From assembly GCA_020346245.1 (NCBI GenBank), contig CP070778.1, positions 2,104,276-2,168,275 of the forward strand: a stretch of 64,000 nucleotides of DNA, in the 5' to 3' direction. The notes beneath the pieces were generated by a model, which saw only the letters and a list, made by a program, of their open reading frames with translations, did not search any database and had not been told where the DNA came from. A program made the position numbers and the translations under genes. Source of the DNA: Flavobacteriaceae bacterium. Lineage in GTDB: Bacteria > Bacteroidota > Bacteroidia > Flavobacteriales > Flavobacteriaceae. Each line of letters opens with the position of its first letter. Position 1 is the first letter of the stretch. Positions 1-64,000 of this stretch are shown piece by piece.

Positions 1-1521
1 CAGATAAGAATAATCATTCAGCATCCCTATTTCATCACCGGCATAAATCATGGGAATTCCACCATACGACAATATTATGGCATGTAGCATTAGGATCTTA
101 TCAACCGATATTTTTATCAATTCCTGATTTTTCTGTGCTAAGCCTTTTTCCAATCCGAGCAGAGAAGCTGCACTACCGGTAATTCGTCCATCACCATTTT
201 TAGGATTGTACATAAAAATTTGTCCTGTCGCGGGAGACCAATCAAGTTTTTGTCCATAGTAATCCAACAAAAACTTTCTATGTGCAAACGCATCCCAACC
301 TACTTCGTATATGTAGCGGTCTTCAAAACCAAGTCCGATATCGTCATGGCATCTGATATAATTTACCCAGGCGCCTTCTAAAGGTTTACCAGGTAAATTC
401 ATCAGATTTTTATACAATAGATGTGTTTTTTTTGTTGCAATAGAATTCCATAGTAAAGCCATTAAAGTAGCATTGTAGGCAATTTCACATTCGTTCCCTT
501 TTTTTATGCCTTCTCCAAAATACTTTATAATTTCCTGAGGAGAAACAATTGCTTCTGCGAGAAGAACAACTCCGGGTGCAACAACTTGCAAACACATGCG
601 AAATAATGTAATTAAACTATGTGCTTCAGGTAGGTTTTGAGAAACCGTACCCATTTTCTTCCATAGAAATGCCAGGGCGTCAAAACGAATGACATCTACC
701 CCTAAGTTGGCTAGGTCTACCAGATTGGTTAGCATATCCATAAATACCAAAGGGTTACTATAATTAAGATCCCATTGATAATCATTAAACACTGTCATAA
801 CCCACCTATTCATTTTTGCATTATAGGTGAAGTTTCCAGGGGATGTTTTTGGAAACACTTCTGGTAAAGAATTTTCAAATTCATCTGGCAATTGCCTGTC
901 CGGGTAGGTATAATAATAGTCCTGATATTTTTTATCGCCCGCCATGGCTTTTTTTGCCCAGGGAAATTCATTTGAAGTATGGTTTACGACAAAATCCATC
1001 ATCAGATACATGTCCTTGGAATGCAGATTTTTTGCCAGATTTAACAAGTCTGTTTTAGTGCCATACTTTTTGTCTACCTGGGTATAGCTGTTCACAGCAT
1101 ACCCACCATCATTTTCTCCTTTTGGTCGTTTAGTAACAGGCATTATATGAATAAGATTCACCCCCAATTTTTCAAAATATCCAATTTTAGCTTCGAGACC
1201 TTTCAAATCCTTATTGAAACGATCCACATACAATTGCATGCCAACCAATTTTTCCGATTGATACCAATTGACGTCTTTAAGCCTTTTTAAGTCCTGAATT
1301 TTAAGATTTTTTGACCTCTTTTTAAAAAGATCAGGTAAAAGTTCCTTCAGGAATTGAAATGAATTGGGTACGGCGGACTCAGGATACAACGAGAAGAATA
1401 TGTTTTGTATAATAGGAAGGTTAGTAGATAACCTTAATTCGAACAATTCATTAAGATTTGCTTTCTCCGGGTTATCCAGCTCTTTTGAAGCCAATAACCT
1501 GTGTAATGAGGCCTGGTTCAT
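1..1521 (-). CDS. Amylosucrase (GH13 subfamily 4-like), C-terminus cut by window edge
   Basis: The reverse strand is open from an ATG at 1521 to the window edge (507 codons). The family transfers glucose from sucrose to a growing alpha-glucan and releases fructose. GH13 catalytic motifs are visible: VIRFDALAFLW with the nucleophile Asp, LLAEAIVSPQ with the acid/base Glu, and RCHDDIG with the third carboxylate. The early segment VDRFNKDLKGLEAKIGYFEK and the DGGYAVNSY motif are typical of amylosucrase rather than of a plain alpha-amylase, and YAGDEIGMLNDYSY lies at the visible end. It starts 1 bp after the fructokinase stop codon (TAG-C-ATG), so the two are almost certainly co-transcribed. The fructose released here is the substrate of that kinase. 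A sucrose phosphorylase or hydrolase activity cannot be excluded from sequence. Confidence 0.85.
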   Translation of the reverse strand, partial: MNQASLHRLLASKELDNPEKANLNELFELRLSTNLPIIQNIFFSLYPESAVPNSFQFLKELLPDLFKKRSKNLKIQDLKRLKDVNWYQSEKLVGMQLYVDRFNKDLKGLEAKIGYFEKLGVNLIHIMPVTKRPKGENDGGYAVNSYTQVDKKYGTKTDLLNLAKNLHSKDMYLMMDFVVNHTSNEFPWAKKAMAGDKKYQDYYYTYPDRQLPDEFENSLPEVFPKTSPGNFTYNAKMNRWVMTVFNDYQWDLNYSNPLVFMDMLTNLVDLANLGVDVIRFDALAFLWKKMGTVSQNLPEAHSLITLFRMCLQVVAPGVVLLAEAIVSPQEIIKYFGEGIKKGNECEIAYNATLMALLWNSIATKKTHLLYKNLMNLPGKPLEGAWVNYIRCHDDIGLGFEDRYIYEVGWDAFAHRKFLLDYYGQKLDWSPATGQIFMYNPKNGDGRITGSAASLLGLEKGLAQKNQELIKISVDKILMLHAIILSYGGIPMIYAGDEIGMLNDYSYL

Positions 1522-1522
1522 G

Positions 1523-2467
1523 CTATTGGTCAAGTTGAGTTTGAGATGGTAATGATTTTATTGCCCCGTAGTTCATTGTTGTAATTGCCCCGGCTTTATT
1601 TGCTATAGCAATCATATTAAAAAGTAAATCAGGATTGCTTTTAATACCTTTTATAGAATCGACTGTAGAAATTTGTTTTAACAAACAACCAATAAATGCA
1701 TCCCCCGCTCCTGTGGTGTCAATGGGCTTTACATTAATACTGGGAATTATCCGTGACTGCCCATGAGAACTTACCAGTGTCCCTTCAGAACCTAATGTAA
1801 TTGTAATGATTTCCGTGCCGGCTTCATGGAAAAATTCGCATGATTCCGAAATATTTTCCTTCCCTGAAATTAATTTTGCCTCTTCCAAACTAAACTTACA
1901 AAGTGTCGATTTCTCAATAAATGGCATACATTTTTTTATAAAGATATCAGTTTTGTTTTTCCACAGGTCTGCTCTGAAATTCGGATCAAAACTTATAAAA
2001 GCCTCTTGTGTCAGGGCATCAAATAAAAATCGTCCATATGCTTCCTCTAAACTTCCGCCCAAAAGGGCTGTTGCAGCCCCAAAATGAATTATATTTTTAT
2101 TAAATTTTTTCTTAATTCCCGGACTGTATTTTAGTTCCTTATCCGCGCCCCTGCTAAATACAAAATCGCGTTCTCCATCTTCAGCTATAGAGACAAATGC
2201 CAGGGTAGTAAAAATTTCTGATCGCTGTGTTAAAGAAATATCTACTCCTTCATTGTCTAAAACATTCAATAGAAAAGTTCCAAAAGGATCATTTCCAACA
2301 CAACCAATAAATGCACTTTCTCCTCCCAGTTTGGCAACTGCACAGGCAACATTGGCCGGAGCACCCCCTGCTTTTTTTGTAAATTCACGGGCCAGGGATA
2401 AATCACTACCTTGTTTTTCAGCAACAAAATCTATGAGTACTTCACCTATACAAAACACTTCTTTCAT
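1523..2467 (-). CDS. Fructokinase, PfkB/ribokinase family
   Basis: A 314-residue sugar kinase that would phosphorylate fructose with ATP in the cytoplasm. The N-terminal GEVLIDF and the GGAPANVACAVAKLGG motif are the two-glycine substrate-side signature. The PfkB signature DTTGAGDAF lies at residues 250-258, with the catalytic Asp at 256. The length is normal for the family. It is the upstream gene of an operon with amylosucrase, which releases fructose from sucrose; that context favours fructose over other sugars. Confidence 0.88.
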   Translation of the reverse strand: MKEVFCIGEVLIDFVAEKQGSDLSLAREFTKKAGGAPANVACAVAKLGGESAFIGCVGNDPFGTFLLNVLDNEGVDISLTQRSEIFTTLAFVSIAEDGERDFVFSRGADKELKYSPGIKKKFNKNIIHFGAATALLGGSLEEAYGRFLFDALTQEAFISFDPNFRADLWKNKTDIFIKKCMPFIEKSTLCKFSLEEAKLISGKENISESCEFFHEAGTEIITITLGSEGTLVSSHGQSRIIPSINVKPIDTTGAGDAFIGCLLKQISTVDSIKGIKSNPDLLFNMIAIANKAGAITTMNYGAIKSLPSQTQLDQ

Positions 2468-2698
2468 GGAACTGAACTTGAGTAATTCCCAAAGTAATGA
2501 GAAATTAGGTGTTACACCAAAAAATAACTACTATTTATTCCGTGAATTCTCGCTATAGGCAACCATTATATTCCTTAAAGACACCGGGTCTGTTATTAAA
2601 TAATTGTTGGTTTTATTCTTGAATTAAAAATCTGGCAAAATATTCCTTCTCATACTTTTTATTATTGCCATAATAGGAATTATCACGATTTTTGTTAA

Positions 2699-3424
2699 AT
2701 GAGAACTTTGGTAATAGGAGATATACATTCCGGTCTGAAAGCTTTACAACAAGTTTTGCAAAGAGCCAATGCCAGTGAAGATGATCTTCTAATTTTTTTA
2801 GGAGATTATGTTGACGGTTGGAGCCAGGCTGTTGAAACCGTTAATTTTTTGATTGAGTTACGAGCATCACATCAATGTATATTTTTAAGGGGAAACCATG
2901 ATGAACTATGTTATGATTGGTTGAAAACAGGAAAAGATAACCCCACGTGGCTGCAACACGGAGGTAGGGCCAGCAAGAATTCCTATGAGACTCTTGAGGG
3001 TGTATCTCGAAGCATTCACATGGATTTTTACAATAATCTTGACAATTATTATTTGGATGATAAAAACCGTCTCTTTATTCATGCAGGTTTCACTAGCTTA
3101 AAAGGGGTAGAATTTGAATATTTTTCTAAAATATTTTACTGGGACAGAACTTTGTGGGAACTGGCATTAGCACTTAATCCAGAATTGGTAGCAACAGACT
3201 TCTATTACCCTCAAAGACTTTCCAATTACCATGAAATTTATATTGGTCATACGCCTGTTACCAGAATTGGTAAGAGCAAACCTCATAGGGCAGCCAATGT
3301 CTGGAATATGGATACCGGAGCTGCGTTTAAAGGATCTTTATCCATAATGGATGTAGATTCCAAACAGGTTTGGCAAAGTGATCCGGTTTATCTTTTTTAT
3401 CCAAATGAAAAGGGAAGAAATTGA
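2699..3424 (+). CDS. Calcineurin-like metallophosphoesterase (PPP family)
   Basis: A 241-residue soluble phosphoesterase. The PPP metal-binding motifs are complete: GDIH at 7-10, GDYVDG at 35-40 and RGNHDE at 64-69. Later come a histidine in LFIHAGF and another in IGHTPV. These bind a two-metal centre and catalyse phosphoester hydrolysis. The set fits the ApaH/PrpE/serine-threonine phosphatase group, and the substrate (phosphoprotein or dinucleoside polyphosphate) cannot be told from sequence. It is divergent from the fructokinase gene and lies 63 bp before the desaturase gene. Confidence 0.82.
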   Translation: MRTLVIGDIHSGLKALQQVLQRANASEDDLLIFLGDYVDGWSQAVETVNFLIELRASHQCIFLRGNHDELCYDWLKTGKDNPTWLQHGGRASKNSYETLEGVSRSIHMDFYNNLDNYYLDDKNRLFIHAGFTSLKGVEFEYFSKIFYWDRTLWELALALNPELVATDFYYPQRLSNYHEIYIGHTPVTRIGKSKPHRAANVWNMDTGAAFKGSLSIMDVDSKQVWQSDPVYLFYPNEKGRN

Positions 3425-3487
3425 TATTTGAATTGCTTCTTCAATAATTTCAAGATTTTATTGTCGTACTTTGCAAGAAAATAAAAT

Positions 3488-4483
3488 ATGTCTACGAAAA
3501 ATATAAGATTGGAAGTGATGCAGGCAATTGAGCCTAAAGTTACCGGATTTATGGATTCATTTCTAATCCCTATTGATGAGATATGGCAGCCTTCTGACTT
3601 TCTTCCCGATTCGCGTAGCGATAGTTTTTTTGATGCTGTAGAGCAAATCAGAGAGGAATCTAAAGAATTAGGATATGATTTTTGGGTGACTATGGTTGCA
3701 GATACAATCACTGAAGAAGCGTTACCAACATATGAATCCTGGTTAATGGATGTAGAAGGTATTAATCAACACACAGAGGAACCAAGCGGATGGTCCAAAT
3801 GGGTAAGAGCGTGGACGGCTGAAGAAAACAGACATGGTGACGTGCTCAACAAATATTTGTATCTCTCTGGAAGAGTAAATATGCGAGAAGTTGAGATCTC
3901 AACCCAGTACCTGCTTAATGATGGTTTTGACATAGGAACAGACAGAGACCCTTATAAGAATTTTGTATACACGTCATTCCAGGAATTGGCTACCAATATT
4001 TCGCATAAGAGAGTAGGTCAGATGGCTAAGAAAAAAGGGAATACACTTCTAAGTAAAATGTGCAGTATAATTGCCGGTGATGAAATGCGTCATCATTTGG
4101 CATATAGAGAATTTGTAAAGACCATATTTGGACAAGACCCTAATGGTATGATGCTTGCCTACGCAGATATGATGAAGAGAAAAATTGTAATGCCCGCTCA
4201 TTTTTTAAGGGAGTCCGGAGAAAGTATGGGACTTGCATTTGAGAATTTTTCAAACTGCGCTCAAAGATTGGGAGTATATACTTCTCAGGATTATATAGAC
4301 ATCTTTAATAAATTGAATCAGTATTGGGAACTTGAAGCTATACGAAGCCTTTCAGATGAAGCCCAAAAAGCCAGAGACTATCTTTTGGGTATGCCAGCTC
4401 GTTTACAGCGTATTGCCGAAAGAATGAAGCTGAGTGAAGATCAATTCCGATTTAAATGGGTAGAAGCAAATGGAATGTTATAA
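3488..4483 (+). CDS. Acyl-[acyl-carrier-protein] desaturase (ferritin-like di-iron)
   Basis: A 331-residue soluble di-iron desaturase that would insert a double bond into acyl-ACP using oxygen and reduced ferredoxin. The metal ligands are visible in two EExxH-type motifs, EENRHGD at 112-118 and DEMRHH at 198-203, plus single glutamates near 77 (TEEALP) and 166 (FQELATN). The length matches plant and actinobacterial stearoyl-ACP desaturases. It probably controls membrane unsaturation. A short hairpin with a T-run lies directly downstream. Confidence 0.88.
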   Translation: MSTKNIRLEVMQAIEPKVTGFMDSFLIPIDEIWQPSDFLPDSRSDSFFDAVEQIREESKELGYDFWVTMVADTITEEALPTYESWLMDVEGINQHTEEPSGWSKWVRAWTAEENRHGDVLNKYLYLSGRVNMREVEISTQYLLNDGFDIGTDRDPYKNFVYTSFQELATNISHKRVGQMAKKKGNTLLSKMCSIIAGDEMRHHLAYREFVKTIFGQDPNGMMLAYADMMKRKIVMPAHFLRESGESMGLAFENFSNCAQRLGVYTSQDYIDIFNKLNQYWELEAIRSLSDEAQKARDYLLGMPARLQRIAERMKLSEDQFRFKWVEANGML

Positions 4484-4486
4484 ATA

Positions 4487-4513
4487 AAAGACCAGGCATA
4501 ATCCGGTTTTTTT
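4487..4513 (+). terminator. Rho-independent terminator after the desaturase gene
   Basis: An imperfect stem (AAAGACC-A-GG against CC-GGTTTTT, one bulged A, loop CATAAT) is followed by a run of T. It starts 4 bp after the desaturase stop codon and lies between two convergent genes. Confidence 0.5.
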
Positions 4514-4514
4514 A

Positions 4515-5039
4515 TTATAATTTACCATGCTTATGCTCTATTTGCCATTTGTTTAGTTCTTTCCATTTGCCTTCATAACACATTTTCGCTTGCATTGGCC
4601 AGGATGCGGGATCATGAACTTTGTAACGATCACCCCCTGAGTCTAATACTTCCTGGCATTTGGCAACAGAGGTTTTAGATAAGGCCTTCCATGTTTTAAT
4701 ATCATAATTGTGGAACAGGCCTTCAATCTTGGGACCAATGCCTTCCACAATTTTCAGGTCATCCTGTTTTACGTTTTTACCCATTGCTGCTTTGGCGACA
4801 CTTTTGTTAAAAGGAATTTCGGAAGAAACCATTTCTAAACTCTCAGCGGCCATTTTTTGAGTACATGCCGCAAGATCAGCTTTTAATTTTACATTTTGAT
4901 CCTTTAGTTCAATTAGCTCAGAAGAATTGTCAATGGTGGCATTTCCTCCTTTTCCTATTAAATATCCAAAAATTGCACAAAGAACACCTACAAGAACAGG
5001 AATGACCCAACACCAGATGTTTATACTTTCAAAATTCAT
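4515..5039 (-). CDS. Membrane-anchored helix-hairpin-helix protein, function unknown
   Basis: A 174-residue protein with one N-terminal membrane segment (about residues 9-30, ending in the glycine-rich IFGYLIGKGG), a short charged coiled-coil (about 41-65), a linker, and a C-terminal domain. The motif VEGIGPKIEGLF at 98-109 is a helix-hairpin-helix signature of the kind seen in ribosomal-protein-associated and nuclease-like domains. The tail is rich in Trp, Tyr and Lys (WKALSK, ASWPMQAK, GKWKELNKW). Related flavobacterial proteins carry automatic labels such as predicted 5' DNA nuclease, but no nuclease catalytic residues are evident. A 30-residue membrane ORF lies upstream on the same strand. 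Confidence 0.7.
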   Translation of the reverse strand: MNFESINIWCWVIPVLVGVLCAIFGYLIGKGGNATIDNSSELIELKDQNVKLKADLAACTQKMAAESLEMVSSEIPFNKSVAKAAMGKNVKQDDLKIVEGIGPKIEGLFHNYDIKTWKALSKTSVAKCQEVLDSGGDRYKVHDPASWPMQAKMCYEGKWKELNKWQIEHKHGKL

Positions 5040-5166
5040 AAGTCGATATCATTTCATTAATTCTTAAATAATAATTCTCCCTTGCTCTAACCCTCTATTT
5101 TATCTAAATCCTTTACGTCTTTTGCAATAGAAAAACTACATTTTTTAATGTGGCAAGATCATCACC

Positions 5167-5259
5167 TCATCCACATTGACTGCAGTACATTACAAAAAAA
5201 TAAATACCTGCGAAAATGGCAATGATTATCCCGAGCAAGTTGGTCGTCTTTTTTGTCAT
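5167..5259 (-). CDS. Possible 30-residue membrane microprotein upstream of the HhH gene
   Basis: A start at 5259 gives 30 codons to a TGA at 5167-5169. The product begins MTKKTTNLLGIIIAIFAGIY, a short basic N-terminus followed by one hydrophobic helix, and ends with a YCSQCG Cys pair. The frame stays open for 17 more codons past the TGA, to a TAA at 5113-5115. The peptide resembles, from memory, the N-terminal anchor of flavobacterial OmpA-type proteins next to this kind of HhH gene. It may be a real small protein or the remnant of a longer gene. Confidence 0.4.
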   Translation of the reverse strand: MTKKTTNLLGIIIAIFAGIYFFVMYCSQCG

Positions 5260-5572
5260 GCAAATGGATGATTTGTTGTTCTTTATACAATGTATTAAAA
5301 AAATCTTAATTTTTGTTAAAATAGTAAGGCTAAATAGCTTGATTAACCCGGATAACCTCCTGGTATTTACTTAGATAATCCACACTGGGATAAATACAGC
5401 ACATACCTCAATAACTACCAATTATACATTTTTTACAGCCGATCACAACTTCCCTATATAGAAATGAACAACCATTTAGGATATTTGTTAAGACTAAGCG
5501 CTAACCCTATTTATCCTGATAAGGATCCGGCATTAAAATAGCGGGCTACAGCTGCTTACGACTAGTTTGAAT

Positions 5573-5630
5573 TAGTTAGGTTAGTTAAGAATCCCGTTGT
5601 TATTCCTTCCATTAATAGCAACGGATTTTT
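5573..5630 (+). ncRNA. sRNA-like locus A: GTTAG tract plus terminator hairpin
   Basis: The tract TTAGTTAGGTTAGTTAAG is followed at once by a hairpin (CCGTTG...CAACGG with flanking AAT/ATT and one bulged C) and a T-run. It belongs with the loci at 15.7 and 43.9 kb. The hairpin can also serve as a terminator for the aldehyde dehydrogenase gene on the opposite strand, which ends at 5633. The 5' end of any transcript is not evident. Confidence 0.35.
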
Positions 5631-5632
5631 AT

Positions 5633-7186
5633 TTAAAGATCAAATTTTATACCCTGGGCCAAAGGTAATTCCGTAGTATAGTTAATTGTATTGGTCTGTC
5701 TTCGCATATATATCTTCCAGGCATCGGAACCACTTTCACGGCCACCTCCGGTCTCCTTTTCTCCTCCAAAAGCCCCTCCGATTTCAGCACCCGAAGTGCC
5801 AATATTTACATTAGCTATACCACAATCACTGCCAGCTGCTGATAGGAATTTCTCTGCATCCCTTAAATTATTGGTCATAATGGCGGAGGAAAGCCCCTGA
5901 ACAACGTCATTTTGAATCCTTATAGCATTTTCTACATCACCTGAATATTTTAACAAATAAAGGATTGGTGCAAAAGTTTCATGTTGAACTATGGTATAGT
6001 TATTATCGGCTTCAGCTATGGCCGGATATACATAACAACCACTTTCATAACCTTCGCCCTCCAAAACACCACCTTTCACGATAAGATTTCCTCCTTCATC
6101 AACCACTTTTTCAAGGGCTTCCTTATACATGGCTACCGCATCTTTATCTATTAACGGGCCCACATGATTATTCTCATCCAGAGGGTTTCCAATTCGCAGT
6201 TGTTTATAGGCAGTAACAATAGATTCTTTTACCTTGTCGTAAATAGATTCATGTATGATAAGCCTTCTTGTAGAAGTACATCGCTGACCAGCAGTACCAA
6301 CAGCTCCAAATACAGCTCCAATAACCGTCATTTTTAAATCTGCTTCCGGAGTAACTATGATGGCATTATTACCGCCTAACTCAAGGAGTGATTTTCCCAG
6401 TCTGGCAGCAACTGCCTGCGCAACGATTTTACCCATGCGAATAGAACCTGTAGCAGATACCAGGGGAACTCTTTTGTCATTTGTCATCATTTCTCCAACC
6501 TCATAATTCCCGTTTATCAAACAAGAGATACCTTCTGGAAGTCCGTTGGCCTTAAATACTTCAGCGGCTATATTTTGACAAGCTATGCCACAAAGTGGTG
6601 TTTTTTCTGAAGGTTTCCAGACACATACATCCCCACAAATCCAAGCTAGTGCTGTATTCCAAGCCCATACGGCAACGGGGAAATTAAAAGCAGAAATTAT
6701 ACCTACAATTCCCAGGGGATGGTATTGCTCATACATACGATGCCCGGGTCTTTCAGAATGCATTGTAAATCCATGTAACTGACGCGAAAGACCAACAGCG
6801 AAATCGCATATATCTATCATTTCCTGAACTTCACCAAGACCTTCCTGATAAGATTTCCCCATTTCATATGAAACCAGCTTGCCTAAAGGCTCCTTTAGTT
6901 CGCGTAGTTTATCACCAAATTGACGAACTATTTCACCCCTTTGAGGGGCAGGTCTTTTTCGCCAGACCTGAAAGGCCTCAGTGGCAGTTTCAATTACTTT
7001 TTCATAATCATTTAGGGAGGTGCTTTTTACTTTTCCAATTAAAGCGCCATCCACAGGGGAATACGAATCAATAATTTCCCCGGAGGAAAAATAATCAGAT
7101 CCTGTTGAGGTTCCATTATTGATTTCCTTGATTCCTAATTTTTCTAATGCTTGGTCTATTCCAAAATCCACGGCAACTAATGTCAT
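5633..7186 (-). CDS. Aldehyde dehydrogenase, ALDH7 (antiquitin)-like
   Basis: A 517-residue NAD(P)-dependent aldehyde dehydrogenase. The catalytic Cys303 sits in GQRCTSTRRL and the general-base Glu269 in LLELGG; the cofactor/substrate motif SAFNFPVAVWAWN begins near 165. The C-terminal signature GSDAWKIYMRR and the ending LPLAQGIKF are typical of the ALDH7 group, which oxidises alpha-aminoadipate semialdehyde (piperideine-6-carboxylate) in lysine breakdown. It follows the 3-hydroxyanthranilate dioxygenase and DUF1304 genes on the same strand. That position could suggest 2-aminomuconate semialdehyde as substrate, but the C-terminus argues for ALDH7. Confidence 0.85.
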   Translation of the reverse strand: MTLVAVDFGIDQALEKLGIKEINNGTSTGSDYFSSGEIIDSYSPVDGALIGKVKSTSLNDYEKVIETATEAFQVWRKRPAPQRGEIVRQFGDKLRELKEPLGKLVSYEMGKSYQEGLGEVQEMIDICDFAVGLSRQLHGFTMHSERPGHRMYEQYHPLGIVGIISAFNFPVAVWAWNTALAWICGDVCVWKPSEKTPLCGIACQNIAAEVFKANGLPEGISCLINGNYEVGEMMTNDKRVPLVSATGSIRMGKIVAQAVAARLGKSLLELGGNNAIIVTPEADLKMTVIGAVFGAVGTAGQRCTSTRRLIIHESIYDKVKESIVTAYKQLRIGNPLDENNHVGPLIDKDAVAMYKEALEKVVDEGGNLIVKGGVLEGEGYESGCYVYPAIAEADNNYTIVQHETFAPILYLLKYSGDVENAIRIQNDVVQGLSSAIMTNNLRDAEKFLSAAGSDCGIANVNIGTSGAEIGGAFGGEKETGGGRESGSDAWKIYMRRQTNTINYTTELPLAQGIKFDL

Positions 7187-7222
7187 TTTATAACTTTTAA
7201 AACATAATTTGTTAGATTATGA

Positions 7223-7230
7223 CAAAGCTA
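7223..7230 (-). promoter_or_regulatory. Bacteroidota -7 box for the aldehyde dehydrogenase gene
   Basis: The reverse strand reads TAGCTTTG, an exact match to TAnnTTTG, 36 bp before the ALDH start codon. A TTA rather than TTG lies at the -33 spacing. The gene may therefore have its own promoter in addition to read-through from upstream. Confidence 0.5.
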
Positions 7231-7269
7231 CAAATAATAGTGATGAAGTAACCCGAAAGTTATAGAATC

Positions 7270-7638
7270 TTAAACCTGTTTAATAAAGATTAGCAGCAGT
7301 GTAATTAATGCAGGGAATGCCTGTACGAAGAAGATTTTTTTATCAGCCGTAAAAGCTCCATAAATACCTGCAATTGCAACACAACTAAGAAAAAAAATGG
7401 AAATATTTGTACTCCAAAAAGGATCCTGAATACTAAATGTCCAAATAAGGCCAGCAGCCAAAAACCCATTGTAAAGGCCCTGGTTTGCAGCAAGGGATTT
7501 TGTTGGTTCAAACAAGTCTTTAGGAAATTTTTTGAAGATTTTTTTACCTCTGGTAGTCCAGGCAAACATTTCAAACCAAAGAAAATATAAGTGCAGTACA
7601 GCCACAACCCCAATTAAAATAGCGATTGTAAGTTTCAT
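7270..7638 (-). CDS. DUF1304 family membrane protein
   Basis: A 122-residue membrane protein with four hydrophobic helices, beginning MKLTIAILIGVVAVLHLYFL. The segment WFEMFAWTTRGKKIF and the motif AANQGLYNGFLAAGLIW are the DUF1304 signatures. The function is unknown. Its ATG directly follows the stop codon of the 3-hydroxyanthranilate dioxygenase gene (TAAATG), so translation is probably coupled. Confidence 0.85.
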   Translation of the reverse strand: MKLTIAILIGVVAVLHLYFLWFEMFAWTTRGKKIFKKFPKDLFEPTKSLAANQGLYNGFLAAGLIWTFSIQDPFWSTNISIFFLSCVAIAGIYGAFTADKKIFFVQAFPALITLLLIFIKQV

Positions 7639-8187
7639 TTATACTCTTTCTTCTTTTGTCGTAAACCTGTCATCAACTGGCATAACCGTTCCACAATTAT
7701 CGCAGGTTCTTAACTCTTCTGAACCATAGAAATATGAAAAATGTGATAAAAAGTCCTTTTCAATATCATGCAATGTAAAGTATGTTTCGTGAAGTTTGTG
7801 ATTGCAATTGTCGCAAAACCAAAGAAGACCATCCTTGATTTGCATTTGATCTCGCTTTCGCTCTATTACCAAACCAATGGAGCCTTCATGCCTAACAGGA
7901 GAGTGCGGAATTTTTGCAGGATGCAGGTAGATATCACCAGGGCCCAGTTTCATTGTTTTTTTTTGGGAGTCTTCCTGTATATGTACTTCAATATTACCTT
8001 CCAATTGAAAGAAAAGCTCCTCAGTTTCGTTGTAGTGATAATCTTTTCGTGCGTTCGGACCGGCAACAATCATTACAATATAGTCTCCTGCATCTTTGTA
8101 TAAATTCTTATTTCCAACAGGAGGTTTCAATAAATCTCTGTTTTCTTCAATCCACTCATTAAGATTAAAAGGAGGTTTTATAGACAT
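7639..8187 (-). CDS. nbaC: 3-hydroxyanthranilate 3,4-dioxygenase
   Basis: A 182-residue cupin that opens the ring of 3-hydroxyanthranilate to give the semialdehyde that becomes quinolinate. The iron ligands H51, E57 and H95 are present, and so are the four cysteines of the C-terminal rubredoxin-like metal site: C125 and C128 (FCDNC), C162 and C165 (TCDNC). These positions match the well-studied Cupriavidus enzyme. Tryptophan 2,3-dioxygenase, the first enzyme of the same pathway, is encoded at 45 kb. It is the first gene of a tight pair with a DUF1304 protein. Confidence 0.95.
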   Translation of the reverse strand: MSIKPPFNLNEWIEENRDLLKPPVGNKNLYKDAGDYIVMIVAGPNARKDYHYNETEELFFQLEGNIEVHIQEDSQKKTMKLGPGDIYLHPAKIPHSPVRHEGSIGLVIERKRDQMQIKDGLLWFCDNCNHKLHETYFTLHDIEKDFLSHFSYFYGSEELRTCDNCGTVMPVDDRFTTKEERV

Positions 8188-8242
8188 TGTTTCCGAATTA
8201 TGAATACGATTTTTAGATGGTATTAAAAGTAATACTACCTAT

Positions 8243-8250
8243 CAAATGTA
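8243..8250 (-). promoter_or_regulatory. Bacteroidota -7 box for the 3-hydroxyanthranilate dioxygenase gene
   Basis: The reverse strand reads TACATTTG, an exact TAnnTTTG match, 55 bp before the start codon. No clear -33 TTG was found at the usual distance. Confidence 0.5.
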
Positions 8251-8275
8251 CTAAAAGAAATTTTTCCGGATTACA

Positions 8276-8752
8276 TTAACGGTAGAACAACTGCGTAAAA
8301 TAGAGTTTTCCGCTGGCGTCTTTTTTTACACTTACCGCGGTATGTGTAAATTCACCTTCAATAGTTTTACGATGATTAGGGCTCTGGAGCCAATTTTCCA
8401 AAGCTGCGGCAGCATCCGGGTAATCTTTCGCAACATTTTCAGCCACGTATTCTGCATTGACTTCGCTAGAAATGTTGGAGGCTCTTGCACTAAAGTTATC
8501 ATGGCTTAAACTGCCTTTGGCAATCATATAGTCTGTATGTGTATTGGCATAGTCATAGGCAACTTTACTAAAGAGTAATGATGAATAGCCCAGATTCATT
8601 CTATGGTCATTGACAATATCCAATAGGGCCTCTTCTACCAAAACGGCATTTTCAGAACTCGGAATATCTGTATTTTCTATGGACTCTGTGCTACAGGATC
8701 CAGCCAACAATACAAATAAAACCGAGATAGCTATAGGCAATCTCATTTTCAT
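8276..8752 (-). CDS. CAP-domain (SCP/PR-1-like) lipoprotein
   Basis: A 158-residue exported lipoprotein. The signal peptide ends in a lipobox, LLAGSC, with the lipidated Cys at 20. The CAP fold is recognised from NDHRMNLGYSSL, the HTDYMIAKGSLSHDNF region (CAP histidine), VAENVAKDYPDAAAALENWL and SPNHRKTI (second histidine). Bacterial CAP proteins are of mostly unknown function and may bind lipids or act as proteases. It stands alone between the HAO group and cvpA. Confidence 0.85.
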   Translation of the reverse strand: MKMRLPIAISVLFVLLAGSCSTESIENTDIPSSENAVLVEEALLDIVNDHRMNLGYSSLLFSKVAYDYANTHTDYMIAKGSLSHDNFSARASNISSEVNAEYVAENVAKDYPDAAAALENWLQSPNHRKTIEGEFTHTAVSVKKDASGKLYFTQLFYR

Positions 8753-8899
8753 ATAGTGTTCTATTTGTAAGTAGGATAAAGAAAGAGTGGGGTGTTCTCT
8801 GGGACCCTTATCTAAAGGATCATCCTTGTAATATTAAAGAAATTATGAAAATGGCGCATGAAAAAGGTTCTTTTTTCGATGAACTGCACTTTTTATCAA

Positions 8900-9394
8900 T
8901 TATCCGTCTTTAAATGCCGCTATAACGTTTCCATAAACCAGACTCCCGATATCCCTTACCGGGGTATAAAGTAAGGATTCTTTTACCGTATTGTTTTCTA
9001 GTGGATCAAATGATGGACTCGCGCTTTCAAAGAAATACAACAGTGTGCCAAGTATAACAGCAGTCTTTAAAAGACCAAACACACCACCTGTAATTTTATT
9101 TAGTAACCCAAGCATGGCAAAATCAGCTATTTTGGTTAATATTTTACCGGCCATGTTAACCAGAATCACGATTGCCAGAAAGGTAATAATGAATGCCGCC
9201 AATTTTATGTATGTTTCATCCCAATCCATGTTTTTGGAAAGGTAGCTACCTGTTAAATACGAAAATTTAATTGCTCCATAAAGCCCGATAATAATGGCGG
9301 CTAATGAAGCAATTTCAACAAAGAGTCCATTTCTTAGTCCTCTATACAGGCCATATACCAGAAACAAACCCAAAATAATATCCAGAATATTCAC
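8900..9394 (-). CDS. cvpA: CvpA family membrane protein
   Basis: A four-helix inner-membrane protein; the family is linked to colicin V production and envelope stress tolerance. The recognisable protein begins VNILDIILGLFLVYGLYRGL, so a GTG at 9394 is chosen as start, giving 164 residues. A longer ATG reading from 9493 adds 33 unrelated residues and would leave only 7 bp to the divergent neighbour; the GTG leaves room for promoters. Glycine-rich helices follow (FVEIASLAAIIIGLYGAIKF, LNKITGGVFGLLKTAVILG). Confidence 0.8.
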   Translation of the reverse strand: MNILDIILGLFLVYGLYRGLRNGLFVEIASLAAIIIGLYGAIKFSYLTGSYLSKNMDWDETYIKLAAFIITFLAIVILVNMAGKILTKIADFAMLGLLNKITGGVFGLLKTAVILGTLLYFFESASPSFDPLENNTVKESLLYTPVRDIGSLVYGNVIAAFKDG

Positions 9395-9500
9395 ACAAAA
9401 TTGTTTGCACAAAGATAGAATTTTGATTTGTACCTTTGAATTATACCAAATTAAGGATTCATGATGAATATTAGATTTTACACCTTTTTCCATAAATAAA

Positions 9501-9857
9501 GTGAGCAGGGATAGTCAATTAAAAGACAGGTGGCAAGAACTCATCACTAAATTGTCCGCAAAGTTTACCGATGGAGATCCAATAGATATAGATGGAATTA
9601 TATACCTTATTGGTGTCCAGGAATTGGGTCAATATCAAAGAACCTATAAAAAAGATGAGAAAGTTAACCTGATGCACATAGCAATATGTAAATTATTGGA
9701 ACCATACGGATACTATGAGTTTGAGTTTTTTGACGACGAAGGTTGGCCGCATTATATTGTAAAGGAAACACTTCCACCTTTAAAAGCAGGAGAGCAATCC
9801 ATATTAATGAAAGAAGCTATAGTGAATTATTTTGTAGAACGCGCTTTCATTTTGTAA
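9501..9857 (+). CDS. Conserved-looking hypothetical protein, 118 residues
   Basis: A soluble acidic protein starting at GTG (9501). I do not recognise a named domain. It begins SRDSQLKDRWQELITKLS, then has DGDPIDIDGIIYLIGVQELG, and a C-terminal half rich in aromatic and acidic residues (EPYGYYEFEFFDDEGWPHY). There is no signal peptide or membrane helix. It lies 6 bp before the monooxygenase-like gene and is probably co-transcribed with it. Confidence 0.7.
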   Translation: MSRDSQLKDRWQELITKLSAKFTDGDPIDIDGIIYLIGVQELGQYQRTYKKDEKVNLMHIAICKLLEPYGYYEFEFFDDEGWPHYIVKETLPPLKAGEQSILMKEAIVNYFVERAFIL

Positions 9858-9863
9858 ACCATC

Positions 9864-10172
9864 ATGATAAAACCCTACTATGCCGTAATTTTTACCAGCA
9901 CCCGAACTTCCGGGGATAAAGGTTATCGTTTAATGTCAAGGCAAATGGAAGAATTAGCTAAAAATCAACCGGGTTATCTGGGGTTTGAGAGTGCAAATGA
10001 TGAGATTGGAATATCAGTAAGCTATTGGGAAAACCTCGAATCTATATCCAAATGGAAATCTAATCTCAAACACATGGCCGCACAGGAACTGGGAAAAAAA
10101 GAATGGTATAAATGGTATAAAATACGGATCTGTATTGTTGAAAAAGAATATGAATTTACGGCTTCTTCATAG
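9864..10172 (+). CDS. Antibiotic biosynthesis monooxygenase (ABM)-like dimeric alpha-beta barrel protein
   Basis: A 102-residue small protein with the ABM/DUF4188-like ferredoxin fold pattern: YYAVIFTSTRT, then MSRQMEELAKNQPGYLGFES, then SVSYWENLESISKWKSN, which are the strand-helix-strand markers of the family. Relatives include heme-degrading and quinone-oxidising monooxygenases as well as proteins of unknown role. There is no signal peptide. It is the second gene of a probable two-gene unit. Confidence 0.75.
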   Translation: MIKPYYAVIFTSTRTSGDKGYRLMSRQMEELAKNQPGYLGFESANDEIGISVSYWENLESISKWKSNLKHMAAQELGKKEWYKWYKIRICIVEKEYEFTASS

Positions 10173-10274
10173 AATACGCTGTTTTAATATTTCCACCTGA
10201 ACCTATAGTAGAAACTATATGCAATGATAACAATTGGTTAAAATTAGTGCATGTTTATTGGGGATATAAAAAAT

Positions 10275-10282
10275 TACATTTG
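10275..10282 (+). promoter_or_regulatory. Bacteroidota -7 box for glpD
   Basis: TACATTTG is an exact TAnnTTTG match, 35 bp before the glpD ATG. A TTT triplet at 10254-10256 sits at an acceptable -33 spacing (18 bp). Confidence 0.55.
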
Positions 10283-10317
10283 CATGAAGTTTTAGTGATT
10301 ATTGACTTATATAAAGT

Positions 10318-11985
10318 ATGAAAGAGAATGTGCGATTTTCAAACCTTGATAGGAGTAAAATCATTCAAAAACTAACCAAAACCAAATTTGACCTTGTAAT
10401 AATAGGTGGTGGAATAACGGGGGGTGGTATTGCTCTAGACGCAGCTTCCAGAGGACTAAAAGTGGCATTACTGGAAAAAGGGGATTTTGCCTCAGGTACC
10501 AGCAGTAAGTCTACGAAGTTAATTCATGGTGGTCTCCGGTATCTTAAGCAATTTGATTTTTGGTTAGTAAAAGAAGTAGGATCTGAAAGGGCTATTGTTC
10601 ACAAACTCGCACCACATCTGGTACTTCCCGAAAAAATGCTACTTCCTTTAATTGATGGCGGTTCCTATGGAAAATGGCTTACTTCTATTGGATTGAAGGT
10701 ATATGATATTTTAGCGCAAGTAGCAGGTGATGACAAACGTAAAATGCTTGAAAAGAAAGAGGCATTAGAGATGGAACCCTTATTGCCGAAAAAGAAATTA
10801 AAAGGAGCGGGGTATTATGCAGAATATCGCACAGATGATGCCAGGCTCACAATTGAAAATATTAAGACGAGTCTTACTTCTGGTGCTGTTGCATTAAATT
10901 ATGCAGAGGTTACAGCTTTTGATTACGAAGAAGATATTATTTCAGGACTTCATTTTAAGGATGGTATGACGGGTGATGAATTCACACTTAAATCAAAATA
11001 TGTAATAAATGCTGCGGGCCCGTGGGTAGATGAATTAAGAAGTATTAATAACTCAAAAAAGGGCAAAAGACTTCATCTTACGAAAGGAGTTCATTTAGTA
11101 TTTCCACATGAAAAATTACCTGTAAAGCAATCCGTTTATTTCGATGTTCCTGATGGGCGAATGATTTTTGCTATCCCCAGAGGTAAAATTACCTATGTAG
11201 GAACAACAGATACTAACTATGATCAGGATAAAGATGATATACAACTAGATTTAGCCGACGCATTGTATTTAATTTCGGCAGTCAACAATATGTTTCCTAA
11301 AATTAATTTGGAATTGGATGATATTATTTCATCCTGGGCGGGTTTGCGCCCTTTAATCCATGAAGAAGGTAAATCTACATCTGAATTATCTCGTAAGGAT
11401 GAAATATTTGTTTCAGACAGTGGCCTTATAAGCATAGCAGGAGGTAAATTAACAGGGTATCGAAAGATGGCGGAAAGAGTCGTTAACCGATTATCAAAAA
11501 AAATGGTAGAGGAAGAGGGAATTGAACTCCCTGAATGCACAACTGAACATATTCCTTTATGTGGAAATGATTTCAAAAAATTCAAACACGTTAAAAAATA
11601 TATCTCAGAAATATTTGAACGAATCCAAAAAGATGGTTTTACCCAATATGATGCCTGGTATCTGGTAACAACCTATGGAAAGCAGACTGAAACTATATTA
11701 GAAGATTATTCCATTCAAAAAGATATGGATCCTTACATAAGAATGGCCAAATCCGAATTACATTATGGAATTAATTATGAAATGATAGCTACACCTATGG
11801 ACTTCTTTATTCGAAGAACAGGTCGATTATATTTCGATATTGAAAGCATTCCTTTTCTATTGGATCCTATTCTGGATGAATTCAAATCAATTTTTGAATT
11901 GGATGATTCGCAAATCCTATCATGGAAAGAGAAAATGCTGCAGGAAATACATGAGCATTCTATTTTTTCTATAGACCGGGTTTAG
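10318..11985 (+). CDS. glpD: FAD-dependent glycerol-3-phosphate dehydrogenase
   Basis: A 555-residue flavoprotein that oxidises glycerol-3-phosphate to dihydroxyacetone phosphate and passes electrons to quinone at the membrane. The FAD Rossmann motif IIGGGITGGG is at about 28-37, followed by the family signature GTSSKSTKLIHGGLRYL. Further GlpD landmarks are YVINAAGPWVDELR, TYVGTTDTNYD and SIAGGKLTGYRKMAERV, with the C-terminal alpha-helical domain after about 400. Its 3' end overlaps the convergent oxidoreductase gene by 4 bp. GpsA, which works in the opposite direction, is encoded 2.4 kb away. Confidence 0.95.
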   Translation: MKENVRFSNLDRSKIIQKLTKTKFDLVIIGGGITGGGIALDAASRGLKVALLEKGDFASGTSSKSTKLIHGGLRYLKQFDFWLVKEVGSERAIVHKLAPHLVLPEKMLLPLIDGGSYGKWLTSIGLKVYDILAQVAGDDKRKMLEKKEALEMEPLLPKKKLKGAGYYAEYRTDDARLTIENIKTSLTSGAVALNYAEVTAFDYEEDIISGLHFKDGMTGDEFTLKSKYVINAAGPWVDELRSINNSKKGKRLHLTKGVHLVFPHEKLPVKQSVYFDVPDGRMIFAIPRGKITYVGTTDTNYDQDKDDIQLDLADALYLISAVNNMFPKINLELDDIISSWAGLRPLIHEEGKSTSELSRKDEIFVSDSGLISIAGGKLTGYRKMAERVVNRLSKKMVEEEGIELPECTTEHIPLCGNDFKKFKHVKKYISEIFERIQKDGFTQYDAWYLVTTYGKQTETILEDYSIQKDMDPYIRMAKSELHYGINYEMIATPMDFFIRRTGRLYFDIESIPFLLDPILDEFKSIFELDDSQILSWKEKMLQEIHEHSIFSIDRV

Positions 11986-13325
11986 TTTATTTTCTTTTCC
12001 TCCAGTACCTTGGTGACTCCTGGCACGGGGATTGGGTAAAATCCATTGGTATCAGGTGTTACAGGAGGCATTGCATCCCAGCTATATTCATCCGGCATTA
12101 GATTCCTCCCGCTATTTAAGGCATCTTCAAAGGTGATTAATTGTCCTGAATATGTAGCCATCCTTCCAAGTATAGCCGTCATCGTTGTTTTTGCGGCATG
12201 TTCCGCATCACTTATAACCCCTCCGTTTTTAATAGAAGCAAAAAGAACATCATGTTCTGTTTGATAAGGATTAGGATCATTAGCCCCCTGATGTTCATAG
12301 ATCTTACAGCCATCATAACCTGTTATTATTCCTTTATTCTGAGAATCCAAGTAGATTTTACCTTTGGTACCCATAAGACTTTCGGATACATTGTCTAAGC
12401 AGCCTTTTTGATGTCTGCACTGACTGGATATTACCGCACCTGAGGGATAGGTGAATTCAACAAAATGATGGTCAAATATTTGGCCGTACTCCTTTCCTTT
12501 TCTTACTTCTCTGCCTCCCATACCCTGGGCATGAACCGGGAACTCTCCGATAAACCAATTAGCCACATCAATATTGTGAATGTGTTGCTCTACAATATGA
12601 TCCCCGCATAACCAGTTAAAATAATACCAATTGCGCATCTGATATTCCATTTCTGTTTGATTTTCCTGGCGCTCCTTGACCCATACCCCTGCACTGTTCC
12701 AATAAACCTGTCCGGATATGATCTGTCCTATTTTATCGGCCCTGATCTCCTCAAGACATGCCAAATAATTTTTTTGATAATGACGTTGCAGTCCAACAAC
12801 AACATTCAATTTTTTAGTTTTGGCAATTTTGGCTGTTTCCAGTACGCTTCGGATACCCTGGGCATCTGTTGCTACAGGCTTTTCCATAAAAACATGCTTA
12901 TTTTTACTTATTGCATATTCAAAATGGAGCGGTCTGAAACCAGGTGGTGTGGTTAATATTACTACATCTGCTTTATCTATTGCGGCCTTATACCCCTCAA
13001 ACCCCAAATGTTTATCTTCTTCTTTAAGTGCAATTTTGTCCGTATCAATAAATTTCCTGGACAAGATTTCGTAACAGCTATCCAGACGATCCTCAAATGC
13101 ATCGGCCATAGCAACTAATTTTACATTTTCCTTAGTACTCATGGCTTGTGCTGCAGCGCCGGTACCCCTTCCACCACATCCAACCAACGCAATTTTTATG
13201 GAATCATCCCCAAGAACATGTGCCGAAGCCGCCACGTCTAAAGGCACAGTTAAGATTCCACCTGCGGCAATAGCAGTATTTTTACAGAAATTTCTTCGGG
13301 AAACGGCGTGCTTGTTATTTTTCAT
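11982..13325 (-). CDS. Gfo/Idh/MocA family oxidoreductase with Tat signal
   Basis: A 447-residue NAD(P)-binding protein. The N-terminus carries a twin-arginine motif (SRRNFCKNTA) and a hydrophobic stretch, so it is probably exported folded with its cofactor. The dinucleotide fold begins KIALVGCGGRGTGAAAQAM near residue 43, and the family motif EKPVATDAQG follows near 150. Such exported members act on sugars or glycosides in Bacteroidota and Planctomycetota; the substrate is unknown. It begins 11 bp after the stop codon of the SUMF1-domain gene, so the two form an operon. Confidence 0.85.
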   Translation of the reverse strand: MKNNKHAVSRRNFCKNTAIAAGGILTVPLDVAASAHVLGDDSIKIALVGCGGRGTGAAAQAMSTKENVKLVAMADAFEDRLDSCYEILSRKFIDTDKIALKEEDKHLGFEGYKAAIDKADVVILTTPPGFRPLHFEYAISKNKHVFMEKPVATDAQGIRSVLETAKIAKTKKLNVVVGLQRHYQKNYLACLEEIRADKIGQIISGQVYWNSAGVWVKERQENQTEMEYQMRNWYYFNWLCGDHIVEQHIHNIDVANWFIGEFPVHAQGMGGREVRKGKEYGQIFDHHFVEFTYPSGAVISSQCRHQKGCLDNVSESLMGTKGKIYLDSQNKGIITGYDGCKIYEHQGANDPNPYQTEHDVLFASIKNGGVISDAEHAAKTTMTAILGRMATYSGQLITFEDALNSGRNLMPDEYSWDAMPPVTPDTNGFYPIPVPGVTKVLEEKKIN

Positions 13326-13336
13326 TTTTAAAGATT

Positions 13337-14353
13337 TTAATAGTCATCAATTGCAGTAAGCCAATAAGCTTCGATTTCTTCTTTTGGAGGAACTTTTTTA
13401 GGACGAATAATTCTAAAACCAACATTAGGGGCATTGGTAAACCACCATCGGCTTTTAGGAATCTGGGGATCAATTCTTTTCCATTCTGCTGAAGATCCCT
13501 GGCGGGCAGATGATCTGAGTGCATGACCGGAATCCATCCAGGAGCCTCCACGAACAGTCCTGGGATATAGTTTCGTTGGTTTTATGAAAGGATTGTTGTT
13601 AGTTTTTCCCAATCTATCGCCATAGGTATCCGAAGCGTATTGATCCATGGTCCATTCAGATACATTGCCATGCATATCATAAAGACCAAACTCATTGGGT
13701 TGCTTGGCACCAACTTTTTGATATTTTCCCTCGCTATTGTCCTTATACCATGCATATAAATTTAATTCAGCCGGGTCATCCCCAAAATGATAGGAGGAAG
13801 TACTCCCGGCCCTTGCCGCATACTCCCATTCGGCTTCTGTAGGAAGCCTGTAGAATCTTCCTGTTTTTGCACTAAGCCATTTGCAAAATGTCAATGCTGC
13901 ATATTGGGTTATATTTACAACGGGATACCCCTTTTTACCCATACCCTGACTCATATCAACATATGGAGTTGATGCGGAAGATATTGCGTCGATAGCTATG
14001 GCAACTTCACCATCCAAATCTTTAAGCCCGAAAGTATCAATTTGCCGCTCTAAGAAAAGCTCGTATTGATCCCACGTTATTTCAAATGTACTCATCCAGA
14101 AATCATCTACTGAAACCTTGTGCTGAGGCTTTTCATCATCGTTGTGGTTATTACTGCCCATCAAGAATTCACCACCTTTTACCGGATTCATTTTAATAAT
14201 AACATCACTTCCCGAAATTTCCTGAGAATAAGGAATAAAAGGATTTGTATTTTTTTTTATTCCTGAAGACTCGGCGTTTTCTTCGAAATCGAAAGCCATG
14301 GATGTAAATATGACCACTACCACTGCAAGAAAAGCGAAATATTTTTGATTCAT
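13337..14353 (-). CDS. Exported SUMF1 (formylglycine-generating enzyme-like) domain protein
   Basis: A 338-residue protein with an N-terminal signal peptide (hydrophobic run FAFLAVVVVIFTSMAF). The SUMF1 fold is clear from GGEFLMGSNNHNDDEKPQH, MSTFEITWDQYELF, RLPTEAEWEYAARAGS, YDMHGNVSEW, RTVRGGSWMD and NVGFRIIRP. The redox cysteines of true formylglycine-generating enzymes are absent from the RGGSW...RSSARQG stretch, so it should not activate sulfatases. It may instead be a structural or binding version, as in the gliding proteins GldJ and GldK. It is the upstream partner of the Tat-exported oxidoreductase. Confidence 0.85.
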   Translation of the reverse strand: MNQKYFAFLAVVVVIFTSMAFDFEENAESSGIKKNTNPFIPYSQEISGSDVIIKMNPVKGGEFLMGSNNHNDDEKPQHKVSVDDFWMSTFEITWDQYELFLERQIDTFGLKDLDGEVAIAIDAISSASTPYVDMSQGMGKKGYPVVNITQYAALTFCKWLSAKTGRFYRLPTEAEWEYAARAGSTSSYHFGDDPAELNLYAWYKDNSEGKYQKVGAKQPNEFGLYDMHGNVSEWTMDQYASDTYGDRLGKTNNNPFIKPTKLYPRTVRGGSWMDSGHALRSSARQGSSAEWKRIDPQIPKSRWWFTNAPNVGFRIIRPKKVPPKEEIEAYWLTAIDDY

Positions 14354-14431
14354 TTCAAAAGATTTGAAAACAACATCATCTCAAGATATTTCTAAAATAT
14401 TCATTTAGAAGCTAATAAAAAAATTTACGGC

Positions 14432-15436
14432 TCAATCTAATTTATCGGTGAGTGCTCTGAAAGTTTTTTTAGCACTCTTATGGTTATAAAGAATATCATA
14501 TACTGCGTTAATAATTGGAGTCCTGACTTTCTTTTTAAACGTTGATTTTAATTTATAGGCAGTTTCCGTTGCATAATAACCTTCTGCTATCATTTTCATT
14601 TCCATCATAGCACTTTTTACTGTATACCCTTTTCCAATCATATTGCCGAACATCCTGTTCCTGCTAAAAGTAGAATAGCCGGTTACCAGTAAGTCTCCCA
14701 GATAGGCAGAATTGTTGATATTGCGCTTCATCTTGTGAACTCTCGAAATATATCGCTTCATTTCCCTGATAGCGTTGCTCATCAGAACAGATTGAAAATT
14801 ATCACCATATCCCAAACCATGTGCTATTCCTGCCGCTAACGCGTAAATATTTTTGAGCATGGCCGCGTATTCAGTACCAATAATATCATCTGATATTTTA
14901 GTATTAATATAATGGCTGCTTAAATGCTCTGAAAGGATTTCTGCTTTTTCGGTATCGGCACAGGCAACTGTTAAGTATGACAAACGCTCTAAGGCCACTT
15001 CTTCAGCATGACAAGGGCCGGTTATAACACCAATATTTTCAAATGGAATAGCATATTTTTGATGAAAATGCTCCCCTACAATTAGTCCTGTTTCAGGTAC
15101 AATTCCTTTAATTGCCGAGAATATTATCTTATCACTTAAGGAGATAGTAAGTTTTTTGAGCTCACTCTCTAAAAAAGCTGATGGAATTGCAAAAATCAAC
15201 AGATTGGCCATGGCTACCGCTTCGTCCATATTATTGGTAAGTACCAGCTGTTCCAGCTTAAATTCTACGGAAGTAAGGTAGTTAGGATTGTGTTCGTTGG
15301 CTTTTATATATTCTAAGGCCTCTTCATTACGCATATACCAGATTACTTTATCCTTGTTTTCGGTGAGCATTTTTACAATAGCCGTAGCCCAGCTTCCGCC
15401 ACCCAATACCGCAATCTTAAGATCTTTTTCCATCAA
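14432..15436 (-). CDS. gpsA: NAD(P)-dependent glycerol-3-phosphate dehydrogenase
   Basis: A 334-residue soluble enzyme that reduces dihydroxyacetone phosphate to glycerol-3-phosphate for phospholipid synthesis. The N-terminal Rossmann motif AVLGGGSWATAI is at about 9-20. Family landmarks follow: FAIPSAFLESEL, FSAIKGIVPE with the catalytic Lys, GPCHAEEVA, EYAAMLKNIYALAAGIAHG, and the helical domain with GDLLVTGYSTFSRN. A TAnnTTTG box lies 16 bp upstream. Confidence 0.95.
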   Translation of the reverse strand: MMEKDLKIAVLGGGSWATAIVKMLTENKDKVIWYMRNEEALEYIKANEHNPNYLTSVEFKLEQLVLTNNMDEAVAMANLLIFAIPSAFLESELKKLTISLSDKIIFSAIKGIVPETGLIVGEHFHQKYAIPFENIGVITGPCHAEEVALERLSYLTVACADTEKAEILSEHLSSHYINTKISDDIIGTEYAAMLKNIYALAAGIAHGLGYGDNFQSVLMSNAIREMKRYISRVHKMKRNINNSAYLGDLLVTGYSTFSRNRMFGNMIGKGYTVKSAMMEMKMIAEGYYATETAYKLKSTFKKKVRTPIINAVYDILYNHKSAKKTFRALTDKLD

Positions 15437-15451
15437 TTGAATTTAGACCAT

Positions 15452-15459
15452 CAAATGTA
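15452..15459 (-). promoter_or_regulatory. Bacteroidota -7 box for gpsA
   Basis: The reverse strand reads TACATTTG, an exact TAnnTTTG match, 15 bp before the gpsA ATG, which would give a very short leader. A perfect palindrome lies about 50 bp further upstream. Confidence 0.5.
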
Positions 15460-15507
15460 CTTAAAAATAATAACCACTTACTCCATAACCTGCCATACTG
15501 AAAAAAC

Positions 15508-15526
15508 ATTTAACCCTGGGTTAAAT
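15508..15526. promoter_or_regulatory. Perfect 19-bp palindrome, candidate operator
   Basis: ATTTAACCC-T-GGGTTAAAT is a perfect inverted repeat of 9+1+9. It overlaps the plus-strand TAAATTTG box (15522-15529) and sits 72 bp upstream of gpsA. It is a good shape for a dimeric repressor site; no regulator is assigned. Confidence 0.5.
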
Positions 15527-15529
15527 TTG
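15522..15529 (+). promoter_or_regulatory. Bacteroidota -7 box for sRNA-like locus B
   Basis: TAAATTTG is an exact TAnnTTTG match, and its first five bases are the right half of the 19-bp palindrome. A transcript from here to the terminator would be about 185 nt. Confidence 0.4.
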
Positions 15530-15535
15530 TCAGGA

Positions 15536-15722
15536 GAGATTAAATAGTATAATAAAGAAAACGATGAAATGCGTAAAATTTTAACATAGGTCAACGGTTT
15601 TCAGGCAATGAAAACTTTGAATTTTGCGTTATTTACCTGAATAGGGTAAGGTTTGTAAAATTATTTTTGGTTGGTTATTTAGTTAGAAACCGCTCCGGAT
15701 TTGAATTCGGGGTGGTTTTTTA
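15536..15722 (+). ncRNA. sRNA-like locus B: GGTTGGTTATTTAG tract plus terminator
   Basis: TTTTTGGTTGGTTATTTAG is followed within a few bases by a continuous 11-bp stem (AAACCGCTCCG against CGGGGTGGTTT, with G-U pairs) and a T-run. The tract is identical over 14 bases to that at 43.9 kb. The start is inferred from the TAAATTTG box. There is no convincing ORF inside (only a six-codon ATG frame). It runs antisense to both neighbouring genes but overlaps neither. Confidence 0.45.
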
Positions 15723-15814
15723 TTATTAATGATGTAAGTTACCGGTAGAATGGAAAAGTTATTTGGCAGCTAAGGCGCAATAATAGGTTTCCTGATTTTT
15801 AGTGCCGATTGCAC

Positions 15815-16663
15815 TTATCTTTTCAAATATTTTTTCTTAAAATCTGAAGGATTTTCAGCAGTAATTTTTTTAAAAGTACGATTAAAATAAGAAAGACTTT
15901 CATAACCACATTCGTAACAAGTCTCACTGATATTGTGCCCTTTCATAAGTAAACGCTTGGCCTGGCTAATTCGATATTGGTTTAAAAATGACATAAATGG
16001 GCGACCCGTAGCTTCTTTAAAATATCTGCAAAAAGCTTCTTTGCTTAAATTGCTATACGAAGCCACTTCTTTAAGTTCTATTTTTCGCTGGTAGTTTTCA
16101 TCAATAAATGCATAGATATTCTTTAACCGGTCTTTTTGTTTTTGACTGTATTTATTTATGACCGGATGGTCATGTAATAAGACATATTCTTTAGATGCTG
16201 CTAAAATTGAGAAAATATGCAATACTTCGAGAAACTGCTTAAAAGGACTTAAAACGTGAAGTTTTTTCAACCTCGAGCCAATATTTGCTTTAGTATTAGC
16301 AGTGAAGGCAATTCCATATTGCGATTTTTCAAAAAGTTCAAAAACATCGGATAGCTCCGGGATTTCAGTAAATATTTTGTTCTTGAATGCCGAACTAACA
16401 TGCAAAACCTCTTTGTTGTATTCCGTCTGTATGCCATAATCAAAATTCAAATGGGGGATATTAGACCCTATTAATACCAGATCACTGTATTCATATTGAG
16501 AAATATGATCTCCCACATGTCTTGTGCCGTTGGCACCTTCAATATAGACTAATTCATATTCTGGGTGAAAATGCCAATAGAAAAGGTCATTTAATCTGGG
16601 ATTGTGCAGTAATCGGAATGAACTTTCGGCATCCGGATTTATCTGTTCGAGTTGAATTTTCAA
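15815..16663 (-). CDS. AraC family transcriptional regulator with cupin sensor domain
   Basis: A 282-residue regulator. The N-terminal half has the cupin pattern (FYWHFHPEYELVYIEGANG, later DLVLIGSNIPHLN) that usually binds a small molecule. The C-terminal 100 residues carry two helix-turn-helix motifs with the AraC signature: LKEVASYSNLSKEAFCRYF, then ISETCYECGYESLSYFNRTF and KKITAENPSDFKKKY. It is divergent from the PhyH dioxygenase gene with 146 bp between them, and a 23-bp inverted repeat lies in that gap, so it probably controls that gene and itself. Confidence 0.9.
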   Translation of the reverse strand: MKIQLEQINPDAESSFRLLHNPRLNDLFYWHFHPEYELVYIEGANGTRHVGDHISQYEYSDLVLIGSNIPHLNFDYGIQTEYNKEVLHVSSAFKNKIFTEIPELSDVFELFEKSQYGIAFTANTKANIGSRLKKLHVLSPFKQFLEVLHIFSILAASKEYVLLHDHPVINKYSQKQKDRLKNIYAFIDENYQRKIELKEVASYSNLSKEAFCRYFKEATGRPFMSFLNQYRISQAKRLLMKGHNISETCYECGYESLSYFNRTFKKITAENPSDFKKKYLKR

Positions 16664-16714
16664 ATTAAATATTTAACAAAATTGTTTTTATGGTCTATAA
16701 AAAAGATATAAAAT

Positions 16715-16737
16715 ATCAATATAGTTCAAATATTGAT
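16715..16737. promoter_or_regulatory. Inverted repeat between the AraC regulator and PhyH genes
   Basis: ATCAATAT-AGTTCAA-ATATTGAT is a perfect 8+7+8 inverted repeat. It lies 51 bp upstream of the regulator start and 72 bp upstream of the PhyH start, a good position for control of both divergent promoters. Confidence 0.45.
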
Positions 16738-16771
16738 CAAAATCAAGGTGGAGATCACTATTTTATCTCAT

Positions 16772-16779
16772 TAGATTTG
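16772..16779 (+). promoter_or_regulatory. Bacteroidota -7 box for the PhyH gene
   Basis: TAGATTTG is an exact TAnnTTTG match, 30 bp before the ATG at 16810. No -33 TTG is present at the right distance, which fits a promoter needing an activator such as the divergent AraC protein. Confidence 0.5.
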
Positions 16780-16809
16780 AAAATCGTTTAATCACAATAC
16801 AGAATTATT

Positions 16810-17784
16810 ATGGAAAGAGCAGCATCCAAACTGGAAATGGCCAATAAGGCTCATAAGGATATTCCGGGAAACCCCTCAACAGCTACAAGTAGTAGAATTG
16901 AACTTAATGACAGATCTAATAATGTTCCGTTAAGGGTTCTTACCGAAAAGGACTGGGAATTCTGGAAGCACAATGGATATATTGTGATCAAAAATGCCAT
17001 TTCGAGAGAACAGGCCCGGATAACTGCAGACTTTCTTTGGGAGTTCGACGAAAAGGACCCGAATGATCCTGAAACGTGGTACGCACCTCCCAGGGCTGAA
17101 ATGCAAATGAAAGAGCTTACCGGCACCGGTATGGTTGAGGTTTATAACCATCAGCATCTTTGGGATAACCGGCAAGCCCTACGCGTATATTACGCTTTTG
17201 TGGATGTATGGGGAACTGAAAAACTCTGGGTCACCATTGACAGAGCCAATTTAAATTTCCCACAAAGACCCGGATTTGAAAAGAAAGGCTTTATACATTG
17301 GGATTATGATCCGGAAACCCGCCCACAGAACGTGCAGGGTGTTTTGGCACTGGTTGATCAGACGGACGAGAATATGGGGGGCTTTCAATGTATACCATGG
17401 TTGTATAGGAATTATGATAGCTGGAAACTAACCCAACCTGAAGATAGGGATCACTTTCAGCCAGATACGACCGGTTTGGAAGAGAAGATCATAAAAGTAA
17501 AAATGGAGGCGGGGGATCTCCTGATATTTAACAGTACTCAACCTCATGGTATAAGACCCAACAGGTCTGTTAATAAAGTAAGAATAGCACAATATATTTC
17601 TATGATGCCGGCAGAGGAAGAGAATGAAGAATTAAGACAATGGCGCATTAATTCCTGGAAGAACAGGGTAGCTCCGGAAGGATATGCATTTCCGGGTGAT
17701 CCAAGAAATTGGGAGCAGGACAGATACGATGCTGCTAAATTATCTGAACTTGGAAAGAAATTACTTGGCCTGCAAAGGTGGTAA
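16810..17784 (+). CDS. Phytanoyl-CoA dioxygenase (PhyH) family oxygenase
   Basis: A 324-residue Fe(II)/2-oxoglutarate dioxygenase. The iron triad is visible as H163 and D165 in FIHWDYDP and H246 in STQPHGIRPN; the arginine after it would bind 2-oxoglutarate. GYIVIKNAISREQA is the usual N-terminal strand of the family. There is no signal peptide. The substrate is unknown; bacterial members hydroxylate amino acids, ectoine, lipids or natural products. The adjacent AraC regulator with a sugar-type cupin sensor suggests an inducible catabolic role. Confidence 0.85.
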   Translation: MERAASKLEMANKAHKDIPGNPSTATSSRIELNDRSNNVPLRVLTEKDWEFWKHNGYIVIKNAISREQARITADFLWEFDEKDPNDPETWYAPPRAEMQMKELTGTGMVEVYNHQHLWDNRQALRVYYAFVDVWGTEKLWVTIDRANLNFPQRPGFEKKGFIHWDYDPETRPQNVQGVLALVDQTDENMGGFQCIPWLYRNYDSWKLTQPEDRDHFQPDTTGLEEKIIKVKMEAGDLLIFNSTQPHGIRPNRSVNKVRIAQYISMMPAEEENEELRQWRINSWKNRVAPEGYAFPGDPRNWEQDRYDAAKLSELGKKLLGLQRW

Positions 17785-17837
17785 TTTATGAATTCCATAA
17801 TTCTTTTGAATTAAGCCTTTAAACTGCTAAGAAGTAC

Positions 17838-17845
17838 TATTTTTG
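17838..17845 (+). promoter_or_regulatory. Bacteroidota -7 box for the SulP gene
   Basis: TATTTTTG is an exact TAnnTTTG match, 24 bp before the TTG start codon at 17870. It supports transcription separate from the PhyH gene. Confidence 0.45.
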
Positions 17846-17869
17846 CCACCTTATTAAAATAAACTGGCT

Positions 17870-19402
17870 TTGAAGAAGTACTTAAACCTATTTGATTTTT
17901 CTCAAAAAGTAAATTATAAAACTGAAGTCCTCTCCGGATTAACAGTCGCACTGGCTTTAGTTCCTGAGGCAATAGCTTTTGCACTTATTGCAGGCCTATC
18001 CCCATTAACTGGGTTATATGCAGCTTTTGTAATGGGGTTGGTTACTTCTATTCTTGGAGGAAGGCCGGGAATGATTTCGGGAGCAACTGGCGCGGTTGCC
18101 GTTGTTATAGTTTCACTTGCTGTGGATTATGGTGTGGAATATGTATTTGCTGCAGTAGTGCTGGCAGGAATTTTACAAATTACTGCAGGAGTTCTTCGAT
18201 TAGGTAAATTAATGCGGCTGGTGCCACATCCCGTAATTTTTGGATTCGTAAATGGGTTGGCAATTATTATTTTTATTTCTCAGTTAGACCAGTTCAAGGC
18301 CAATGATGGCACCTGGCTGTCTGGTAGTACCTTATTTATTTTTTTGGGGTTAGTTGTCTTTACGATGCTGGTAATATGGGGATTGCCAAAATTAAGCAAG
18401 GCGGTTCCTGCCTCTTTAATTGCCATCCTGGCTGTTTTTGGATTGGTACTTGCATTCAATATAGATACCAAAACAATTGGTGATATTGCTTCTATTCAGG
18501 GCGGATTTCCACCTTTTCATATCCCACAACTGCCTTTTAATTTAGAAACCCTTCAGATCATTTTTCCTTATGCGGCAGTAGTTGCAGGTGTTGGTTTAAT
18601 AGAGAGTTTGTTAACCCTGAATATTATAGATGAAATTACAGAAACACGTGGGCGTGGCAATAAAGAAGCTGTTGCCCAGGGTACAGCGAATATTCTTTCC
18701 GGTTTCTTTTCCGGAATGGGGGGGTGTGCTATGATTGGCCAGAGTTTAATTAATACTTCGAATGGAGCAAGGGCCAGATTATCTGGCATTGTTGCCGCGG
18801 TAATGCTTCTTGTCTTTATTATGTTTGGAGCCGACTTGATTGAAAAAGTACCTATGGCTGCACTTACGGGCTTAATGATCATGGTTGCACTCGGAACATT
18901 TGAATGGGCCAGTCTCCGAACGTTTCGGAGAATGCCAAAATCTGACGTCCTGGTTATGATACTGGTAACCCTGGTTACTGTTTTTCTTCATAATCTTGCT
19001 CTGGCTGTTCTGGTTGGGGTAATTATTTCTGCCCTGGTCTTTGCCTGGGATAATGCCAAAAGGATTCGTGCAAGAAAGTATATAGACGATAATGGAATAA
19101 AGCATTATGAAATCTATGGGCCACTATTTTTTGGATCTGTGACTTTGTTTAATGAGAAGTTTGAAGTGCTGGAAGATCCGGATGAGATAATTATTGACTT
19201 TAGAGAAAGCAGGGTGGTAGATATGTCTGCTATAGAAGCATTGAACAAAATTACAGAACGTTATCACAAGGTGGGTAAGAAGGTACATTTAAGGCATTTA
19301 AGCAAAGACTGCAGGCGTTTGTTGGCAAATGCCGATGCTATCATAGAAGTAAATGTCCTTGAAGATCCTACCTATAAGTTAGTTGTAGATAAAGTTACCT
19401 AG
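17870..19402 (+). CDS. SulP family anion transporter with STAS domain
   Basis: A 510-residue inner-membrane transporter starting at TTG. The transport domain has about a dozen helices and the SulP signatures VALALVPEAIAFALIAG and SPLTGLYAAFVMGL near the N-terminus, then GARARLSGIVAA and EKVPMAALTGLMIMVALGTF. A short C-terminal STAS domain follows (about 400-510, EIIIDFRESRVVDMSAIEAL). Family members move sulfate, bicarbonate or dicarboxylates; the ion cannot be read from sequence. The stop codon directly abuts that of the convergent SIMPL gene. Confidence 0.9.
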   Translation: MKKYLNLFDFSQKVNYKTEVLSGLTVALALVPEAIAFALIAGLSPLTGLYAAFVMGLVTSILGGRPGMISGATGAVAVVIVSLAVDYGVEYVFAAVVLAGILQITAGVLRLGKLMRLVPHPVIFGFVNGLAIIIFISQLDQFKANDGTWLSGSTLFIFLGLVVFTMLVIWGLPKLSKAVPASLIAILAVFGLVLAFNIDTKTIGDIASIQGGFPPFHIPQLPFNLETLQIIFPYAAVVAGVGLIESLLTLNIIDEITETRGRGNKEAVAQGTANILSGFFSGMGGCAMIGQSLINTSNGARARLSGIVAAVMLLVFIMFGADLIEKVPMAALTGLMIMVALGTFEWASLRTFRRMPKSDVLVMILVTLVTVFLHNLALAVLVGVIISALVFAWDNAKRIRARKYIDDNGIKHYEIYGPLFFGSVTLFNEKFEVLEDPDEIIIDFRESRVVDMSAIEALNKITERYHKVGKKVHLRHLSKDCRRLLANADAIIEVNVLEDPTYKLVVDKVT

Positions 19403-20119
19403 TTACTGAATAGCGAATTTAACATTCACGGTACTTTCCACTTTTATCTTTTCAAATTCAATTTCAATGGGTTGATCCGTATCTCCATCTTTAAACACCT
19501 GTACTTCGGCCATCCTTGCCTGATATCTGTTTTGTATCCCGGTGTTTAGATCAGATATGTAAAGGGCAGATCCCAATTTTTGATCTAAAGGAAAAACCAT
19601 AGCCTCTCCTTGTTTTTTTGCTGCTTTTACAGCAAGTTGTCTCAGAATAATTTTAAGGTCTTCCAGTTTTGAATATTCTGTTTTTGTAAGTTTCACATTT
19701 GAGATTCCAATAGATTCAAGACCCAGGATAACCTCACCAGCCGTTACCGCGTCATAGACCAATAATGAATATTCCTTATCTTTTTGTACGTCTGCTTTCC
19801 TTAGGAAATACGTTTTAAAATTACTGGCAAGATCAGAAAGAGCAAGTTGTTTCCCGGTATCAATATCCAGTGTTTTCAGTTTGTCGGCCATTTTATTTTC
19901 CAGTTTTTCAACCGAAATCTTTCCTTTGGTGTCTGCTTCTGTAATCCGTATTGATAAATAAATTCGGTCTGGCGTAACTAAGGTGTCTACTCGTGCCGTG
20001 GTCTCCAAATACGGCTGATCAATGAAGTTTTTATTTTGCCCGTAACTCTTAAGGCTTGTAATCAAAAAAAATACTAGAAGAGTTCTCAAAACTAATTTTT
20101 GCTGTACCATATTTTTCAT
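19403..20119 (-). CDS. SIMPL (DUF541) domain periplasmic protein
   Basis: A 238-residue exported protein with a signal peptide (LVLRTLLVFFLITSLKSYGQ). The DUF541 pattern is recognisable: YLETTARVDTLVTPDRIYLS, a middle helix region SVEKLENKMADKLKTL, and LRQLAVKAAKKQGEAM toward the end. The family is periplasmic or outer-membrane associated with unknown biochemical role. It is not in an evident operon. Confidence 0.8.
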   Translation of the reverse strand: MKNMVQQKLVLRTLLVFFLITSLKSYGQNKNFIDQPYLETTARVDTLVTPDRIYLSIRITEADTKGKISVEKLENKMADKLKTLDIDTGKQLALSDLASNFKTYFLRKADVQKDKEYSLLVYDAVTAGEVILGLESIGISNVKLTKTEYSKLEDLKIILRQLAVKAAKKQGEAMVFPLDQKLGSALYISDLNTGIQNRYQARMAEVQVFKDGDTDQPIEIEFEKIKVESTVNVKFAIQ

Positions 20120-20216
20120 AGGGTTAATTTACTTATTCGAAACTAAAAATTTCTCTGTTCTCTATAAATATACAATTAGTGAAGTCAATGGACCAGTGAG
20201 TGAATAATGCATATAT

Positions 20217-20231
20217 GGTGGTATGACCACC
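20217..20231. repeat. Short perfect inverted repeat
   Basis: GGTGGT-ATG-ACCACC is a perfect 6+3+6 repeat, lying in the 200-bp gap upstream of the SIMPL gene and downstream of the cytochrome c gene. It is more GC-rich than its surroundings; role unknown. Confidence 0.3.
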
Positions 20232-20259
20232 TGTATTGATTTAATTCTTCAAAAAATAA

Positions 20260-20300
20260 AAGTGCTGAACCCTTTCTATTAATTCCAGAGAACAGCACTT
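20260..20300 (-). terminator. Terminator of the NMO-bestrophin-YheT-cytochrome c unit
   Basis: On the reverse strand AAGTGCTG pairs perfectly with CAGCACTT across a 25-nt loop, followed by TTATTTTTT. It begins 20 bp after the cytochrome c stop codon. Confidence 0.65.
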
Positions 20301-20319
20301 AAATAAGTAATTCTAGGCT

Positions 20320-20802
20320 TTATAATGTACGCAAATACTCGGCAACAGCCCGGGCGTCTTCTTCACTTAAATTCTGATTGAGCATAATGGCATTGTTGTA
20401 CTCTTTTAACAAAGCCTGTGCTATAGGATCTTCTTTAAGCATACCATCTGGGTTAAGGATCATATTCATTACCCATTCCGGGCTTCTGCGATCATAAACA
20501 CCGGCTAAAGCAGGTCCTATCATACGTTGGTTTGCCATGTGGCAAGCTGTGCAAATAGCGCTGTACTTTGCTTCACCCACTGCAGCCATTTCAGCATCAA
20601 TTTCTTCTGCAAATTCAACAGAGGTAATTGGCCCAATCCCTTTGTTATTTAAATCAACCGGGACAGTTTCAGATTTAGTTTCTGTTTTCACTTCTTTCTT
20701 GGCACGGTTCATTTCAAAACCACCTTCTTTTTTCTCTTCTTTTTTTTCTCCGCAGCTTATAGCCAGGGCACAAATTCCAATTATGGCAAATATTTTTCGC
20801 AT
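20320..20802 (-). CDS. Mono-haem cytochrome c lipoprotein
   Basis: The start chosen is ATG at 20802, because it places a lipoprotein signal (RKIFAIIGICALAISC, Cys17) at the N-terminus; a longer reading from 20847 would overlap the upstream gene and add no signal. The 160-residue product has a charged linker rich in Lys and Glu, then one haem site CTACH at 84-88 in a class I cytochrome c domain (QRMIGPALAGVYDR, NLSEEDARAVAEYLRTL). It is probably a periplasm-facing electron carrier. It is the last gene of a four-gene run. Confidence 0.88.
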   Translation of the reverse strand: MRKIFAIIGICALAISCGEKKEEKKEGGFEMNRAKKEVKTETKSETVPVDLNNKGIGPITSVEFAEEIDAEMAAVGEAKYSAICTACHMANQRMIGPALAGVYDRRSPEWVMNMILNPDGMLKEDPIAQALLKEYNNAIMLNQNLSEEDARAVAEYLRTL

Positions 20803-20843
20803 GTTGTTTAAATTAGAAGCACTAAGATAAGAAATAGCACGAA

Positions 20844-21803
20844 TCAAAAAAGGTCCTTAATAAATTTTAAACCAACTTTTTCTGAATACGATATGTTTTG
20901 AGAATCAAAAAATCCAACATGCCCTCCATATTTAGGCATATCAAGAAAGAGTACAGGGTTTTTCCTGGCTTCTTTAACCGGGTAGCAATCCTTACCTAAA
21001 AATGAATCGTCAAGGGCATTAATAATCAAGGCAGGAATTTTTATTCGCGGTAAAAACTGAAGACTGCTGCATTGTTTGTAATAATCCAGGGCATCTTTAA
21101 AGCCATGGGCTCTGCTTGTATAAATATCATCAAAATCTTTAAGGGTTTTAATTTTCTTTATTTCTTTTACGGATATTAATTCAGGAAATTTTTGCTGTTT
21201 TATGTACAGTTTCTCAACCAGGTGCTTTTTAAATCTTTTGGCATATAATGTATTTTTAAATTTGAGCAATTGTATAAGAGAATCATGCAGGCTGCAGGGT
21301 ACGGAAACAGCTACAACTCCTTTTATTTCATTTGGCACATGACCTTCTCCGAGATACTTCAGGGCGAGATTACCTCCAAGACTAAACCCTTTTATATAAA
21401 TACTTCTATATTTTTTCGTAGAAAGGATGTGTTCTATTACTGTTTTAAGATCTTCTGTGGCTCCAGAATGATAAGATCTGAATAAACGATTGGTTTCTCC
21501 GCTACAGCCTCTGAAATTAACTGCACAACAATCAAGTCCACTGGAATTAAAATGCCTGGCACTGCCTGTTATATAGGGACGTTGTCCATGTCCTTCAAGA
21601 CCATGCAGGAGAATAACAACGGTATTACTCGGGGTTTCAGAAAAGCTCCAGTCCAGATCTATAAAATCGCCATCCCGCAGTTCCAGACGCTCCCTTTGCT
21701 GGGAAAGGTTCTTAACCTTTCTGATCAGGCCGGAATATATGGTAGCGATATGACCGTTTTTAAACGGGAGTGGAGGGTTATATAGCGATTCAACCAGTGG
21801 CAT
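20844..21803 (-). CDS. YheT-like alpha/beta hydrolase
   Basis: A 319-residue hydrolase. The N-terminus FKNGHIATIYSGLIRK is the family mark (H-x-x-T). The oxyanion region is LHGLEGHGQRPYI, the nucleophile elbow is GFSLGGNLALKYLGE with the catalytic Ser, and the acid and base are probably in NALDDSFLG and YGGHVGFF. Substrates of this family are poorly known (short-chain esters or lipids). Its ATG overlaps the bestrophin stop codon by one base (TAATG), which indicates translational coupling. Confidence 0.88.
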   Translation of the reverse strand: MPLVESLYNPPLPFKNGHIATIYSGLIRKVKNLSQQRERLELRDGDFIDLDWSFSETPSNTVVILLHGLEGHGQRPYITGSARHFNSSGLDCCAVNFRGCSGETNRLFRSYHSGATEDLKTVIEHILSTKKYRSIYIKGFSLGGNLALKYLGEGHVPNEIKGVVAVSVPCSLHDSLIQLLKFKNTLYAKRFKKHLVEKLYIKQQKFPELISVKEIKKIKTLKDFDDIYTSRAHGFKDALDYYKQCSSLQFLPRIKIPALIINALDDSFLGKDCYPVKEARKNPVLFLDMPKYGGHVGFFDSQNISYSEKVGLKFIKDLF

Positions 21804-22819
21804 TAATAAAGAACATGGTCTTTAGGGGCCACAGGTTCAGGAAGGTTTTCTTCATCCAGCATATCCCGTAAATCTATTTCAATAGTCCTGCATAATGCCG
21901 TCATAGGCACATCATTAATCCGTCCTTCAAAAGGATCTTCACTATTATCCCCTACTTTCTCCATAGTAATAAATATCCATGAAATAAGAACAGAAAATGG
22001 AATCATTAAAAATACATACCATGCTTTCATAGAATCAATTGACATCAAGGTATCATCTTCAAAAACGTCGATTAGACCAAATGGTAAAATCAGAATAAAT
22101 ATCCAGGTAAAAACCCTCGAAAAATATCCATATTGCCTTGGAAAAGGCGTGTTTTTTATTCGTTCACTCTTACCCTGGAGATTATAAAACTCTTCTAAAA
22201 CAGACTGCATCTGGTCTTCCTGAAAACCATCAATAATGCCTTTTTCTTTTAACATGACAATGTCCATGGCCTGGTTTTTAATTAAATGGGTAGCGGGGTT
22301 AACTCTTTTTTTGAGATCAATAAACTCCCTTTTACCCACATACTTAAAAGCCTCATTACAAGACGGGTTTCGTTCTCCATGTTTCTCATACATTCGCGCA
22401 ACCGATCTGTCCTCAATTAGAGACCATGGTTTTGGTTGCCTGAGTTGCACCCTAAGGGCATTTAACCATCCTATATGTCTGTAAATCAACTGAGCTTGTA
22501 TCTTTTTGTCGTAGGCTTTATCCTCGGTACGTACAAAACTTAATACCTGAATACCCCAGGTTCTGCTGTAATTTACTATTCCGCCCCAAATTTTTCGACC
22601 TTCCCAAAAACGATCATAGCTTTGAGAGTTCTTGAATCCAATATAAAAAGCAACCGCAATGCCAATGACACTTATTGGCTGGAAAGGAATATCAATAAAA
22701 TCCCATCCCAGAAAATGATATGCATAAAATATTATGCTGGCATAAATACTAAAAAAGATAAGATTTTTCCATGCATATCTTAAAATGACTCCCCAGCCAA
22801 TGTTCCTTTTTACGTACAT
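21803..22819 (-). CDS. Bestrophin family (UPF0187) ion channel
   Basis: A 338-residue membrane protein of the bacterial bestrophin group, which form pentameric channels. The N-terminal membrane pair (NLIFFSIYASIIFYAYHFL; ISVIGIAVAFYIGFKNSQSY) is followed by the conserved DRFWEGRKIWGGIVNYSR stretch. A second helix pair is near the C-terminus (VFTWIFILILPFGLIDVFED; WYVFLMIPFSVLISWIFITM), followed by DPFEGRINDVPMTALCRTIE. It begins 22 bp after the nitronate monooxygenase gene. Confidence 0.9.
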   Translation of the reverse strand: MYVKRNIGWGVILRYAWKNLIFFSIYASIIFYAYHFLGWDFIDIPFQPISVIGIAVAFYIGFKNSQSYDRFWEGRKIWGGIVNYSRTWGIQVLSFVRTEDKAYDKKIQAQLIYRHIGWLNALRVQLRQPKPWSLIEDRSVARMYEKHGERNPSCNEAFKYVGKREFIDLKKRVNPATHLIKNQAMDIVMLKEKGIIDGFQEDQMQSVLEEFYNLQGKSERIKNTPFPRQYGYFSRVFTWIFILILPFGLIDVFEDDTLMSIDSMKAWYVFLMIPFSVLISWIFITMEKVGDNSEDPFEGRINDVPMTALCRTIEIDLRDMLDEENLPEPVAPKDHVLY

Positions 22820-22841
22820 ATATTAAATAATTATTTAATTA

Positions 22842-23816
22842 TTATTTCGGATAATTTTTCAATTGTGCTATTTGTTCTTCTATTGCTGTTTTGAATTCAG
22901 ATTTAAGACTCGCAACCAGCTCCGAGATAGAAAGAACATTATCTATTGTTGCCGATCCCTGACCCGCAGACCAAATAGTCTTCCAGGCCTTGACTTCCGT
23001 ATCCAATTCTTTCCCAAAGTCAACTTTGACATCCCTTTTCAGGTCTTCTTCCGTAATTCCGGCTGCGGCCAGACTTGCTCCAAGAAAATTGGCATGAACT
23101 CCGGATATGGCTGCTGTATAGGTTATATCACTAGCGCCCGCATTTATAATCATCTGCCGGTATTCTTCCGGCGCTTTACTTTCAAGGGTGTTAATAAACC
23201 GAGTGCCCATATACGCCAAATCTGCCCCCATTTGCAGGGCAGAAGCAATATCTCTGCCGGTACTTATACAACCTGAAAGGATAATGGTTTTGTCATAGAA
23301 CTTTTTAATTTCTGCCACAAGAGACATAGGGTTAATGGTACCTGCATGACCACCAGCACCTGCAGCAACTAATATTAACCCATCTACACCAGCCGCCGCT
23401 GCCTTTTCCGCATGTCTCTTTTTAATTATATCGTGAAAGACAAGTCCACCGTAGCTGTGTACAGCATCAACTACCTGTGATACTGCTCCCAAAGAGGTAA
23501 TAATGATAGGAACTTTGTGTTTTATACATAATTTCAAATCTGCTTCCAGCCTGGGATTTGTGGGATGAACAATTAAATTTACACCAAATGGAGCTGCTTT
23601 AGTCCCAGTTTGTTGTTCAAATACATCCAATTCGGATTTTATTTGAATAAGCCATTCTTCAAACCCTTCACTTGTCCGTTGGTTAAGGGCAGGAAAAGTT
23701 CCTATAATACCATTTTTGCAACATTCAATAACCAATTTAGGACCAGAGATTAGAAACATGGGTGCTGCGATAGCAGGCAAAGAAAGTTCTTTGATAAATG
23801 ACGGTTTGTTAGACAT
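22842..23816 (-). CDS. Nitronate monooxygenase (2-nitropropane dioxygenase family)
   Basis: A 324-residue FMN-dependent TIM-barrel enzyme that oxidises alkyl nitronates, such as the toxin propionate 3-nitronate. Visible motifs are PAIAAPMFLISGPKLV at the start, the FMN-phosphate and catalytic-His segment VAAGAGGHAGT, the second binding motif LSGCISTGRDIASALQMGAD, and YMGTRFINTLES. It is the first gene of a run with bestrophin, YheT and cytochrome c. Confidence 0.88.
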   Translation of the reverse strand: MSNKPSFIKELSLPAIAAPMFLISGPKLVIECCKNGIIGTFPALNQRTSEGFEEWLIQIKSELDVFEQQTGTKAAPFGVNLIVHPTNPRLEADLKLCIKHKVPIIITSLGAVSQVVDAVHSYGGLVFHDIIKKRHAEKAAAAGVDGLILVAAGAGGHAGTINPMSLVAEIKKFYDKTIILSGCISTGRDIASALQMGADLAYMGTRFINTLESKAPEEYRQMIINAGASDITYTAAISGVHANFLGASLAAAGITEEDLKRDVKVDFGKELDTEVKAWKTIWSAGQGSATIDNVLSISELVASLKSEFKTAIEEQIAQLKNYPK

Positions 23817-23969
23817 AGTTGTTTTTTGTGAGTTTAAAAATAGGGATAAATTTTGTTTGTGAAAATATCAAGTGGTACGGAAGCTATAATGTTGTATACC
23901 CAGGACATTGAAGGCTCAAAAGATTACTGATGGCAATGATTTTTTAGTTATACCTTTTGTGAGAGTTAT

Positions 23970-24872
23970 TTAATCTGCTATTTTACCTGGTTTTGGTTTT
24001 TTGCTAACAAGATAAACTCCTAACATCACTAAACACGCAGCTGCTATTTTAACAGTGGTAAGGCTATCTCTACCACTGATTACAGCAAAAAGAATCCCAA
24101 TTACAGGCTGCACATAAACAAAGGCACTTACGGTAGAAGCTTTTAGTTGGGTTAAGGCAAAAACATTAAACAAATATGCGCAAAACGTAGTCCCTATAAC
24201 CACAAATGCCATTTTCCAAATTGCATCAAATGGCAGCGAAAACCATGATACTTCTAAAAACTCGGTAAGTGCAACCGGCAAATTGTATATAATGCCAATT
24301 AAGAACATCCACTTTAGAAGAGTGAAAGGGTGGTATTTTTCCAGAAGTTTTTTTACAAGAATAAGATAGAGTCCAAAAAACAGTGAATTCAATAGAAAGA
24401 GAGAATTCCCGAGAGGTATATTTGATGCATCCTGTCTAATTTCATTACCGTAAAGGACGAGAATAAGTGCACCTGTCAGGCCAATCAAAATACCGGCAAT
24501 TTTAAGCGCCCTGATTTTTTCTTTAATTAAAAAAAAAGATAAAATTACCACTATGATAGGAGTGGTTGTTACAAGAACAGCACTATTTATTGGTGTTGAC
24601 AAATCCAAACCTTTAAAAAATGCCAGCATATTAATTGCCATGCCAAAAAGCGTACACAGCAATACCCGTCCCCAGTCTTTAAATTCAATTTTTTCTTTCG
24701 GGCCCATGAAGGAAATACTCCAAAATAATATGGAGGCTCCTAAGACTCTAAGCATAATAAAACCAAAAGGTTTAATATACAAAGGCATCACCCCCTTGGC
24801 AATGGTATGATTTAATCCATAAATTGTTGTAGCGCCCAGGGCGGATAATATGGCAAGAGTTCGTTTACTCAA
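23970..24872 (-). CDS. EamA (DMT superfamily) transporter
   Basis: A 300-residue inner-membrane permease with ten predicted helices in two EamA repeats (about 5-140 and 150-295). The repeats are recognised by ALGATTIYGLNHTIAKGVMP and PINSAVLVTTTPIIVVILSF in the first half and KASTVSAFVYVQPVIGILFA in the second. Substrate unknown; relatives export amino acids or other metabolites. The start overlaps the end of the ArsC/Spx-like gene by 4 bp. Confidence 0.88.
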   Translation of the reverse strand: MSKRTLAILSALGATTIYGLNHTIAKGVMPLYIKPFGFIMLRVLGASILFWSISFMGPKEKIEFKDWGRVLLCTLFGMAINMLAFFKGLDLSTPINSAVLVTTTPIIVVILSFFLIKEKIRALKIAGILIGLTGALILVLYGNEIRQDASNIPLGNSLFLLNSLFFGLYLILVKKLLEKYHPFTLLKWMFLIGIIYNLPVALTEFLEVSWFSLPFDAIWKMAFVVIGTTFCAYLFNVFALTQLKASTVSAFVYVQPVIGILFAVISGRDSLTTVKIAAACLVMLGVYLVSKKPKPGKIAD

Positions 24873-25222
24873 GAATGAATGATTTCTTTGGCAGCGGCCA
24901 CTACCTTTTTGCTATTTCCTATAAATATTTCATTGTTTACCAATATAACAGGTCTTTTCAAGAATGTGTAATGCTCCAATAGCAATGTTTCATAATCTTT
25001 TTCTTCAAGTTGTTGGTCTTTTAATTTACGCTCGTTATACAGGCGTGCCCTTTTACTGAATAAGGCTTCATAATTACCCGCCAAATTTCGCATTTCATTT
25101 AATTGTTCAACAGTAATTGGTTCAGATTTTATATCCTGAATTTCAATATCGTTAAGAGGGCTTAATTCATTTAAAATACGCTTACAGGTATCACAACTAC
25201 TCAAATAATAAATTTTCTTCAT
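24869..25222 (-). CDS. ArsC/Spx family thioredoxin-fold protein
   Basis: A 117-residue protein with the family N-terminus KIYYLSSCDTCKRILNEL, which contains a CxxC pair, followed by DIKSEPITVEQLNEM and LKRPVILVNNEIFIG. The fold is that of arsenate reductase ArsC and the regulator Spx. The KRPV segment matches the ArsC cis-proline region, but the usual arsenate-binding arginines cannot all be placed, so the role is open. It overlaps the EamA gene by 4 bp (ATGA), so both are translated together. Confidence 0.82.
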   Translation of the reverse strand: MKKIYYLSSCDTCKRILNELSPLNDIEIQDIKSEPITVEQLNEMRNLAGNYEALFSKRARLYNERKLKDQQLEEKDYETLLLEHYTFLKRPVILVNNEIFIGNSKKVVAAAKEIIHS

Positions 25223-25336
25223 GACAATTTTTTATAGAATTTAAAATTATAATAACCACCGCTAAATATATCTAAATGATTGTGTTATTTTTATTCATAG
25301 TAAACGCATTACAATTAATCGGAAATATAGCTGGCC

Positions 25337-25810
25337 TTGGAAAAAATATTTAACATCACAATTCAAAACAGGAAAATCCTATACAAAATATTAAAGCGAA
25401 CTCCTCATAAACTCTTATTTGAAATTCCGGAAGGCTATCGCAATAATATTTGGTGGAATATAGCCCATGTTGTTGTCACCCAACAAATACTTGTTTACAA
25501 ATTTAGTAATCTAACCCCGCGTATTGATGATTCTTTGATTCAAAAATTCAGAAAAGGAACCTTACCGGATATGCACCCTACGGATGAAGAGATAGATCAT
25601 ATTGGCGGTTTTTTGCTTTCCACGGCCGAATGGGCACAGGAGGATTATGAAAATGGAGTATTCAGGGAGTATAATGAATATACCACCAGCACCAGGGTCA
25701 CATTGCGTAATGTTGAAGACGCCTTAGCGTTTAATCTATATCACGAAGGACTTCATCTTGGGGTGATACTTTCATTGGATAAAATACTTTTAATGGAAGA
25801 GACTAGCTAG
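25337..25810 (+). CDS. DinB-like four-helix protein
   Basis: A 157-residue protein starting at TTG. It has the DinB/YfiT-like four-helix bundle with three probable metal-binding histidines: one in WWNIAHVVVTQQIL and two in LYHEGLHLGVI, with TDEEIDHIGG between. Family members bind a divalent metal and some act as thiol-dependent transferases. Its 3' end overlaps the convergent lipoprotein gene by 4 bp. Confidence 0.8.
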   Translation: MEKIFNITIQNRKILYKILKRTPHKLLFEIPEGYRNNIWWNIAHVVVTQQILVYKFSNLTPRIDDSLIQKFRKGTLPDMHPTDEEIDHIGGFLLSTAEWAQEDYENGVFREYNEYTTSTRVTLRNVEDALAFNLYHEGLHLGVILSLDKILLMEETS

Positions 25811-26550
25811 GTCTTGATTTTCCCGGATAAATATTTGTGGACATCCTTAAAAGGAAGAATCAGTTCAATAGGGCCATCGGCATATGACGCCACTTCATAT
25901 TGATTATACAAGAGCTTTAACCCCTTCTCTGTAAATCCAATATTTTCGGGTAGATAAAAATGGTCTTTCTCAAACATAAAGCCCGTACTATTAATGGACT
26001 TATTTGCCGGGATATTCTGTTGTAACCTAAATTGGGTTTCTGCATACTCCTGAAATCCTTCCCTATCTTCAAACAATTCCCAGGTGTCAATTTCCCTGCC
26101 TCTTCTTTTATTAAAGTTTAAATAGTTCGTTGATCCGTAACCATGGGCGCCACCTGTGAACAAATAAGACCGTAGTTCAATTGTTATAAGGTTATTATCT
26201 TCAAAGGTTACCATTCCATTTATTGAGGCCTTCCATCCGATTGTTTCATCGGGATAGATTTTTTTTAATTCAAAATAACCATTTGTAAATGATTCAATGG
26301 CCTGCTGAATAGTTTTAGCATTTATTTCATCGTCAAAAGTTAATTTGGAAATAATTTCTTCCCGTAAAGCAAGATTTATTGATTTGGCAAGTTTCGAATT
26401 GCCTTGTGCTTTTGGAATAGCAATGGAAACCTCCGGACATTCTTCACATGTAGCATTCCCAAGACTTAGAGCTTCAAATGTAACATTACGACTGTCCTGG
26501 CAGCTGATGACTAAGACCAGTAGAAAAAGATAGGAGACAAAAGGTTTCAT
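25807..26550 (-). CDS. DUF3298/DUF4163-domain lipoprotein
   Basis: A 247-residue exported lipoprotein (signal SYLFLLVLVISC with the lipid Cys at 17). A DUF4163-like region covers about 40-150 and a DUF3298-like domain about 165-240, with the recognisable YLFTGGAHGYGSTNYLNFN and, near the end, LLYNQYEVASYADGP, which are hallmarks of RsiV/PdaC-type domains. These bind lysozyme or peptidoglycan in some bacteria. The role here is unknown. Confidence 0.8.
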   Translation of the reverse strand: MKPFVSYLFLLVLVISCQDSRNVTFEALSLGNATCEECPEVSIAIPKAQGNSKLAKSINLALREEIISKLTFDDEINAKTIQQAIESFTNGYFELKKIYPDETIGWKASINGMVTFEDNNLITIELRSYLFTGGAHGYGSTNYLNFNKRRGREIDTWELFEDREGFQEYAETQFRLQQNIPANKSINSTGFMFEKDHFYLPENIGFTEKGLKLLYNQYEVASYADGPIELILPFKDVHKYLSGKIKT

Positions 26551-26588
26551 TGAATAGAATTTGGATCTCTTGCAAAACTAAGGATTCA

Positions 26589-26619
26589 TTGGTTTCTCCA
26601 AAAGATAACAATACATTTG
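26589..26619 (+). promoter_or_regulatory. Complete Bacteroidota promoter of the cystathionine gamma-synthase gene
   Basis: TTG at 26589-26591, a 20-bp spacer, and TACATTTG at 26612-26619 match the TTG-N(17-23)-TAnnTTTG consensus exactly. The ATG is at 26638. This is the best full promoter match in the window. Confidence 0.65.
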
Positions 26620-26637
26620 TGAACATAAATTTGTAAC

Positions 26638-27792
26638 ATGAGTGAAAAGAAATTAAGATTTAACAGCAAGGTAATTCATGGGGGCCAAAAGCCAGACAAG
26701 GCATACGGCGCCGTTATGCCTCCAATTTATCAGACATCTACTTATGCCCAAACCAGCCCTGGGAAGCATATGGGATTTGAATATTCTCGCAGCGCAAATC
26801 CAACGAGGACTGCATTGGAAAATTCCCTTGCCAGTATTGAAAATGGAAATTTCGGATTGGCCTTTGCCAGCGGGTTAGCAGCCATGGATGCTGTCATTAA
26901 ACTATTAAAGCCTGGAGATGAAGTAATTTCAACTAATGATCTTTATGGTGGAAGTTATCGTCTTTTCCGACAGGTTTTTGAAAAATACGGGATCAAATTT
27001 CACTTTGTAGGTATGCAGGAAGTATCCAGGATCGCTGCATTAATCAATTCAAATACAAAATTAATTTGGGTTGAAACCCCTACGAATCCAATGATGAATG
27101 TAATTGATATTAAGGCAGTTTCAGAATTGGCCAAAAGCAATAACCTGCTTATGGCGGTTGATAATACTTTTGCAACCCCCTATTTGCAGCAACCTCTTAA
27201 TTTGGGAGCCGACATAGTGATGCATTCTGCAACCAAATATCTTGGGGGTCATAGCGATGTTGTCGTTGGTGCATTAGTAGTGAAGGAAGAGGCATTAGCA
27301 GAAAAATTATATTTCATTCAAAACGCCAGTGGCGCCGTGTGTGGTCCAATGGATAGTTTTTTAGTATTAAGAGGAATTAAAACATTGCATGTAAGAATGC
27401 AGCGGCATTGCGAGAATGGAAAACAAATAGCCGAATATCTACTGGCACATCCAAAAATTGAAAAGGTATATTGGCCGGGCTTCAAAAATCATCCCAATCA
27501 TGACGTCGCTACAAAACAAATGAAGGCATATGGAGGAATGATATCCTTCGTACCCAAAGGGAGTAGTTTTAAGGATGCCATTGCCATAGTAGAAAAGCTA
27601 AAGGTTTTTACACTCGCTGAATCATTAGGAGGAGTAGAAAGTTTGGCGGGCCACCCGGCAAGTATGACTCATGCAAGTATTCCTAAAAATGAACGGGAAA
27701 AAAGCGGCGTAGTTGATTCACTCATAAGACTAAGTGTGGGAATTGAAGATGCCCAGGATCTTATTTCTGATCTGGAACAGGCAATAGGATAA
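26638..27792 (+). CDS. metB: Cystathionine gamma-synthase (PLP, trans-sulfuration family)
   Basis: A 384-residue PLP enzyme of the Cys/Met metabolism family. The signatures YGAVMPPIYQTSTYAQ, FEYSRSANPTRTALE, SGLAAMDAV, WVETPTNPMMNVIDI and the PLP-lysine motif HSATKYLGGHSD (DNTFATPYLQQPL just before) are all present. Its likely role is to join an activated homoserine to cysteine, making cystathionine for methionine. A cystathionine gamma-lyase role is possible, since the families are hard to separate. It stands as a single gene with its own promoter. Confidence 0.85.
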   Translation: MSEKKLRFNSKVIHGGQKPDKAYGAVMPPIYQTSTYAQTSPGKHMGFEYSRSANPTRTALENSLASIENGNFGLAFASGLAAMDAVIKLLKPGDEVISTNDLYGGSYRLFRQVFEKYGIKFHFVGMQEVSRIAALINSNTKLIWVETPTNPMMNVIDIKAVSELAKSNNLLMAVDNTFATPYLQQPLNLGADIVMHSATKYLGGHSDVVVGALVVKEEALAEKLYFIQNASGAVCGPMDSFLVLRGIKTLHVRMQRHCENGKQIAEYLLAHPKIEKVYWPGFKNHPNHDVATKQMKAYGGMISFVPKGSSFKDAIAIVEKLKVFTLAESLGGVESLAGHPASMTHASIPKNEREKSGVVDSLIRLSVGIEDAQDLISDLEQAIG

Positions 27793-27840
27793 ATTTTATC
27801 ATATTTTTAAAAAAAGCGGCTATAAATTGCAGAAAAGATA

Positions 27841-27848
27841 TAATTTTG
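27841..27848 (+). promoter_or_regulatory. Bacteroidota -7 box for gdhA
   Basis: TAATTTTG is an exact TAnnTTTG match, 48 bp before the gdhA ATG. Confidence 0.45.
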
Positions 27849-27895
27849 CGCTTGAATTTTTAATTCAATAAAAACCTTAGCTAATTAGTATTCTT

Positions 27896-29239
27896 ATGAA
27901 CGCAAATATTGATGCATTTATGGATGAGGTTAGGACCCGAAATGGTCATGAACCGGAATTCATCCAAGCCGTACAGGAAGTTGCCGATACGGTAATTCCT
28001 TACATAGTTCAACATGAAATTTATTATGGTAAAAATATCCTTTTAAGGATGGTTGAACCAGAGCGTTTGATTTCCTTTAGAGTTTCCTGGGTAGATGATG
28101 ATGGCGAGATACATGTAAACCGTGGATATCGTATTCAAATGAATTCGGCAATTGGGCCTTATAAGGGAGGTTTGCGATTTCACCCATCTGTTAATGCCAG
28201 CATTCTTAAATTTCTTGCTTTTGAACAAGTATTTAAAAATAGTTTGACTACTCTTCCAATGGGTGGGGGCAAAGGGGGTTCAGATTTTGATCCTAAAGGA
28301 AAATCAGATGATGAGGTTATGAGGTTTTGCCATGCTTTTATGGCTGAGTTGTGCCGGCATATAGGACCTAACACAGATGTTCCTGCAGGGGATATTGGCG
28401 TAGGTGCAAGGGAAATTGGATTCCTTTTTGGGATGTACAAAAAGATTAGAAATGAGTTCACAGGTGTTCTTACAGGAAAGGGATTGTCTTGGGGAGGTTC
28501 TAAAATTCGTCCTGAGGCAACCGGTTATGGCACTGTATATTTTGCTCAAAGCATGTTAAAAACGAAGAATGAAGAAATTAAAGGCAAAACAGTTGTTGTT
28601 TCAGGATCTGGAAATGTTGCTCAATACGCTGCAGAAAAGATTTTGCAATTGGGTGGGAAAGTGCTGACATTATCTGATTCAGGCGGATATATTTATGATA
28701 AGGATGGGATTGATAATGAAAAACTGAGCTTTGTTATGGATCTCAAGAATAATAAACGCGGCAGAATATCTGAATATTTGAAAAAATATAAATCAGCAAC
28801 GTACCATGAAGGAAAACGCCCCTGGGGTGTGAAATGCGATATTGCACTACCATGTGCTACCCAAAATGAACTGGATGGAAATGATGCTAAAGATTTGGTT
28901 TCCAATGGTTGTATATGTATTGCTGAAGGCGCTAATATGCCATCTACCCCTGAAGCAATTCACGCATTTCATGATGCTAAAGTCTTATTTGCACCGGGCA
29001 AAGCTTCTAATGCCGGGGGTGTTGCTACTTCGGGTCTTGAGATGTCCCAGAATTCTTTAAGAATAAGCTGGACAAGGGAAGAAGTAGATGATAGACTACG
29101 TGGAATTATGGAAGATATTCATGATTCCTGTATTGAATACGGAATTGAAGATGATGGATATTGCAATTATGTGAAAGGAGCTAATATTGCCGGATTTGTG
29201 AAGGTTGCTGATGCCATGCTTGCACAAGGAGTGATTTAA
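27896..29239 (+). CDS. gdhA: NADP-type glutamate dehydrogenase
   Basis: A 447-residue enzyme that makes glutamate from 2-oxoglutarate and ammonia. The length and the segments GPYKGGLRFHPSVN (substrate lysine) and LPMGGGKGGSDFDPKGKSD fit the hexameric short-chain GdhA form. NTDVPAGDIGVGAREIGFLF is the catalytic loop, and VVVSGSGNVAQYAAEK is the dinucleotide fold. The ending GANIAGFVKVADAMLAQG is typical. A long two-part hairpin and T-run follow the stop codon. Confidence 0.95.
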   Translation: MNANIDAFMDEVRTRNGHEPEFIQAVQEVADTVIPYIVQHEIYYGKNILLRMVEPERLISFRVSWVDDDGEIHVNRGYRIQMNSAIGPYKGGLRFHPSVNASILKFLAFEQVFKNSLTTLPMGGGKGGSDFDPKGKSDDEVMRFCHAFMAELCRHIGPNTDVPAGDIGVGAREIGFLFGMYKKIRNEFTGVLTGKGLSWGGSKIRPEATGYGTVYFAQSMLKTKNEEIKGKTVVVSGSGNVAQYAAEKILQLGGKVLTLSDSGGYIYDKDGIDNEKLSFVMDLKNNKRGRISEYLKKYKSATYHEGKRPWGVKCDIALPCATQNELDGNDAKDLVSNGCICIAEGANMPSTPEAIHAFHDAKVLFAPGKASNAGGVATSGLEMSQNSLRISWTREEVDDRLRGIMEDIHDSCIEYGIEDDGYCNYVKGANIAGFVKVADAMLAQGVI

Positions 29240-29255
29240 CATTAATCGGATAATG

Positions 29256-29326
29256 GGCGGTTTCAGGGAATGGACTTTCAATTTTTTGAAGGCGTTATTT
29301 CTGAAACCGCCTTCTGATTTTTTTTT
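29256..29326 (+). terminator. Two-part hairpin terminator after gdhA
   Basis: GGCGGTTTCAG (29256-29266) pairs perfectly with CTGAAACCGCC (29301-29311). Inside lies a second stem, CTTTCAA against TTGAAGG with a TTTT loop (29275-29292), leaving two 8-nt sides of an internal loop. Nine T follow almost at once. Confidence 0.8.
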
Positions 29327-29338
29327 GTTAAATCAACC

Positions 29339-29346
29339 TATCTTTG
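29339..29346 (+). promoter_or_regulatory. Bacteroidota -7 box for recO
   Basis: TATCTTTG is an exact TAnnTTTG match, 20 bp before the recO ATG and just after the gdhA terminator. Confidence 0.45.
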
Positions 29347-29366
29347 CATTATTCTAAGCGCAATAA

Positions 29367-30086
29367 ATGCAATTTTCCACGAAAGCTTTAGTTCTGTCTT
29401 CTATAAAGTATGGGGATACCAGTTTAATTGTTAAAGCCTTTACTTATTCAGATGGGCTAAAATCATATCTTCTCAAGGGAATCTTAGCCTCTAAAAAGGG
29501 AAAATTAAAAACCGCCTATTTTCAACCCTTAACACAACTGGAAATAGTTGTGAATCATAAAAACAAAGGTACTTTGGAACGACTCATTGATGCCAAAGTA
29601 AATTATCCCTACCAAAGTATTCATACAGATATCGCTAAAAATGCAATGATCTTATTTTTGTCCGAAATTTTGATCAACAGCATTTTTGAAGAAGAGCAAA
29701 ATAAGGACTTGTTCCACTTTCTGGAGGCATCGCTTCAATGGATGGATACGCACGACAGCATAAATAACTTTCATTTGTTTTTTATGTTGGGTTTATCAAA
29801 ATATCTGGGGTTTTATCCGGCTACAGGGAATATGAATTATCCGTATTTTGATTTGGTTGAGGGAGCATTCATTGAAATACCAGGTATAAATCCAATTCTG
29901 AAAGGAGAAGCCCTTGAAAACTTTAAATCAATTTTGGGCATAAAATTTGATGCTATCCATGAAGTCAGGATGGGCAAAAAAACCAGGCAAGAATTATTAC
30001 AATCCCTCGTACTCTATTTTGAAGTACATTTGCACGGATTTAAAAAACCCAGATCGCTTGCTATTTTGAACGAAGTCTTTAGCTAA
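29367..30086 (+). CDS. recO: DNA repair protein RecO
   Basis: A 239-residue protein that helps load RecA on SSB-coated single-stranded DNA in the RecFOR pathway. The N-terminal OB-fold is recognisable by the start TKALVLSSIKYGDTSLIVKA and SYLLKGILASKKGKLKTAYF. The helical part has HLFFMLGLSKYLGFYPA. The usual zinc cysteines of RecO are not seen, as in many Bacteroidota members. One base separates its stop codon from the ATG of the TonB receptor gene. Confidence 0.9.
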   Translation: MQFSTKALVLSSIKYGDTSLIVKAFTYSDGLKSYLLKGILASKKGKLKTAYFQPLTQLEIVVNHKNKGTLERLIDAKVNYPYQSIHTDIAKNAMILFLSEILINSIFEEEQNKDLFHFLEASLQWMDTHDSINNFHLFFMLGLSKYLGFYPATGNMNYPYFDLVEGAFIEIPGINPILKGEALENFKSILGIKFDAIHEVRMGKKTRQELLQSLVLYFEVHLHGFKKPRSLAILNEVFS

Positions 30087-30087
30087 A

Positions 30088-32499
30088 ATGCATAGGGGAA
30101 TTTTTCTTATTATACTTCTATTTACTAACCTTCTATCTGGTCAGGATGTTACAATCCTTGATGCGGAAACAAAGGAACCTGTAATTAATGTAGTCCTTTA
30201 CAATAATGATAAATCAAAGACTTCCCTTTCTGATTTTGACGGAAAATGTGATATATCTGTTTTTAACCCTAACGAACGTATTACAATAAGGCACTTAAGT
30301 TATCAAACCAAGAAATCCACTAAGCAACTACTTTTAAGAAGAGGGGGCAAGATTTATCTCAGTTTAAAGCGCGAACAGTTAGATGAAGTTGTAATGTCCA
30401 TTTCCAAGTGGGAACAGCAAAAGAAAGATATACCACAAAAAATAGTTTCCATAAACGCACAGGCCATAGCATTTACAAATCCACAGACTTCAGCAGATCT
30501 GCTGCAAAATAGCGGGAAAATATTTGTGCAGAAAAGCCAATTAGGTGGCGGTAGCCCAATGATACGTGGTTTTGCAACAAACAGGCTGGTGCTAACAGTA
30601 GATGGAGTACGTATGAATAATGCCATTTTTAGGGGCGGTAATATTCAGAATATTATATCCATAGACCCCTTTACAGTGAAGAATACCGAAGTAGTTTTTG
30701 GTCCCGGATCTGTTATATATGGAAGCGATGCCATTGGTGGAGTAATGAATTTCATTACCAATAACCCGCAATTTTCAACATCTGATAGTCCTGATTTATC
30801 TGGGGGTATGAATTATAGATACGCTTCTGGGAATGATGAGAATACAGGGCATTTTGACATAAATATTGGGTTAAAAAAATGGGCCTTCTTAACCAGTGCT
30901 TCCTACAATTATTTTAATGACCTGAAAATGGGCCAGCATGGCCCGGACTCTTATCTGCGGAATCAATATGTAAAACGACTAAATGGCGAGGATGTATTAG
31001 TCGAAAATAAAAATTCGCGTATCCAGATCCCAACAGGCTATGATCAGATAAATCTAATGCAAAAAATATCCTACAGACCAAATAATAATTGGAATTATGA
31101 TTTGGGATTGTTTTTGTCCGGCACTTCAGATTATTCCCGATACGATAGATTAATAAGACCAGACAGCAGCGGAACCGGATTGCGTTCAGCAGAATGGTTT
31201 TATGGACCACAAAAGTGGTTTATGGGAAACATTCAGGTTTTCAATAAGGGCAGGGGAAGGTTTTATGATGGATTGCGAATTACGGGCGCATTTCAGAATT
31301 TTAAGGAAAGCAGGAATGAAAGGCATTTTCAGGACCCTATTCGCAATACAACCAAAGAGAATATAGATGCTTTGTCCTTAAATGTTGATTTTGAAAACAA
31401 GAAAATTGGAAATTTGAGATTGTATTATGGTGCGGAATATATTTTTAACAAAGTGGGATCGGTTGGGAGCCAAACCAATATTGAAACCGGATTGGTAGAT
31501 CCTGCCCAATCCAGATATCCGGATGGTTCTACCTGGCAGACTCTTGCCGCTTATTTGAATAGCGAGTTCAAAGCTAAACCAAATTTCACATGGTTGGCCG
31601 GAGTTCGGTATAGCCATGTTTGGATTAATGCAGATTTCGATTCAACCTTCTATCCTTTTCCTTTTGATAATACAGATTTGAAAAATGGGGCTTTTACCGG
31701 AAATATTGGATTTAGTTGGTTTCCAAAAACCAACTTGCAGTTTACATTTAATGGTACGACAGGTTTTAGAGCTCCGAATATAGATGATATTGGTAAGGTA
31801 TTTGACTCTGAACCAGGTTCAGTGGTAGTGCCGAATCCCTATCTAAAACCAGAATATGCATATAACGCTGAAATTGGGGTACAAAAGAATTTTGAGGATA
31901 AAGTAGTACTGAAAGGCGCTGCATATTACACTTACCTGCAAGACGCTCTTGTCCGCAGGGATTATCTGTTTAACGGCGAAGAAGAAATTTTCTACAATGG
32001 CGAATTAAGTAATGTACAGGCTATACAGAATGCTTCTAATTCATATGTTTATGGTCTGGAGGTTGGATTACAGGCATTTCTATCTGAGAATTTCTCCATC
32101 CTGTCTAATTTAACTTATACGGAGGGAACCGAAGAGGATGAAAACGGTAATGACACTCCAGCCAGACACGTCCCCCCGACTTTCGGTGATTTGCACCTTA
32201 TTTGGAGAAACCAAAGGTTGAAAGCAGATCTTTTTTTGATTTATAATGGTGAAATATCTTTTGAAAACCTTGCGATTTCTGAGATAAATAAAAGTTACCT
32301 CTATGCTAAAGATGCAAGTGGAAATCCTTATTCACCATCCTGGTATACTTTAAATTTAAGGTCTCAGTATCAAATTGCCGATCCTTTAAAATTAACATTC
32401 GCCGTTGAGAATTTTACCAATCAAAGATATCGTCCTTATTCATCCGGAATTGCAGCTGCAGGAATTAATTTTATTCTGGGAGCAAGTTTTCGGTTTTGA
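30088..32499 (+). CDS. TonB-dependent receptor, haem/siderophore-type plug
   Basis: An 803-residue outer-membrane receptor. A signal peptide (IFLIILLFTNLLSGQ) is followed by a carboxypeptidase-like regulatory domain (about 18-95). The plug then shows GGGSPMIRGFATNRLVLTVD, DGVRMNNAIFRGGNIQNI and FGPGSVIYGSDAIGGVMNF. That plug resembles those of haem/haemoglobin receptors, so iron or haem uptake is likely but unproven. The barrel ends with aromatic residues (ASFRF), as expected for BAM insertion. It is one base downstream of recO. Confidence 0.9.
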   Translation: MHRGIFLIILLFTNLLSGQDVTILDAETKEPVINVVLYNNDKSKTSLSDFDGKCDISVFNPNERITIRHLSYQTKKSTKQLLLRRGGKIYLSLKREQLDEVVMSISKWEQQKKDIPQKIVSINAQAIAFTNPQTSADLLQNSGKIFVQKSQLGGGSPMIRGFATNRLVLTVDGVRMNNAIFRGGNIQNIISIDPFTVKNTEVVFGPGSVIYGSDAIGGVMNFITNNPQFSTSDSPDLSGGMNYRYASGNDENTGHFDINIGLKKWAFLTSASYNYFNDLKMGQHGPDSYLRNQYVKRLNGEDVLVENKNSRIQIPTGYDQINLMQKISYRPNNNWNYDLGLFLSGTSDYSRYDRLIRPDSSGTGLRSAEWFYGPQKWFMGNIQVFNKGRGRFYDGLRITGAFQNFKESRNERHFQDPIRNTTKENIDALSLNVDFENKKIGNLRLYYGAEYIFNKVGSVGSQTNIETGLVDPAQSRYPDGSTWQTLAAYLNSEFKAKPNFTWLAGVRYSHVWINADFDSTFYPFPFDNTDLKNGAFTGNIGFSWFPKTNLQFTFNGTTGFRAPNIDDIGKVFDSEPGSVVVPNPYLKPEYAYNAEIGVQKNFEDKVVLKGAAYYTYLQDALVRRDYLFNGEEEIFYNGELSNVQAIQNASNSYVYGLEVGLQAFLSENFSILSNLTYTEGTEEDENGNDTPARHVPPTFGDLHLIWRNQRLKADLFLIYNGEISFENLAISEINKSYLYAKDASGNPYSPSWYTLNLRSQYQIADPLKLTFAVENFTNQRYRPYSSGIAAAGINFILGASFRF

Positions 32500-32535
32500 G
32501 ATTAGAATAGGACCAATAATTTCATTCTAATTCCT

Positions 32536-32543
32536 TAATTTTG
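32536..32543 (+). promoter_or_regulatory. Bacteroidota -7 box for ileS
   Basis: TAATTTTG is an exact TAnnTTTG match, 33 bp before the ileS ATG. Confidence 0.45.
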
Positions 32544-32576
32544 CAGCCTTAATTTATACCAAAGGAGACTATTCGT

Positions 32577-35500
32577 ATGAAGTTTGCGGAATATAAAGGG
32601 TTAGATTTATCCAGGATTGGAGAAGAAATACTTCAATTTTGGAAATCCCGGGATATTTTTGAAAAAAGTATTACCTCCAGAGAAGGACAGGCAAGCTATG
32701 TTTTTTATGAAGGACCGCCCTCTGCAAATGGAATGCCTGGAATTCACCATGTAATTTCCCGGACCATCAAGGATATATTCCCCAGATATAAGACTATGAA
32801 GGGCTTTCAGGTTAAGCGAAAAGCGGGATGGGATACACATGGCCTGCCTATAGAACTGGGTGTAGAAAAAGAACTGGGAATAACAAAGGAGGATATAGGG
32901 GTAAAGATATCCGTTGAAGAGTACAACGAGGCCTGCAAGAAGGCGGTAATGCGCTATACAGATGCCTGGAATGATCTTACAGAAAAAATGGGGTATTGGG
33001 TAGATATGGATGATCCATACATCACCTATAAGCCCAAATACATGGAAACTGTTTGGTGGTTATTAAAACAAATTTACGACAAAGGACTTATCTACAAGGG
33101 ATATACAATTCAGCCCTATTCGCCAAAAGCGGGCACAGGTCTAAGTTCTCATGAATTGAATATGCCGGGGACCTATCAGGACATAACAGATACAACGGTA
33201 ACTGCTCAATTTAAAATTATAAATAGTTCACTGCCTGAATTTTTGGAACCGTTTAAAAACGAACTCTATTTCCTGGCATGGACTACAACGCCATGGACAC
33301 TTCCTTCAAATACTGCATTGACCGTTGGGCCAAAAATTGAATATGCCTGGGTAAAAACATACAATCAATATACGTTTAAGTCAATTACTGTTATTCTGGC
33401 CAAAAACCTTATAAATCAACAGTTTACGGGCAAGTTTATTGAAGTTGAAAATGAAGGAGAACTGTTATCTTATTCTAAGGAGGATAAAAAAATACCTTAC
33501 CTGGTATGCGGATTCTGTAAAGGTGCAGATCTTACCGGAATAAAATATGAACAGCTAATTGATTATGCACAGCCTTACACTAATCCTGAATACGCCTTCA
33601 GGGTAATAGAAGGTGATTTTGTTACGACAGAAGAGGGTACAGGTATAGTTCATACTGCACCCACTTTTGGTGCAGACGATATGCAGGTGGCCCAAAAGGC
33701 AGATCCGCCTGTGCCTCCCTTATTGGTGTTGGATGAAAACGGTAATCCGGTCCCATTGGTTGACTTGCAAGGCAAATTCCGAATGGAAATGGGTGATTTG
33801 GCGGGTAAGTATGTCAAAAATGAGTACTACAAAGATGGGGAAGCTCCGGAACGATCTGTTGATGTTGAAATTGCCATACGGTTAAAAGAAGAGAACAAAG
33901 CTTTTAAAGTTGAAAAATATGTGCACAGTTATCCCAATTGCTGGCGCACCGATAAACCAATACTATACTACCCCCTGGATTCTTGGTTCATAAAAATAAC
34001 CGATGTCCGGGAACGCATGTATGAACTCAACCAAACAATCAATTGGAAACCCAAGGCTACCGGGGAAAGGAGATTTGGGAATTGGCTTTCGAGTGCAAAC
34101 GATTGGAATCTTTCGAGATCCAGATTTTGGGGAATACCGCTTCCGATTTGGAGGACTGAAGATGGAAATGAAGAAATTATTATTGGTTCCGTAAAACAAT
34201 TGAAAGAGGAAATGTCCAGATCGGTTGAGGCTGGTTTTATGAAATCTGAGGTCTTTGGGGATTTCGAAGTAGGGGACATGAGTGAAGCAAATTATGAGAA
34301 AATAGATCTTCACAAAAATATTGTAGATAAGATTATCCTGGTTTCAGATTCGGGCAAGCCAATGAAGCGGGAGAATGACCTTATTGACGTATGGTTTGAC
34401 AGCGGGTCTATGCCGTATGCACAATGGCACTATCCTTTTGAAAATAAAGAACGAATTGATAGGCATGAGACTTTTCCGGCAGATTTTATAGCGGAAGGGG
34501 TTGACCAGACCCGAGGCTGGTTTTATACATTACACGCTATTGCAACCATGGTTTTCGATTCTGTGGCTTATAAAAATGTGGTCTCCAATGGCTTAGTACT
34601 AGACAAGGAAGGCAAAAAAATGTCTAAACGGCTGGGAAATGCTGCGGATCCATGGATGACGATAAAGGAATATGGCCCGGACGCAACACGTTGGTACCTT
34701 ATTTCCAACGCTAACCCATGGGATAACCTTAAATTTGACAGGGAAGGGATTGCCGAAGTTAAAAGGAAGTTTTTCGGAACACTTTACAACACCTATTCTT
34801 TCTTTTCTCTTTATGCCAATATTGACGAATTTTCTTATTCAGAAGAAGAAATTCTGTTGGAAAATAGACCAGAGATTGATCAATGGATTTTATCTGAATT
34901 ACATACCTTGATAAAAAGGGTGGATGAGGCTTATGATAATTATGAACCTACAAGAGCAGCAAGGGCCATTGCTGATTATGTGCAGGAAAACCTAAGTAAT
35001 TGGTATGTTCGTTTAAGCAGAAGAAGGTTTTGGAAAGGGGATTACCAGGAAGACAAAGTTTCTGCATATCAGACGCTCTATACCTGTTTAGTTACAATTG
35101 CTAAGCTCTCGGCACCTATTGCGCCATTCTTTATGGACAGGTTATTCACGGATTTGACCAGAACTACGGGGAAGGATCTTTTTGACAGTGTTCATTTGGC
35201 TAACTTTCCAGAATCTAATGCTGAATTTGTGAATAAGGAATTGGAAAGTAAAATGCAAAAGGCGCAAACCATATCTTCCCTTGTATTATCTATTCGTCAG
35301 AAAGAAAAAATTAAGGTGCGCCAGCCCTTGCAGAAAATTATGATCCCCGTTTTGGATGAAATACAGCGTTTAGAAATAGAAGCTGTGGCAGATTTAATTA
35401 AAACCGAGGTTAATGTAAAAGAAATTAAACTATTGGATGACGCCTCGGGCATATTGGTAAAACGTATTAGGCCCAATTTCAAAGTGCTGGGCCCCAGATT

Positions 35501-35978
35501 TGGCAAAGACATGAAGCTCATAAGTGCCGCAGTTAGCAATTTAGATCAAAAAGACATTCAAAAAATTGAGCGTGAAGGTAAAATTTCACTTGAAATAGAA
35601 AATAAAAGTATTATATTACAGTTAGAGGATGTAGAGATATCTTCTCAGGATATAGAAGGCTGGCTGGTGGCCACTTCAGGTTCCCTCACGGTAGCCTTGG
35701 ATATAACTATTGATGAGGAACTAAAACAAGAGGGGATAGCTCGCGAGCTTGTAAATAGAATTCAAAATCTGAGAAAAGATTCTGGATTTGAAGTAACAGA
35801 TAAAATTGATATTAGAATATTAAAAGACGGTTTAGTCGAAAGAGCGGTTAAGAGCAATATAAGTTATATTAAAAATGAAACCTTAACCTCCGAACTTAAT
35901 TTTGAAGAACAAATGGAAGATGGTGTAGCCATTTCCTTTGATGATGTAAAAACAAAATTGTCTATCCAAAAACACTAA
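32577..35978 (+). CDS. ileS: Isoleucyl-tRNA synthetase, eukaryote-like type
   Basis: A 1133-residue class I synthetase that charges tRNA-Ile. The HIGH motif appears as GMPGIHHVISR and the KMSKS loop as GKKMSKRLGN. The editing domain contains TTTPWTLPSNTALTVGP and GTGIVHTAPTFGADDM. The length and the long C-terminal region (about 850-1133) without a terminal zinc finger fit the type 2, eukaryote-like IleRS, a form known to be poorly sensitive to mupirocin. It is followed after 4 bp by the DksA-like gene. Confidence 0.95.
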   Translation: MKFAEYKGLDLSRIGEEILQFWKSRDIFEKSITSREGQASYVFYEGPPSANGMPGIHHVISRTIKDIFPRYKTMKGFQVKRKAGWDTHGLPIELGVEKELGITKEDIGVKISVEEYNEACKKAVMRYTDAWNDLTEKMGYWVDMDDPYITYKPKYMETVWWLLKQIYDKGLIYKGYTIQPYSPKAGTGLSSHELNMPGTYQDITDTTVTAQFKIINSSLPEFLEPFKNELYFLAWTTTPWTLPSNTALTVGPKIEYAWVKTYNQYTFKSITVILAKNLINQQFTGKFIEVENEGELLSYSKEDKKIPYLVCGFCKGADLTGIKYEQLIDYAQPYTNPEYAFRVIEGDFVTTEEGTGIVHTAPTFGADDMQVAQKADPPVPPLLVLDENGNPVPLVDLQGKFRMEMGDLAGKYVKNEYYKDGEAPERSVDVEIAIRLKEENKAFKVEKYVHSYPNCWRTDKPILYYPLDSWFIKITDVRERMYELNQTINWKPKATGERRFGNWLSSANDWNLSRSRFWGIPLPIWRTEDGNEEIIIGSVKQLKEEMSRSVEAGFMKSEVFGDFEVGDMSEANYEKIDLHKNIVDKIILVSDSGKPMKRENDLIDVWFDSGSMPYAQWHYPFENKERIDRHETFPADFIAEGVDQTRGWFYTLHAIATMVFDSVAYKNVVSNGLVLDKEGKKMSKRLGNAADPWMTIKEYGPDATRWYLISNANPWDNLKFDREGIAEVKRKFFGTLYNTYSFFSLYANIDEFSYSEEEILLENRPEIDQWILSELHTLIKRVDEAYDNYEPTRAARAIADYVQENLSNWYVRLSRRRFWKGDYQEDKVSAYQTLYTCLVTIAKLSAPIAPFFMDRLFTDLTRTTGKDLFDSVHLANFPESNAEFVNKELESKMQKAQTISSLVLSIRQKEKIKVRQPLQKIMIPVLDEIQRLEIEAVADLIKTEVNVKEIKLLDDASGILVKRIRPNFKVLGPRFGKDMKLISAAVSNLDQKDIQKIEREGKISLEIENKSIILQLEDVEISSQDIEGWLVATSGSLTVALDITIDEELKQEGIARELVNRIQNLRKDSGFEVTDKIDIRILKDGLVERAVKSNISYIKNETLTSELNFEEQMEDGVAISFDDVKTKLSIQKH

Positions 35979-35982
35979 AATT

Positions 35983-36366
35983 ATGGGACAAGATTTAAAA
36001 GTAAGGTATACCGATAAAGAATTAGAAGAATTCAGGTTGCTTATTGAAGAAAAAATAGAGAAAGCGCAAAGCCATCTGGAACTGCTTAGGAGTTCGTACA
36101 TGAATGATGGGAATAATGGAACTGATGATACCTCGCCTACGTTTAAGGCTTTCGAAGAGGGTTCAGAAACAATGAGCAAAGAAGCTAATACACAATTGGC
36201 AATACGCCAGGAAAAGTTCATTAGGGATCTTAAAAATGCATTGCTCAGAATAGAAAATAAGACCTATGGTATTTGCCGTGTAACCGGTAAGCTTATTAAT
36301 AAAGAGCGCCTGAAGCTGGTACCCCATGCTACACTTAGCATTGAGGCTAAAAACATGCAAAAATAA
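35983..36366 (+). CDS. DksA/TraR-like protein lacking the zinc-finger cysteines
   Basis: A 127-residue protein with a long N-terminal coiled-coil (about 8-45) and a DksA/TraR C-terminal region. The stretch RIENKTYGICRVTGKLINKE matches the family, but only one cysteine is present where four would bind zinc. It ends VPHATLSIEAKNMQK. It may act on RNA polymerase through the coiled-coil or serve another role. It sits between ileS and lspA on the same strand, 225 bp ahead of the latter. Confidence 0.85.
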   Translation: MGQDLKVRYTDKELEEFRLLIEEKIEKAQSHLELLRSSYMNDGNNGTDDTSPTFKAFEEGSETMSKEANTQLAIRQEKFIRDLKNALLRIENKTYGICRVTGKLINKERLKLVPHATLSIEAKNMQK

Positions 36367-36592
36367 AGGGCATATACGCTTTTTCTCTTGTTGGTTATTC
36401 TTATGGGAATTTGCCTTTTGTGCATTAGTATACTATTATCAATTTCATTTGAATTTTATATTTTGCCCAGGGGTTGTAGTATTTTTATAACCCGGCCAGA
36501 GGCATATTGTCTATAGGGTTGTTTAAAATGAACGGCCTTGCCTTTTGTTGGTAGAATAATCCCTATTTTAGCCGAATCTATTTTGAAAAAGA

Positions 36593-37213
36593 ATGAACAT
36601 AAAGAGGTCTCTGCTTATTATAGCAATTGTTTTACTAATAGATCAGCTCAGTAAAATATATATTAAAACAAATTTTGAACTTGGAGAATCAGTGGAAGTT
36701 TTTTCCTGGTTTAGAATTCTTTTTATTGAGAATGAAGGGGCAGCCTGGGGTGCCAAATTAAGCGATATTTTGCCTGTATCGGATAAAATTGGCAAACTGG
36801 TACTTACGGTTTTTCGCCTTTTTGCAATAGTAGGAATTGGATATTGGTTATATGACATTATTAAGAAGAAAGCTACAGCAACTCTTGTTACAGCTGTTTC
36901 GTTGATTTTTGCCGGTGCACTTGGGAATATTCTTGATTCTTTGTTTTACGGGATACTTTTTAATGACAGTTATAACCAGGTAGCAAGCTTATTCTCTGAA
37001 GAGCCCTATGGCAGTTTATTTTATGGTAAAGTAGTGGACATGCTTTATTTTCCGCTAATTGATGCCAATTGGCCCGAATGGGTTCCGATTGTAGGGGGTA
37101 ATAATTTTCGATTTTTTGAGCCGGTATTTAATGTCGCCGATACCGCTATCAGCACTGGAGTAGGAATATTAATTGCATTCAATAAAAAGGCTTTTGGAAA
37201 AAAAGAGCCTTAA
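36593..37213 (+). CDS. lspA: Lipoprotein signal peptidase
   Basis: A 206-residue inner-membrane aspartic protease that cleaves lipoprotein signal peptides. Four membrane helices are visible, with the motifs ENEGAAWGA, GALGNILDSLFYG (first catalytic Asp) and FNVADTAISTGVGI (second Asp). It is about 40 residues longer than the E. coli enzyme because of a loop between the last two helices (SEEPYGSLFYGKVVDMLYFP onward), a form I recall from other Bacteroidota. The many lipoproteins in this window are its likely substrates. It overlaps the convergent gene by 4 bp. Confidence 0.93.
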   Translation: MNIKRSLLIIAIVLLIDQLSKIYIKTNFELGESVEVFSWFRILFIENEGAAWGAKLSDILPVSDKIGKLVLTVFRLFAIVGIGYWLYDIIKKKATATLVTAVSLIFAGALGNILDSLFYGILFNDSYNQVASLFSEEPYGSLFYGKVVDMLYFPLIDANWPEWVPIVGGNNFRFFEPVFNVADTAISTGVGILIAFNKKAFGKKEP

Positions 37214-37770
37214 AAAGTATAGACTTTCTCAGGGGTAACACAATAATCCAGTGAAATATCATGCTTCTTTGTATCGCTAATTTTACCCACAGGTTCAAAT
37301 AGCGAGAGGCCAATTTTAATAACATCTTCCCGACATTCCTTTAAAAACTTATCGTAGAAACCTTTGCCATAACCCACCCGGTAGCCCAGTTTATCAAATG
37401 CTAAAAGTGGAATAAATACAACATCTATTTTAAGCGGAGACACTTCTAATCCATCTACAGGTTCCGGAATATTCCACTTACTTTTACGCAAGACTGTACT
37501 GTCTGTTAGTAAATAATGAATAAGGCCAGTATTGTCTAATACTTTTGGGAGTACAATATTTTTATCTTTTCCCTGTAGAATAGACAAAATGAAACTGGTG
37601 TCAATTTCATTATTTTCAGTAATGGATAAAAAAAGGTGGTAATAATTATGTGTCCAAACAGGTAATTCCAATAGGCTGTTGGCGATTTCTAAACTATAGT
37701 TAGAAATTGTTTCTGAAGACAATTCATTTCTTAATTGAAGGTAGCTTAATCGAAGCTCTTTTTTTAGCAT
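37210..37770 (-). CDS. 5-formyltetrahydrofolate cyclo-ligase
   Basis: A 186-residue ATP-dependent enzyme that converts 5-formyl-THF to 5,10-methenyl-THF. The N-terminal KKELRLSYLQLRNELS and the C-terminal phosphate-binding motif DKLGYRVGYGKGFYDKFL are the family signatures, followed by IGLSLFEPV and a DISLDYCVTPEKVY ending. It is convergent to lspA, with a 4-bp overlap. Confidence 0.92.
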   Translation of the reverse strand: MLKKELRLSYLQLRNELSSETISNYSLEIANSLLELPVWTHNYYHLFLSITENNEIDTSFILSILQGKDKNIVLPKVLDNTGLIHYLLTDSTVLRKSKWNIPEPVDGLEVSPLKIDVVFIPLLAFDKLGYRVGYGKGFYDKFLKECREDVIKIGLSLFEPVGKISDTKKHDISLDYCVTPEKVYTF

Positions 37771-37824
37771 AAATACCGATTAAACCTGTAGCTAGTTTGG
37801 GGAACTATTTTAATAAAACTAATC

Positions 37825-37843
37825 TTTTGCTGCAACAGCAAAA
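37825..37843. repeat. Perfect inverted repeat upstream of the formyl-THF cyclo-ligase gene
   Basis: TTTTGCTG-CAA-CAGCAAAA is a perfect 8+3+8 repeat, 54 bp upstream of the divergent gene start at 37770. It could be an operator or an RNA hairpin in the leader. Confidence 0.35.
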
Positions 37844-38243
37844 TATATTTTAAAAAATAGCATCAAAATAAGGTACATACCTAAAGTGATGACATAATTT
37901 TCCATGCAGTAAATAAGTTTAATGCTTTAAATATAAATAAATTAATGTCAATAATCCTATAAAACGCACAATTTAATCGATGAAATGCACATTTTTTACA
38001 ATTCCTTTAACATTTTCCTTCCAAGGAAATGATTCAAATTTCTTATATATAAAGGGTTAAATGATTGATATGTAGTTAATTATAATAAATTGAAATACGG
38101 GCTATAAAATTTATGGGATAATTGCATTTTATGGATTGTAGTTTCTAACCTTAAACTATATTGAATTATCTTTTTGGATTTAAACCAGGGGGATTTTAAT
38201 CTTAATATGGGGATATGACCTTTATAGTAATTGTATTGTAACT

Positions 38244-38251
38244 TACCTTTG
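38244..38251 (+). promoter_or_regulatory. Bacteroidota -7 box for uvrC
   Basis: TACCTTTG is an exact TAnnTTTG match, 31 bp before the uvrC ATG. Confidence 0.5.
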
Positions 38252-38282
38252 TATTGAAGAAAATTACCCCGTAAGTAAGTTT

Positions 38283-40070
38283 ATGTCTGGAATACCATTA
38301 GAGATTAAGCTGAGTACCTTACCCGACAGTCCTGGAGTTTATCAATTCTATGATGCAGATGGTAAGATATTGTATGTGGGTAAGGCAAAGAATCTTAAAA
38401 AGAGGGTTTCTTCCTATTTTAATAAAACGCATGAGTATGGAAAGACTCGCGTATTGGTTAAGAAGATAGATTCTTTAAAACACATAGTTGTTAAAACTGA
38501 AACTGACGCCTTACTTCTGGAGAATAACCTTATTAAAAAATACCAGCCAAGGTACAATGTACTGCTCAAGGATGATAAATCCTATCCCTGGATTTGCATT
38601 AAAAATGAGCGTTTTCCAAGAATATTTCCTACTCGGAAACTTATAAAGGATGGCTCTGAATATTACGGTCCATATACCAGCATGAAAACCGTAAAAGTTT
38701 TACTTGAACTTATTAGAAGTGTATACCCTTTGAGGACCTGCAATTATGATTTATCTCCTGAAAAAATTAATGCAGGAAAATATAAATTGTGTCTGGAATA
38801 CCATCTTGGAAATTGCAAAGGACCTTGTGAAGGACTTCAAAATTCCGAAGAATACCATAAACAGATTGATGATATAAGACAAATTATAAAAGGAAATTTT
38901 AAATCCTCCCTACATTATTTCAAAACGCAGATGAAATCTCTCGCAAAAGAGATGCAGTTTGAAGAGGCACAACGCATAAAGGATAAAATTGAAGTATTGG
39001 AAAATTATCAGGTTAAATCTACAATTGTAAATCCCAGAATAAACAATGTGGATGTGTTTAGTATTATTTCGGATGATGCTTTTGCTTATGTGAACTTTCT
39101 TCAACTTTCACATGGATCCATAATTCGGTCTCACACCATGGAGCTAAAAAAGAAACTGGAAGAATCTGATAAAGAACTATTAGAGCTGGCAATTGTGGAA
39201 ATCAGGCAGCGTTTTAATTCCCAATCCAAAAGTCTTTTACTTCCGTTTCAATGTAATATTGGTAATGATTTAAAGGTAGTTGTACCAAAGTTGGGGGATA
39301 AGAAAAAGCTCTTAGAGTTGTCGGAAAGAAATTCAAAGTTTTATAGACAGGAAAGATTTAAACAAGTAAGGATTACAGATCCGGACAGACATACAAACCG
39401 GATTATGGCCCAAATGAAAAAAGACCTTCGTCTTGCTGAAGAGCCAAGGCATATAGAGTGTTTTGACAATTCGAATATTCAGGGAAGTAGCCCTGTTGCA
39501 GCATGCGTAGTATTCAGGAACGGAAAACCATTTAAAAAAGAGTACAGGCACTTCAATATTAAAACAGTAGATGGCCCTGATGATTTCAAATCAATGGAAG
39601 AGGTAGTACACAGGCGCTATAGAAGATTGCAGGAAGAAGATTCGGGCTTGCCCCAGCTTATTGTAATAGATGGAGGTAAAGGACAATTATCTTCAGCCGT
39701 AAAGAGCCTTGATTTACTTGGTCTGAGAGGGAAAATAGCCATAATTGGTATTGCAAAAAGGCTTGAAGAAATTTACTTTCCCAACGACCCAATCCCTTTA
39801 TATTTGGATAAGAAATCAGAAACACTGAAGATAATTCAACAATTGCGAAATGAGGCGCATCGATTTGGAATTAATTTCCACCGAAATAAAAGAAGCAAAG
39901 CCGCCATTGATTCTGAATTGGAACGCATACATGGGGTAGGAAAGAAAACGGCAGAAGAGTTGCTCAAAAACTTTAAATCTGTAAATAGAATTAAAAAAGC
40001 TTCCATTGAAGATCTTTCGAAAACTGTTGGACATTCTATGGCAAAGAAAATTTATGAAAACTTCCATTAA
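38283..40070 (+). CDS. uvrC: Excinuclease ABC subunit C
   Basis: A 595-residue nuclease subunit that makes both incisions in nucleotide excision repair. The GIY-YIG domain is at the N-terminus (PGVYQFYDADGKILYVGKAK), the UVR motif lies near 215-235 (KEMQFEEAQRIKDKIEVLE), the RNase H-like domain begins near 395 (HIECFDNSNIQGSSPVAACV) and two helix-hairpin-helix motifs close the protein (LERIHGVGKKTAEELL, SVNRIKKASIEDL). Length is normal. The patatin-type gene begins 17 bp later. Confidence 0.96.
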   Translation: MSGIPLEIKLSTLPDSPGVYQFYDADGKILYVGKAKNLKKRVSSYFNKTHEYGKTRVLVKKIDSLKHIVVKTETDALLLENNLIKKYQPRYNVLLKDDKSYPWICIKNERFPRIFPTRKLIKDGSEYYGPYTSMKTVKVLLELIRSVYPLRTCNYDLSPEKINAGKYKLCLEYHLGNCKGPCEGLQNSEEYHKQIDDIRQIIKGNFKSSLHYFKTQMKSLAKEMQFEEAQRIKDKIEVLENYQVKSTIVNPRINNVDVFSIISDDAFAYVNFLQLSHGSIIRSHTMELKKKLEESDKELLELAIVEIRQRFNSQSKSLLLPFQCNIGNDLKVVVPKLGDKKKLLELSERNSKFYRQERFKQVRITDPDRHTNRIMAQMKKDLRLAEEPRHIECFDNSNIQGSSPVAACVVFRNGKPFKKEYRHFNIKTVDGPDDFKSMEEVVHRRYRRLQEEDSGLPQLIVIDGGKGQLSSAVKSLDLLGLRGKIAIIGIAKRLEEIYFPNDPIPLYLDKKSETLKIIQQLRNEAHRFGINFHRNKRSKAAIDSELERIHGVGKKTAEELLKNFKSVNRIKKASIEDLSKTVGHSMAKKIYENFH

Positions 40071-40087
40071 TCTCATATCTTAACCTA

Positions 40088-42343
40088 ATGCAAAAATTGG
40101 CTTTGATTCTGACGTTTTTATTATGTGTTGGGATTGGCTGGGCCCAAAAAAATGTAACAGACAAGGAACCAAAAGTAGGTCTTGTCCTTAGCGGAGGAGG
40201 TGCTAAAGGGATGGCTCATATAGGGGCCCTCAAAGTTATAGAAGAATCTGGTATTACAATTGACTATATTGGGGGCACTAGCATGGGAGCTATTGTTGGA
40301 GCTTTGTATGCTTCCGGTTATACTTCAAATGAGTTAGATTCCTTATTTAGAGAAGCCGATTTTGATGATCTCATTCAGGACAACCTTCCCAGGGGTGCCA
40401 AGACGTTTTATGAAAAAGAAGATTCTGAAAGATATGCACTTACACTTCCTTTTGATAAATTTAAAATATCGTTCCCTTCAGCTATTTCTGGTGGGCAAAG
40501 AATTTACAATGAACTCGTACGACTACTGTATCATGTAAAGGATGTAAACGATTTTAATGACTTACCTATTCCTTTTTTTTGCATTGCTACCGACATAGAA
40601 AATGGGGATGAAGTACTGCTTGATAAAGGATATCTTCCGGAAGCAGTTATGGCCAGCGGGACATTTCCATCTTTGTTTGAGCCTGCTGAAATAGACGGGC
40701 GAATTTTAATCGATGGAGGGGTAACCAATAATTACCCGGTAATGGAAGTTAAAAAACTTGGAGCAGACATCATTATTGGAGTAGACGTTCAGCATGGTCT
40801 CAGAGACCGTGAGAATTTGCAGTCTGCTACCGAAATATTACTTCAGCTCAATAGCTTTAGAACGGTCGAGAAAATGAAGAATAAGACCTTGGAAACAGAT
40901 ATTTATATTAAGCCCGATATTGCCAACTTTTCCGTCATGGATTTTGATTTAGCCGAGGTCATTATAGAAAATGGCAGGGCCGCGGCACTTGAACATCTTG
41001 AGGACTTAAAAAAATTGGCTGCCAGGCAAAAGAACCGCGGTAAAGAGTTAATGAAGATAGAGCCAAAGGATTCCATAGTTATTAACAGACTAATCCTTGA
41101 AGGAAACATAAATTATTCCCGGGCTTATGTCAAAGGAAAATTGCGAATGAATTTACCGGTGAAAACCACTTTTGAAAAACTCCAGCAGGGAATTAGCAAT
41201 CTTGCAGCGACTAACAATTTTTCTACAATTAGATATGAACTGATTTCAAATGGCATGGGTGAAGACCTGGTTCTGAAATTGAGAGAAAACCCCAATAAGG
41301 CTTATTTAAGGCTTGGAGTCCATTACGATGATTTATACAAAACTGCCGCTCTGGTAAATCTTACTAAAAAGAATCTCTTGATGAAGGATGATGTTGCCTC
41401 AATTGATTTTGCCCTTGGAGACAATATTAGATATAATTTTCAGTATTACCTGGATAAAGGCTCTTACTGGAGTTTTGGAGTAAATTCGCGACTCAATGAT
41501 TTTAGATATGATGTTAATTATGAGGTAATCCGTTCTAATTTTGCAGTCCCGAATGACGACAATATTAATCAATTGAATCTTGATGTCTCTGACTTCACAA
41601 ATCAGCTATACCTACAGACCGTTTTTAGGGAAGAATTTGCCTTTATAATGGGTTTAGAGCATAAGTTATTAAAGTATAGTTCAAGGACATTTAACAATCA
41701 AAATGTGGTGCCGCCAACAGAAACATCCAACGAACGTATATTTTTTGAAAACAGTAATTATTATAGCGCTTATGGAAAATTAATACTAGACACGTATAAT
41801 AACAAATATTTTCCCTCAAAAGGACTTTATTTTAATGGGGATTTTCATTTGTATCTATTTTCTTCAGATTTTAATAATAACTTTAAGGAGTTTTCCATTG
41901 CAAAGGCGAGAATGGGGGCTGCATTTCCCTTATCCAAAAAACTTTCCTTTAACCTGGAAACCGAAGGCGGATTTAAACTAGGTAGTTCGGAGGTCAAAGC
42001 ATTGGATTTTGTATTAGGGGGTTATGGAAATGATCTCATTAATAATTTTATTCCTTTTTTCGGATATGATTTTTTGAGTTTGCCCGGTAACAGTTTTGTT
42101 AAAGCTTATGGGCGATTAGATTATGAATTTGTGAAGAAGCATCACGTAATGTTTTCGGTAAATATCGCAAATGTTGAAGACGATCTTTTTAGAACAGGGG
42201 AATGGTTTACGCTACCCGATTTTTCAGGTTATGGACTATCATATGGTTGGGATTCTTTTATTGGGCCTGTGCAGGTGATGTATTCGTGGACTCCAGAATT
42301 GAATGATGGAAATTTATTCTTCAGTATTGGTTATTGGTTTTAA
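40088..42343 (+). CDS. Patatin-like phospholipase with C-terminal BamA-type barrel (type Vd-like)
   Basis: A 751-residue protein with a signal peptide (LALILTFLLCVGIGWAQ). The patatin domain covers about 28-215: oxyanion motif GGGAKG, nucleophile GTSMG, and the catalytic Asp in IDGGVTNN. A POTRA-like segment follows (INRLILEGNINYSRAYVKGK, about 332-400), then a barrel whose last residues are SIGYWF, a terminal aromatic suited to BAM insertion. This is the layout of PlpD/FplA-type secreted lipases. It is 17 bp downstream of uvrC. Confidence 0.9.
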   Translation: MQKLALILTFLLCVGIGWAQKNVTDKEPKVGLVLSGGGAKGMAHIGALKVIEESGITIDYIGGTSMGAIVGALYASGYTSNELDSLFREADFDDLIQDNLPRGAKTFYEKEDSERYALTLPFDKFKISFPSAISGGQRIYNELVRLLYHVKDVNDFNDLPIPFFCIATDIENGDEVLLDKGYLPEAVMASGTFPSLFEPAEIDGRILIDGGVTNNYPVMEVKKLGADIIIGVDVQHGLRDRENLQSATEILLQLNSFRTVEKMKNKTLETDIYIKPDIANFSVMDFDLAEVIIENGRAAALEHLEDLKKLAARQKNRGKELMKIEPKDSIVINRLILEGNINYSRAYVKGKLRMNLPVKTTFEKLQQGISNLAATNNFSTIRYELISNGMGEDLVLKLRENPNKAYLRLGVHYDDLYKTAALVNLTKKNLLMKDDVASIDFALGDNIRYNFQYYLDKGSYWSFGVNSRLNDFRYDVNYEVIRSNFAVPNDDNINQLNLDVSDFTNQLYLQTVFREEFAFIMGLEHKLLKYSSRTFNNQNVVPPTETSNERIFFENSNYYSAYGKLILDTYNNKYFPSKGLYFNGDFHLYLFSSDFNNNFKEFSIAKARMGAAFPLSKKLSFNLETEGGFKLGSSEVKALDFVLGGYGNDLINNFIPFFGYDFLSLPGNSFVKAYGRLDYEFVKKHHVMFSVNIANVEDDLFRTGEWFTLPDFSGYGLSYGWDSFIGPVQVMYSWTPELNDGNLFFSIGYWF

Positions 42344-42557
42344 AATTTTATACAAGCTGCAATTGATGGAATTACCTGTGGTTTTTACAAAGATTGGCAG
42401 TTTTTTCCGATATTTGTATAGTATAATTACTGTAATGTTAGATACCAGAATTGATATTTCAGCCCATCTCAGGGCAATGTGGTAGAAATGCCGGAACTCA
42501 GGCAGGGACCAATACATCCCAAAACACTTTTAGTTACTAATCAATTCAAAAAATATC

Positions 42558-43700
42558 ATGGAAATGTTAGATAAAACGTCATTGAAGTTGCCGAAGGAAA
42601 ACCCTGAAGCAGAAGATTTTTTACCTCTTTTAGGTACAGATCATGTAGAACTTTATGTGGGGAATGCGAAACAAGCGGCATATTATTATATGTCGGCTTG
42701 GGGCTTTCAACCTTTGGCATATGCCGGCCTGGAAACAGGGCTTAAAGACAGAGTGTCTTATGTTTTACAACAAGAAAAAATTAGACTTGTACTTACGTCT
42801 TCACTTGTGCCCGGAGGAGAAATTAACCGACATGTAGAATCGCATGGTGATGGAGTAAAAGCTATAGCTCTTTGGGTAGATGATGCAACTCAGAGTTATA
42901 ATGAAACCACAAGCAGAGGTGCAGTAAGTTATTTTGAGCCTAAGGAGCTTAAAGATGAAAACGGTTCAATTATTTTGTCTGGAATACATACCTACGGGGA
43001 GACTGTCCACGTTTTTGTTGAACGAGGTCAATATAACGGAATATTTATGCCTGGCTATATTAAGTGGGACCCCTACTTCAAACCAAAAGATGTTGGACTT
43101 AAATATATAGATCATATGGTTGGCAATGTGGGCTGGAATGAGATGAACAAATGGTGTGAGTTTTATGAGAAGGTAATGGGTTTTGCTCAATTGGTTTCAT
43201 TTGATGATAAGGATATCTCAACAGACTATACCGCTTTAATGAGCAAGGTGATGAGTAATGGCAATGGACGTATAAAATTCCCTATTAATGAACCGGCAGA
43301 TGGAAAGAAGAAATCACAAATAGAAGAATATATCCAGTTTTACAATGGAGCTGGAGTTCAACATATGGCAATGGCCACGGATAATATTATTCATACCGTC
43401 ACAGCTCTTAGAGACAGAGGAATTGAATTTTTAACGGTTCCTTCCAGTTATTATGAAGATGTATTGGATAGGGTAGGGGAAATAGATGAAGATCTTGAGC
43501 CATTAAAGGAATTGGGGATACTTATAGACAGGGATGATGAGGGGTACTTGCTTCAGATTTTTACGAAACCCGTGTTGGATAGGCCTACCTTGTTTATAGA
43601 AATTATTCAGAGGAAGGGAGCGAAGTCTTTTGGCAAAGGTAATTTTAAAGCACTCTTTGAAGCCATTGAAAGAGAACAGGCTTCTAGAGGGACACTTTAA
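42558..43700 (+). CDS. hppD: 4-hydroxyphenylpyruvate dioxygenase
   Basis: A 380-residue non-haem Fe(II) enzyme that turns 4-hydroxyphenylpyruvate into homogentisate in tyrosine breakdown. It has two vicinal-oxygen-chelate domains. The second carries the iron ligands: His in YIDHMVGNV, His in GVQHMAMAT and Glu in LFIEIIQRKG. The ending ENGFKALFEAIEREQ-type stretch (GNFKALFEAIEREQASRG) is the family C-terminal helix. An sRNA-like locus and then DUF3108 and tryptophan 2,3-dioxygenase follow, so this is an aromatic amino acid region. Confidence 0.95.
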   Translation: MEMLDKTSLKLPKENPEAEDFLPLLGTDHVELYVGNAKQAAYYYMSAWGFQPLAYAGLETGLKDRVSYVLQQEKIRLVLTSSLVPGGEINRHVESHGDGVKAIALWVDDATQSYNETTSRGAVSYFEPKELKDENGSIILSGIHTYGETVHVFVERGQYNGIFMPGYIKWDPYFKPKDVGLKYIDHMVGNVGWNEMNKWCEFYEKVMGFAQLVSFDDKDISTDYTALMSKVMSNGNGRIKFPINEPADGKKKSQIEEYIQFYNGAGVQHMAMATDNIIHTVTALRDRGIEFLTVPSSYYEDVLDRVGEIDEDLEPLKELGILIDRDDEGYLLQIFTKPVLDRPTLFIEIIQRKGAKSFGKGNFKALFEAIEREQASRGTL

Positions 43701-43807
43701 GTACATTTTTCTTAAGATTTTCTCAAAAATAGGAGCGCTTTTATAAAGTATTGTTAATAGCCTAGTTAAAGTAAGTTAAAAGATTTTCAAGAAAAATACT
43801 TATTAAT

Positions 43808-43815
43808 TAAATTTG
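43808..43815 (+). promoter_or_regulatory. Bacteroidota -7 box for sRNA-like locus C
   Basis: TAAATTTG is the same octamer as at 15522-15529 (locus B). A transcript from here to the terminator would be about 100 nt. Confidence 0.45.
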
Positions 43816-43821
43816 ATGGCA

Positions 43822-43925
43822 TAAGGGGTGGTTCCCTTATAACTTTAAGTATTGGTTTTTCATAATTTAAAGTTTGGTTGGTTATTTAGGAAAAGCCCTG
43901 ATGTCTTAATCGGGGCTTTTTTTTG
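43822..43925 (+). ncRNA. sRNA-like locus C: GGTTGGTTATTTAG tract plus terminator
   Basis: TTTGGTTGGTTATTTAGG is followed directly by a 12-bp stem (AAAAGCCCTGAT against ATCGGGGCTTTT, one G-U pair, loop GTCTTA) and eight T. The 14-base tract is the same as in locus B. The start is inferred from the -7 box. It lies 190 bp after the HPPD stop, so it is unlikely to be just that gene's terminator. Confidence 0.5.
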
Positions 43926-44144
43926 AATTAAAATGAATAAGACAATACGAATTCTCTGTCAGTTTTTTTGCCAACACCTCATTCAAACAGTGGCAATTGT
44001 CAAGTGTTTCCAATTGGCTTAATAGATGCAGGATTAACAGAACGTAAATTACAATACAATACTTTGGAATAAATTTTGTTTATGTAATTGTAAATTAAGG
44101 TTTATTTAAACTCTTTTTTGATAATTTTAAATCGAAAATTAGAC

Positions 44145-44978
44145 ATGAAAAAGATCGTTATTCTATTTTTTGCTGCTATTACTCTGTCAATGACCGGTCA
44201 GTTTTCCGTTGTTGAATCATACAAAAATAATAGCGATAAGGATCCTAAGGAAGTTACTAAGGTCTCCGCTTTTAAACCGGGAGAATGGTTGAAGTTTAGA
44301 GTCCATTATGGTTTCTTAAATGCTAGCTATGCCACGTTGCACCTAAAGAATGATATGGTGGATAGTATTCCTGTATATCATGTTGTGGGTAAGGGAAAAA
44401 CAACAGGTTTTGCCAGCTTATTTTTTAAAGTTGATGATACTTATGAGAGCTATTTTGACAAAGAAGACGGTAAGCCTTACCGGTTTGTCAGAAAGTTATA
44501 TGAGGGCGGCTATACCAAGGATGTGGAAATAAATTTTGATCATAATAAAGATGTAGCGGTTCTAAATGATAAAAAGAACGATAAAAAACTTAATTTTACA
44601 TTACAGGATAGTGTCCAGGATCTTATTTCAGCTTTTTATTATTTGAGAAATAACTATGAATTTGAAGATTTGGTTCAGGGAGAGGCTTTGGAGCTAAAAG
44701 TTCTTTATGACGATGATGGAATATATAGGTTTAAACTTAGGTATTTAGGCAAAGAAGTACTTAAAACAAAATTTGGGAAAGTAGAATGTCTTAAATTTCA
44801 ACCTTTGGTGCAATCTGGTCGTGTTTTTAAAGAGCAGGAAAGTTTAGCCTTATGGGTGTCAAATGATAAGAATAAAATACCTATAAGGATTAAAGCAAAT
44901 CTGGTAGTAGGGGCAATTTCTGCAGATTTAGATGGCTTTAATGGTTTAAAGCACCAGTTCAAAATAATAATGGACTAA
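44145..44978 (+). CDS. DUF3108 exported protein
   Basis: The start chosen is ATG at 44145 (a longer frame from 44118 puts nine extra residues before the signal peptide). The 277-residue product begins MKKIVILFFAAITLSMTGQF, a signal peptide. DUF3108 features are FKPGEWLKFRVHYGFLNASY near the start, VDDTYESYFDKEDGKPYRF, and FGKVECLKFQPLV toward the end. It is predicted as a periplasmic or outer-membrane beta-rich protein of unknown function. It ends 6 bp before the tryptophan 2,3-dioxygenase gene. Confidence 0.85.
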   Translation: MKKIVILFFAAITLSMTGQFSVVESYKNNSDKDPKEVTKVSAFKPGEWLKFRVHYGFLNASYATLHLKNDMVDSIPVYHVVGKGKTTGFASLFFKVDDTYESYFDKEDGKPYRFVRKLYEGGYTKDVEINFDHNKDVAVLNDKKNDKKLNFTLQDSVQDLISAFYYLRNNYEFEDLVQGEALELKVLYDDDGIYRFKLRYLGKEVLKTKFGKVECLKFQPLVQSGRVFKEQESLALWVSNDKNKIPIRIKANLVVGAISADLDGFNGLKHQFKIIMD

Positions 44979-44984
44979 CAAACT

Positions 44985-45953
44985 ATGAAAAATAAGGAGC
45001 ACTTAGAATCCCAAATTTTAAGACTACAAGAAAAATATAAGGATTCAGGTCAGGATATAAGCTCCTACTTAGACGGTTTGTTGTATCAACGTTATCTCAC
45101 CTACTGGGATTATATTCATTTAGATACCTTATTGAGTTTGCAAGTCCCAAGGACACATTTCCCCGATGAGGAAATATTTATCATGTATCATCAAATCACC
45201 GAACTATATTTCAAGCTAATACTTCACGAAGAAAAACAAATTGTAGATGATAAATCTCAAAATGTAGCTTTCTTTATTGAAAAATTAAATCGCATTAATA
45301 ATTATTATAAGGCGCTTATTTCTTCTTTTAGTATAATGATTAGGGGAATGGAACGTGAACAATTTCTTCAATATCGAATGGCATTGTTGCCCGCAAGTGG
45401 CTTTCAATCTGCTCAATATAGGACTATAGAGATCTATGCTACTCCCCTGGAAAACTTAGTTTTTTCCTCCAAAAGAAAAGATTTTTCTGAGAATAATAGT
45501 ATTGAGGAACTATATGAAGAAATCTATTGGAAAAAGGGAGCCACTGATAAACGTACCGGGGAGAAGACACTAACGCTTAAACAATTTGAATACAGATATA
45601 CACCTAGATTTATTAGGATCGCCAAACAGCTGAAAAACAACACGATATATCATAAATATTTAAATTTATCTGAAGAAAGCAGGCATAATAAAGAACTAAT
45701 TGAAGCGTTAAAAATAATGGACATAAATGCAAACATAAATTGGCCTTTGATGCATTTGGGGTCAGCCCATAGATATCTAAACGCAGAGAACACTTCAATT
45801 GAGGCCACAGGGGGAACTAATTGGAAGGAATATTTGCCTCCAAGTTTTCAAAAGGTTGTATTTTTTCCAAATTTGTATTCAAAAGAAGAGTTAAATAATT
45901 GGGGAAAACAATGGGTGGACCATATCTTTAACCCGGAAAAAATTGAAAACTGA
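44985..45953 (+). CDS. kynA: Tryptophan 2,3-dioxygenase
   Basis: A 322-residue haem enzyme that opens the indole ring of tryptophan to N-formylkynurenine. The family N-terminal part is clear: YLDGLLYQRYLTYWDYIHLD and FIMYHQITELYFKLILHEE, where the His is a conserved active-site residue. YRMALLPASGFQSAQYRTIE is the substrate-side signature. The C-terminal WPLMHLGSAHRYL probably supplies the haem-ligand His. The kynurenine pathway enzyme 3-hydroxyanthranilate dioxygenase is encoded at 7.6 kb. It is followed after 2 bp by the M23 peptidase gene. Confidence 0.93.
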   Translation: MKNKEHLESQILRLQEKYKDSGQDISSYLDGLLYQRYLTYWDYIHLDTLLSLQVPRTHFPDEEIFIMYHQITELYFKLILHEEKQIVDDKSQNVAFFIEKLNRINNYYKALISSFSIMIRGMEREQFLQYRMALLPASGFQSAQYRTIEIYATPLENLVFSSKRKDFSENNSIEELYEEIYWKKGATDKRTGEKTLTLKQFEYRYTPRFIRIAKQLKNNTIYHKYLNLSEESRHNKELIEALKIMDINANINWPLMHLGSAHRYLNAENTSIEATGGTNWKEYLPPSFQKVVFFPNLYSKEELNNWGKQWVDHIFNPEKIEN

Positions 45954-45955
45954 CC

Positions 45956-47227
45956 ATGTATAAGTATTGGGGCACATTTGTATTACTTAGTATTTTTATT
46001 TCCTGTAAAAAAGTTCAAACCAACATAGAAGTTAATGAGAGCAACAAAATAGAAGCCTCAAGTGAATTAACCACAGATAAACAATTCGGGTTTAATCTTG
46101 AGGATTTTTTAGTTGTAAGGGATACTGTACAACGTGGGGATAGTTTTGGAGAGTTAATGATTCAAAACAAGGTAGACTATCCAAAAATTGCGAAATTGTC
46201 CAAGGACTTCAGGGATACATTTGACGTTCGTAAAATTAGAGTAGGCAAACCTTATCTTATTCTGAAGTCAAAAGATACAGCACAAAGCGCTCAGGTTTTT
46301 ATTTATCAAAACGACCTCATAAACTACACTGTAGTAGACTTTCGGGACTCCGTTCTAGCCTATAAAGATCGTTTGAAGGTAAAATATATGCAAAAAGAAG
46401 CAGCAGGAATAATTGAAACCTCTCTTTCAGAAGCAATATTGGATCAGGGAATAGATTACAATGTAACCAATGACCTCTCTGAAATTTATGCATGGACTAT
46501 AGATTTCTTTCGATTGCAAAAAGGAGATAAATTTAAGGTTATCTATAAGGAAAAATATATCAATGATACGGTATATGCCGGAGCCGAGCCCATCGAAGCT
46601 GCATATTTTGAACATAATGGCACACCTTTATATGCTTTCGCCTATGAATCTGATTCCTTAAAAAATATAATCGATTACTTTGATGACGAGGCAAACAATT
46701 TGCGAAGGACGTTTTTAAGAGCACCTGTAAAATTTAGCAGAATTTCTTCTCGTTATAATTTGAAGAGAAGAATTCGATACTATGGATACAAGGTAAGACC
46801 ACACCGAGGCACCGATTATGCAGCTCCTGTTGGCACACCAATTATGGCAACCGCCGATGGAACAGTGACCGAATCTACAAGAAGGGGAGGAAATGGAAAA
46901 TATGTAAAAATCAGGCATAATGGCACCTATAGTACCCAATACCTGCATATGAGAAAACAAAAGGTAAAGCGAGGAGAATTTGTCAGACAGGGAGATGTTA
47001 TTGGATGGGTAGGTATGACCGGAAACACGGGTGGGCCTCATGTATGCTATCGGTTTTGGAAAAATGGCCGTCAGGTTGACCCGTTTAGGGAAAAACTTCC
47101 TGCGGCTGAACCACTTCCTGAAGAGGTAAGAAAGGATTATTTTAGCTTTATTACTCCTCAAAAAGTGCAATTAGACTGTATTGAATTTCCGGATAAACCC
47201 GATGAAGAATTGCTAACTCTTAACTAA
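45956..47227 (+). CDS. M23 family peptidase lipoprotein with altered metal site
   Basis: A 423-residue lipoprotein (signal [12 protein letters not shown]). A LysM-like/OapA-type region covers about 50-240 ([20 protein letters not shown]). The LytM domain, about 275-385, shows [14 protein letters not shown] with the first His and Asp ligands and [10 protein letters not shown] with the catalytic His. The canonical final HxH is HVCYRF, so the last His ligand is a Cys. It may still bind metal or act as a non-enzymatic amidase activator. It is 2 bp after the tryptophan dioxygenase gene and 4 bp before pgi. Confidence 0.9.
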
Positions 47228-47231
47228 CTCA

Positions 47232-48869
47232 ATGCCTTTACAGAACACCAACCCAACATCCACAGCTGCCTGGAAAAAACTCGGTGAGAATTTTGAAGAA
47301 ACAAAAAGCTTGCATCTAAAGGACCTCTTTGCGACCGACAAGGAACGAGCATCAAAATTCACAGTAAGATTTCAAGAATTTTTAATTGATTATTCCAAGA
47401 ACAGAATTACTGATAATACCTTATCACATTTAATTCAACTTGCAGAAGAAGTAAATTTAAAGGATGCCATTGAAAAGCTGTTCAGTGGCGACCCTATTAA
47501 CAAAACTGAAGCTAGATCTGTGCTGCATACAGCACTCAGAGCAAAAGAAACAGAAAAGATCATGGTGTCAGGGGTAAATATTATCCCTGAGGTTTATCAG
47601 GTAAAGGACCAGATTCGTAAATTCTCTGAAGAGGTAATTGGAGGTCAAAAGAAAGGGCATACGGGCAAAAGTTTTACCGATATTGTAAATATTGGTATTG
47701 GAGGTTCAGATTTAGGACCCTTAATGGTCACGGAGGCCTTAAAGTTTTATAAAAACCACCTGCGTACTCATTTTGTGAGTAATGTAGATGGCGATCATGT
47801 CCATGAAATAGTTAAGGAACTGAATCCGGAGACTACACTCTTTATAATTGTTTCCAAAACCTTTACTACCCAGGAAACACTGAGTAATGCCAATACAATT
47901 AGAAAATGGTTCTTAAAATCCGCAACAGAAAAGGATGTTTCCAAACATTTTGCGGCAGTTTCAACGAACGCTGAGAAGATCAGTGAATTTGGAATAGCGA
48001 ATGAAAATGTATTCCCAATGTGGGATTGGGTAGGTGGAAGATTTTCTCTTTGGAGTGCCGTAGGTTTGTCTATTTCTCTGGCAATAGGATATGAGAATTT
48101 CCAGAAACTTTTATCAGGTGCAAATGAAATGGACACACATTTCAGGACTGCAGGTTTTGATGAAAACATACCGGTTATACTTGCCCTTTTAAGTATATGG
48201 TATAATAATTTCTATAAAGCAGAAACAGAGGCCATAATACCCTACACGCAATATCTAAGCAGATTTTCTGCCTATCTGCAGCAAGGTATGATGGAGAGTA
48301 ATGGCAAGAGTGTGGATCGTGATGGGAATTTTACAGAATATCAGACGGGAACTATTATTTGGGGTGAACCCGGAACAAATGCCCAGCACGCTTTCTTTCA
48401 GTTAATACATCAGGGCAAAAAATTAATACCTGCAGATTTCATAGGATTTAAGGAATCATTGCATGGAGATTCTGATCATCACAATAAATTGATGGCTAAT
48501 TTTTTTGCACAGACCGAGGCGCTTATGAATGGCAAAACCGCCGCGGAGGTTAGGCAGGAATTAGCATCTAAAAAAATGGCAGCTGATGAAATTGAAGCGC
48601 TTGTTCCATTCAAAACTTTTGAAGGGAATAAGCCTACAAATACCCTGCTAATAGATAAACTTACCCCCAAAACACTGGGAATGTTAATCGCCATGTACGA
48701 GCACAAAATATTCGTACAGGGAATAGTTTGGAATATTTACAGTTTTGATCAATGGGGTGTGGAACTTGGGAAACAATTGGCATCCACCATACTGGAGGAC
48801 ATTAATAATTCAGAGATTGCAAGACATGACAGCTCCACACTAAATCTTTTGCATGTTTTTAAGGATTAA
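47232..48869 (+). CDS. pgi: Glucose-6-phosphate isomerase
   Basis: A 545-residue glycolytic isomerase. Family signatures are [62 protein letters not shown] (catalytic Glu-containing region follows with [19 protein letters not shown], holding the base Glu and His) and the C-terminal [13 protein letters not shown] with the second lysine. The length is that of the E. coli type. It is the third gene of a tight run with kynA and the M23 peptidase. Confidence 0.97.
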
Positions 48870-48944
48870 ATTATCACTTTGGTAATTCGAAAAATTCGTG
48901 CTTTTATGATCCTATTTTCTATCTCCTTTTTGCCAGGCTAGTGT

Positions 48945-48952
48945 TACTTTTG
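48945..48952 (+). promoter_or_regulatory. Bacteroidota -7 box upstream of the small membrane protein gene
   Basis: TACTTTTG is an exact TAnnTTTG match, 54 bp before the ATG at 49007. Confidence 0.4.
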
Positions 48953-49006
48953 TTATTGGGTTTTTTAATTCCCAGAAATCCGTATTTTTAGAAAAAATAA
49001 ATCAAA

Positions 49007-49444
49007 ATGGAAATTTTACAAACAGCACATTCTTACCTGGCTTACGTGGTCCTGGCAATTCTCTTTCTTGCCGTGGCCAATGCAATTACAGGATTAATTA
49101 GCAACAGGATGTTTACACTGGAAAAGGATTTTCGGATAAGTCTTTTTACCCTTATACTTTCACATATCCAATTGGTTTTGGGTCTAATCTTGTTTTTTGT
49201 TTCTTCCAATGGATTTTCGGCGATCAAAACACTTGGGATGGGGGGCTTAAATTCGGCCGCAAGGCTATTGGCAGTGGAGCACCCAGCTATAAACATAATT
49301 GCCATAGTGTTAATAACAATAGGCTGGTCACGCCATAAAAAGTTCATGGAAGCCAGGAGAAAATTTAAAGCAATAGGTATTTTTTACGGCCTTGGCCTGG
49401 TTCTTATTCTAAGCAGGATACCCTGGAATCAATGGTTTAATTAA
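49007..49444 (+). CDS. Four-helix membrane protein (cytochrome b-like)
   Basis: A 145-residue inner-membrane protein with four hydrophobic helices (about 10-32, 45-65, 85-105, 120-138). Histidines lie near helix ends (QTAHSYL, ILSHIQLVL, AVEHPAIN), a pattern that would suit haem, and relatives are sometimes labelled cytochrome b. I cannot confirm haem binding. It lies 15 bp ahead of the DUF1080 gene, so the two are probably co-transcribed. Confidence 0.7.
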   Translation: MEILQTAHSYLAYVVLAILFLAVANAITGLISNRMFTLEKDFRISLFTLILSHIQLVLGLILFFVSSNGFSAIKTLGMGGLNSAARLLAVEHPAINIIAIVLITIGWSRHKKFMEARRKFKAIGIFYGLGLVLILSRIPWNQWFN

Positions 49445-49459
49445 TTAATCAGAAGAATT

Positions 49460-50053
49460 ATGAAATTATTCAGCAGTCTCATAGCCTTGCTATTTAGTCT
49501 TGTGCTTTTTGCTCAGGAGCAATCTTTATTTAATGGAAAAGATCTTTCCGGGTGGACCATCTATGGTACTGAAAAATGGTATGTAGAAGACGGACTTTTG
49601 GTTTCTGAAAGTGGTCCTGACGCCCAATATGGTTATCTGGCTACTGATAAACATTATAAAGACTTTGTGCTAACCCTTGAGTTTTTTCAGGAAGCAGATG
49701 GTAACAGCGGAGTATTTATAAGATCTACTATAGACGGGACTAAAGTTAGTGGTTGGCAGGTTGAAGTTGCTCCAAAAGGCCATCATACTGGAGGGGTTTA
49801 TGAATCCTATGGCAGGGGTTGGCTAATTAAACCCAGCGCTGAAAAGGAGAAGGTACTTAAAGAAGGAGCCTGGAATAAAATGAAAATTAAATTATCCGGA
49901 GATGAGCTTACATCCTGGCTGAATGGTGTGGAAATGGTTACCATTAAAGATGATAAAATTGGGGCAGGCGAAGGCTCCGTAGCACTTCAAATCCATGATG
50001 GTGGAGGGATAAAGGTGAAATGGAGAAATATTAAAATAACCACTTCTGAGTAG
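49460..50053 (+). CDS. DUF1080 (3-keto-disaccharide hydrolase-like) secreted protein
   Basis: A 197-residue exported protein with a signal peptide (LFSSLIALLFSLVLFAQ). The DUF1080 concanavalin-like fold is clear from LFNGKDLSGWTIYGTEKWYV, FVLTLEFFQEADGNSGVFIR, SGWQVEVAPKGHHTGGVYES and GEGSVALQIHDGGGIKVKWR. Family members bind or cleave glycosides, acting on 3-keto sugars with Gfo/Idh/MocA oxidoreductases; one such exported oxidoreductase is encoded at 12 kb. It is convergent with the nuclease gene, 3 bp apart. Confidence 0.88.
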   Translation: MKLFSSLIALLFSLVLFAQEQSLFNGKDLSGWTIYGTEKWYVEDGLLVSESGPDAQYGYLATDKHYKDFVLTLEFFQEADGNSGVFIRSTIDGTKVSGWQVEVAPKGHHTGGVYESYGRGWLIKPSAEKEKVLKEGAWNKMKIKLSGDELTSWLNGVEMVTIKDDKIGAGEGSVALQIHDGGGIKVKWRNIKITTSE

Positions 50054-50056
50054 GGC

Positions 50057-51097
50057 CTAATCTACCTTTTTTATCAGAAAAGCATAGACGGGGAAATGAT
50101 CACTATACCCACCCCGGTAACTTCCGCCCACGTAGGTACGAAAAGGATAACCTTTGTAGTTACCTGTATTAGTCTGCAAAAATGAAGGGTGGTAGATACC
50201 TGTTTTCCAAAATGTATAAGATTTCCTATTCTCATTCATAAGATTTTTTGAGAGTAGGATTTGATCGAACAAACTCCATTGATCACGGTAAGCGAGAGAG
50301 CCTTCACCTTTTTTGTATAAGGACTCCATGGGGTTAACTAGAGATGGACTTTTTTTGTTTTCCCTAGCAGTGGAGGTCAGCGTATTCTTAATGCTACGAT
50401 CAGTGGGATTATCATTCAGGTCTCCCATAGATATTATTTTTGCATCAAAGTTAAGTCTCAATACAGAGTCTATGATTCTTCTGTTGAGTCTGGCAGCAGC
50501 TTTTCTATATGGACTGCTTCTTGCCACACCTCCACTACGGGAAGGCCAATGGTTAACTATGATATAGAACTTCTCGCCTTCTAATAGCCCTTCTACTACA
50601 AGCTGATCCCTTGTATAATCTCGTTGATCAGAATCATTGAATATCAAAAGTCTTTGGCTTTTAAATGAGGTGGGAATGAACCTGTCGCTTTTGTATATTA
50701 AAGCCACATCAATACCCCTTTCATCCGGAGAATCATAATGAATTATTTTGAAGTCATAAGGACGAAGAATCGGATGATTTACTAAGTCCTTTATTACGTT
50801 CAGATTTTCAACTTCACAGAGACCTACTATATCCGGACAAGTTTGGGTAATTGATCTCCCAATCTTTGAGATCACTTCAGCTATAAGGCTGATTTTAAGC
50901 CTGTAACGCTGAAAAGTCCAGTTATAATTTCCATCAGGGGTCATTTCATCATCAAAGTACAATGAGTCATTAATTGTATCAAAAAGGTTTTCAACATTGT
51001 AGAAAGCAATGGTTCGCACACTAAAGAGACCTTCACTTTGTGATTGAGCCATATTTGCTATAAGCAAGCCAATTAAAAACATGATTTTTATGTCCAT
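50057..51097 (-). CDS. Secreted endonuclease/exonuclease/phosphatase (EEP) family protein
   Basis: A 346-residue exported protein (signal IKIMFLIGLLIANMAQSQS). EEP motifs are present in order: FYNVENLFDTIND with the metal Asn and Glu, DIVGLCEVEN, GIDVALIYKSDRF, VNHWPSRSGG, MGDLNDNPTD and YSDHFPVYAF with the catalytic Asp-His. It is therefore a likely phosphodiesterase acting on nucleic acid outside the cytoplasm. It is divergent from, and 117 bp away from, a TonB receptor and an OB-fold/lamin-tail lipoprotein, the same domains that are fused in ExeM-type nucleases. Confidence 0.9.
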   Translation of the reverse strand: MDIKIMFLIGLLIANMAQSQSEGLFSVRTIAFYNVENLFDTINDSLYFDDEMTPDGNYNWTFQRYRLKISLIAEVISKIGRSITQTCPDIVGLCEVENLNVIKDLVNHPILRPYDFKIIHYDSPDERGIDVALIYKSDRFIPTSFKSQRLLIFNDSDQRDYTRDQLVVEGLLEGEKFYIIVNHWPSRSGGVARSSPYRKAAARLNRRIIDSVLRLNFDAKIISMGDLNDNPTDRSIKNTLTSTARENKKSPSLVNPMESLYKKGEGSLAYRDQWSLFDQILLSKNLMNENRKSYTFWKTGIYHPSFLQTNTGNYKGYPFRTYVGGSYRGGYSDHFPVYAFLIKKVD

Positions 51098-51214
51098 AGT
51101 GCTTTATTTTCCAAATTAGTTCCAACCTGTTTCCATTTGCAATTTATACCCGCATGCCGCAAGCAAAATGCAGCAGGCAAGAATACTTTCGACCTGAATC
51201 TTATAGAAATTTAA

Positions 51215-53953
51215 ATGCAATTTATCCACGCTATTTTTATTGTATTATTTCTAATCCAGGGAGTTAGTGCACAGCAAATAAGTATTAATGGGAGTATTGG
51301 GGATGCTCAAAGCCTACTTGCAATATCAAACGCTACTATTGAAATTGAGGGAACCAGCTTAAACGTTATTACCAATATAGATGGGAGTTTTAGATTAGTT
51401 ACATCTTTTAAGGGAGATTTTATTATATCAATTAAGGCCAGGGAATATATTGAAAAACGGTTGCCCGTAGAGATTTCCAATGATGAATTAAAGTTGGGCC
51501 GCATATTAATTGAAAAGGATTTTAGCATTGATCAAAATGAAATTTTAATAACACTTACGGATAACCAGGTTATTGATGGGGAAATGGAGGGAGGAAATTT
51601 AGGAATGTTGACAGCCACGCGCGATGTTTTTTTAAACCGTGCAGCCTTTGATTTTGGACAAGTTTTTTTCAAAGTGAAGGGTTATGACTCACAAAATGGC
51701 AGCGTATTAATAAATGGTATTCTTATGAATAAACTTCGTGACGGGAGGCCGCAATGGAACAATTGGGGTGGTCTGAATGATGTAACAAGGAACCAGGATT
51801 TTAACTTAGGACTACAATCATCTCCGTATGGGTTTGGCGGACTACTGGGGGTTACGAATATTGATACAAGACCATCAGGTCTTCGGCCCGGGTTTAAATT
51901 ATCCTGCTCTCTTTCTAATCGTATTTATTCAGGGCGTATTATGGCAAGCTATACCTCCAGAAAGAATGGAAGTGATTTGCACTACTCGCTTGCGGCATCA
52001 AGAAGATGGGCCAGGGAAGGATATGTAAACGGAACATTATATGATGCCTTTTCTATATATGGAGCAATAGAATATCAATTCAATACCACTAATAGTTTGC
52101 TCTTTACAGGTATACTTTCTTCCAATCGTCGTGGAAGTTCAGCCGCCATAACCGAGGAGGCATATAATTTGGCGGGTAGTAGGTACAATCCCTATTGGGG
52201 AATTCAGAACGGTCACTTTCGCAACTCCAGGGAGCGTAAAATATTGGAACCCTTATTTATGCTTAATTATATAGGCAGATTTAAAAAACTACATATCAAT
52301 ACAGCCATATCTTACCAATTTGGCAACTTTGCAAAAAGTAGAATAGGATATTACAACGCTCCCAATCCGGATCGCACTTATTATAGATATTTACCAAGCT
52401 TTTATGTAAACAGTCCTATTGGCGCAAATTTTTTAAATGCCGATTTGGCTAAACAGTCCTTTTTATTAAACCCGCAATTACAGTGGCATAGCCTCTACAA
52501 TGCAAATACGACTAACTCTGGAAATGGGATGGCTGCTTATGTATTGTATGATGATGCTACTTCGGACAAACAATTGACGCTCAATACTACCTTTAATATT
52601 ATGCCCAATGAGGTGTTCTCTGTGGATATGAATATGTCTTATAGAAGCACTATTTCTCATAATTATGCCAAAATACAAGACCTATTGGGGGCGGATTATC
52701 ATGCAGACAAAGACCCTTTTTCTGATACCAGAAATGATCTGGAGGGCAAATTGAAAAAGGGTGAAGGCGACATCTTCAATTATGATTATACTTTCAATTA
52801 TCAGGTGTTTGATGCTTTTGCCCAAATGAGGGTCGACAAAAGTAAATGGAGTTTTTTTCTGGCGGCGAACTACAACAATACCAGGTACCAACGAAATGGA
52901 CATTTTTTTAATGAACGCTTCCCGGAAAATTCACTGGGAAAGAGCAATCCACTTCAATTCAGTAATTATGGGCTTAAAGGAGGGTTTACTTATAAATTAA
53001 ATCTGAGACAATGGATTAGTACAAATGGGATGCTCTTAAACAGAGCCCCTTTAATAGTAAACTCCTTTATAAACCCAAGGGAGAACAACACAATTGTGCC
53101 TAATTTAAATAAAGAAAAAATAACAGGTATAGCTATCAACTACTTTACCAGATTTCCAAACCTAATAGGAAGATTAACCTGCTTTTACACTCGTTTTCAA
53201 CAACTTACAGATGTTAATTTCTTCTTTGTTGATGCCGGAGTTGGTTCAGATTTTGTGCAAGAAGTAATTACAAACCTGGATAAACTTAACATGGGCGTTG
53301 AGAGCGGCTTGTCTTACCAGCTCTCTTCATCTGTGAATTTATCCGGGGCTGTTGCATTAGGGAAATATGTTTATGCCAGTGATCCTAATCTGGCGATAAA
53401 TTTTGATACTGCCGGTAGTGAAGAGGATTTAATTACGATTGAAGGAACAAAAGACCTGGGAATAGCCCAAATTAAAAATTATAAGTTGCCAAACGGTCCT
53501 CAAATTGCGCTGTCGCTTGGAGTGGACTACAGAGATCCCAAATTTTGGTGGATTGGTGCAAAAATGAATTATCTGACAGAAAATTATACCAGTATATCAG
53601 TTATAAGACGAACCCGGAGTTTTTATTTAAATCCCGAAACAGGCCAACAATTTGAAAATTTGAATTTAGAATATGCAGATAGGTTATTAAATCAAAATGC
53701 TTTAGGCAACATATATCTATTAAACCTGGTAGGAGGAAAATCCTGGTTATTAAATGGAAAGTATATAAGTGTATTTGCCAGCATTAATAATGTATTCGAT
53801 ACCGCATTTAGAACAGGAGGTTATGAACAAAACAGGAATGGTAATTACGGACAGTTAGCTCAGGATAATCAAAGTGGTTCACCATCATTTGGACCGAAGT
53901 ATTGGTTTGGTTATGGAAGAACAATTTTTTTGAATCTTGCCATAAGTTTTTAA
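51215..53953 (+). CDS. TonB-dependent receptor-like outer-membrane protein
   Basis: A 912-residue protein with a signal peptide (FIHAIFIVLFLIQGVSAQQ), a carboxypeptidase-like regulatory domain (about 20-100), a plug and a large barrel ending in NLAISF. The plug is divergent: AFDFGQVFFKVKGYDSQNGS, then GVTNIDTRPSGLRPGF, without the usual LRG and YG motifs in full. The ligand is unknown. Its genomic partners, a secreted nuclease and an OB/lamin-tail lipoprotein, suggest uptake linked to nucleic-acid breakdown products. The lipoprotein starts 40 bp downstream. Confidence 0.85.
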   Translation: MQFIHAIFIVLFLIQGVSAQQISINGSIGDAQSLLAISNATIEIEGTSLNVITNIDGSFRLVTSFKGDFIISIKAREYIEKRLPVEISNDELKLGRILIEKDFSIDQNEILITLTDNQVIDGEMEGGNLGMLTATRDVFLNRAAFDFGQVFFKVKGYDSQNGSVLINGILMNKLRDGRPQWNNWGGLNDVTRNQDFNLGLQSSPYGFGGLLGVTNIDTRPSGLRPGFKLSCSLSNRIYSGRIMASYTSRKNGSDLHYSLAASRRWAREGYVNGTLYDAFSIYGAIEYQFNTTNSLLFTGILSSNRRGSSAAITEEAYNLAGSRYNPYWGIQNGHFRNSRERKILEPLFMLNYIGRFKKLHINTAISYQFGNFAKSRIGYYNAPNPDRTYYRYLPSFYVNSPIGANFLNADLAKQSFLLNPQLQWHSLYNANTTNSGNGMAAYVLYDDATSDKQLTLNTTFNIMPNEVFSVDMNMSYRSTISHNYAKIQDLLGADYHADKDPFSDTRNDLEGKLKKGEGDIFNYDYTFNYQVFDAFAQMRVDKSKWSFFLAANYNNTRYQRNGHFFNERFPENSLGKSNPLQFSNYGLKGGFTYKLNLRQWISTNGMLLNRAPLIVNSFINPRENNTIVPNLNKEKITGIAINYFTRFPNLIGRLTCFYTRFQQLTDVNFFFVDAGVGSDFVQEVITNLDKLNMGVESGLSYQLSSSVNLSGAVALGKYVYASDPNLAINFDTAGSEEDLITIEGTKDLGIAQIKNYKLPNGPQIALSLGVDYRDPKFWWIGAKMNYLTENYTSISVIRRTRSFYLNPETGQQFENLNLEYADRLLNQNALGNIYLLNLVGGKSWLLNGKYISVFASINNVFDTAFRTGGYEQNRNGNYGQLAQDNQSGSPSFGPKYWFGYGRTIFLNLAISF

Positions 53954-53993
53954 ATCAAAAAAGAGACAATAATTGAATATTAGAACTATAAAA

Positions 53994-55367
53994 ATGAAAA
54001 TAATAAGGCAATGTAATCCAAGTATTGTATTTAAATATTGTTGTTTGCTTTTTATTTTCAGCTGTGTAAAAGATCCGGAATTCAAAGTTCCGGAAACTTC
54101 CTGTAATGACCAATTAATAACTAATAGTACTTTTAATGAAGTCAAAGACTTAGTTATAGATGACATTATACAAATACAGCAAGATTTAATAATTGCAGGG
54201 TATGTTATATCCTCAGATCAGGAGGGCAATTTTTTTAGTACAATTCATGTACAAGATGATGCAATAAAGCCCACTTCGGGTTTTCAAGTTGAAATAGATC
54301 TAAGGGATTCTTATTTGTTTTACGAAGCAGGTAGCAAAGTTTATATAAGACTGAAGGGTCTTTATTTAGGTAAAAGTAAAGGGGTTTACAAACTTGGAGG
54401 TGTATTTACGTCTTTTGGAAAATTAAGCGTAGGAAGATTACCCGCCCTGGCAGTAAAGGACCATCTGATTCTTTCATGTGAACCTGTTAGTAAATTGGTT
54501 CCATCAGTTACAACAATACCACAACTTAACGAAGAACTTGTCAGCACTTTAGTGAGATTTGAAAGTATGGAGATCATAGCGGAGGAACAAAATATGACTT
54601 TTGCTTTTCCAAAGGAGGAGACTATTAGGAATCTTATGAATTGCAATGGGGATATGATTGAATTATTAAATAGTGGGTATTCTGATTTTCAGGATAAAAT
54701 ACTCCCTTCCGGGAATGGATCTGTTACAGCAGTGCTTTACAGAGAAAACGATGATTATCAATTAATTATTCGTGGGTTAAACGATTTAAATCTGACAAGT
54801 GAGCGATGTATAGATGCCGAAGTCTTTTTGACATCAGACCAGGTATTTATATCAGAGTTAGCTGATCCTAATAATAATGCTGAAGCCCGATTTATTGAAC
54901 TTTACAATGCGGGTAATGATCCGTTGCTATTAAATGGTTGGGTTTTAGTAAGATACACCAACGAAAATGATACCGCAAGCTCGGAAATAGATCTTTCAGG
55001 TATAATAATTGAATCAAATAGCACCCTGGTTTTCTCGCCAAATGCCATGGAATTTGAGAGTGTATATGGTTTCCTTCCAGATTTTGAAACTGGAAATAAT
55101 AGTCCTGCAGATTCCAATGGTGATGATAATTTAGTGCTTATTGACCCCTTTGGAGCCGTAATTGACATCTTTGGACTTATAGGCGAAGATGGTTCGGGTA
55201 CAAATCATGAATTTGAAGATGGAAAAGCAGAAAGGAATTCAAATATTAGTCAAGGAAATTCTGTTTTTACTAGTAGTGAATGGACCATTTATAATGATAC
55301 CGGAGGTCTTGAAACATTAAATTTACCACAGAATGCCCCTGAAGATTTTTCTCCGGGAATCCGCTGA
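53994..55367 (+). CDS. DUF5689 (OB-fold) plus lamin-tail domain lipoprotein
   Basis: The start chosen is ATG at 53994; a TTG seven codons earlier gives no signal advantage. The 457-residue product has a lipobox (CCLLFIFSC) and should be a surface or periplasmic lipoprotein. A DUF5689 OB-like domain covers about 35-220 (IAGYVISSDQEGNFFSTIHV). A lamin-tail domain follows near 275-400, with VFISELADPNNNAEARFIEL and LLLNGWVLVRYTNENDTASS. Both domains also occur in secreted nucleases of the ExeM/NucH type. It is encoded directly after the TonB receptor. Confidence 0.85.
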   Translation: MKIIRQCNPSIVFKYCCLLFIFSCVKDPEFKVPETSCNDQLITNSTFNEVKDLVIDDIIQIQQDLIIAGYVISSDQEGNFFSTIHVQDDAIKPTSGFQVEIDLRDSYLFYEAGSKVYIRLKGLYLGKSKGVYKLGGVFTSFGKLSVGRLPALAVKDHLILSCEPVSKLVPSVTTIPQLNEELVSTLVRFESMEIIAEEQNMTFAFPKEETIRNLMNCNGDMIELLNSGYSDFQDKILPSGNGSVTAVLYRENDDYQLIIRGLNDLNLTSERCIDAEVFLTSDQVFISELADPNNNAEARFIELYNAGNDPLLLNGWVLVRYTNENDTASSEIDLSGIIIESNSTLVFSPNAMEFESVYGFLPDFETGNNSPADSNGDDNLVLIDPFGAVIDIFGLIGEDGSGTNHEFEDGKAERNSNISQGNSVFTSSEWTIYNDTGGLETLNLPQNAPEDFSPGIR

Positions 55368-55376
55368 TTTTAAGTT

Positions 55377-55781
55377 TTAAGCAACTTTTTCTTTCTGTAT
55401 AACTTCCAGATCATTGGCTGTTACAGGTTTAAGAATATAGTCTTTCACAATTGGATAGTCTTTTATGCGAACCAGATCTCTTGGATCAACTGAAGAACTT
55501 ATGATATACACAACCGTGTCATCTAGTTCTGAGGCATTAATTTTACATAAATCCTCCAGAAATTCCCAACCATTCATAATAGGCATATTTAAATCCAAAA
55601 ATATGATAGAGGGTAATTTCTTTCCGGTTTCCGAATGCAGTCTAAGCCCATTTAAAGCTTCCTTTCCATTTTCATACACGAGAATGTCATCGCCAAAATT
55701 CGCTTCCTTCATTAGACGTTTGATGCCATAAATAAATATATGATCATCATCAATTACACAAACATCATTCAATTTCTTCAT
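55377..55781 (-). CDS. Stand-alone receiver-domain response regulator
   Basis: A 134-residue single receiver domain. The acidic pocket is at VIDDDH near 9-13, the phosphoacceptor Asp in FLDLNMPIMNGWEF near 62, the switch Ser in YIISSSVDP, and the conserved Lys in YILKPV. There is no DNA-binding or enzymatic output domain, so it must act by protein contact, like Rcp1 or CheY. It begins 11 bp after the histidine kinase stop codon and is surely its partner. Confidence 0.92.
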   Translation of the reverse strand: MKKLNDVCVIDDDHIFIYGIKRLMKEANFGDDILVYENGKEALNGLRLHSETGKKLPSIIFLDLNMPIMNGWEFLEDLCKINASELDDTVVYIISSSVDPRDLVRIKDYPIVKDYILKPVTANDLEVIQKEKVA

Positions 55782-55792
55782 TGCAATGCAGA

Positions 55793-57613
55793 TTAATCGT
55801 TAATAGCCTCAAAAAACAATTGGAATTCAGTACCCTTATCTACCTGACTATCCACTTCAATTTTACCATTCATGGACTCTATCTGATTTTTAGTAATAAA
55901 AAGCCCTATTCCTTTTGCATCTTCGTGCTTATGGAAGGTTTTGTACATTCCAAAAATTTTATCCCCATGCCTTTTAAGATCTATTCCCAGGCCGTTGTCC
56001 GAGAAGGTAACAATAGTATACTGACCTATACTTTCAGCACTTATTTTTATTGCAAGAGACCTTTCCGGTGAACTATATTTAAGACTGTTCGTAAATAAAT
56101 TCAATAGAATACTATCAATATATGCCGGAATAGCATTGATCTGAAGATTCTTCCCAACATCAATTTTACAAATTGTGTTTTTTTCTTTTAAAAGGACAAC
56201 CAGGTTTTTTTCAACACCTTTAATGCTCTTATATAAATTTACCGGACGCATTTTATCAATAGCATCCGTTTTAACCTGGACCACCTCAGTTAAATGTTGC
56301 ACGGTTTCTTCCAAACTTTCAGAAGCTTCACACAACATTTTTGTAAGCCGGTCTTTTTCATCATTGTCTTTTTCTTCAACGAAAAATCCCGTAAGCATGG
56401 ATAAATTACTGGAATGAGACCTTAGGTTATGAGATACAATATGAGCAAAATTCATTAAACTATTATTTTGCTCACTAGTGATATCCAGAAGATTTTTTAG
56501 TTTTTTTTCTGCCATTTTATCCTTAGAGAAATCCCAATTGGCACCAATCATTTTGATTGCTTCCCCTTTTGAATCTCTTATGACATGTGCGATTGCTTTA
56601 ATATATCTGACTTCGCCATTTGGCCATACTACTCTGAATTCGGTATTAAATTCTATTTCACCTTTTATTGCAAGTTCTAATATTTCCTGTGTGGGCTTAA
56701 TATCTTCAGGATGCACGGTAGATTCCCAGGCCTCTACAACCCCACTAAAATCCTCTTTTTTGAGCGCGTATAGTGCATACATATTATCATCCCATACCAG
56801 AGTGTTTTCAACTATATTGTAATCCCAGATACCTATGGAGGCTACTTTTGTAGCAATTAATAACCTGTCGGAGACCTCCTCGTATTTTAATTCTACTCTC
56901 TTTTTTTCATCAATATCCTGGAAAGTACCATACAGGCGAACTACTTTGTTATTTATTATCTCTACTTCTCCTTTTGCTCTCACCCACAATTCTTTACCCT
57001 TGCCAGTGATAATTCGTAACTCTGTATCCCAGGGTACGCCATCTTTTATGGCATCACTTACCAAATTGGTAATTTTATTGCGGTCAGCCCCTTCTTTATA
57101 GAAATTAATACCTTCTTCTAAATTTGGTATGTAATCCATTGGTACTTCATGAATTTCCTTAGTTACTTGTGTCCAGTGCACTGTATTGGCCACTAAATCT
57201 ACTTCCCATCCTCCTATTCTGGCAATACTTTTGGCTTTTAGCAAAAGCTCTTCTTTTCTTTTCGTTTCGGTAATATCATTCTTCACTATGATCAGGCCGT
57301 TGTTCTTGCCGGGATACTCTTTCCATGGTGAAATGGTCCATTCCAGCCATTGCGTATTTACCCCAGGATTATTTAATTTTTGAATGACCTTTGTTATTTC
57401 GCCTCCTTGCAGGCATTCTTCACAACATTTTGAAAATTCCTCGGAAGTGTAATTGATTAATTCATATAGAGGAAGCCCAATTGAACTCTGATTAGTATTC
57501 TGCAATTCTTTTAACCAAAGTTTAGAATGGTCAATAATTTGCATTTCACTATTTACAATAACTACAGAAGCAGGATAATCTTTAATAAAAGAAGATATTA
57601 CAAGTGATTCCAA
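55793..57613 (-). CDS. Soluble multi-PAS histidine kinase
   Basis: A 606-residue kinase with no membrane helices, so it senses in the cytoplasm. Three PAS domains lie at about 10-125, 128-240 and 250-375, each closed by a PAC-like segment (NGLIIVKNDITETKRKEELL, VRLYGTFQDIDEKKR, IKMIGANWDFSKDKMAEKK). The H-box is FAHIVSHNLRSHSSNL near 393. The ATPase domain has NLFTNSLKYSS (N-box), FSDNGLGID (G1) and KGIGLFITKNQIE (G2). The start is uncertain: TTG at 57613 is used, with a tandem repeat over it. It forms an operon with the receiver protein. Confidence 0.9.
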   Translation of the reverse strand: MESLVISSFIKDYPASVVIVNSEMQIIDHSKLWLKELQNTNQSSIGLPLYELINYTSEEFSKCCEECLQGGEITKVIQKLNNPGVNTQWLEWTISPWKEYPGKNNGLIIVKNDITETKRKEELLLKAKSIARIGGWEVDLVANTVHWTQVTKEIHEVPMDYIPNLEEGINFYKEGADRNKITNLVSDAIKDGVPWDTELRIITGKGKELWVRAKGEVEIINNKVVRLYGTFQDIDEKKRVELKYEEVSDRLLIATKVASIGIWDYNIVENTLVWDDNMYALYALKKEDFSGVVEAWESTVHPEDIKPTQEILELAIKGEIEFNTEFRVVWPNGEVRYIKAIAHVIRDSKGEAIKMIGANWDFSKDKMAEKKLKNLLDITSEQNNSLMNFAHIVSHNLRSHSSNLSMLTGFFVEEKDNDEKDRLTKMLCEASESLEETVQHLTEVVQVKTDAIDKMRPVNLYKSIKGVEKNLVVLLKEKNTICKIDVGKNLQINAIPAYIDSILLNLFTNSLKYSSPERSLAIKISAESIGQYTIVTFSDNGLGIDLKRHGDKIFGMYKTFHKHEDAKGIGLFITKNQIESMNGKIEVDSQVDKGTEFQLFFEAIND

Positions 57614-57649
57614 GTGATTTATTGGTATTAAAGTTAGATTTAATTGATA

Positions 57650-57669
57650 TAACGTAAGAAAATACGTTA
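57650..57669. promoter_or_regulatory. Inverted repeat upstream of the histidine kinase gene
   Basis: TAACGTA-AGAAAA-TACGTTA is a perfect 7+6+7 inverted repeat, 37 bp upstream of the kinase start. It is a candidate operator or leader hairpin. Confidence 0.4.
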
Positions 57670-57835
57670 AAAGTATATCATATAATACATCTTATACTAA
57701 AATTTAATTACCGCAATGATCAGGTATAATCAACAAAAGGGTCTTGTTTGCCATTTTATAAGTCATTTTTGAACTGTTTCCTATACACCATTAGTAGATT
57801 CCTTTAGTGATATTTTTTTTATACATTTATTTCCT

Positions 57836-58318
57836 ATGGAAGATAAAATAACTGCATTTTTCAATGAAATACGAAATGGCAATATGGCAGCCGTTAAGAA
57901 TTTGGCTTCAGAATTACCCGCCCTTGTAAATTCTGTAGACCAGAGAGGATCTACCCCTTTAATTCTTGCAACTTACTACGATCATAAAGAGATTGCGAAT
58001 TTCCTTTTGGAGCGAGGTGCTTTAATTGATGCGAAAGATGCTTCAGGTAATACTGCTTTAATGGGAACCAGTTTTAAAGGCTTAGTAGAAATAGCTAAGG
58101 ATTTAATAAACAGAGGAGCGAACGTAAATGAGAGAAATTCTATGGGTGCTACTTGTCTAATTTATGCGGTTACCTTTAATAGGAGGGAACTGGCCAAACT
58201 GTTATTAGAATGTGGGGCAGATACAACTGTGAAAGATGCTCAGGGGATTACGGCCCTTGACCATGCTAAAATGAAGGGGTTTTCAGATTTGATTACCCTT
58301 TTAGAAAAGAATGGATAA
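57836..58318 (+). CDS. Ankyrin repeat protein
   Basis: A 160-residue protein made of four ankyrin repeats. The repeat pattern G-x-TPL-A...V..LL..GA is visible as GSTPLILATYYDHKEIANFL, GNTALMGTSFKGLVEIAKDL, GATCLIYAVTFNRRELAKLL and GITALDHAKMKGFSDLITLL. There is no signal peptide. It is a protein-binding scaffold of unknown partner. It lies 12 bp before the nitrilase-family gene and is probably co-transcribed. Confidence 0.9.
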   Translation: MEDKITAFFNEIRNGNMAAVKNLASELPALVNSVDQRGSTPLILATYYDHKEIANFLLERGALIDAKDASGNTALMGTSFKGLVEIAKDLINRGANVNERNSMGATCLIYAVTFNRRELAKLLLECGADTTVKDAQGITALDHAKMKGFSDLITLLEKNG

Positions 58319-58330
58319 CTATAGATTCTT

Positions 58331-59107
58331 ATGCAAAGTAAACTTAGAGTTGCATTGATACAGACCCCGTTGATATGGGAGAATCCACAGGAAAATAGAA
58401 AGATGTTTTCCAGAAAGATAAAAAATATTCCCAGCGATACGGATATGATTATTTTGCCCGAAATGTTTACTACCGGTTTTACTATGAACCCGGAAAGAGT
58501 GAAAATTGATGAGGGAGAAAATACCGTAAAATGGATGAAGGAAATAGCCAGGGACAAGAATATGGCTTTGGTAGGGAGTATTTCATTTAAGAAAAATGAT
58601 AAGTATACAAACAGGCTTTTTTTTATACACCCTGATGGAACATCCAGGAGCTACGACAAAAAACATACATTTACATTTGCAGGGGAAGATAAAGTATACG
58701 ATTCAGGTAAAGAGCGATTGGTATTTACGTATAAAGGATTCCGGATTTGTCCTTTAATATGCTATGATCTGCGATTCCCTGTTTGGTCCAGGTATATGGG
58801 CGATTATGACCTGTTGGTTTTTGTGGCAAACTGGCCAGAACCTAGAATTGAAGCCTGGGATACATTATTGAAGGCAAGGGCTATTGAAAACATGAGCTAT
58901 TGTATAGGTGTTAACAGATTGGGTGAGGATAATAATGCACACAGATACCCAGGTCATTCAGCCGTTTATGACCCTATGGGAAGTCAGGTTGTTTTCTCAG
59001 AAAATGATGAGGTGATCTATGCATCTTTAAGCCTGCCGGAAATAAAAGAATTCAGGGCTCAATTTAAATTTTTAGATGATAGAGATCATTTTAGTCTAAA
59101 ACAGTAA
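58331..59107 (+). CDS. Nitrilase-family amidohydrolase, omega-amidase-like
   Basis: A 258-residue carbon-nitrogen hydrolase. The catalytic triad is visible as Glu in IILPEMFTTGFTM, Lys in YDKKHTFTF and Cys in CPLICYDLRFPVW. Length and the motifs MNPE and YDKKH resemble YafV/omega-amidase enzymes, which hydrolyse 2-oxoglutaramate or similar omega-amides of keto acids. Its 3' end overlaps that of the convergent lipoprotein gene by 17 bp. Confidence 0.88.
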   Translation: MQSKLRVALIQTPLIWENPQENRKMFSRKIKNIPSDTDMIILPEMFTTGFTMNPERVKIDEGENTVKWMKEIARDKNMALVGSISFKKNDKYTNRLFFIHPDGTSRSYDKKHTFTFAGEDKVYDSGKERLVFTYKGFRICPLICYDLRFPVWSRYMGDYDLLVFVANWPEPRIEAWDTLLKARAIENMSYCIGVNRLGEDNNAHRYPGHSAVYDPMGSQVVFSENDEVIYASLSLPEIKEFRAQFKFLDDRDHFSLKQ

Positions 59108-60710
59108 ATGTTTCAATTTTTTCCCAATTAGCGCGCATTTCAATAACACCTGGATAATAGATAACTCTTTCAGGTTGAATCTTCCTTAAATAATTTCCTG
59201 TATCCCATTTCCCGTTTGCGTTAGTATCAATAATAATCCGGATGAGATAATTTCCGGGTTCAAGGGTATTAAAATTTAAGACTTTTGCTTCCTGCACATA
59301 AATTTCCCTATATAATTCCCCCTCGTCATCGGTTAATTGCACAATAATTGGATAGGCTATTTCGCCTGCCAAATTCAAGTTCAGATTCCCAAAATCGGCA
59401 TATCCTCCGGTAGATAATCGATAGTTAATAGTATCATTTGTGTTTCCAAAGAAGTCGGTGACAAAATCAGGCAGCAAATTTAGAAAATAGGTCTGTTCCG
59501 GCTCTTTCTCAAAATCCATTAATATGCTGTTTTTCACAGTGTCTAATTCAGTTTTAAAATTAACCTCCATAGTATCCTTATCAAACATAGCAATTCTTGT
59601 AGTATCTATAACACTGATTGGAATGCTGGAAGTGATATGGAATTCATCCGCAAAATTAATTTTGTTTCGGTGACTGGGCGTGAGCATCAAAGAATCTGAA
59701 ACCAGCTTTCTTGTTTTTACTGTAAAGGTGTCAATTTTCTTCCTGCTTTCATTAGTCACCTTAAAAATAATGGAATCTATTTCAAAGGGAGTAAACCAAT
59801 AGTTTAGGGTATCTTTTTCGGGCTCTTTGGAAACGAGTGTCCTGATAGAATCGGGAAATTCTGTTAAAGCCATAATGTCTAATTTTTCATCTGCTCCGGA
59901 ATAGCCAAAAATAATTTTATTGGCAGCTGCAAAATTTGGTGTCTTTAAACTATAATTAGGGATTTCTTTAAAAAGATTAAGAAGATAAACAGTGTCTGTG
60001 GGCAGAGTGATAGTGTCTTCAATAAAACCTATTTTATCGATATTCTGATCAAATACATTGTTTTTAGATTCATCTTTGATCGCAAAGATGGCATATTTGC
60101 CCTCTTTTAGGTATTTAAGTCGAAAAATTGTGGTGCTGTCTAAAGTATTTGTAAGATAATTGGGAGGTTTATTAAAGACAGTAGAATCATTATATGCCGT
60201 ATCTATTTCATATAACATTACACTGATAAATTCGTCCGCTTTTACATTGAAGGCATCTTTAACAACCCCCGAAACAGTTAACGAATCTATATATGTCCCT
60301 GTGGAAAAAACATATGTTAAAAAGCTGTTGGGGTTACCCTCGTTATTATCCACTATACTTTGTCCAAAATTTAAGGTATAGGTCGTATTCTCTAACAACG
60401 TGTCTTTTAATGTTACTTCAACATATTTACTAGCTCCTCCCTGAGGCGAAACTTCAGGATTGTATTTTAAAGGAGGAGATACTATTAACTGATTTTGAAC
60501 ATCCTCCAGTTTAATATATTCATCAAAATAAAGCCTGATTTTTTTTGCTTTGAATTCGGTGGTAAGATTTTCCGGCTCTGCCTTAATTAATGCGGGGGGT
60601 GTTGTGTCTTTGGGCCCACCAGTTGGAGTTCCTCTCCTCGCACATTGTACTACAGCCAGGACAACCGCAATTAGGAAAAAGAAGGATAAAATACGCTGAA
60701 TTCGAGGCAT
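59091..60710 (-). CDS. Big_5 (SbsA Ig-like) domain lipoprotein
   Basis: A 539-residue exported lipoprotein with the lipid Cys in the signal (FFLIAVVLAVVQC). An Ig-like Big_5 domain opens the mature protein: GGPKDTTPPALIKAEPENL, KIRLYFDEYIKLEDVQNQL, and LENTTYTLNFGQSIVDNNEG near 120-140. A long beta-rich region and a C-terminal dockerin-like tail (DTNANGKWDTGNYL) follow. The family is common in Bacteroidota and its role is unknown, perhaps cell-surface structural. It is 49 bp downstream of comF on the same strand. Confidence 0.85.
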   Translation of the reverse strand: MPRIQRILSFFFLIAVVLAVVQCARRGTPTGGPKDTTPPALIKAEPENLTTEFKAKKIRLYFDEYIKLEDVQNQLIVSPPLKYNPEVSPQGGASKYVEVTLKDTLLENTTYTLNFGQSIVDNNEGNPNSFLTYVFSTGTYIDSLTVSGVVKDAFNVKADEFISVMLYEIDTAYNDSTVFNKPPNYLTNTLDSTTIFRLKYLKEGKYAIFAIKDESKNNVFDQNIDKIGFIEDTITLPTDTVYLLNLFKEIPNYSLKTPNFAAANKIIFGYSGADEKLDIMALTEFPDSIRTLVSKEPEKDTLNYWFTPFEIDSIIFKVTNESRKKIDTFTVKTRKLVSDSLMLTPSHRNKINFADEFHITSSIPISVIDTTRIAMFDKDTMEVNFKTELDTVKNSILMDFEKEPEQTYFLNLLPDFVTDFFGNTNDTINYRLSTGGYADFGNLNLNLAGEIAYPIIVQLTDDEGELYREIYVQEAKVLNFNTLEPGNYLIRIIIDTNANGKWDTGNYLRKIQPERVIYYPGVIEMRANWEKIETFTVLD

Positions 60711-60759
60711 TTGATTATTCTATAAGGCAAAGAAACAATTAATTTAAAGAATTGTGAAA

Positions 60760-61464
60760 TTAAGGAACAACCGCCATCGCAGCAACTGAAACACTAACAT
60801 CTTTTGCCTTTTTTATTGCCCGTGTGCAGGCTTCTATCGTAGCACCGGTTGTAATGACATCATCAATCAATAACACATTTTTATTACACAAAAACTCGGG
60901 ATGAGTCACTTTGTACAGATCGGGCATACCCCTCCATCGATATAACCTGTTTTTCTTGGTTTGAGTTCGTGTATTTGCTGTCTTTACAAGAATATGCTCC
61001 ATATAACTGGCATTTAGGTGTTCTGCAATTCGTTTTGCAAACCCGGAAACCTGATTATACCCTCGTTTTTTAAGCTTTTTTTTATGCAATGGAACGGGTA
61101 TTACAATATCAATATAGTTTAATGCGTTTCGTTCTTTTAAAACCTGGCCATACCAGTTCCCTATAAATTGGCCTATATGAGGTTGATTTTTATACTTTAG
61201 ATAGTGGATTAAATTTTTAACAATCCCCTGATCGGAATAAAAAAGGAAGGCAGAGGCCTTTTTTATGTCAATTCGGCCATAAAATATTTTATCCACTGCA
61301 TTTTGTTCGATAAAATTGTATTCGGTAAGTGGTATTTGGTTCCGACAAAGGGTACACAATAGCTGCTCTCCTCGATATAATTGAGCATTACATCCAAAAC
61401 ACAGCCTCGGTAGAAGTACCGTGTTGATATCATTTATTATATTTGATAGCTTGGAAAAGTACAA
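60760..61464 (-). CDS. comF: ComF family phosphoribosyltransferase-like protein
   Basis: A 234-residue protein. An N-terminal zinc finger has four cysteines (CFGCNAQLYRGEQLLCTLCR). The phosphoribosyltransferase domain includes VIPVPLHKKKLKKRGYNQ and the PRPP-binding motif NVLLIDDVITTGATIEACTR. In other bacteria ComF/GntX is needed for DNA uptake and natural transformation. It is divergent from the coiled-coil protein gene, 40 bp away. Confidence 0.93.
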   Translation of the reverse strand: MYFSKLSNIINDINTVLLPRLCFGCNAQLYRGEQLLCTLCRNQIPLTEYNFIEQNAVDKIFYGRIDIKKASAFLFYSDQGIVKNLIHYLKYKNQPHIGQFIGNWYGQVLKERNALNYIDIVIPVPLHKKKLKKRGYNQVSGFAKRIAEHLNASYMEHILVKTANTRTQTKKNRLYRWRGMPDLYKVTHPEFLCNKNVLLIDDVITTGATIEACTRAIKKAKDVSVSVAAMAVVP

Positions 61465-61504
61465 ATCTTAACTAAACCTAATCTTATTTACTTAGCCTAT
61501 CTGA

Positions 61505-62401
61505 ATGGATATTCAAGATAATAAATTTAACTATAAGATAATACTTGCGGCATTAGTAGCCGTAATTATAGGCATATTAATTGCCTTCTACTATAGTTAT
61601 GCCCAATCCAGAACACAAATAAACTACCTGGAAAACGAAAAAGGGCTGCTTGTAAAAGATTTAACCCTCATGAAAACTGAGGTGGATAGACTTTCTGCGC
61701 TTAATGAGGTAAACGAAATAGAATTACAGGATTCCAGATATCGGGTACAACAACTATTAGATTCGGTGGGAAGGCTCAACTTTACCGTGGCTAAATTGAA
61801 AGAATACAAGAAAGAGCTTCGCGAATTAGAAATAAAACATGATAGTCTTAAACTAAAAAATAATTTCCTAGAGTATAATAATATGCTACTCTCCGATAAA
61901 TATGAGGAGACCCGCGAAATGATTGAAGAACTTAGAGGAAAAAGTAGTTCTCTTGCGGAGGCAGAAGCTTTGTTACGGGAAAAAAATAAAGAACTTAGCC
62001 GGGAATTACGAATTAAGAGCTATTTAAAGTTGGAAAATTCTGAGGGAAGTGGTTTTAGACTAAGAAGTGGCAAACCTATTAAAACTACTAAAGCATCTAC
62101 CATTGAAAAGCTAAGAGGATGTGTTACAATAATGGGTAATCCTAATGATAGGAATGAAGAAAAGGTAATTTATTTTCAGTTTCTTGGCCCCAACATGGGT
62201 GTTATAGAGGATAATGCCAATATCATTTCGGTAAATGGAAATATCTACAGTAAAAGGGTTGAGCTTATATCCACAGGCGATGACCTTAGCGTATGCGATT
62301 TTATAACAATTCCTGAAGGGTCACTTGATCCCGGAACCTACACGCTGAATGTTTTTGAAAATGAAAAGCTACTTTCATCTTCAGAATTCCAATTGAAATA
62401 A
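61505..62401 (+). CDS. Membrane-anchored coiled-coil protein, function unknown
   Basis: A 298-residue protein with one N-terminal membrane helix (about 10-31, IILAALVAVIIGILIAFYYS), a long coiled-coil (about 38-180) and a C-terminal beta-rich domain (about 200-298) with LRGCVTIMGNPNDRNEEKV. Similar flavobacterial proteins carry automatic labels of chromosome partitioning type, which I think rest only on the coiled-coil. It lies 76 bp before the glycyl-tRNA synthetase gene. Confidence 0.75.
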   Translation: MDIQDNKFNYKIILAALVAVIIGILIAFYYSYAQSRTQINYLENEKGLLVKDLTLMKTEVDRLSALNEVNEIELQDSRYRVQQLLDSVGRLNFTVAKLKEYKKELRELEIKHDSLKLKNNFLEYNNMLLSDKYEETREMIEELRGKSSSLAEAEALLREKNKELSRELRIKSYLKLENSEGSGFRLRSGKPIKTTKASTIEKLRGCVTIMGNPNDRNEEKVIYFQFLGPNMGVIEDNANIISVNGNIYSKRVELISTGDDLSVCDFITIPEGSLDPGTYTLNVFENEKLLSSSEFQLK

Positions 62402-62477
62402 ACATTACTTCTTAATGTTATTCTATTTTATTTCTATCTCTTAAATAATAAATGCGATAATATTCTATTTTTGCCAA

Positions 62478-64000
62478 ATGGCAAATCAAGAAGACATCTT
62501 TAAAAAAGTAATTTCACATGCCAAGGAATATGGTTATGTGGTGCAGTCAAGCGAAATATACGACGGTTTGAGCGCGGTATATGACTATACGCAAAATGGC
62601 GCAGAACTTAAAAAAAACATTAAAGAGTATTGGTGGAAAGCAATGGTCCAGATGCATGAGAACATCGTTGGGATTGATGCAGCCATATTTATGCACCCTA
62701 CCACCTGGAAAGCATCCGGGCACGTTGATGCATTTAATGATCCGCTTATAGATAATAAAGACTCTAAAAAAAGATATCGTGCTGATGTGTTGGTAGAGGA
62801 TTATGTTGCCAAAATAGAGGCTAAAATTGATAAGGAAGTTAAGAAAGCTTCAAAACGATTTGGAGAATCATTCGATAAAAGTCAATTTCTGACAACGAAT
62901 CCACGAGTTTTGGGTTATCAGGAAAAGGCTCAAAGTATACTTAAACGCTTAGGACGATCTTTGGAAGCGGAAGATTTAGTAGATGTAAAGAACTTAATCG
63001 AAGAGTTGCAAATAGTTTGCCCAATTTCAGGGTCAAAGAACTGGACAGATGTTAAACAATTTAATTTGATGTTCGGAACAAAATTAGGGGCCTCAGCCGA
63101 AAGTGCGACTGATCTGTATTTGAGACCCGAAACTGCTCAGGGCATATTTGTTAACTTTCTGAATGTTCAAAAATCCGGAAGACTTAAAATCCCATTTGGA
63201 ATTGCACAGATTGGAAAGGCATTCAGAAATGAAATTGTTGCAAGGCAATTTATTTTCAGGATGCGGGAATTCGAACAAATGGAAATGCAATTTTTTATTA
63301 AGCCCGGAACTCAGATAGAATGGTACGAAAAGTGGAAAGAATTGCGCATGAAATGGCATTTATCCCTTGGAATGGGAGAAGAGAACTACCGCTTCCATGA
63401 TCATGAAAAATTAGCACATTATGCGGATGCTGCTTCAGATATTGAGTTTAAATTTCCTTTTGGATTTAAGGAACTCGAAGGGATTCATTCCAGAACCGAT
63501 TTTGATCTTGGGAGCCATGAGAAATATTCAGGTAAAAAATTGCAGTATTTTGACCCTGAAATCAATCAGAATTATGTGCCTTATGTTGTAGAAACATCGA
63601 TTGGAGTTGATAGAATGTTCCTGGCCATTTTTTCTAATTCACTTAAGGAAGAAGAACTGGAAAATGGAACTTTCCGAACAGTTTTAAAAATTCCAGCGGT
63701 CCTTGCACCTACAAAAGCCGCTGTTCTGCCACTTGTTAAAAAGGATGGATTACCGGAAATAGCTCATAGAATTATTGATGATCTAAAATGGGATTTCAAT
63801 GTAATCTATGATGAGAAAGATGCAGTAGGCCGAAGATATAGAAGACAGGATGCTGCAGGAACTCCTTTTTGCATTACTGTGGATCATCAAACTCTGGAAG
63901 ATGAAACAGTAACTATTCGTCACAGAGATACCATGGAACAGAAGAGAATAGCAATAAGTGCAGTTAATGAGACTATCGCCAATGAAGTGGCAATAAAGCA
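62478..64000 (+). CDS. glyS: Glycyl-tRNA synthetase, C-terminus cut by window edge
   Basis: The frame opens at ATG 62478 (MANQEDIFKKVISHAKEYGY) and stays open to the window edge (507 codons). It is the single-chain class II GlyRS of the alpha-2 type. Visible landmarks are IVGIDAAIFMHPTTWKASGH, RPETAQGIFVNFLN (motif 2 neighbourhood), GKAFRNEIVARQFIFRMREF (motif 2 loop) and ETSIGVDRMFLAIF (motif 3). The C-terminal anticodon-binding domain begins in the window (VLAPTKAAVLPLVKKDG). Confidence 0.95.
   Translation, partial: MANQEDIFKKVISHAKEYGYVVQSSEIYDGLSAVYDYTQNGAELKKNIKEYWWKAMVQMHENIVGIDAAIFMHPTTWKASGHVDAFNDPLIDNKDSKKRYRADVLVEDYVAKIEAKIDKEVKKASKRFGESFDKSQFLTTNPRVLGYQEKAQSILKRLGRSLEAEDLVDVKNLIEELQIVCPISGSKNWTDVKQFNLMFGTKLGASAESATDLYLRPETAQGIFVNFLNVQKSGRLKIPFGIAQIGKAFRNEIVARQFIFRMREFEQMEMQFFIKPGTQIEWYEKWKELRMKWHLSLGMGEENYRFHDHEKLAHYADAASDIEFKFPFGFKELEGIHSRTDFDLGSHEKYSGKKLQYFDPEINQNYVPYVVETSIGVDRMFLAIFSNSLKEEELENGTFRTVLKIPAVLAPTKAAVLPLVKKDGLPEIAHRIIDDLKWDFNVIYDEKDAVGRRYRRQDAAGTPFCITVDHQTLEDETVTIRHRDTMEQKRIAISAVNETIANEVAIK

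Follow-up and report, generated by a model that had tools for sequence, protein, structure and literature searches.

Architecture of the locus

The window analyzed here is a stretch of 64,000 nucleotides from a Flavobacteriaceae genome. It contains three genes that a first-pass annotation had grouped together, and we find all three, with the coordinates, spacing and orientation that it gave. On the minus strand, positions 50057-51097 encode a 346-residue nuclease of the endonuclease/exonuclease/phosphatase (EEP) family, with a signal peptide and an EEP domain spanning residues 29-342 (positions 50072-51013; PF19580, E = 2.6e-118). A divergent intergenic region of 117 bp (51098-51214) separates this gene from a plus-strand gene at 51215-53953, which encodes a 912-residue outer-membrane protein with the fold of a TonB-dependent receptor. 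The receptor carries a CarboxypepD_reg-like domain (Pfam; about 51284-51532) and a low-confidence TonB-box-like stretch (about 51521-51622) that precedes the plug and barrel, and its sequence ends in -F. Next on the plus strand lies the gene for a 457-residue surface lipoprotein (53994-55367). The most likely true start codon is the ATG at 53994; it leaves 40 bp after the receptor stop codon and is followed by a lipobox (FIFSC-VKDPE, Cys24), and the acidic residues beyond that lipobox are reminiscent of the signal for surface export in lipoproteins of Bacteroidota. Non-adjacent to these genes, a competence-associated ComF-family phosphoribosyltransferase is encoded on the minus strand at 60760-61464 (TIGR00201, E = 2.2e-21, below the curated cut-off).

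The receptor is a divergent TonB-type barrel

Pfam detects only the CarboxypepD_reg-like domain in the window receptor and matches none of its TonB models, because the barrel is too divergent: across 52 aligned homologs, Plug is matched in 18 and the TonB barrel model in five, with the CarboxypepD domain in all 52. Sequence searches for solved relatives of the receptor, the lipoprotein and the EEP protein returned nothing useful, one of them yielding CarboxypepD-like folds only. An AlphaFold model of the receptor (pLDDT 82.5, pTM 0.78) adopts the fold of TonB-dependent transporters, and matches PqqU (Foldseek E = 7.8e-27), YncD (Z = 23.1, 589 residues at 3.5 Å) and the BtuB chains of B. thetaiotaomicron (Z about 22). 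The model thus places the protein among plugged outer-membrane barrels of the TBDR fold, and the TonB receptor claimed at first pass holds up as a TonB-type barrel with a surface-lipoprotein partner. We infer that the receptor interacts with TonB and is energized by it.

The lipoprotein carries a module modeled as tandem OB folds

Both domains previously assigned to the lipoprotein are matched by Pfam: DUF5689 at 54120-54785 (PF18942, E = 1.2e-63 to 1.3e-63) and a lamin-tail domain (LTD) at 54837-55175 (PF00932, E = 5.9e-12 to 6.2e-12). No SusD-family match is found by Pfam in this protein. The lamin-tail domain is restricted to close relatives, being present in all seven of the nearest relatives scanned and in one of 48 proteins of a broad set; beyond close relatives, DUF5017/choice-of-anchor J stands in its place. 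DUF5689 is modeled as two OB folds with high confidence (pLDDT about 97), and the protein's C-terminus is modeled poorly (pLDDT about 40). The best solved matches to the whole of DUF5689 are the HIN domains of IFI16, p202 and p204 (E = 6.9e-5), with telomere-end-binding proteins ranking lower. Residues 36-171 and 169-275 each align to single OB folds with Z about 9, many OB folds being matched. The model and its structural matches bear out the earlier description of DUF5689 as OB-like.

We propose that DUF5689 may bind DNA, as the modeled likeness to HIN and telomere-end-binding OB folds would fit, although OB folds bind many ligands. The DUF5689 module of the window protein is acidic, with a net charge of -12 against a family median of -3.5; it is therefore poorly suited to strong non-specific DNA binding, and this counts against the role in DNA uptake that we favor below.

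One locus (L040, 8562-16838) holds a tandem receptor-lipoprotein-receptor-lipoprotein array whose first lipoprotein has three DUF5689 repeats and a lamin tail, and many Flavobacterium loci (L184, L186, L191-L194, L198, L200, L217 and others) carry an extra short DUF5689-like open reading frame of about 210 residues in the interval between receptor and lipoprotein.

The EEP protein is a predicted periplasmic nuclease

The EEP protein begins with a hydrophobic N-terminal signal, MDIKIMFLIGLLIANMAQSQ, and belongs to the nuclease family PF19580 by both family match and intact metal/catalytic motifs. The motif residues N34, E36, E95, D125, R127, D130, N182, H183, D226, N228, S332, D333 and H334 are invariant in 29 homologs. 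Every homolog terminates at the EEP domain and every one is basic (median pI 8.8). The protein is predicted from its sequence to hydrolyze DNA, although the EEP superfamily also includes phosphatases and phospholipases. The protein has no lipobox, and a profile scan gave no match to a type IX secretion tail. Since the protein has a signal peptide and lacks these two features, a periplasmic location is more likely, making the earlier label of a secreted nuclease doubtful. A periplasmic enzyme fits the processing of imported DNA better than it fits extracellular cutting.

The first-pass annotation had also read the locus as a split version of the ExeM/NucH nucleases, and here our data lend no support. 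The EEP, OB-type and lamin-tail domains are indeed common to both sets, and the ExeM/NucH DNase family is the only profile relative of the EEP protein in NCBIfam. That match is weak, however, at 41.6 bits against a cut-off of 300 for the single-chain family (NF033681), and the window parts are separate genes. Furthermore, unlike ExeM/NucH, the window nuclease has no secretion or sorting tail, the lamin tail of the window lipoprotein is not conserved, and the window receptor has no ExeM/NucH counterpart. By the family score and the distribution of the lamin tail, a split-ExeM origin is not supported.

The three genes form a conserved unit

Loss of linkage among the three genes in relatives had been named beforehand as an outcome that would refute a common system, and we find the linkage conserved. 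We sampled 41 loci, almost every one from a different genus. The EEP gene lies next to the receptor gene in divergent orientation in 37 of them, and the DUF5689 lipoprotein gene lies immediately 3' of the receptor on the same strand in 39. The next commonest neighbor family occurs in 17 of the 41 and is never adjacent. We could thus reject leftover synteny as the source of the linkage, since no other neighbor persists in more than 17 of the 41. A wider set of 170 loci shows a divergent EEP gene within 2 kb of the receptor in 137 (median gap 159 bp). Of 20 receptor loci sampled from other orders, 14 share the divergent arrangement, and in one the EEP gene is co-directional. The linkage is far beyond chance.

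Examining 80 named loci reveals that the pattern is kept in Chryseobacterium, Epilithonimonas, Kaistella, Elizabethkingia, Empedobacter and most Flavobacterium; one clade of the last genus has lost it. Where the genes are separated, as in that clade, an EEP orthologue is still present in all 26 genomes searched; in the clade itself it lies mostly 16-55 kb away. Two contigs labeled as 'Rhizobium' and 'Candidatus Nitrotoga' MAGs (L191 and L195) also bear a Flavobacterium-type locus, most likely through binning contamination.

The partners are also inherited together. A strong receptor match was obtained in 63 of 295 Bacteroidia genomes. Of these 63, 60 also have an EEP match of at least 386 bits, a score that none of the 232 receptor-negative genomes attains, their best EEP paralogs reaching 369 bits or less. 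In the three exceptions, the EEP gene close to the receptor scores 335-366 bits. The associated Fisher value of 1e-59 is descriptive only, because the 386-bit threshold was chosen after the scores had been seen and the genomes are related and thus non-independent. The three genes are a conserved unit, in which the EEP gene is the near-constant companion of the receptor/lipoprotein pair across a whole class.

The receptor and lipoprotein correspond to a transformation pair of Riemerella

Huang et al. (2021; PMC8459023), who used transposon mutagenesis to screen Riemerella anatipestifer for natural-transformation genes, describe two adjacent genes in a predicted operon: RA0C_RS04915, encoding a carboxypeptidase-regulatory-like outer-membrane protein, and RA0C_RS04920, encoding a DUF5689 protein. 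Markerless deletion of either gene alone abolished transformation, as did loss of ComEC, DprA, ComF or RecA, and the authors proposed that RS04920 binds DNA and that RS04915 carries it across the outer membrane (PMC8459023). They called the nuclease that degrades one strand to produce single-stranded DNA 'unidentified', and RS04910 served them only as an upstream transcription control (PMC8459023). Deletion of tonBA or tonBB also lowers transformation in this species (PMC8383284).

We traced this locus in a genome of a Riemerella-like genus (L125; genome G261, genus g87), equating the two by synteny and lipoprotein family. The gene order there is recA, dinB, sdhB, sdhA, sdhC, comEC, a gap with room for one small gene, a carboxylase, EEP, receptor and lipoprotein; recA, comEC and the lipoprotein were confirmed, and dinB, the sdh genes and the carboxylase were read by eye. 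If recA is RS04870 and each gene along this order adds five to the locus tag, comEC falls on RS04895, its published tag, and the EEP gene on RS04910. The L125 lipoprotein scores above the cut-off of lipo_M949_1556, a family named after a Riemerella gene, and has a choice-of-anchor J domain, as described for RS04920 (PMC8459023). The L125 receptor is 66% identical to a Chryseobacterium receptor, the published figure for RS04915 being 65.9% (PMC8459023).

Between the window and L125, identity is 49% for the EEP protein, 34% for the receptor (over 902 residues) and 27% for the lipoprotein, in agreement with the ranges given for Flavobacteriaceae in PMC8459023. Both genomes have a single strong receptor match, and the window receptor is an orthologous outer-membrane barrel with a carboxypeptidase-regulatory-like N-terminal domain. 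Judged by sequence and gene order, the window receptor and lipoprotein are the orthologues of RA0C_RS04915 and RA0C_RS04920, sharing their order and strand, with a divergent EEP gene beside the pair in the Riemerella-type syntenic locus as in the window. The two loci differ in that the window lipoprotein ends in a lamin-tail domain and the Riemerella type in DUF5017/choice-of-anchor J, and in that comEC and recA adjoin the Riemerella-type locus but not the window locus. The function of the Riemerella pair was established with mutants, whereas the window pair is known from sequence; by orthology, it would function in transformation in the window organism as well.

The EEP gene received no insertion in the published transposon screen. 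With about 1.6 insertions expected, the chance of none is 0.21, and the screen also missed the essential RS04920 (PMC8459023), so this absence says little.

The window genome also holds comEC, dprA, comF, a DUF1343 gene and a gene for a helix-hairpin-helix (HHH) protein, with comF 5 kb from the locus and comEC about 1.1 Mb away. It thus has homologs of the published essential transformation set, with these five as the further members searched for, and the organism may be competent. We know of no competent member of this genus, a point that counts against a role in transformation. The same holds for Flavobacterium johnsoniae, which failed to transform under laboratory conditions despite having homologs of the essential genes (PMC8459023). 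The idea that a lost nuclease explains this failure was rejected, since all 17 genomes searched of a Flavobacterium-like genus (g32) keep an EEP orthologue.

Discussion

The questions addressed here are how DNA passes the outer membrane of Bacteroidia and which nuclease prepares it. A role of the receptor and lipoprotein in transformation is already published for one species, R. anatipestifer (PMC8459023). In the literature searched, we found no report of a constant EEP partner, of its synteny with RS04910 or of its strict co-inheritance with the receptor, nor of a TonB-transporter fold for the receptor or of tandem OB folds in DUF5689. Our data single out one candidate nuclease, whose gene is linked to that of the receptor and inherited with it throughout a whole class.

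We consider it fairly probable that this locus provides natural transformation in Bacteroidia with its outer-membrane DNA-uptake module, driven by TonB and working with a partner nuclease, probably periplasmic, that processes imported DNA. In this model, the surface lipoprotein would capture DNA through its tandem-OB DUF5689 module while sitting on the TonB-dependent-type barrel, much as BtuG sits on BtuB in Bacteroides. TonB energy would then open the plug and admit DNA to the periplasm, a dependence of transformation on TonB having been published for R. anatipestifer. The EEP nuclease, exported by its signal peptide, would meet the incoming duplex in the periplasm and either cut it or digest one of its strands, after which ComEC would move a single strand into the cytoplasm; we put the nuclease forward as a sequence-based candidate for the missing DNA-processing enzyme of transformation. 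A stronger version holds that transformation throughout Bacteroidia relies on a three-part TonB-driven device, made up of a DUF5689 tandem-OB surface receptor for DNA, a TonB-type transporter dedicated to DNA and, as an obligate periplasmic component, the EEP nuclease that makes ComEC's single strand; this version is tentative, and we would sooner doubt than accept it.

The first-pass annotation had proposed a system for binding, cutting and importing extracellular DNA or nucleotides, perhaps for phosphate. Part of that proposal is supported: the unit is conserved, it pairs a TonB-type barrel with a surface lipoprotein, DUF5689 is OB-like, and DNA as cargo fits the Riemerella genetics (PMC8459023, PMC8383284). 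The secreted nuclease and the phosphate purpose are not supported, and the link that the annotation missed is natural transformation. Nutritional scavenging nevertheless deserves consideration as an alternative, in which extracellular DNA or oligonucleotides are imported for phosphate, nitrogen or nucleosides, they are broken down by the EEP enzyme once in the periplasm, and transformation in Riemerella is a by-product. The same anatomy would serve this end, nucleases suit both uses, and mechanistically the two readings are compatible. Additional EEP-like genes adjoin the module in several loci of other orders, and 5'-nucleotidase-like gene pairs lie near two of the 170 loci (L301, 3637-5245, and L306, 12185-13863, one family of another order). 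However, phosphate and nucleotide-salvage genes are not conserved neighbors: nucleotidases and phosphatases are conserved in no neighbor position, on which ground we rejected them as nutritional neighbors, and nucleoside transporters are not conserved neighbors either. Moreover, the published deletions of the orthologues abolish transformation altogether, and R. anatipestifer without phosphate transforms less, not more (PMC8383284). We regard this scavenging reading as rather unlikely.

A quite improbable alternative is that the cargo is not DNA but a phosphorylated or complexed small ligand, with the EEP protein acting as a periplasmic phosphatase or phospholipase and the Riemerella phenotype arising as an indirect envelope effect. 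EEP enzymes are diverse, the barrel's solved relatives carry siderophores, cobalamin, copper and PQQ, the DUF5689 module is acidic, and a related lipoprotein, M949_1556, is reported to affect antigenicity (as cited in PMC4976936). This reading would need to accommodate the finding that both genes are essential in markerless mutants, together with comEC, dprA and comF, as well as the basic charge of every EEP homolog, its weak but sole profile relationship to DNases and the match of DUF5689 to DNA-binding HIN domains. Least probable of all is that the EEP enzyme opposes uptake as a periplasmic guard, degrading DNA that enters through the receptor and so limiting gene transfer: divergent promoters permit separate control and transformation-lowering nucleases occur in other bacteria, such as Dns of Vibrio cholerae, but a mere brake would not usually be kept alongside the receptor almost without exception throughout a class.

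The uptake module that we favor shares features with several known systems. Like BtuB-BtuG and SusC-SusD of Bacteroides, it combines a TonB-dependent-type barrel and a surface lipoprotein encoded by adjacent genes. Its lipoprotein is a DUF5689 tandem-OB protein rather than a SusD-like protein or the propeller of BtuG, which sets it apart from SusC/SusD pairs, and unlike either system it has a nuclease as a third partner. EndA of pneumococcus and NucA of Bacillus subtilis are envelope nucleases that process DNA in transformation, and offer a possible functional parallel for the EEP enzyme; their families are unrelated to it, and they work with pilus-like uptake rather than a TonB-type receptor. 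If the model is true, genomes would predict which Bacteroidota can be naturally competent, with a bearing on gene spread, including that of resistance genes, in water, soil and animal-associated communities.

Paralogs of the receptor and the nuclease occur around and beyond these loci. Several genera have a second, divergent receptor paralog a few kb from the EEP gene on its upstream side, in L036, L037, L039, L042, L043, L044, L046, L114 and L115, and the window's own genome has a distant one about 16 kb beyond the window end (L066, 9945-12731; G000:C1:2183950). Distant receptor paralogs in L057, L058, L059 and L061 are preceded by a short DUF5689-like lipoprotein gene (about 300 residues) and have no EEP gene, perhaps representing a different transport pair. 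Several genera likewise have a second EEP gene of the same family, downstream of and convergent to the lipoprotein gene, in L039, L041, L043, L044, L049, L111, L114, L115 and L209, and elsewhere in the window's own genome (G000:C1:3014241). In other orders, EEP-like open reading frames of a different subfamily, assigned by eye from their N-termini, lie beside the module in L290 (5619-6839), L292 (1-1218), L301 (12414-13610) and L305 (1008-2273).
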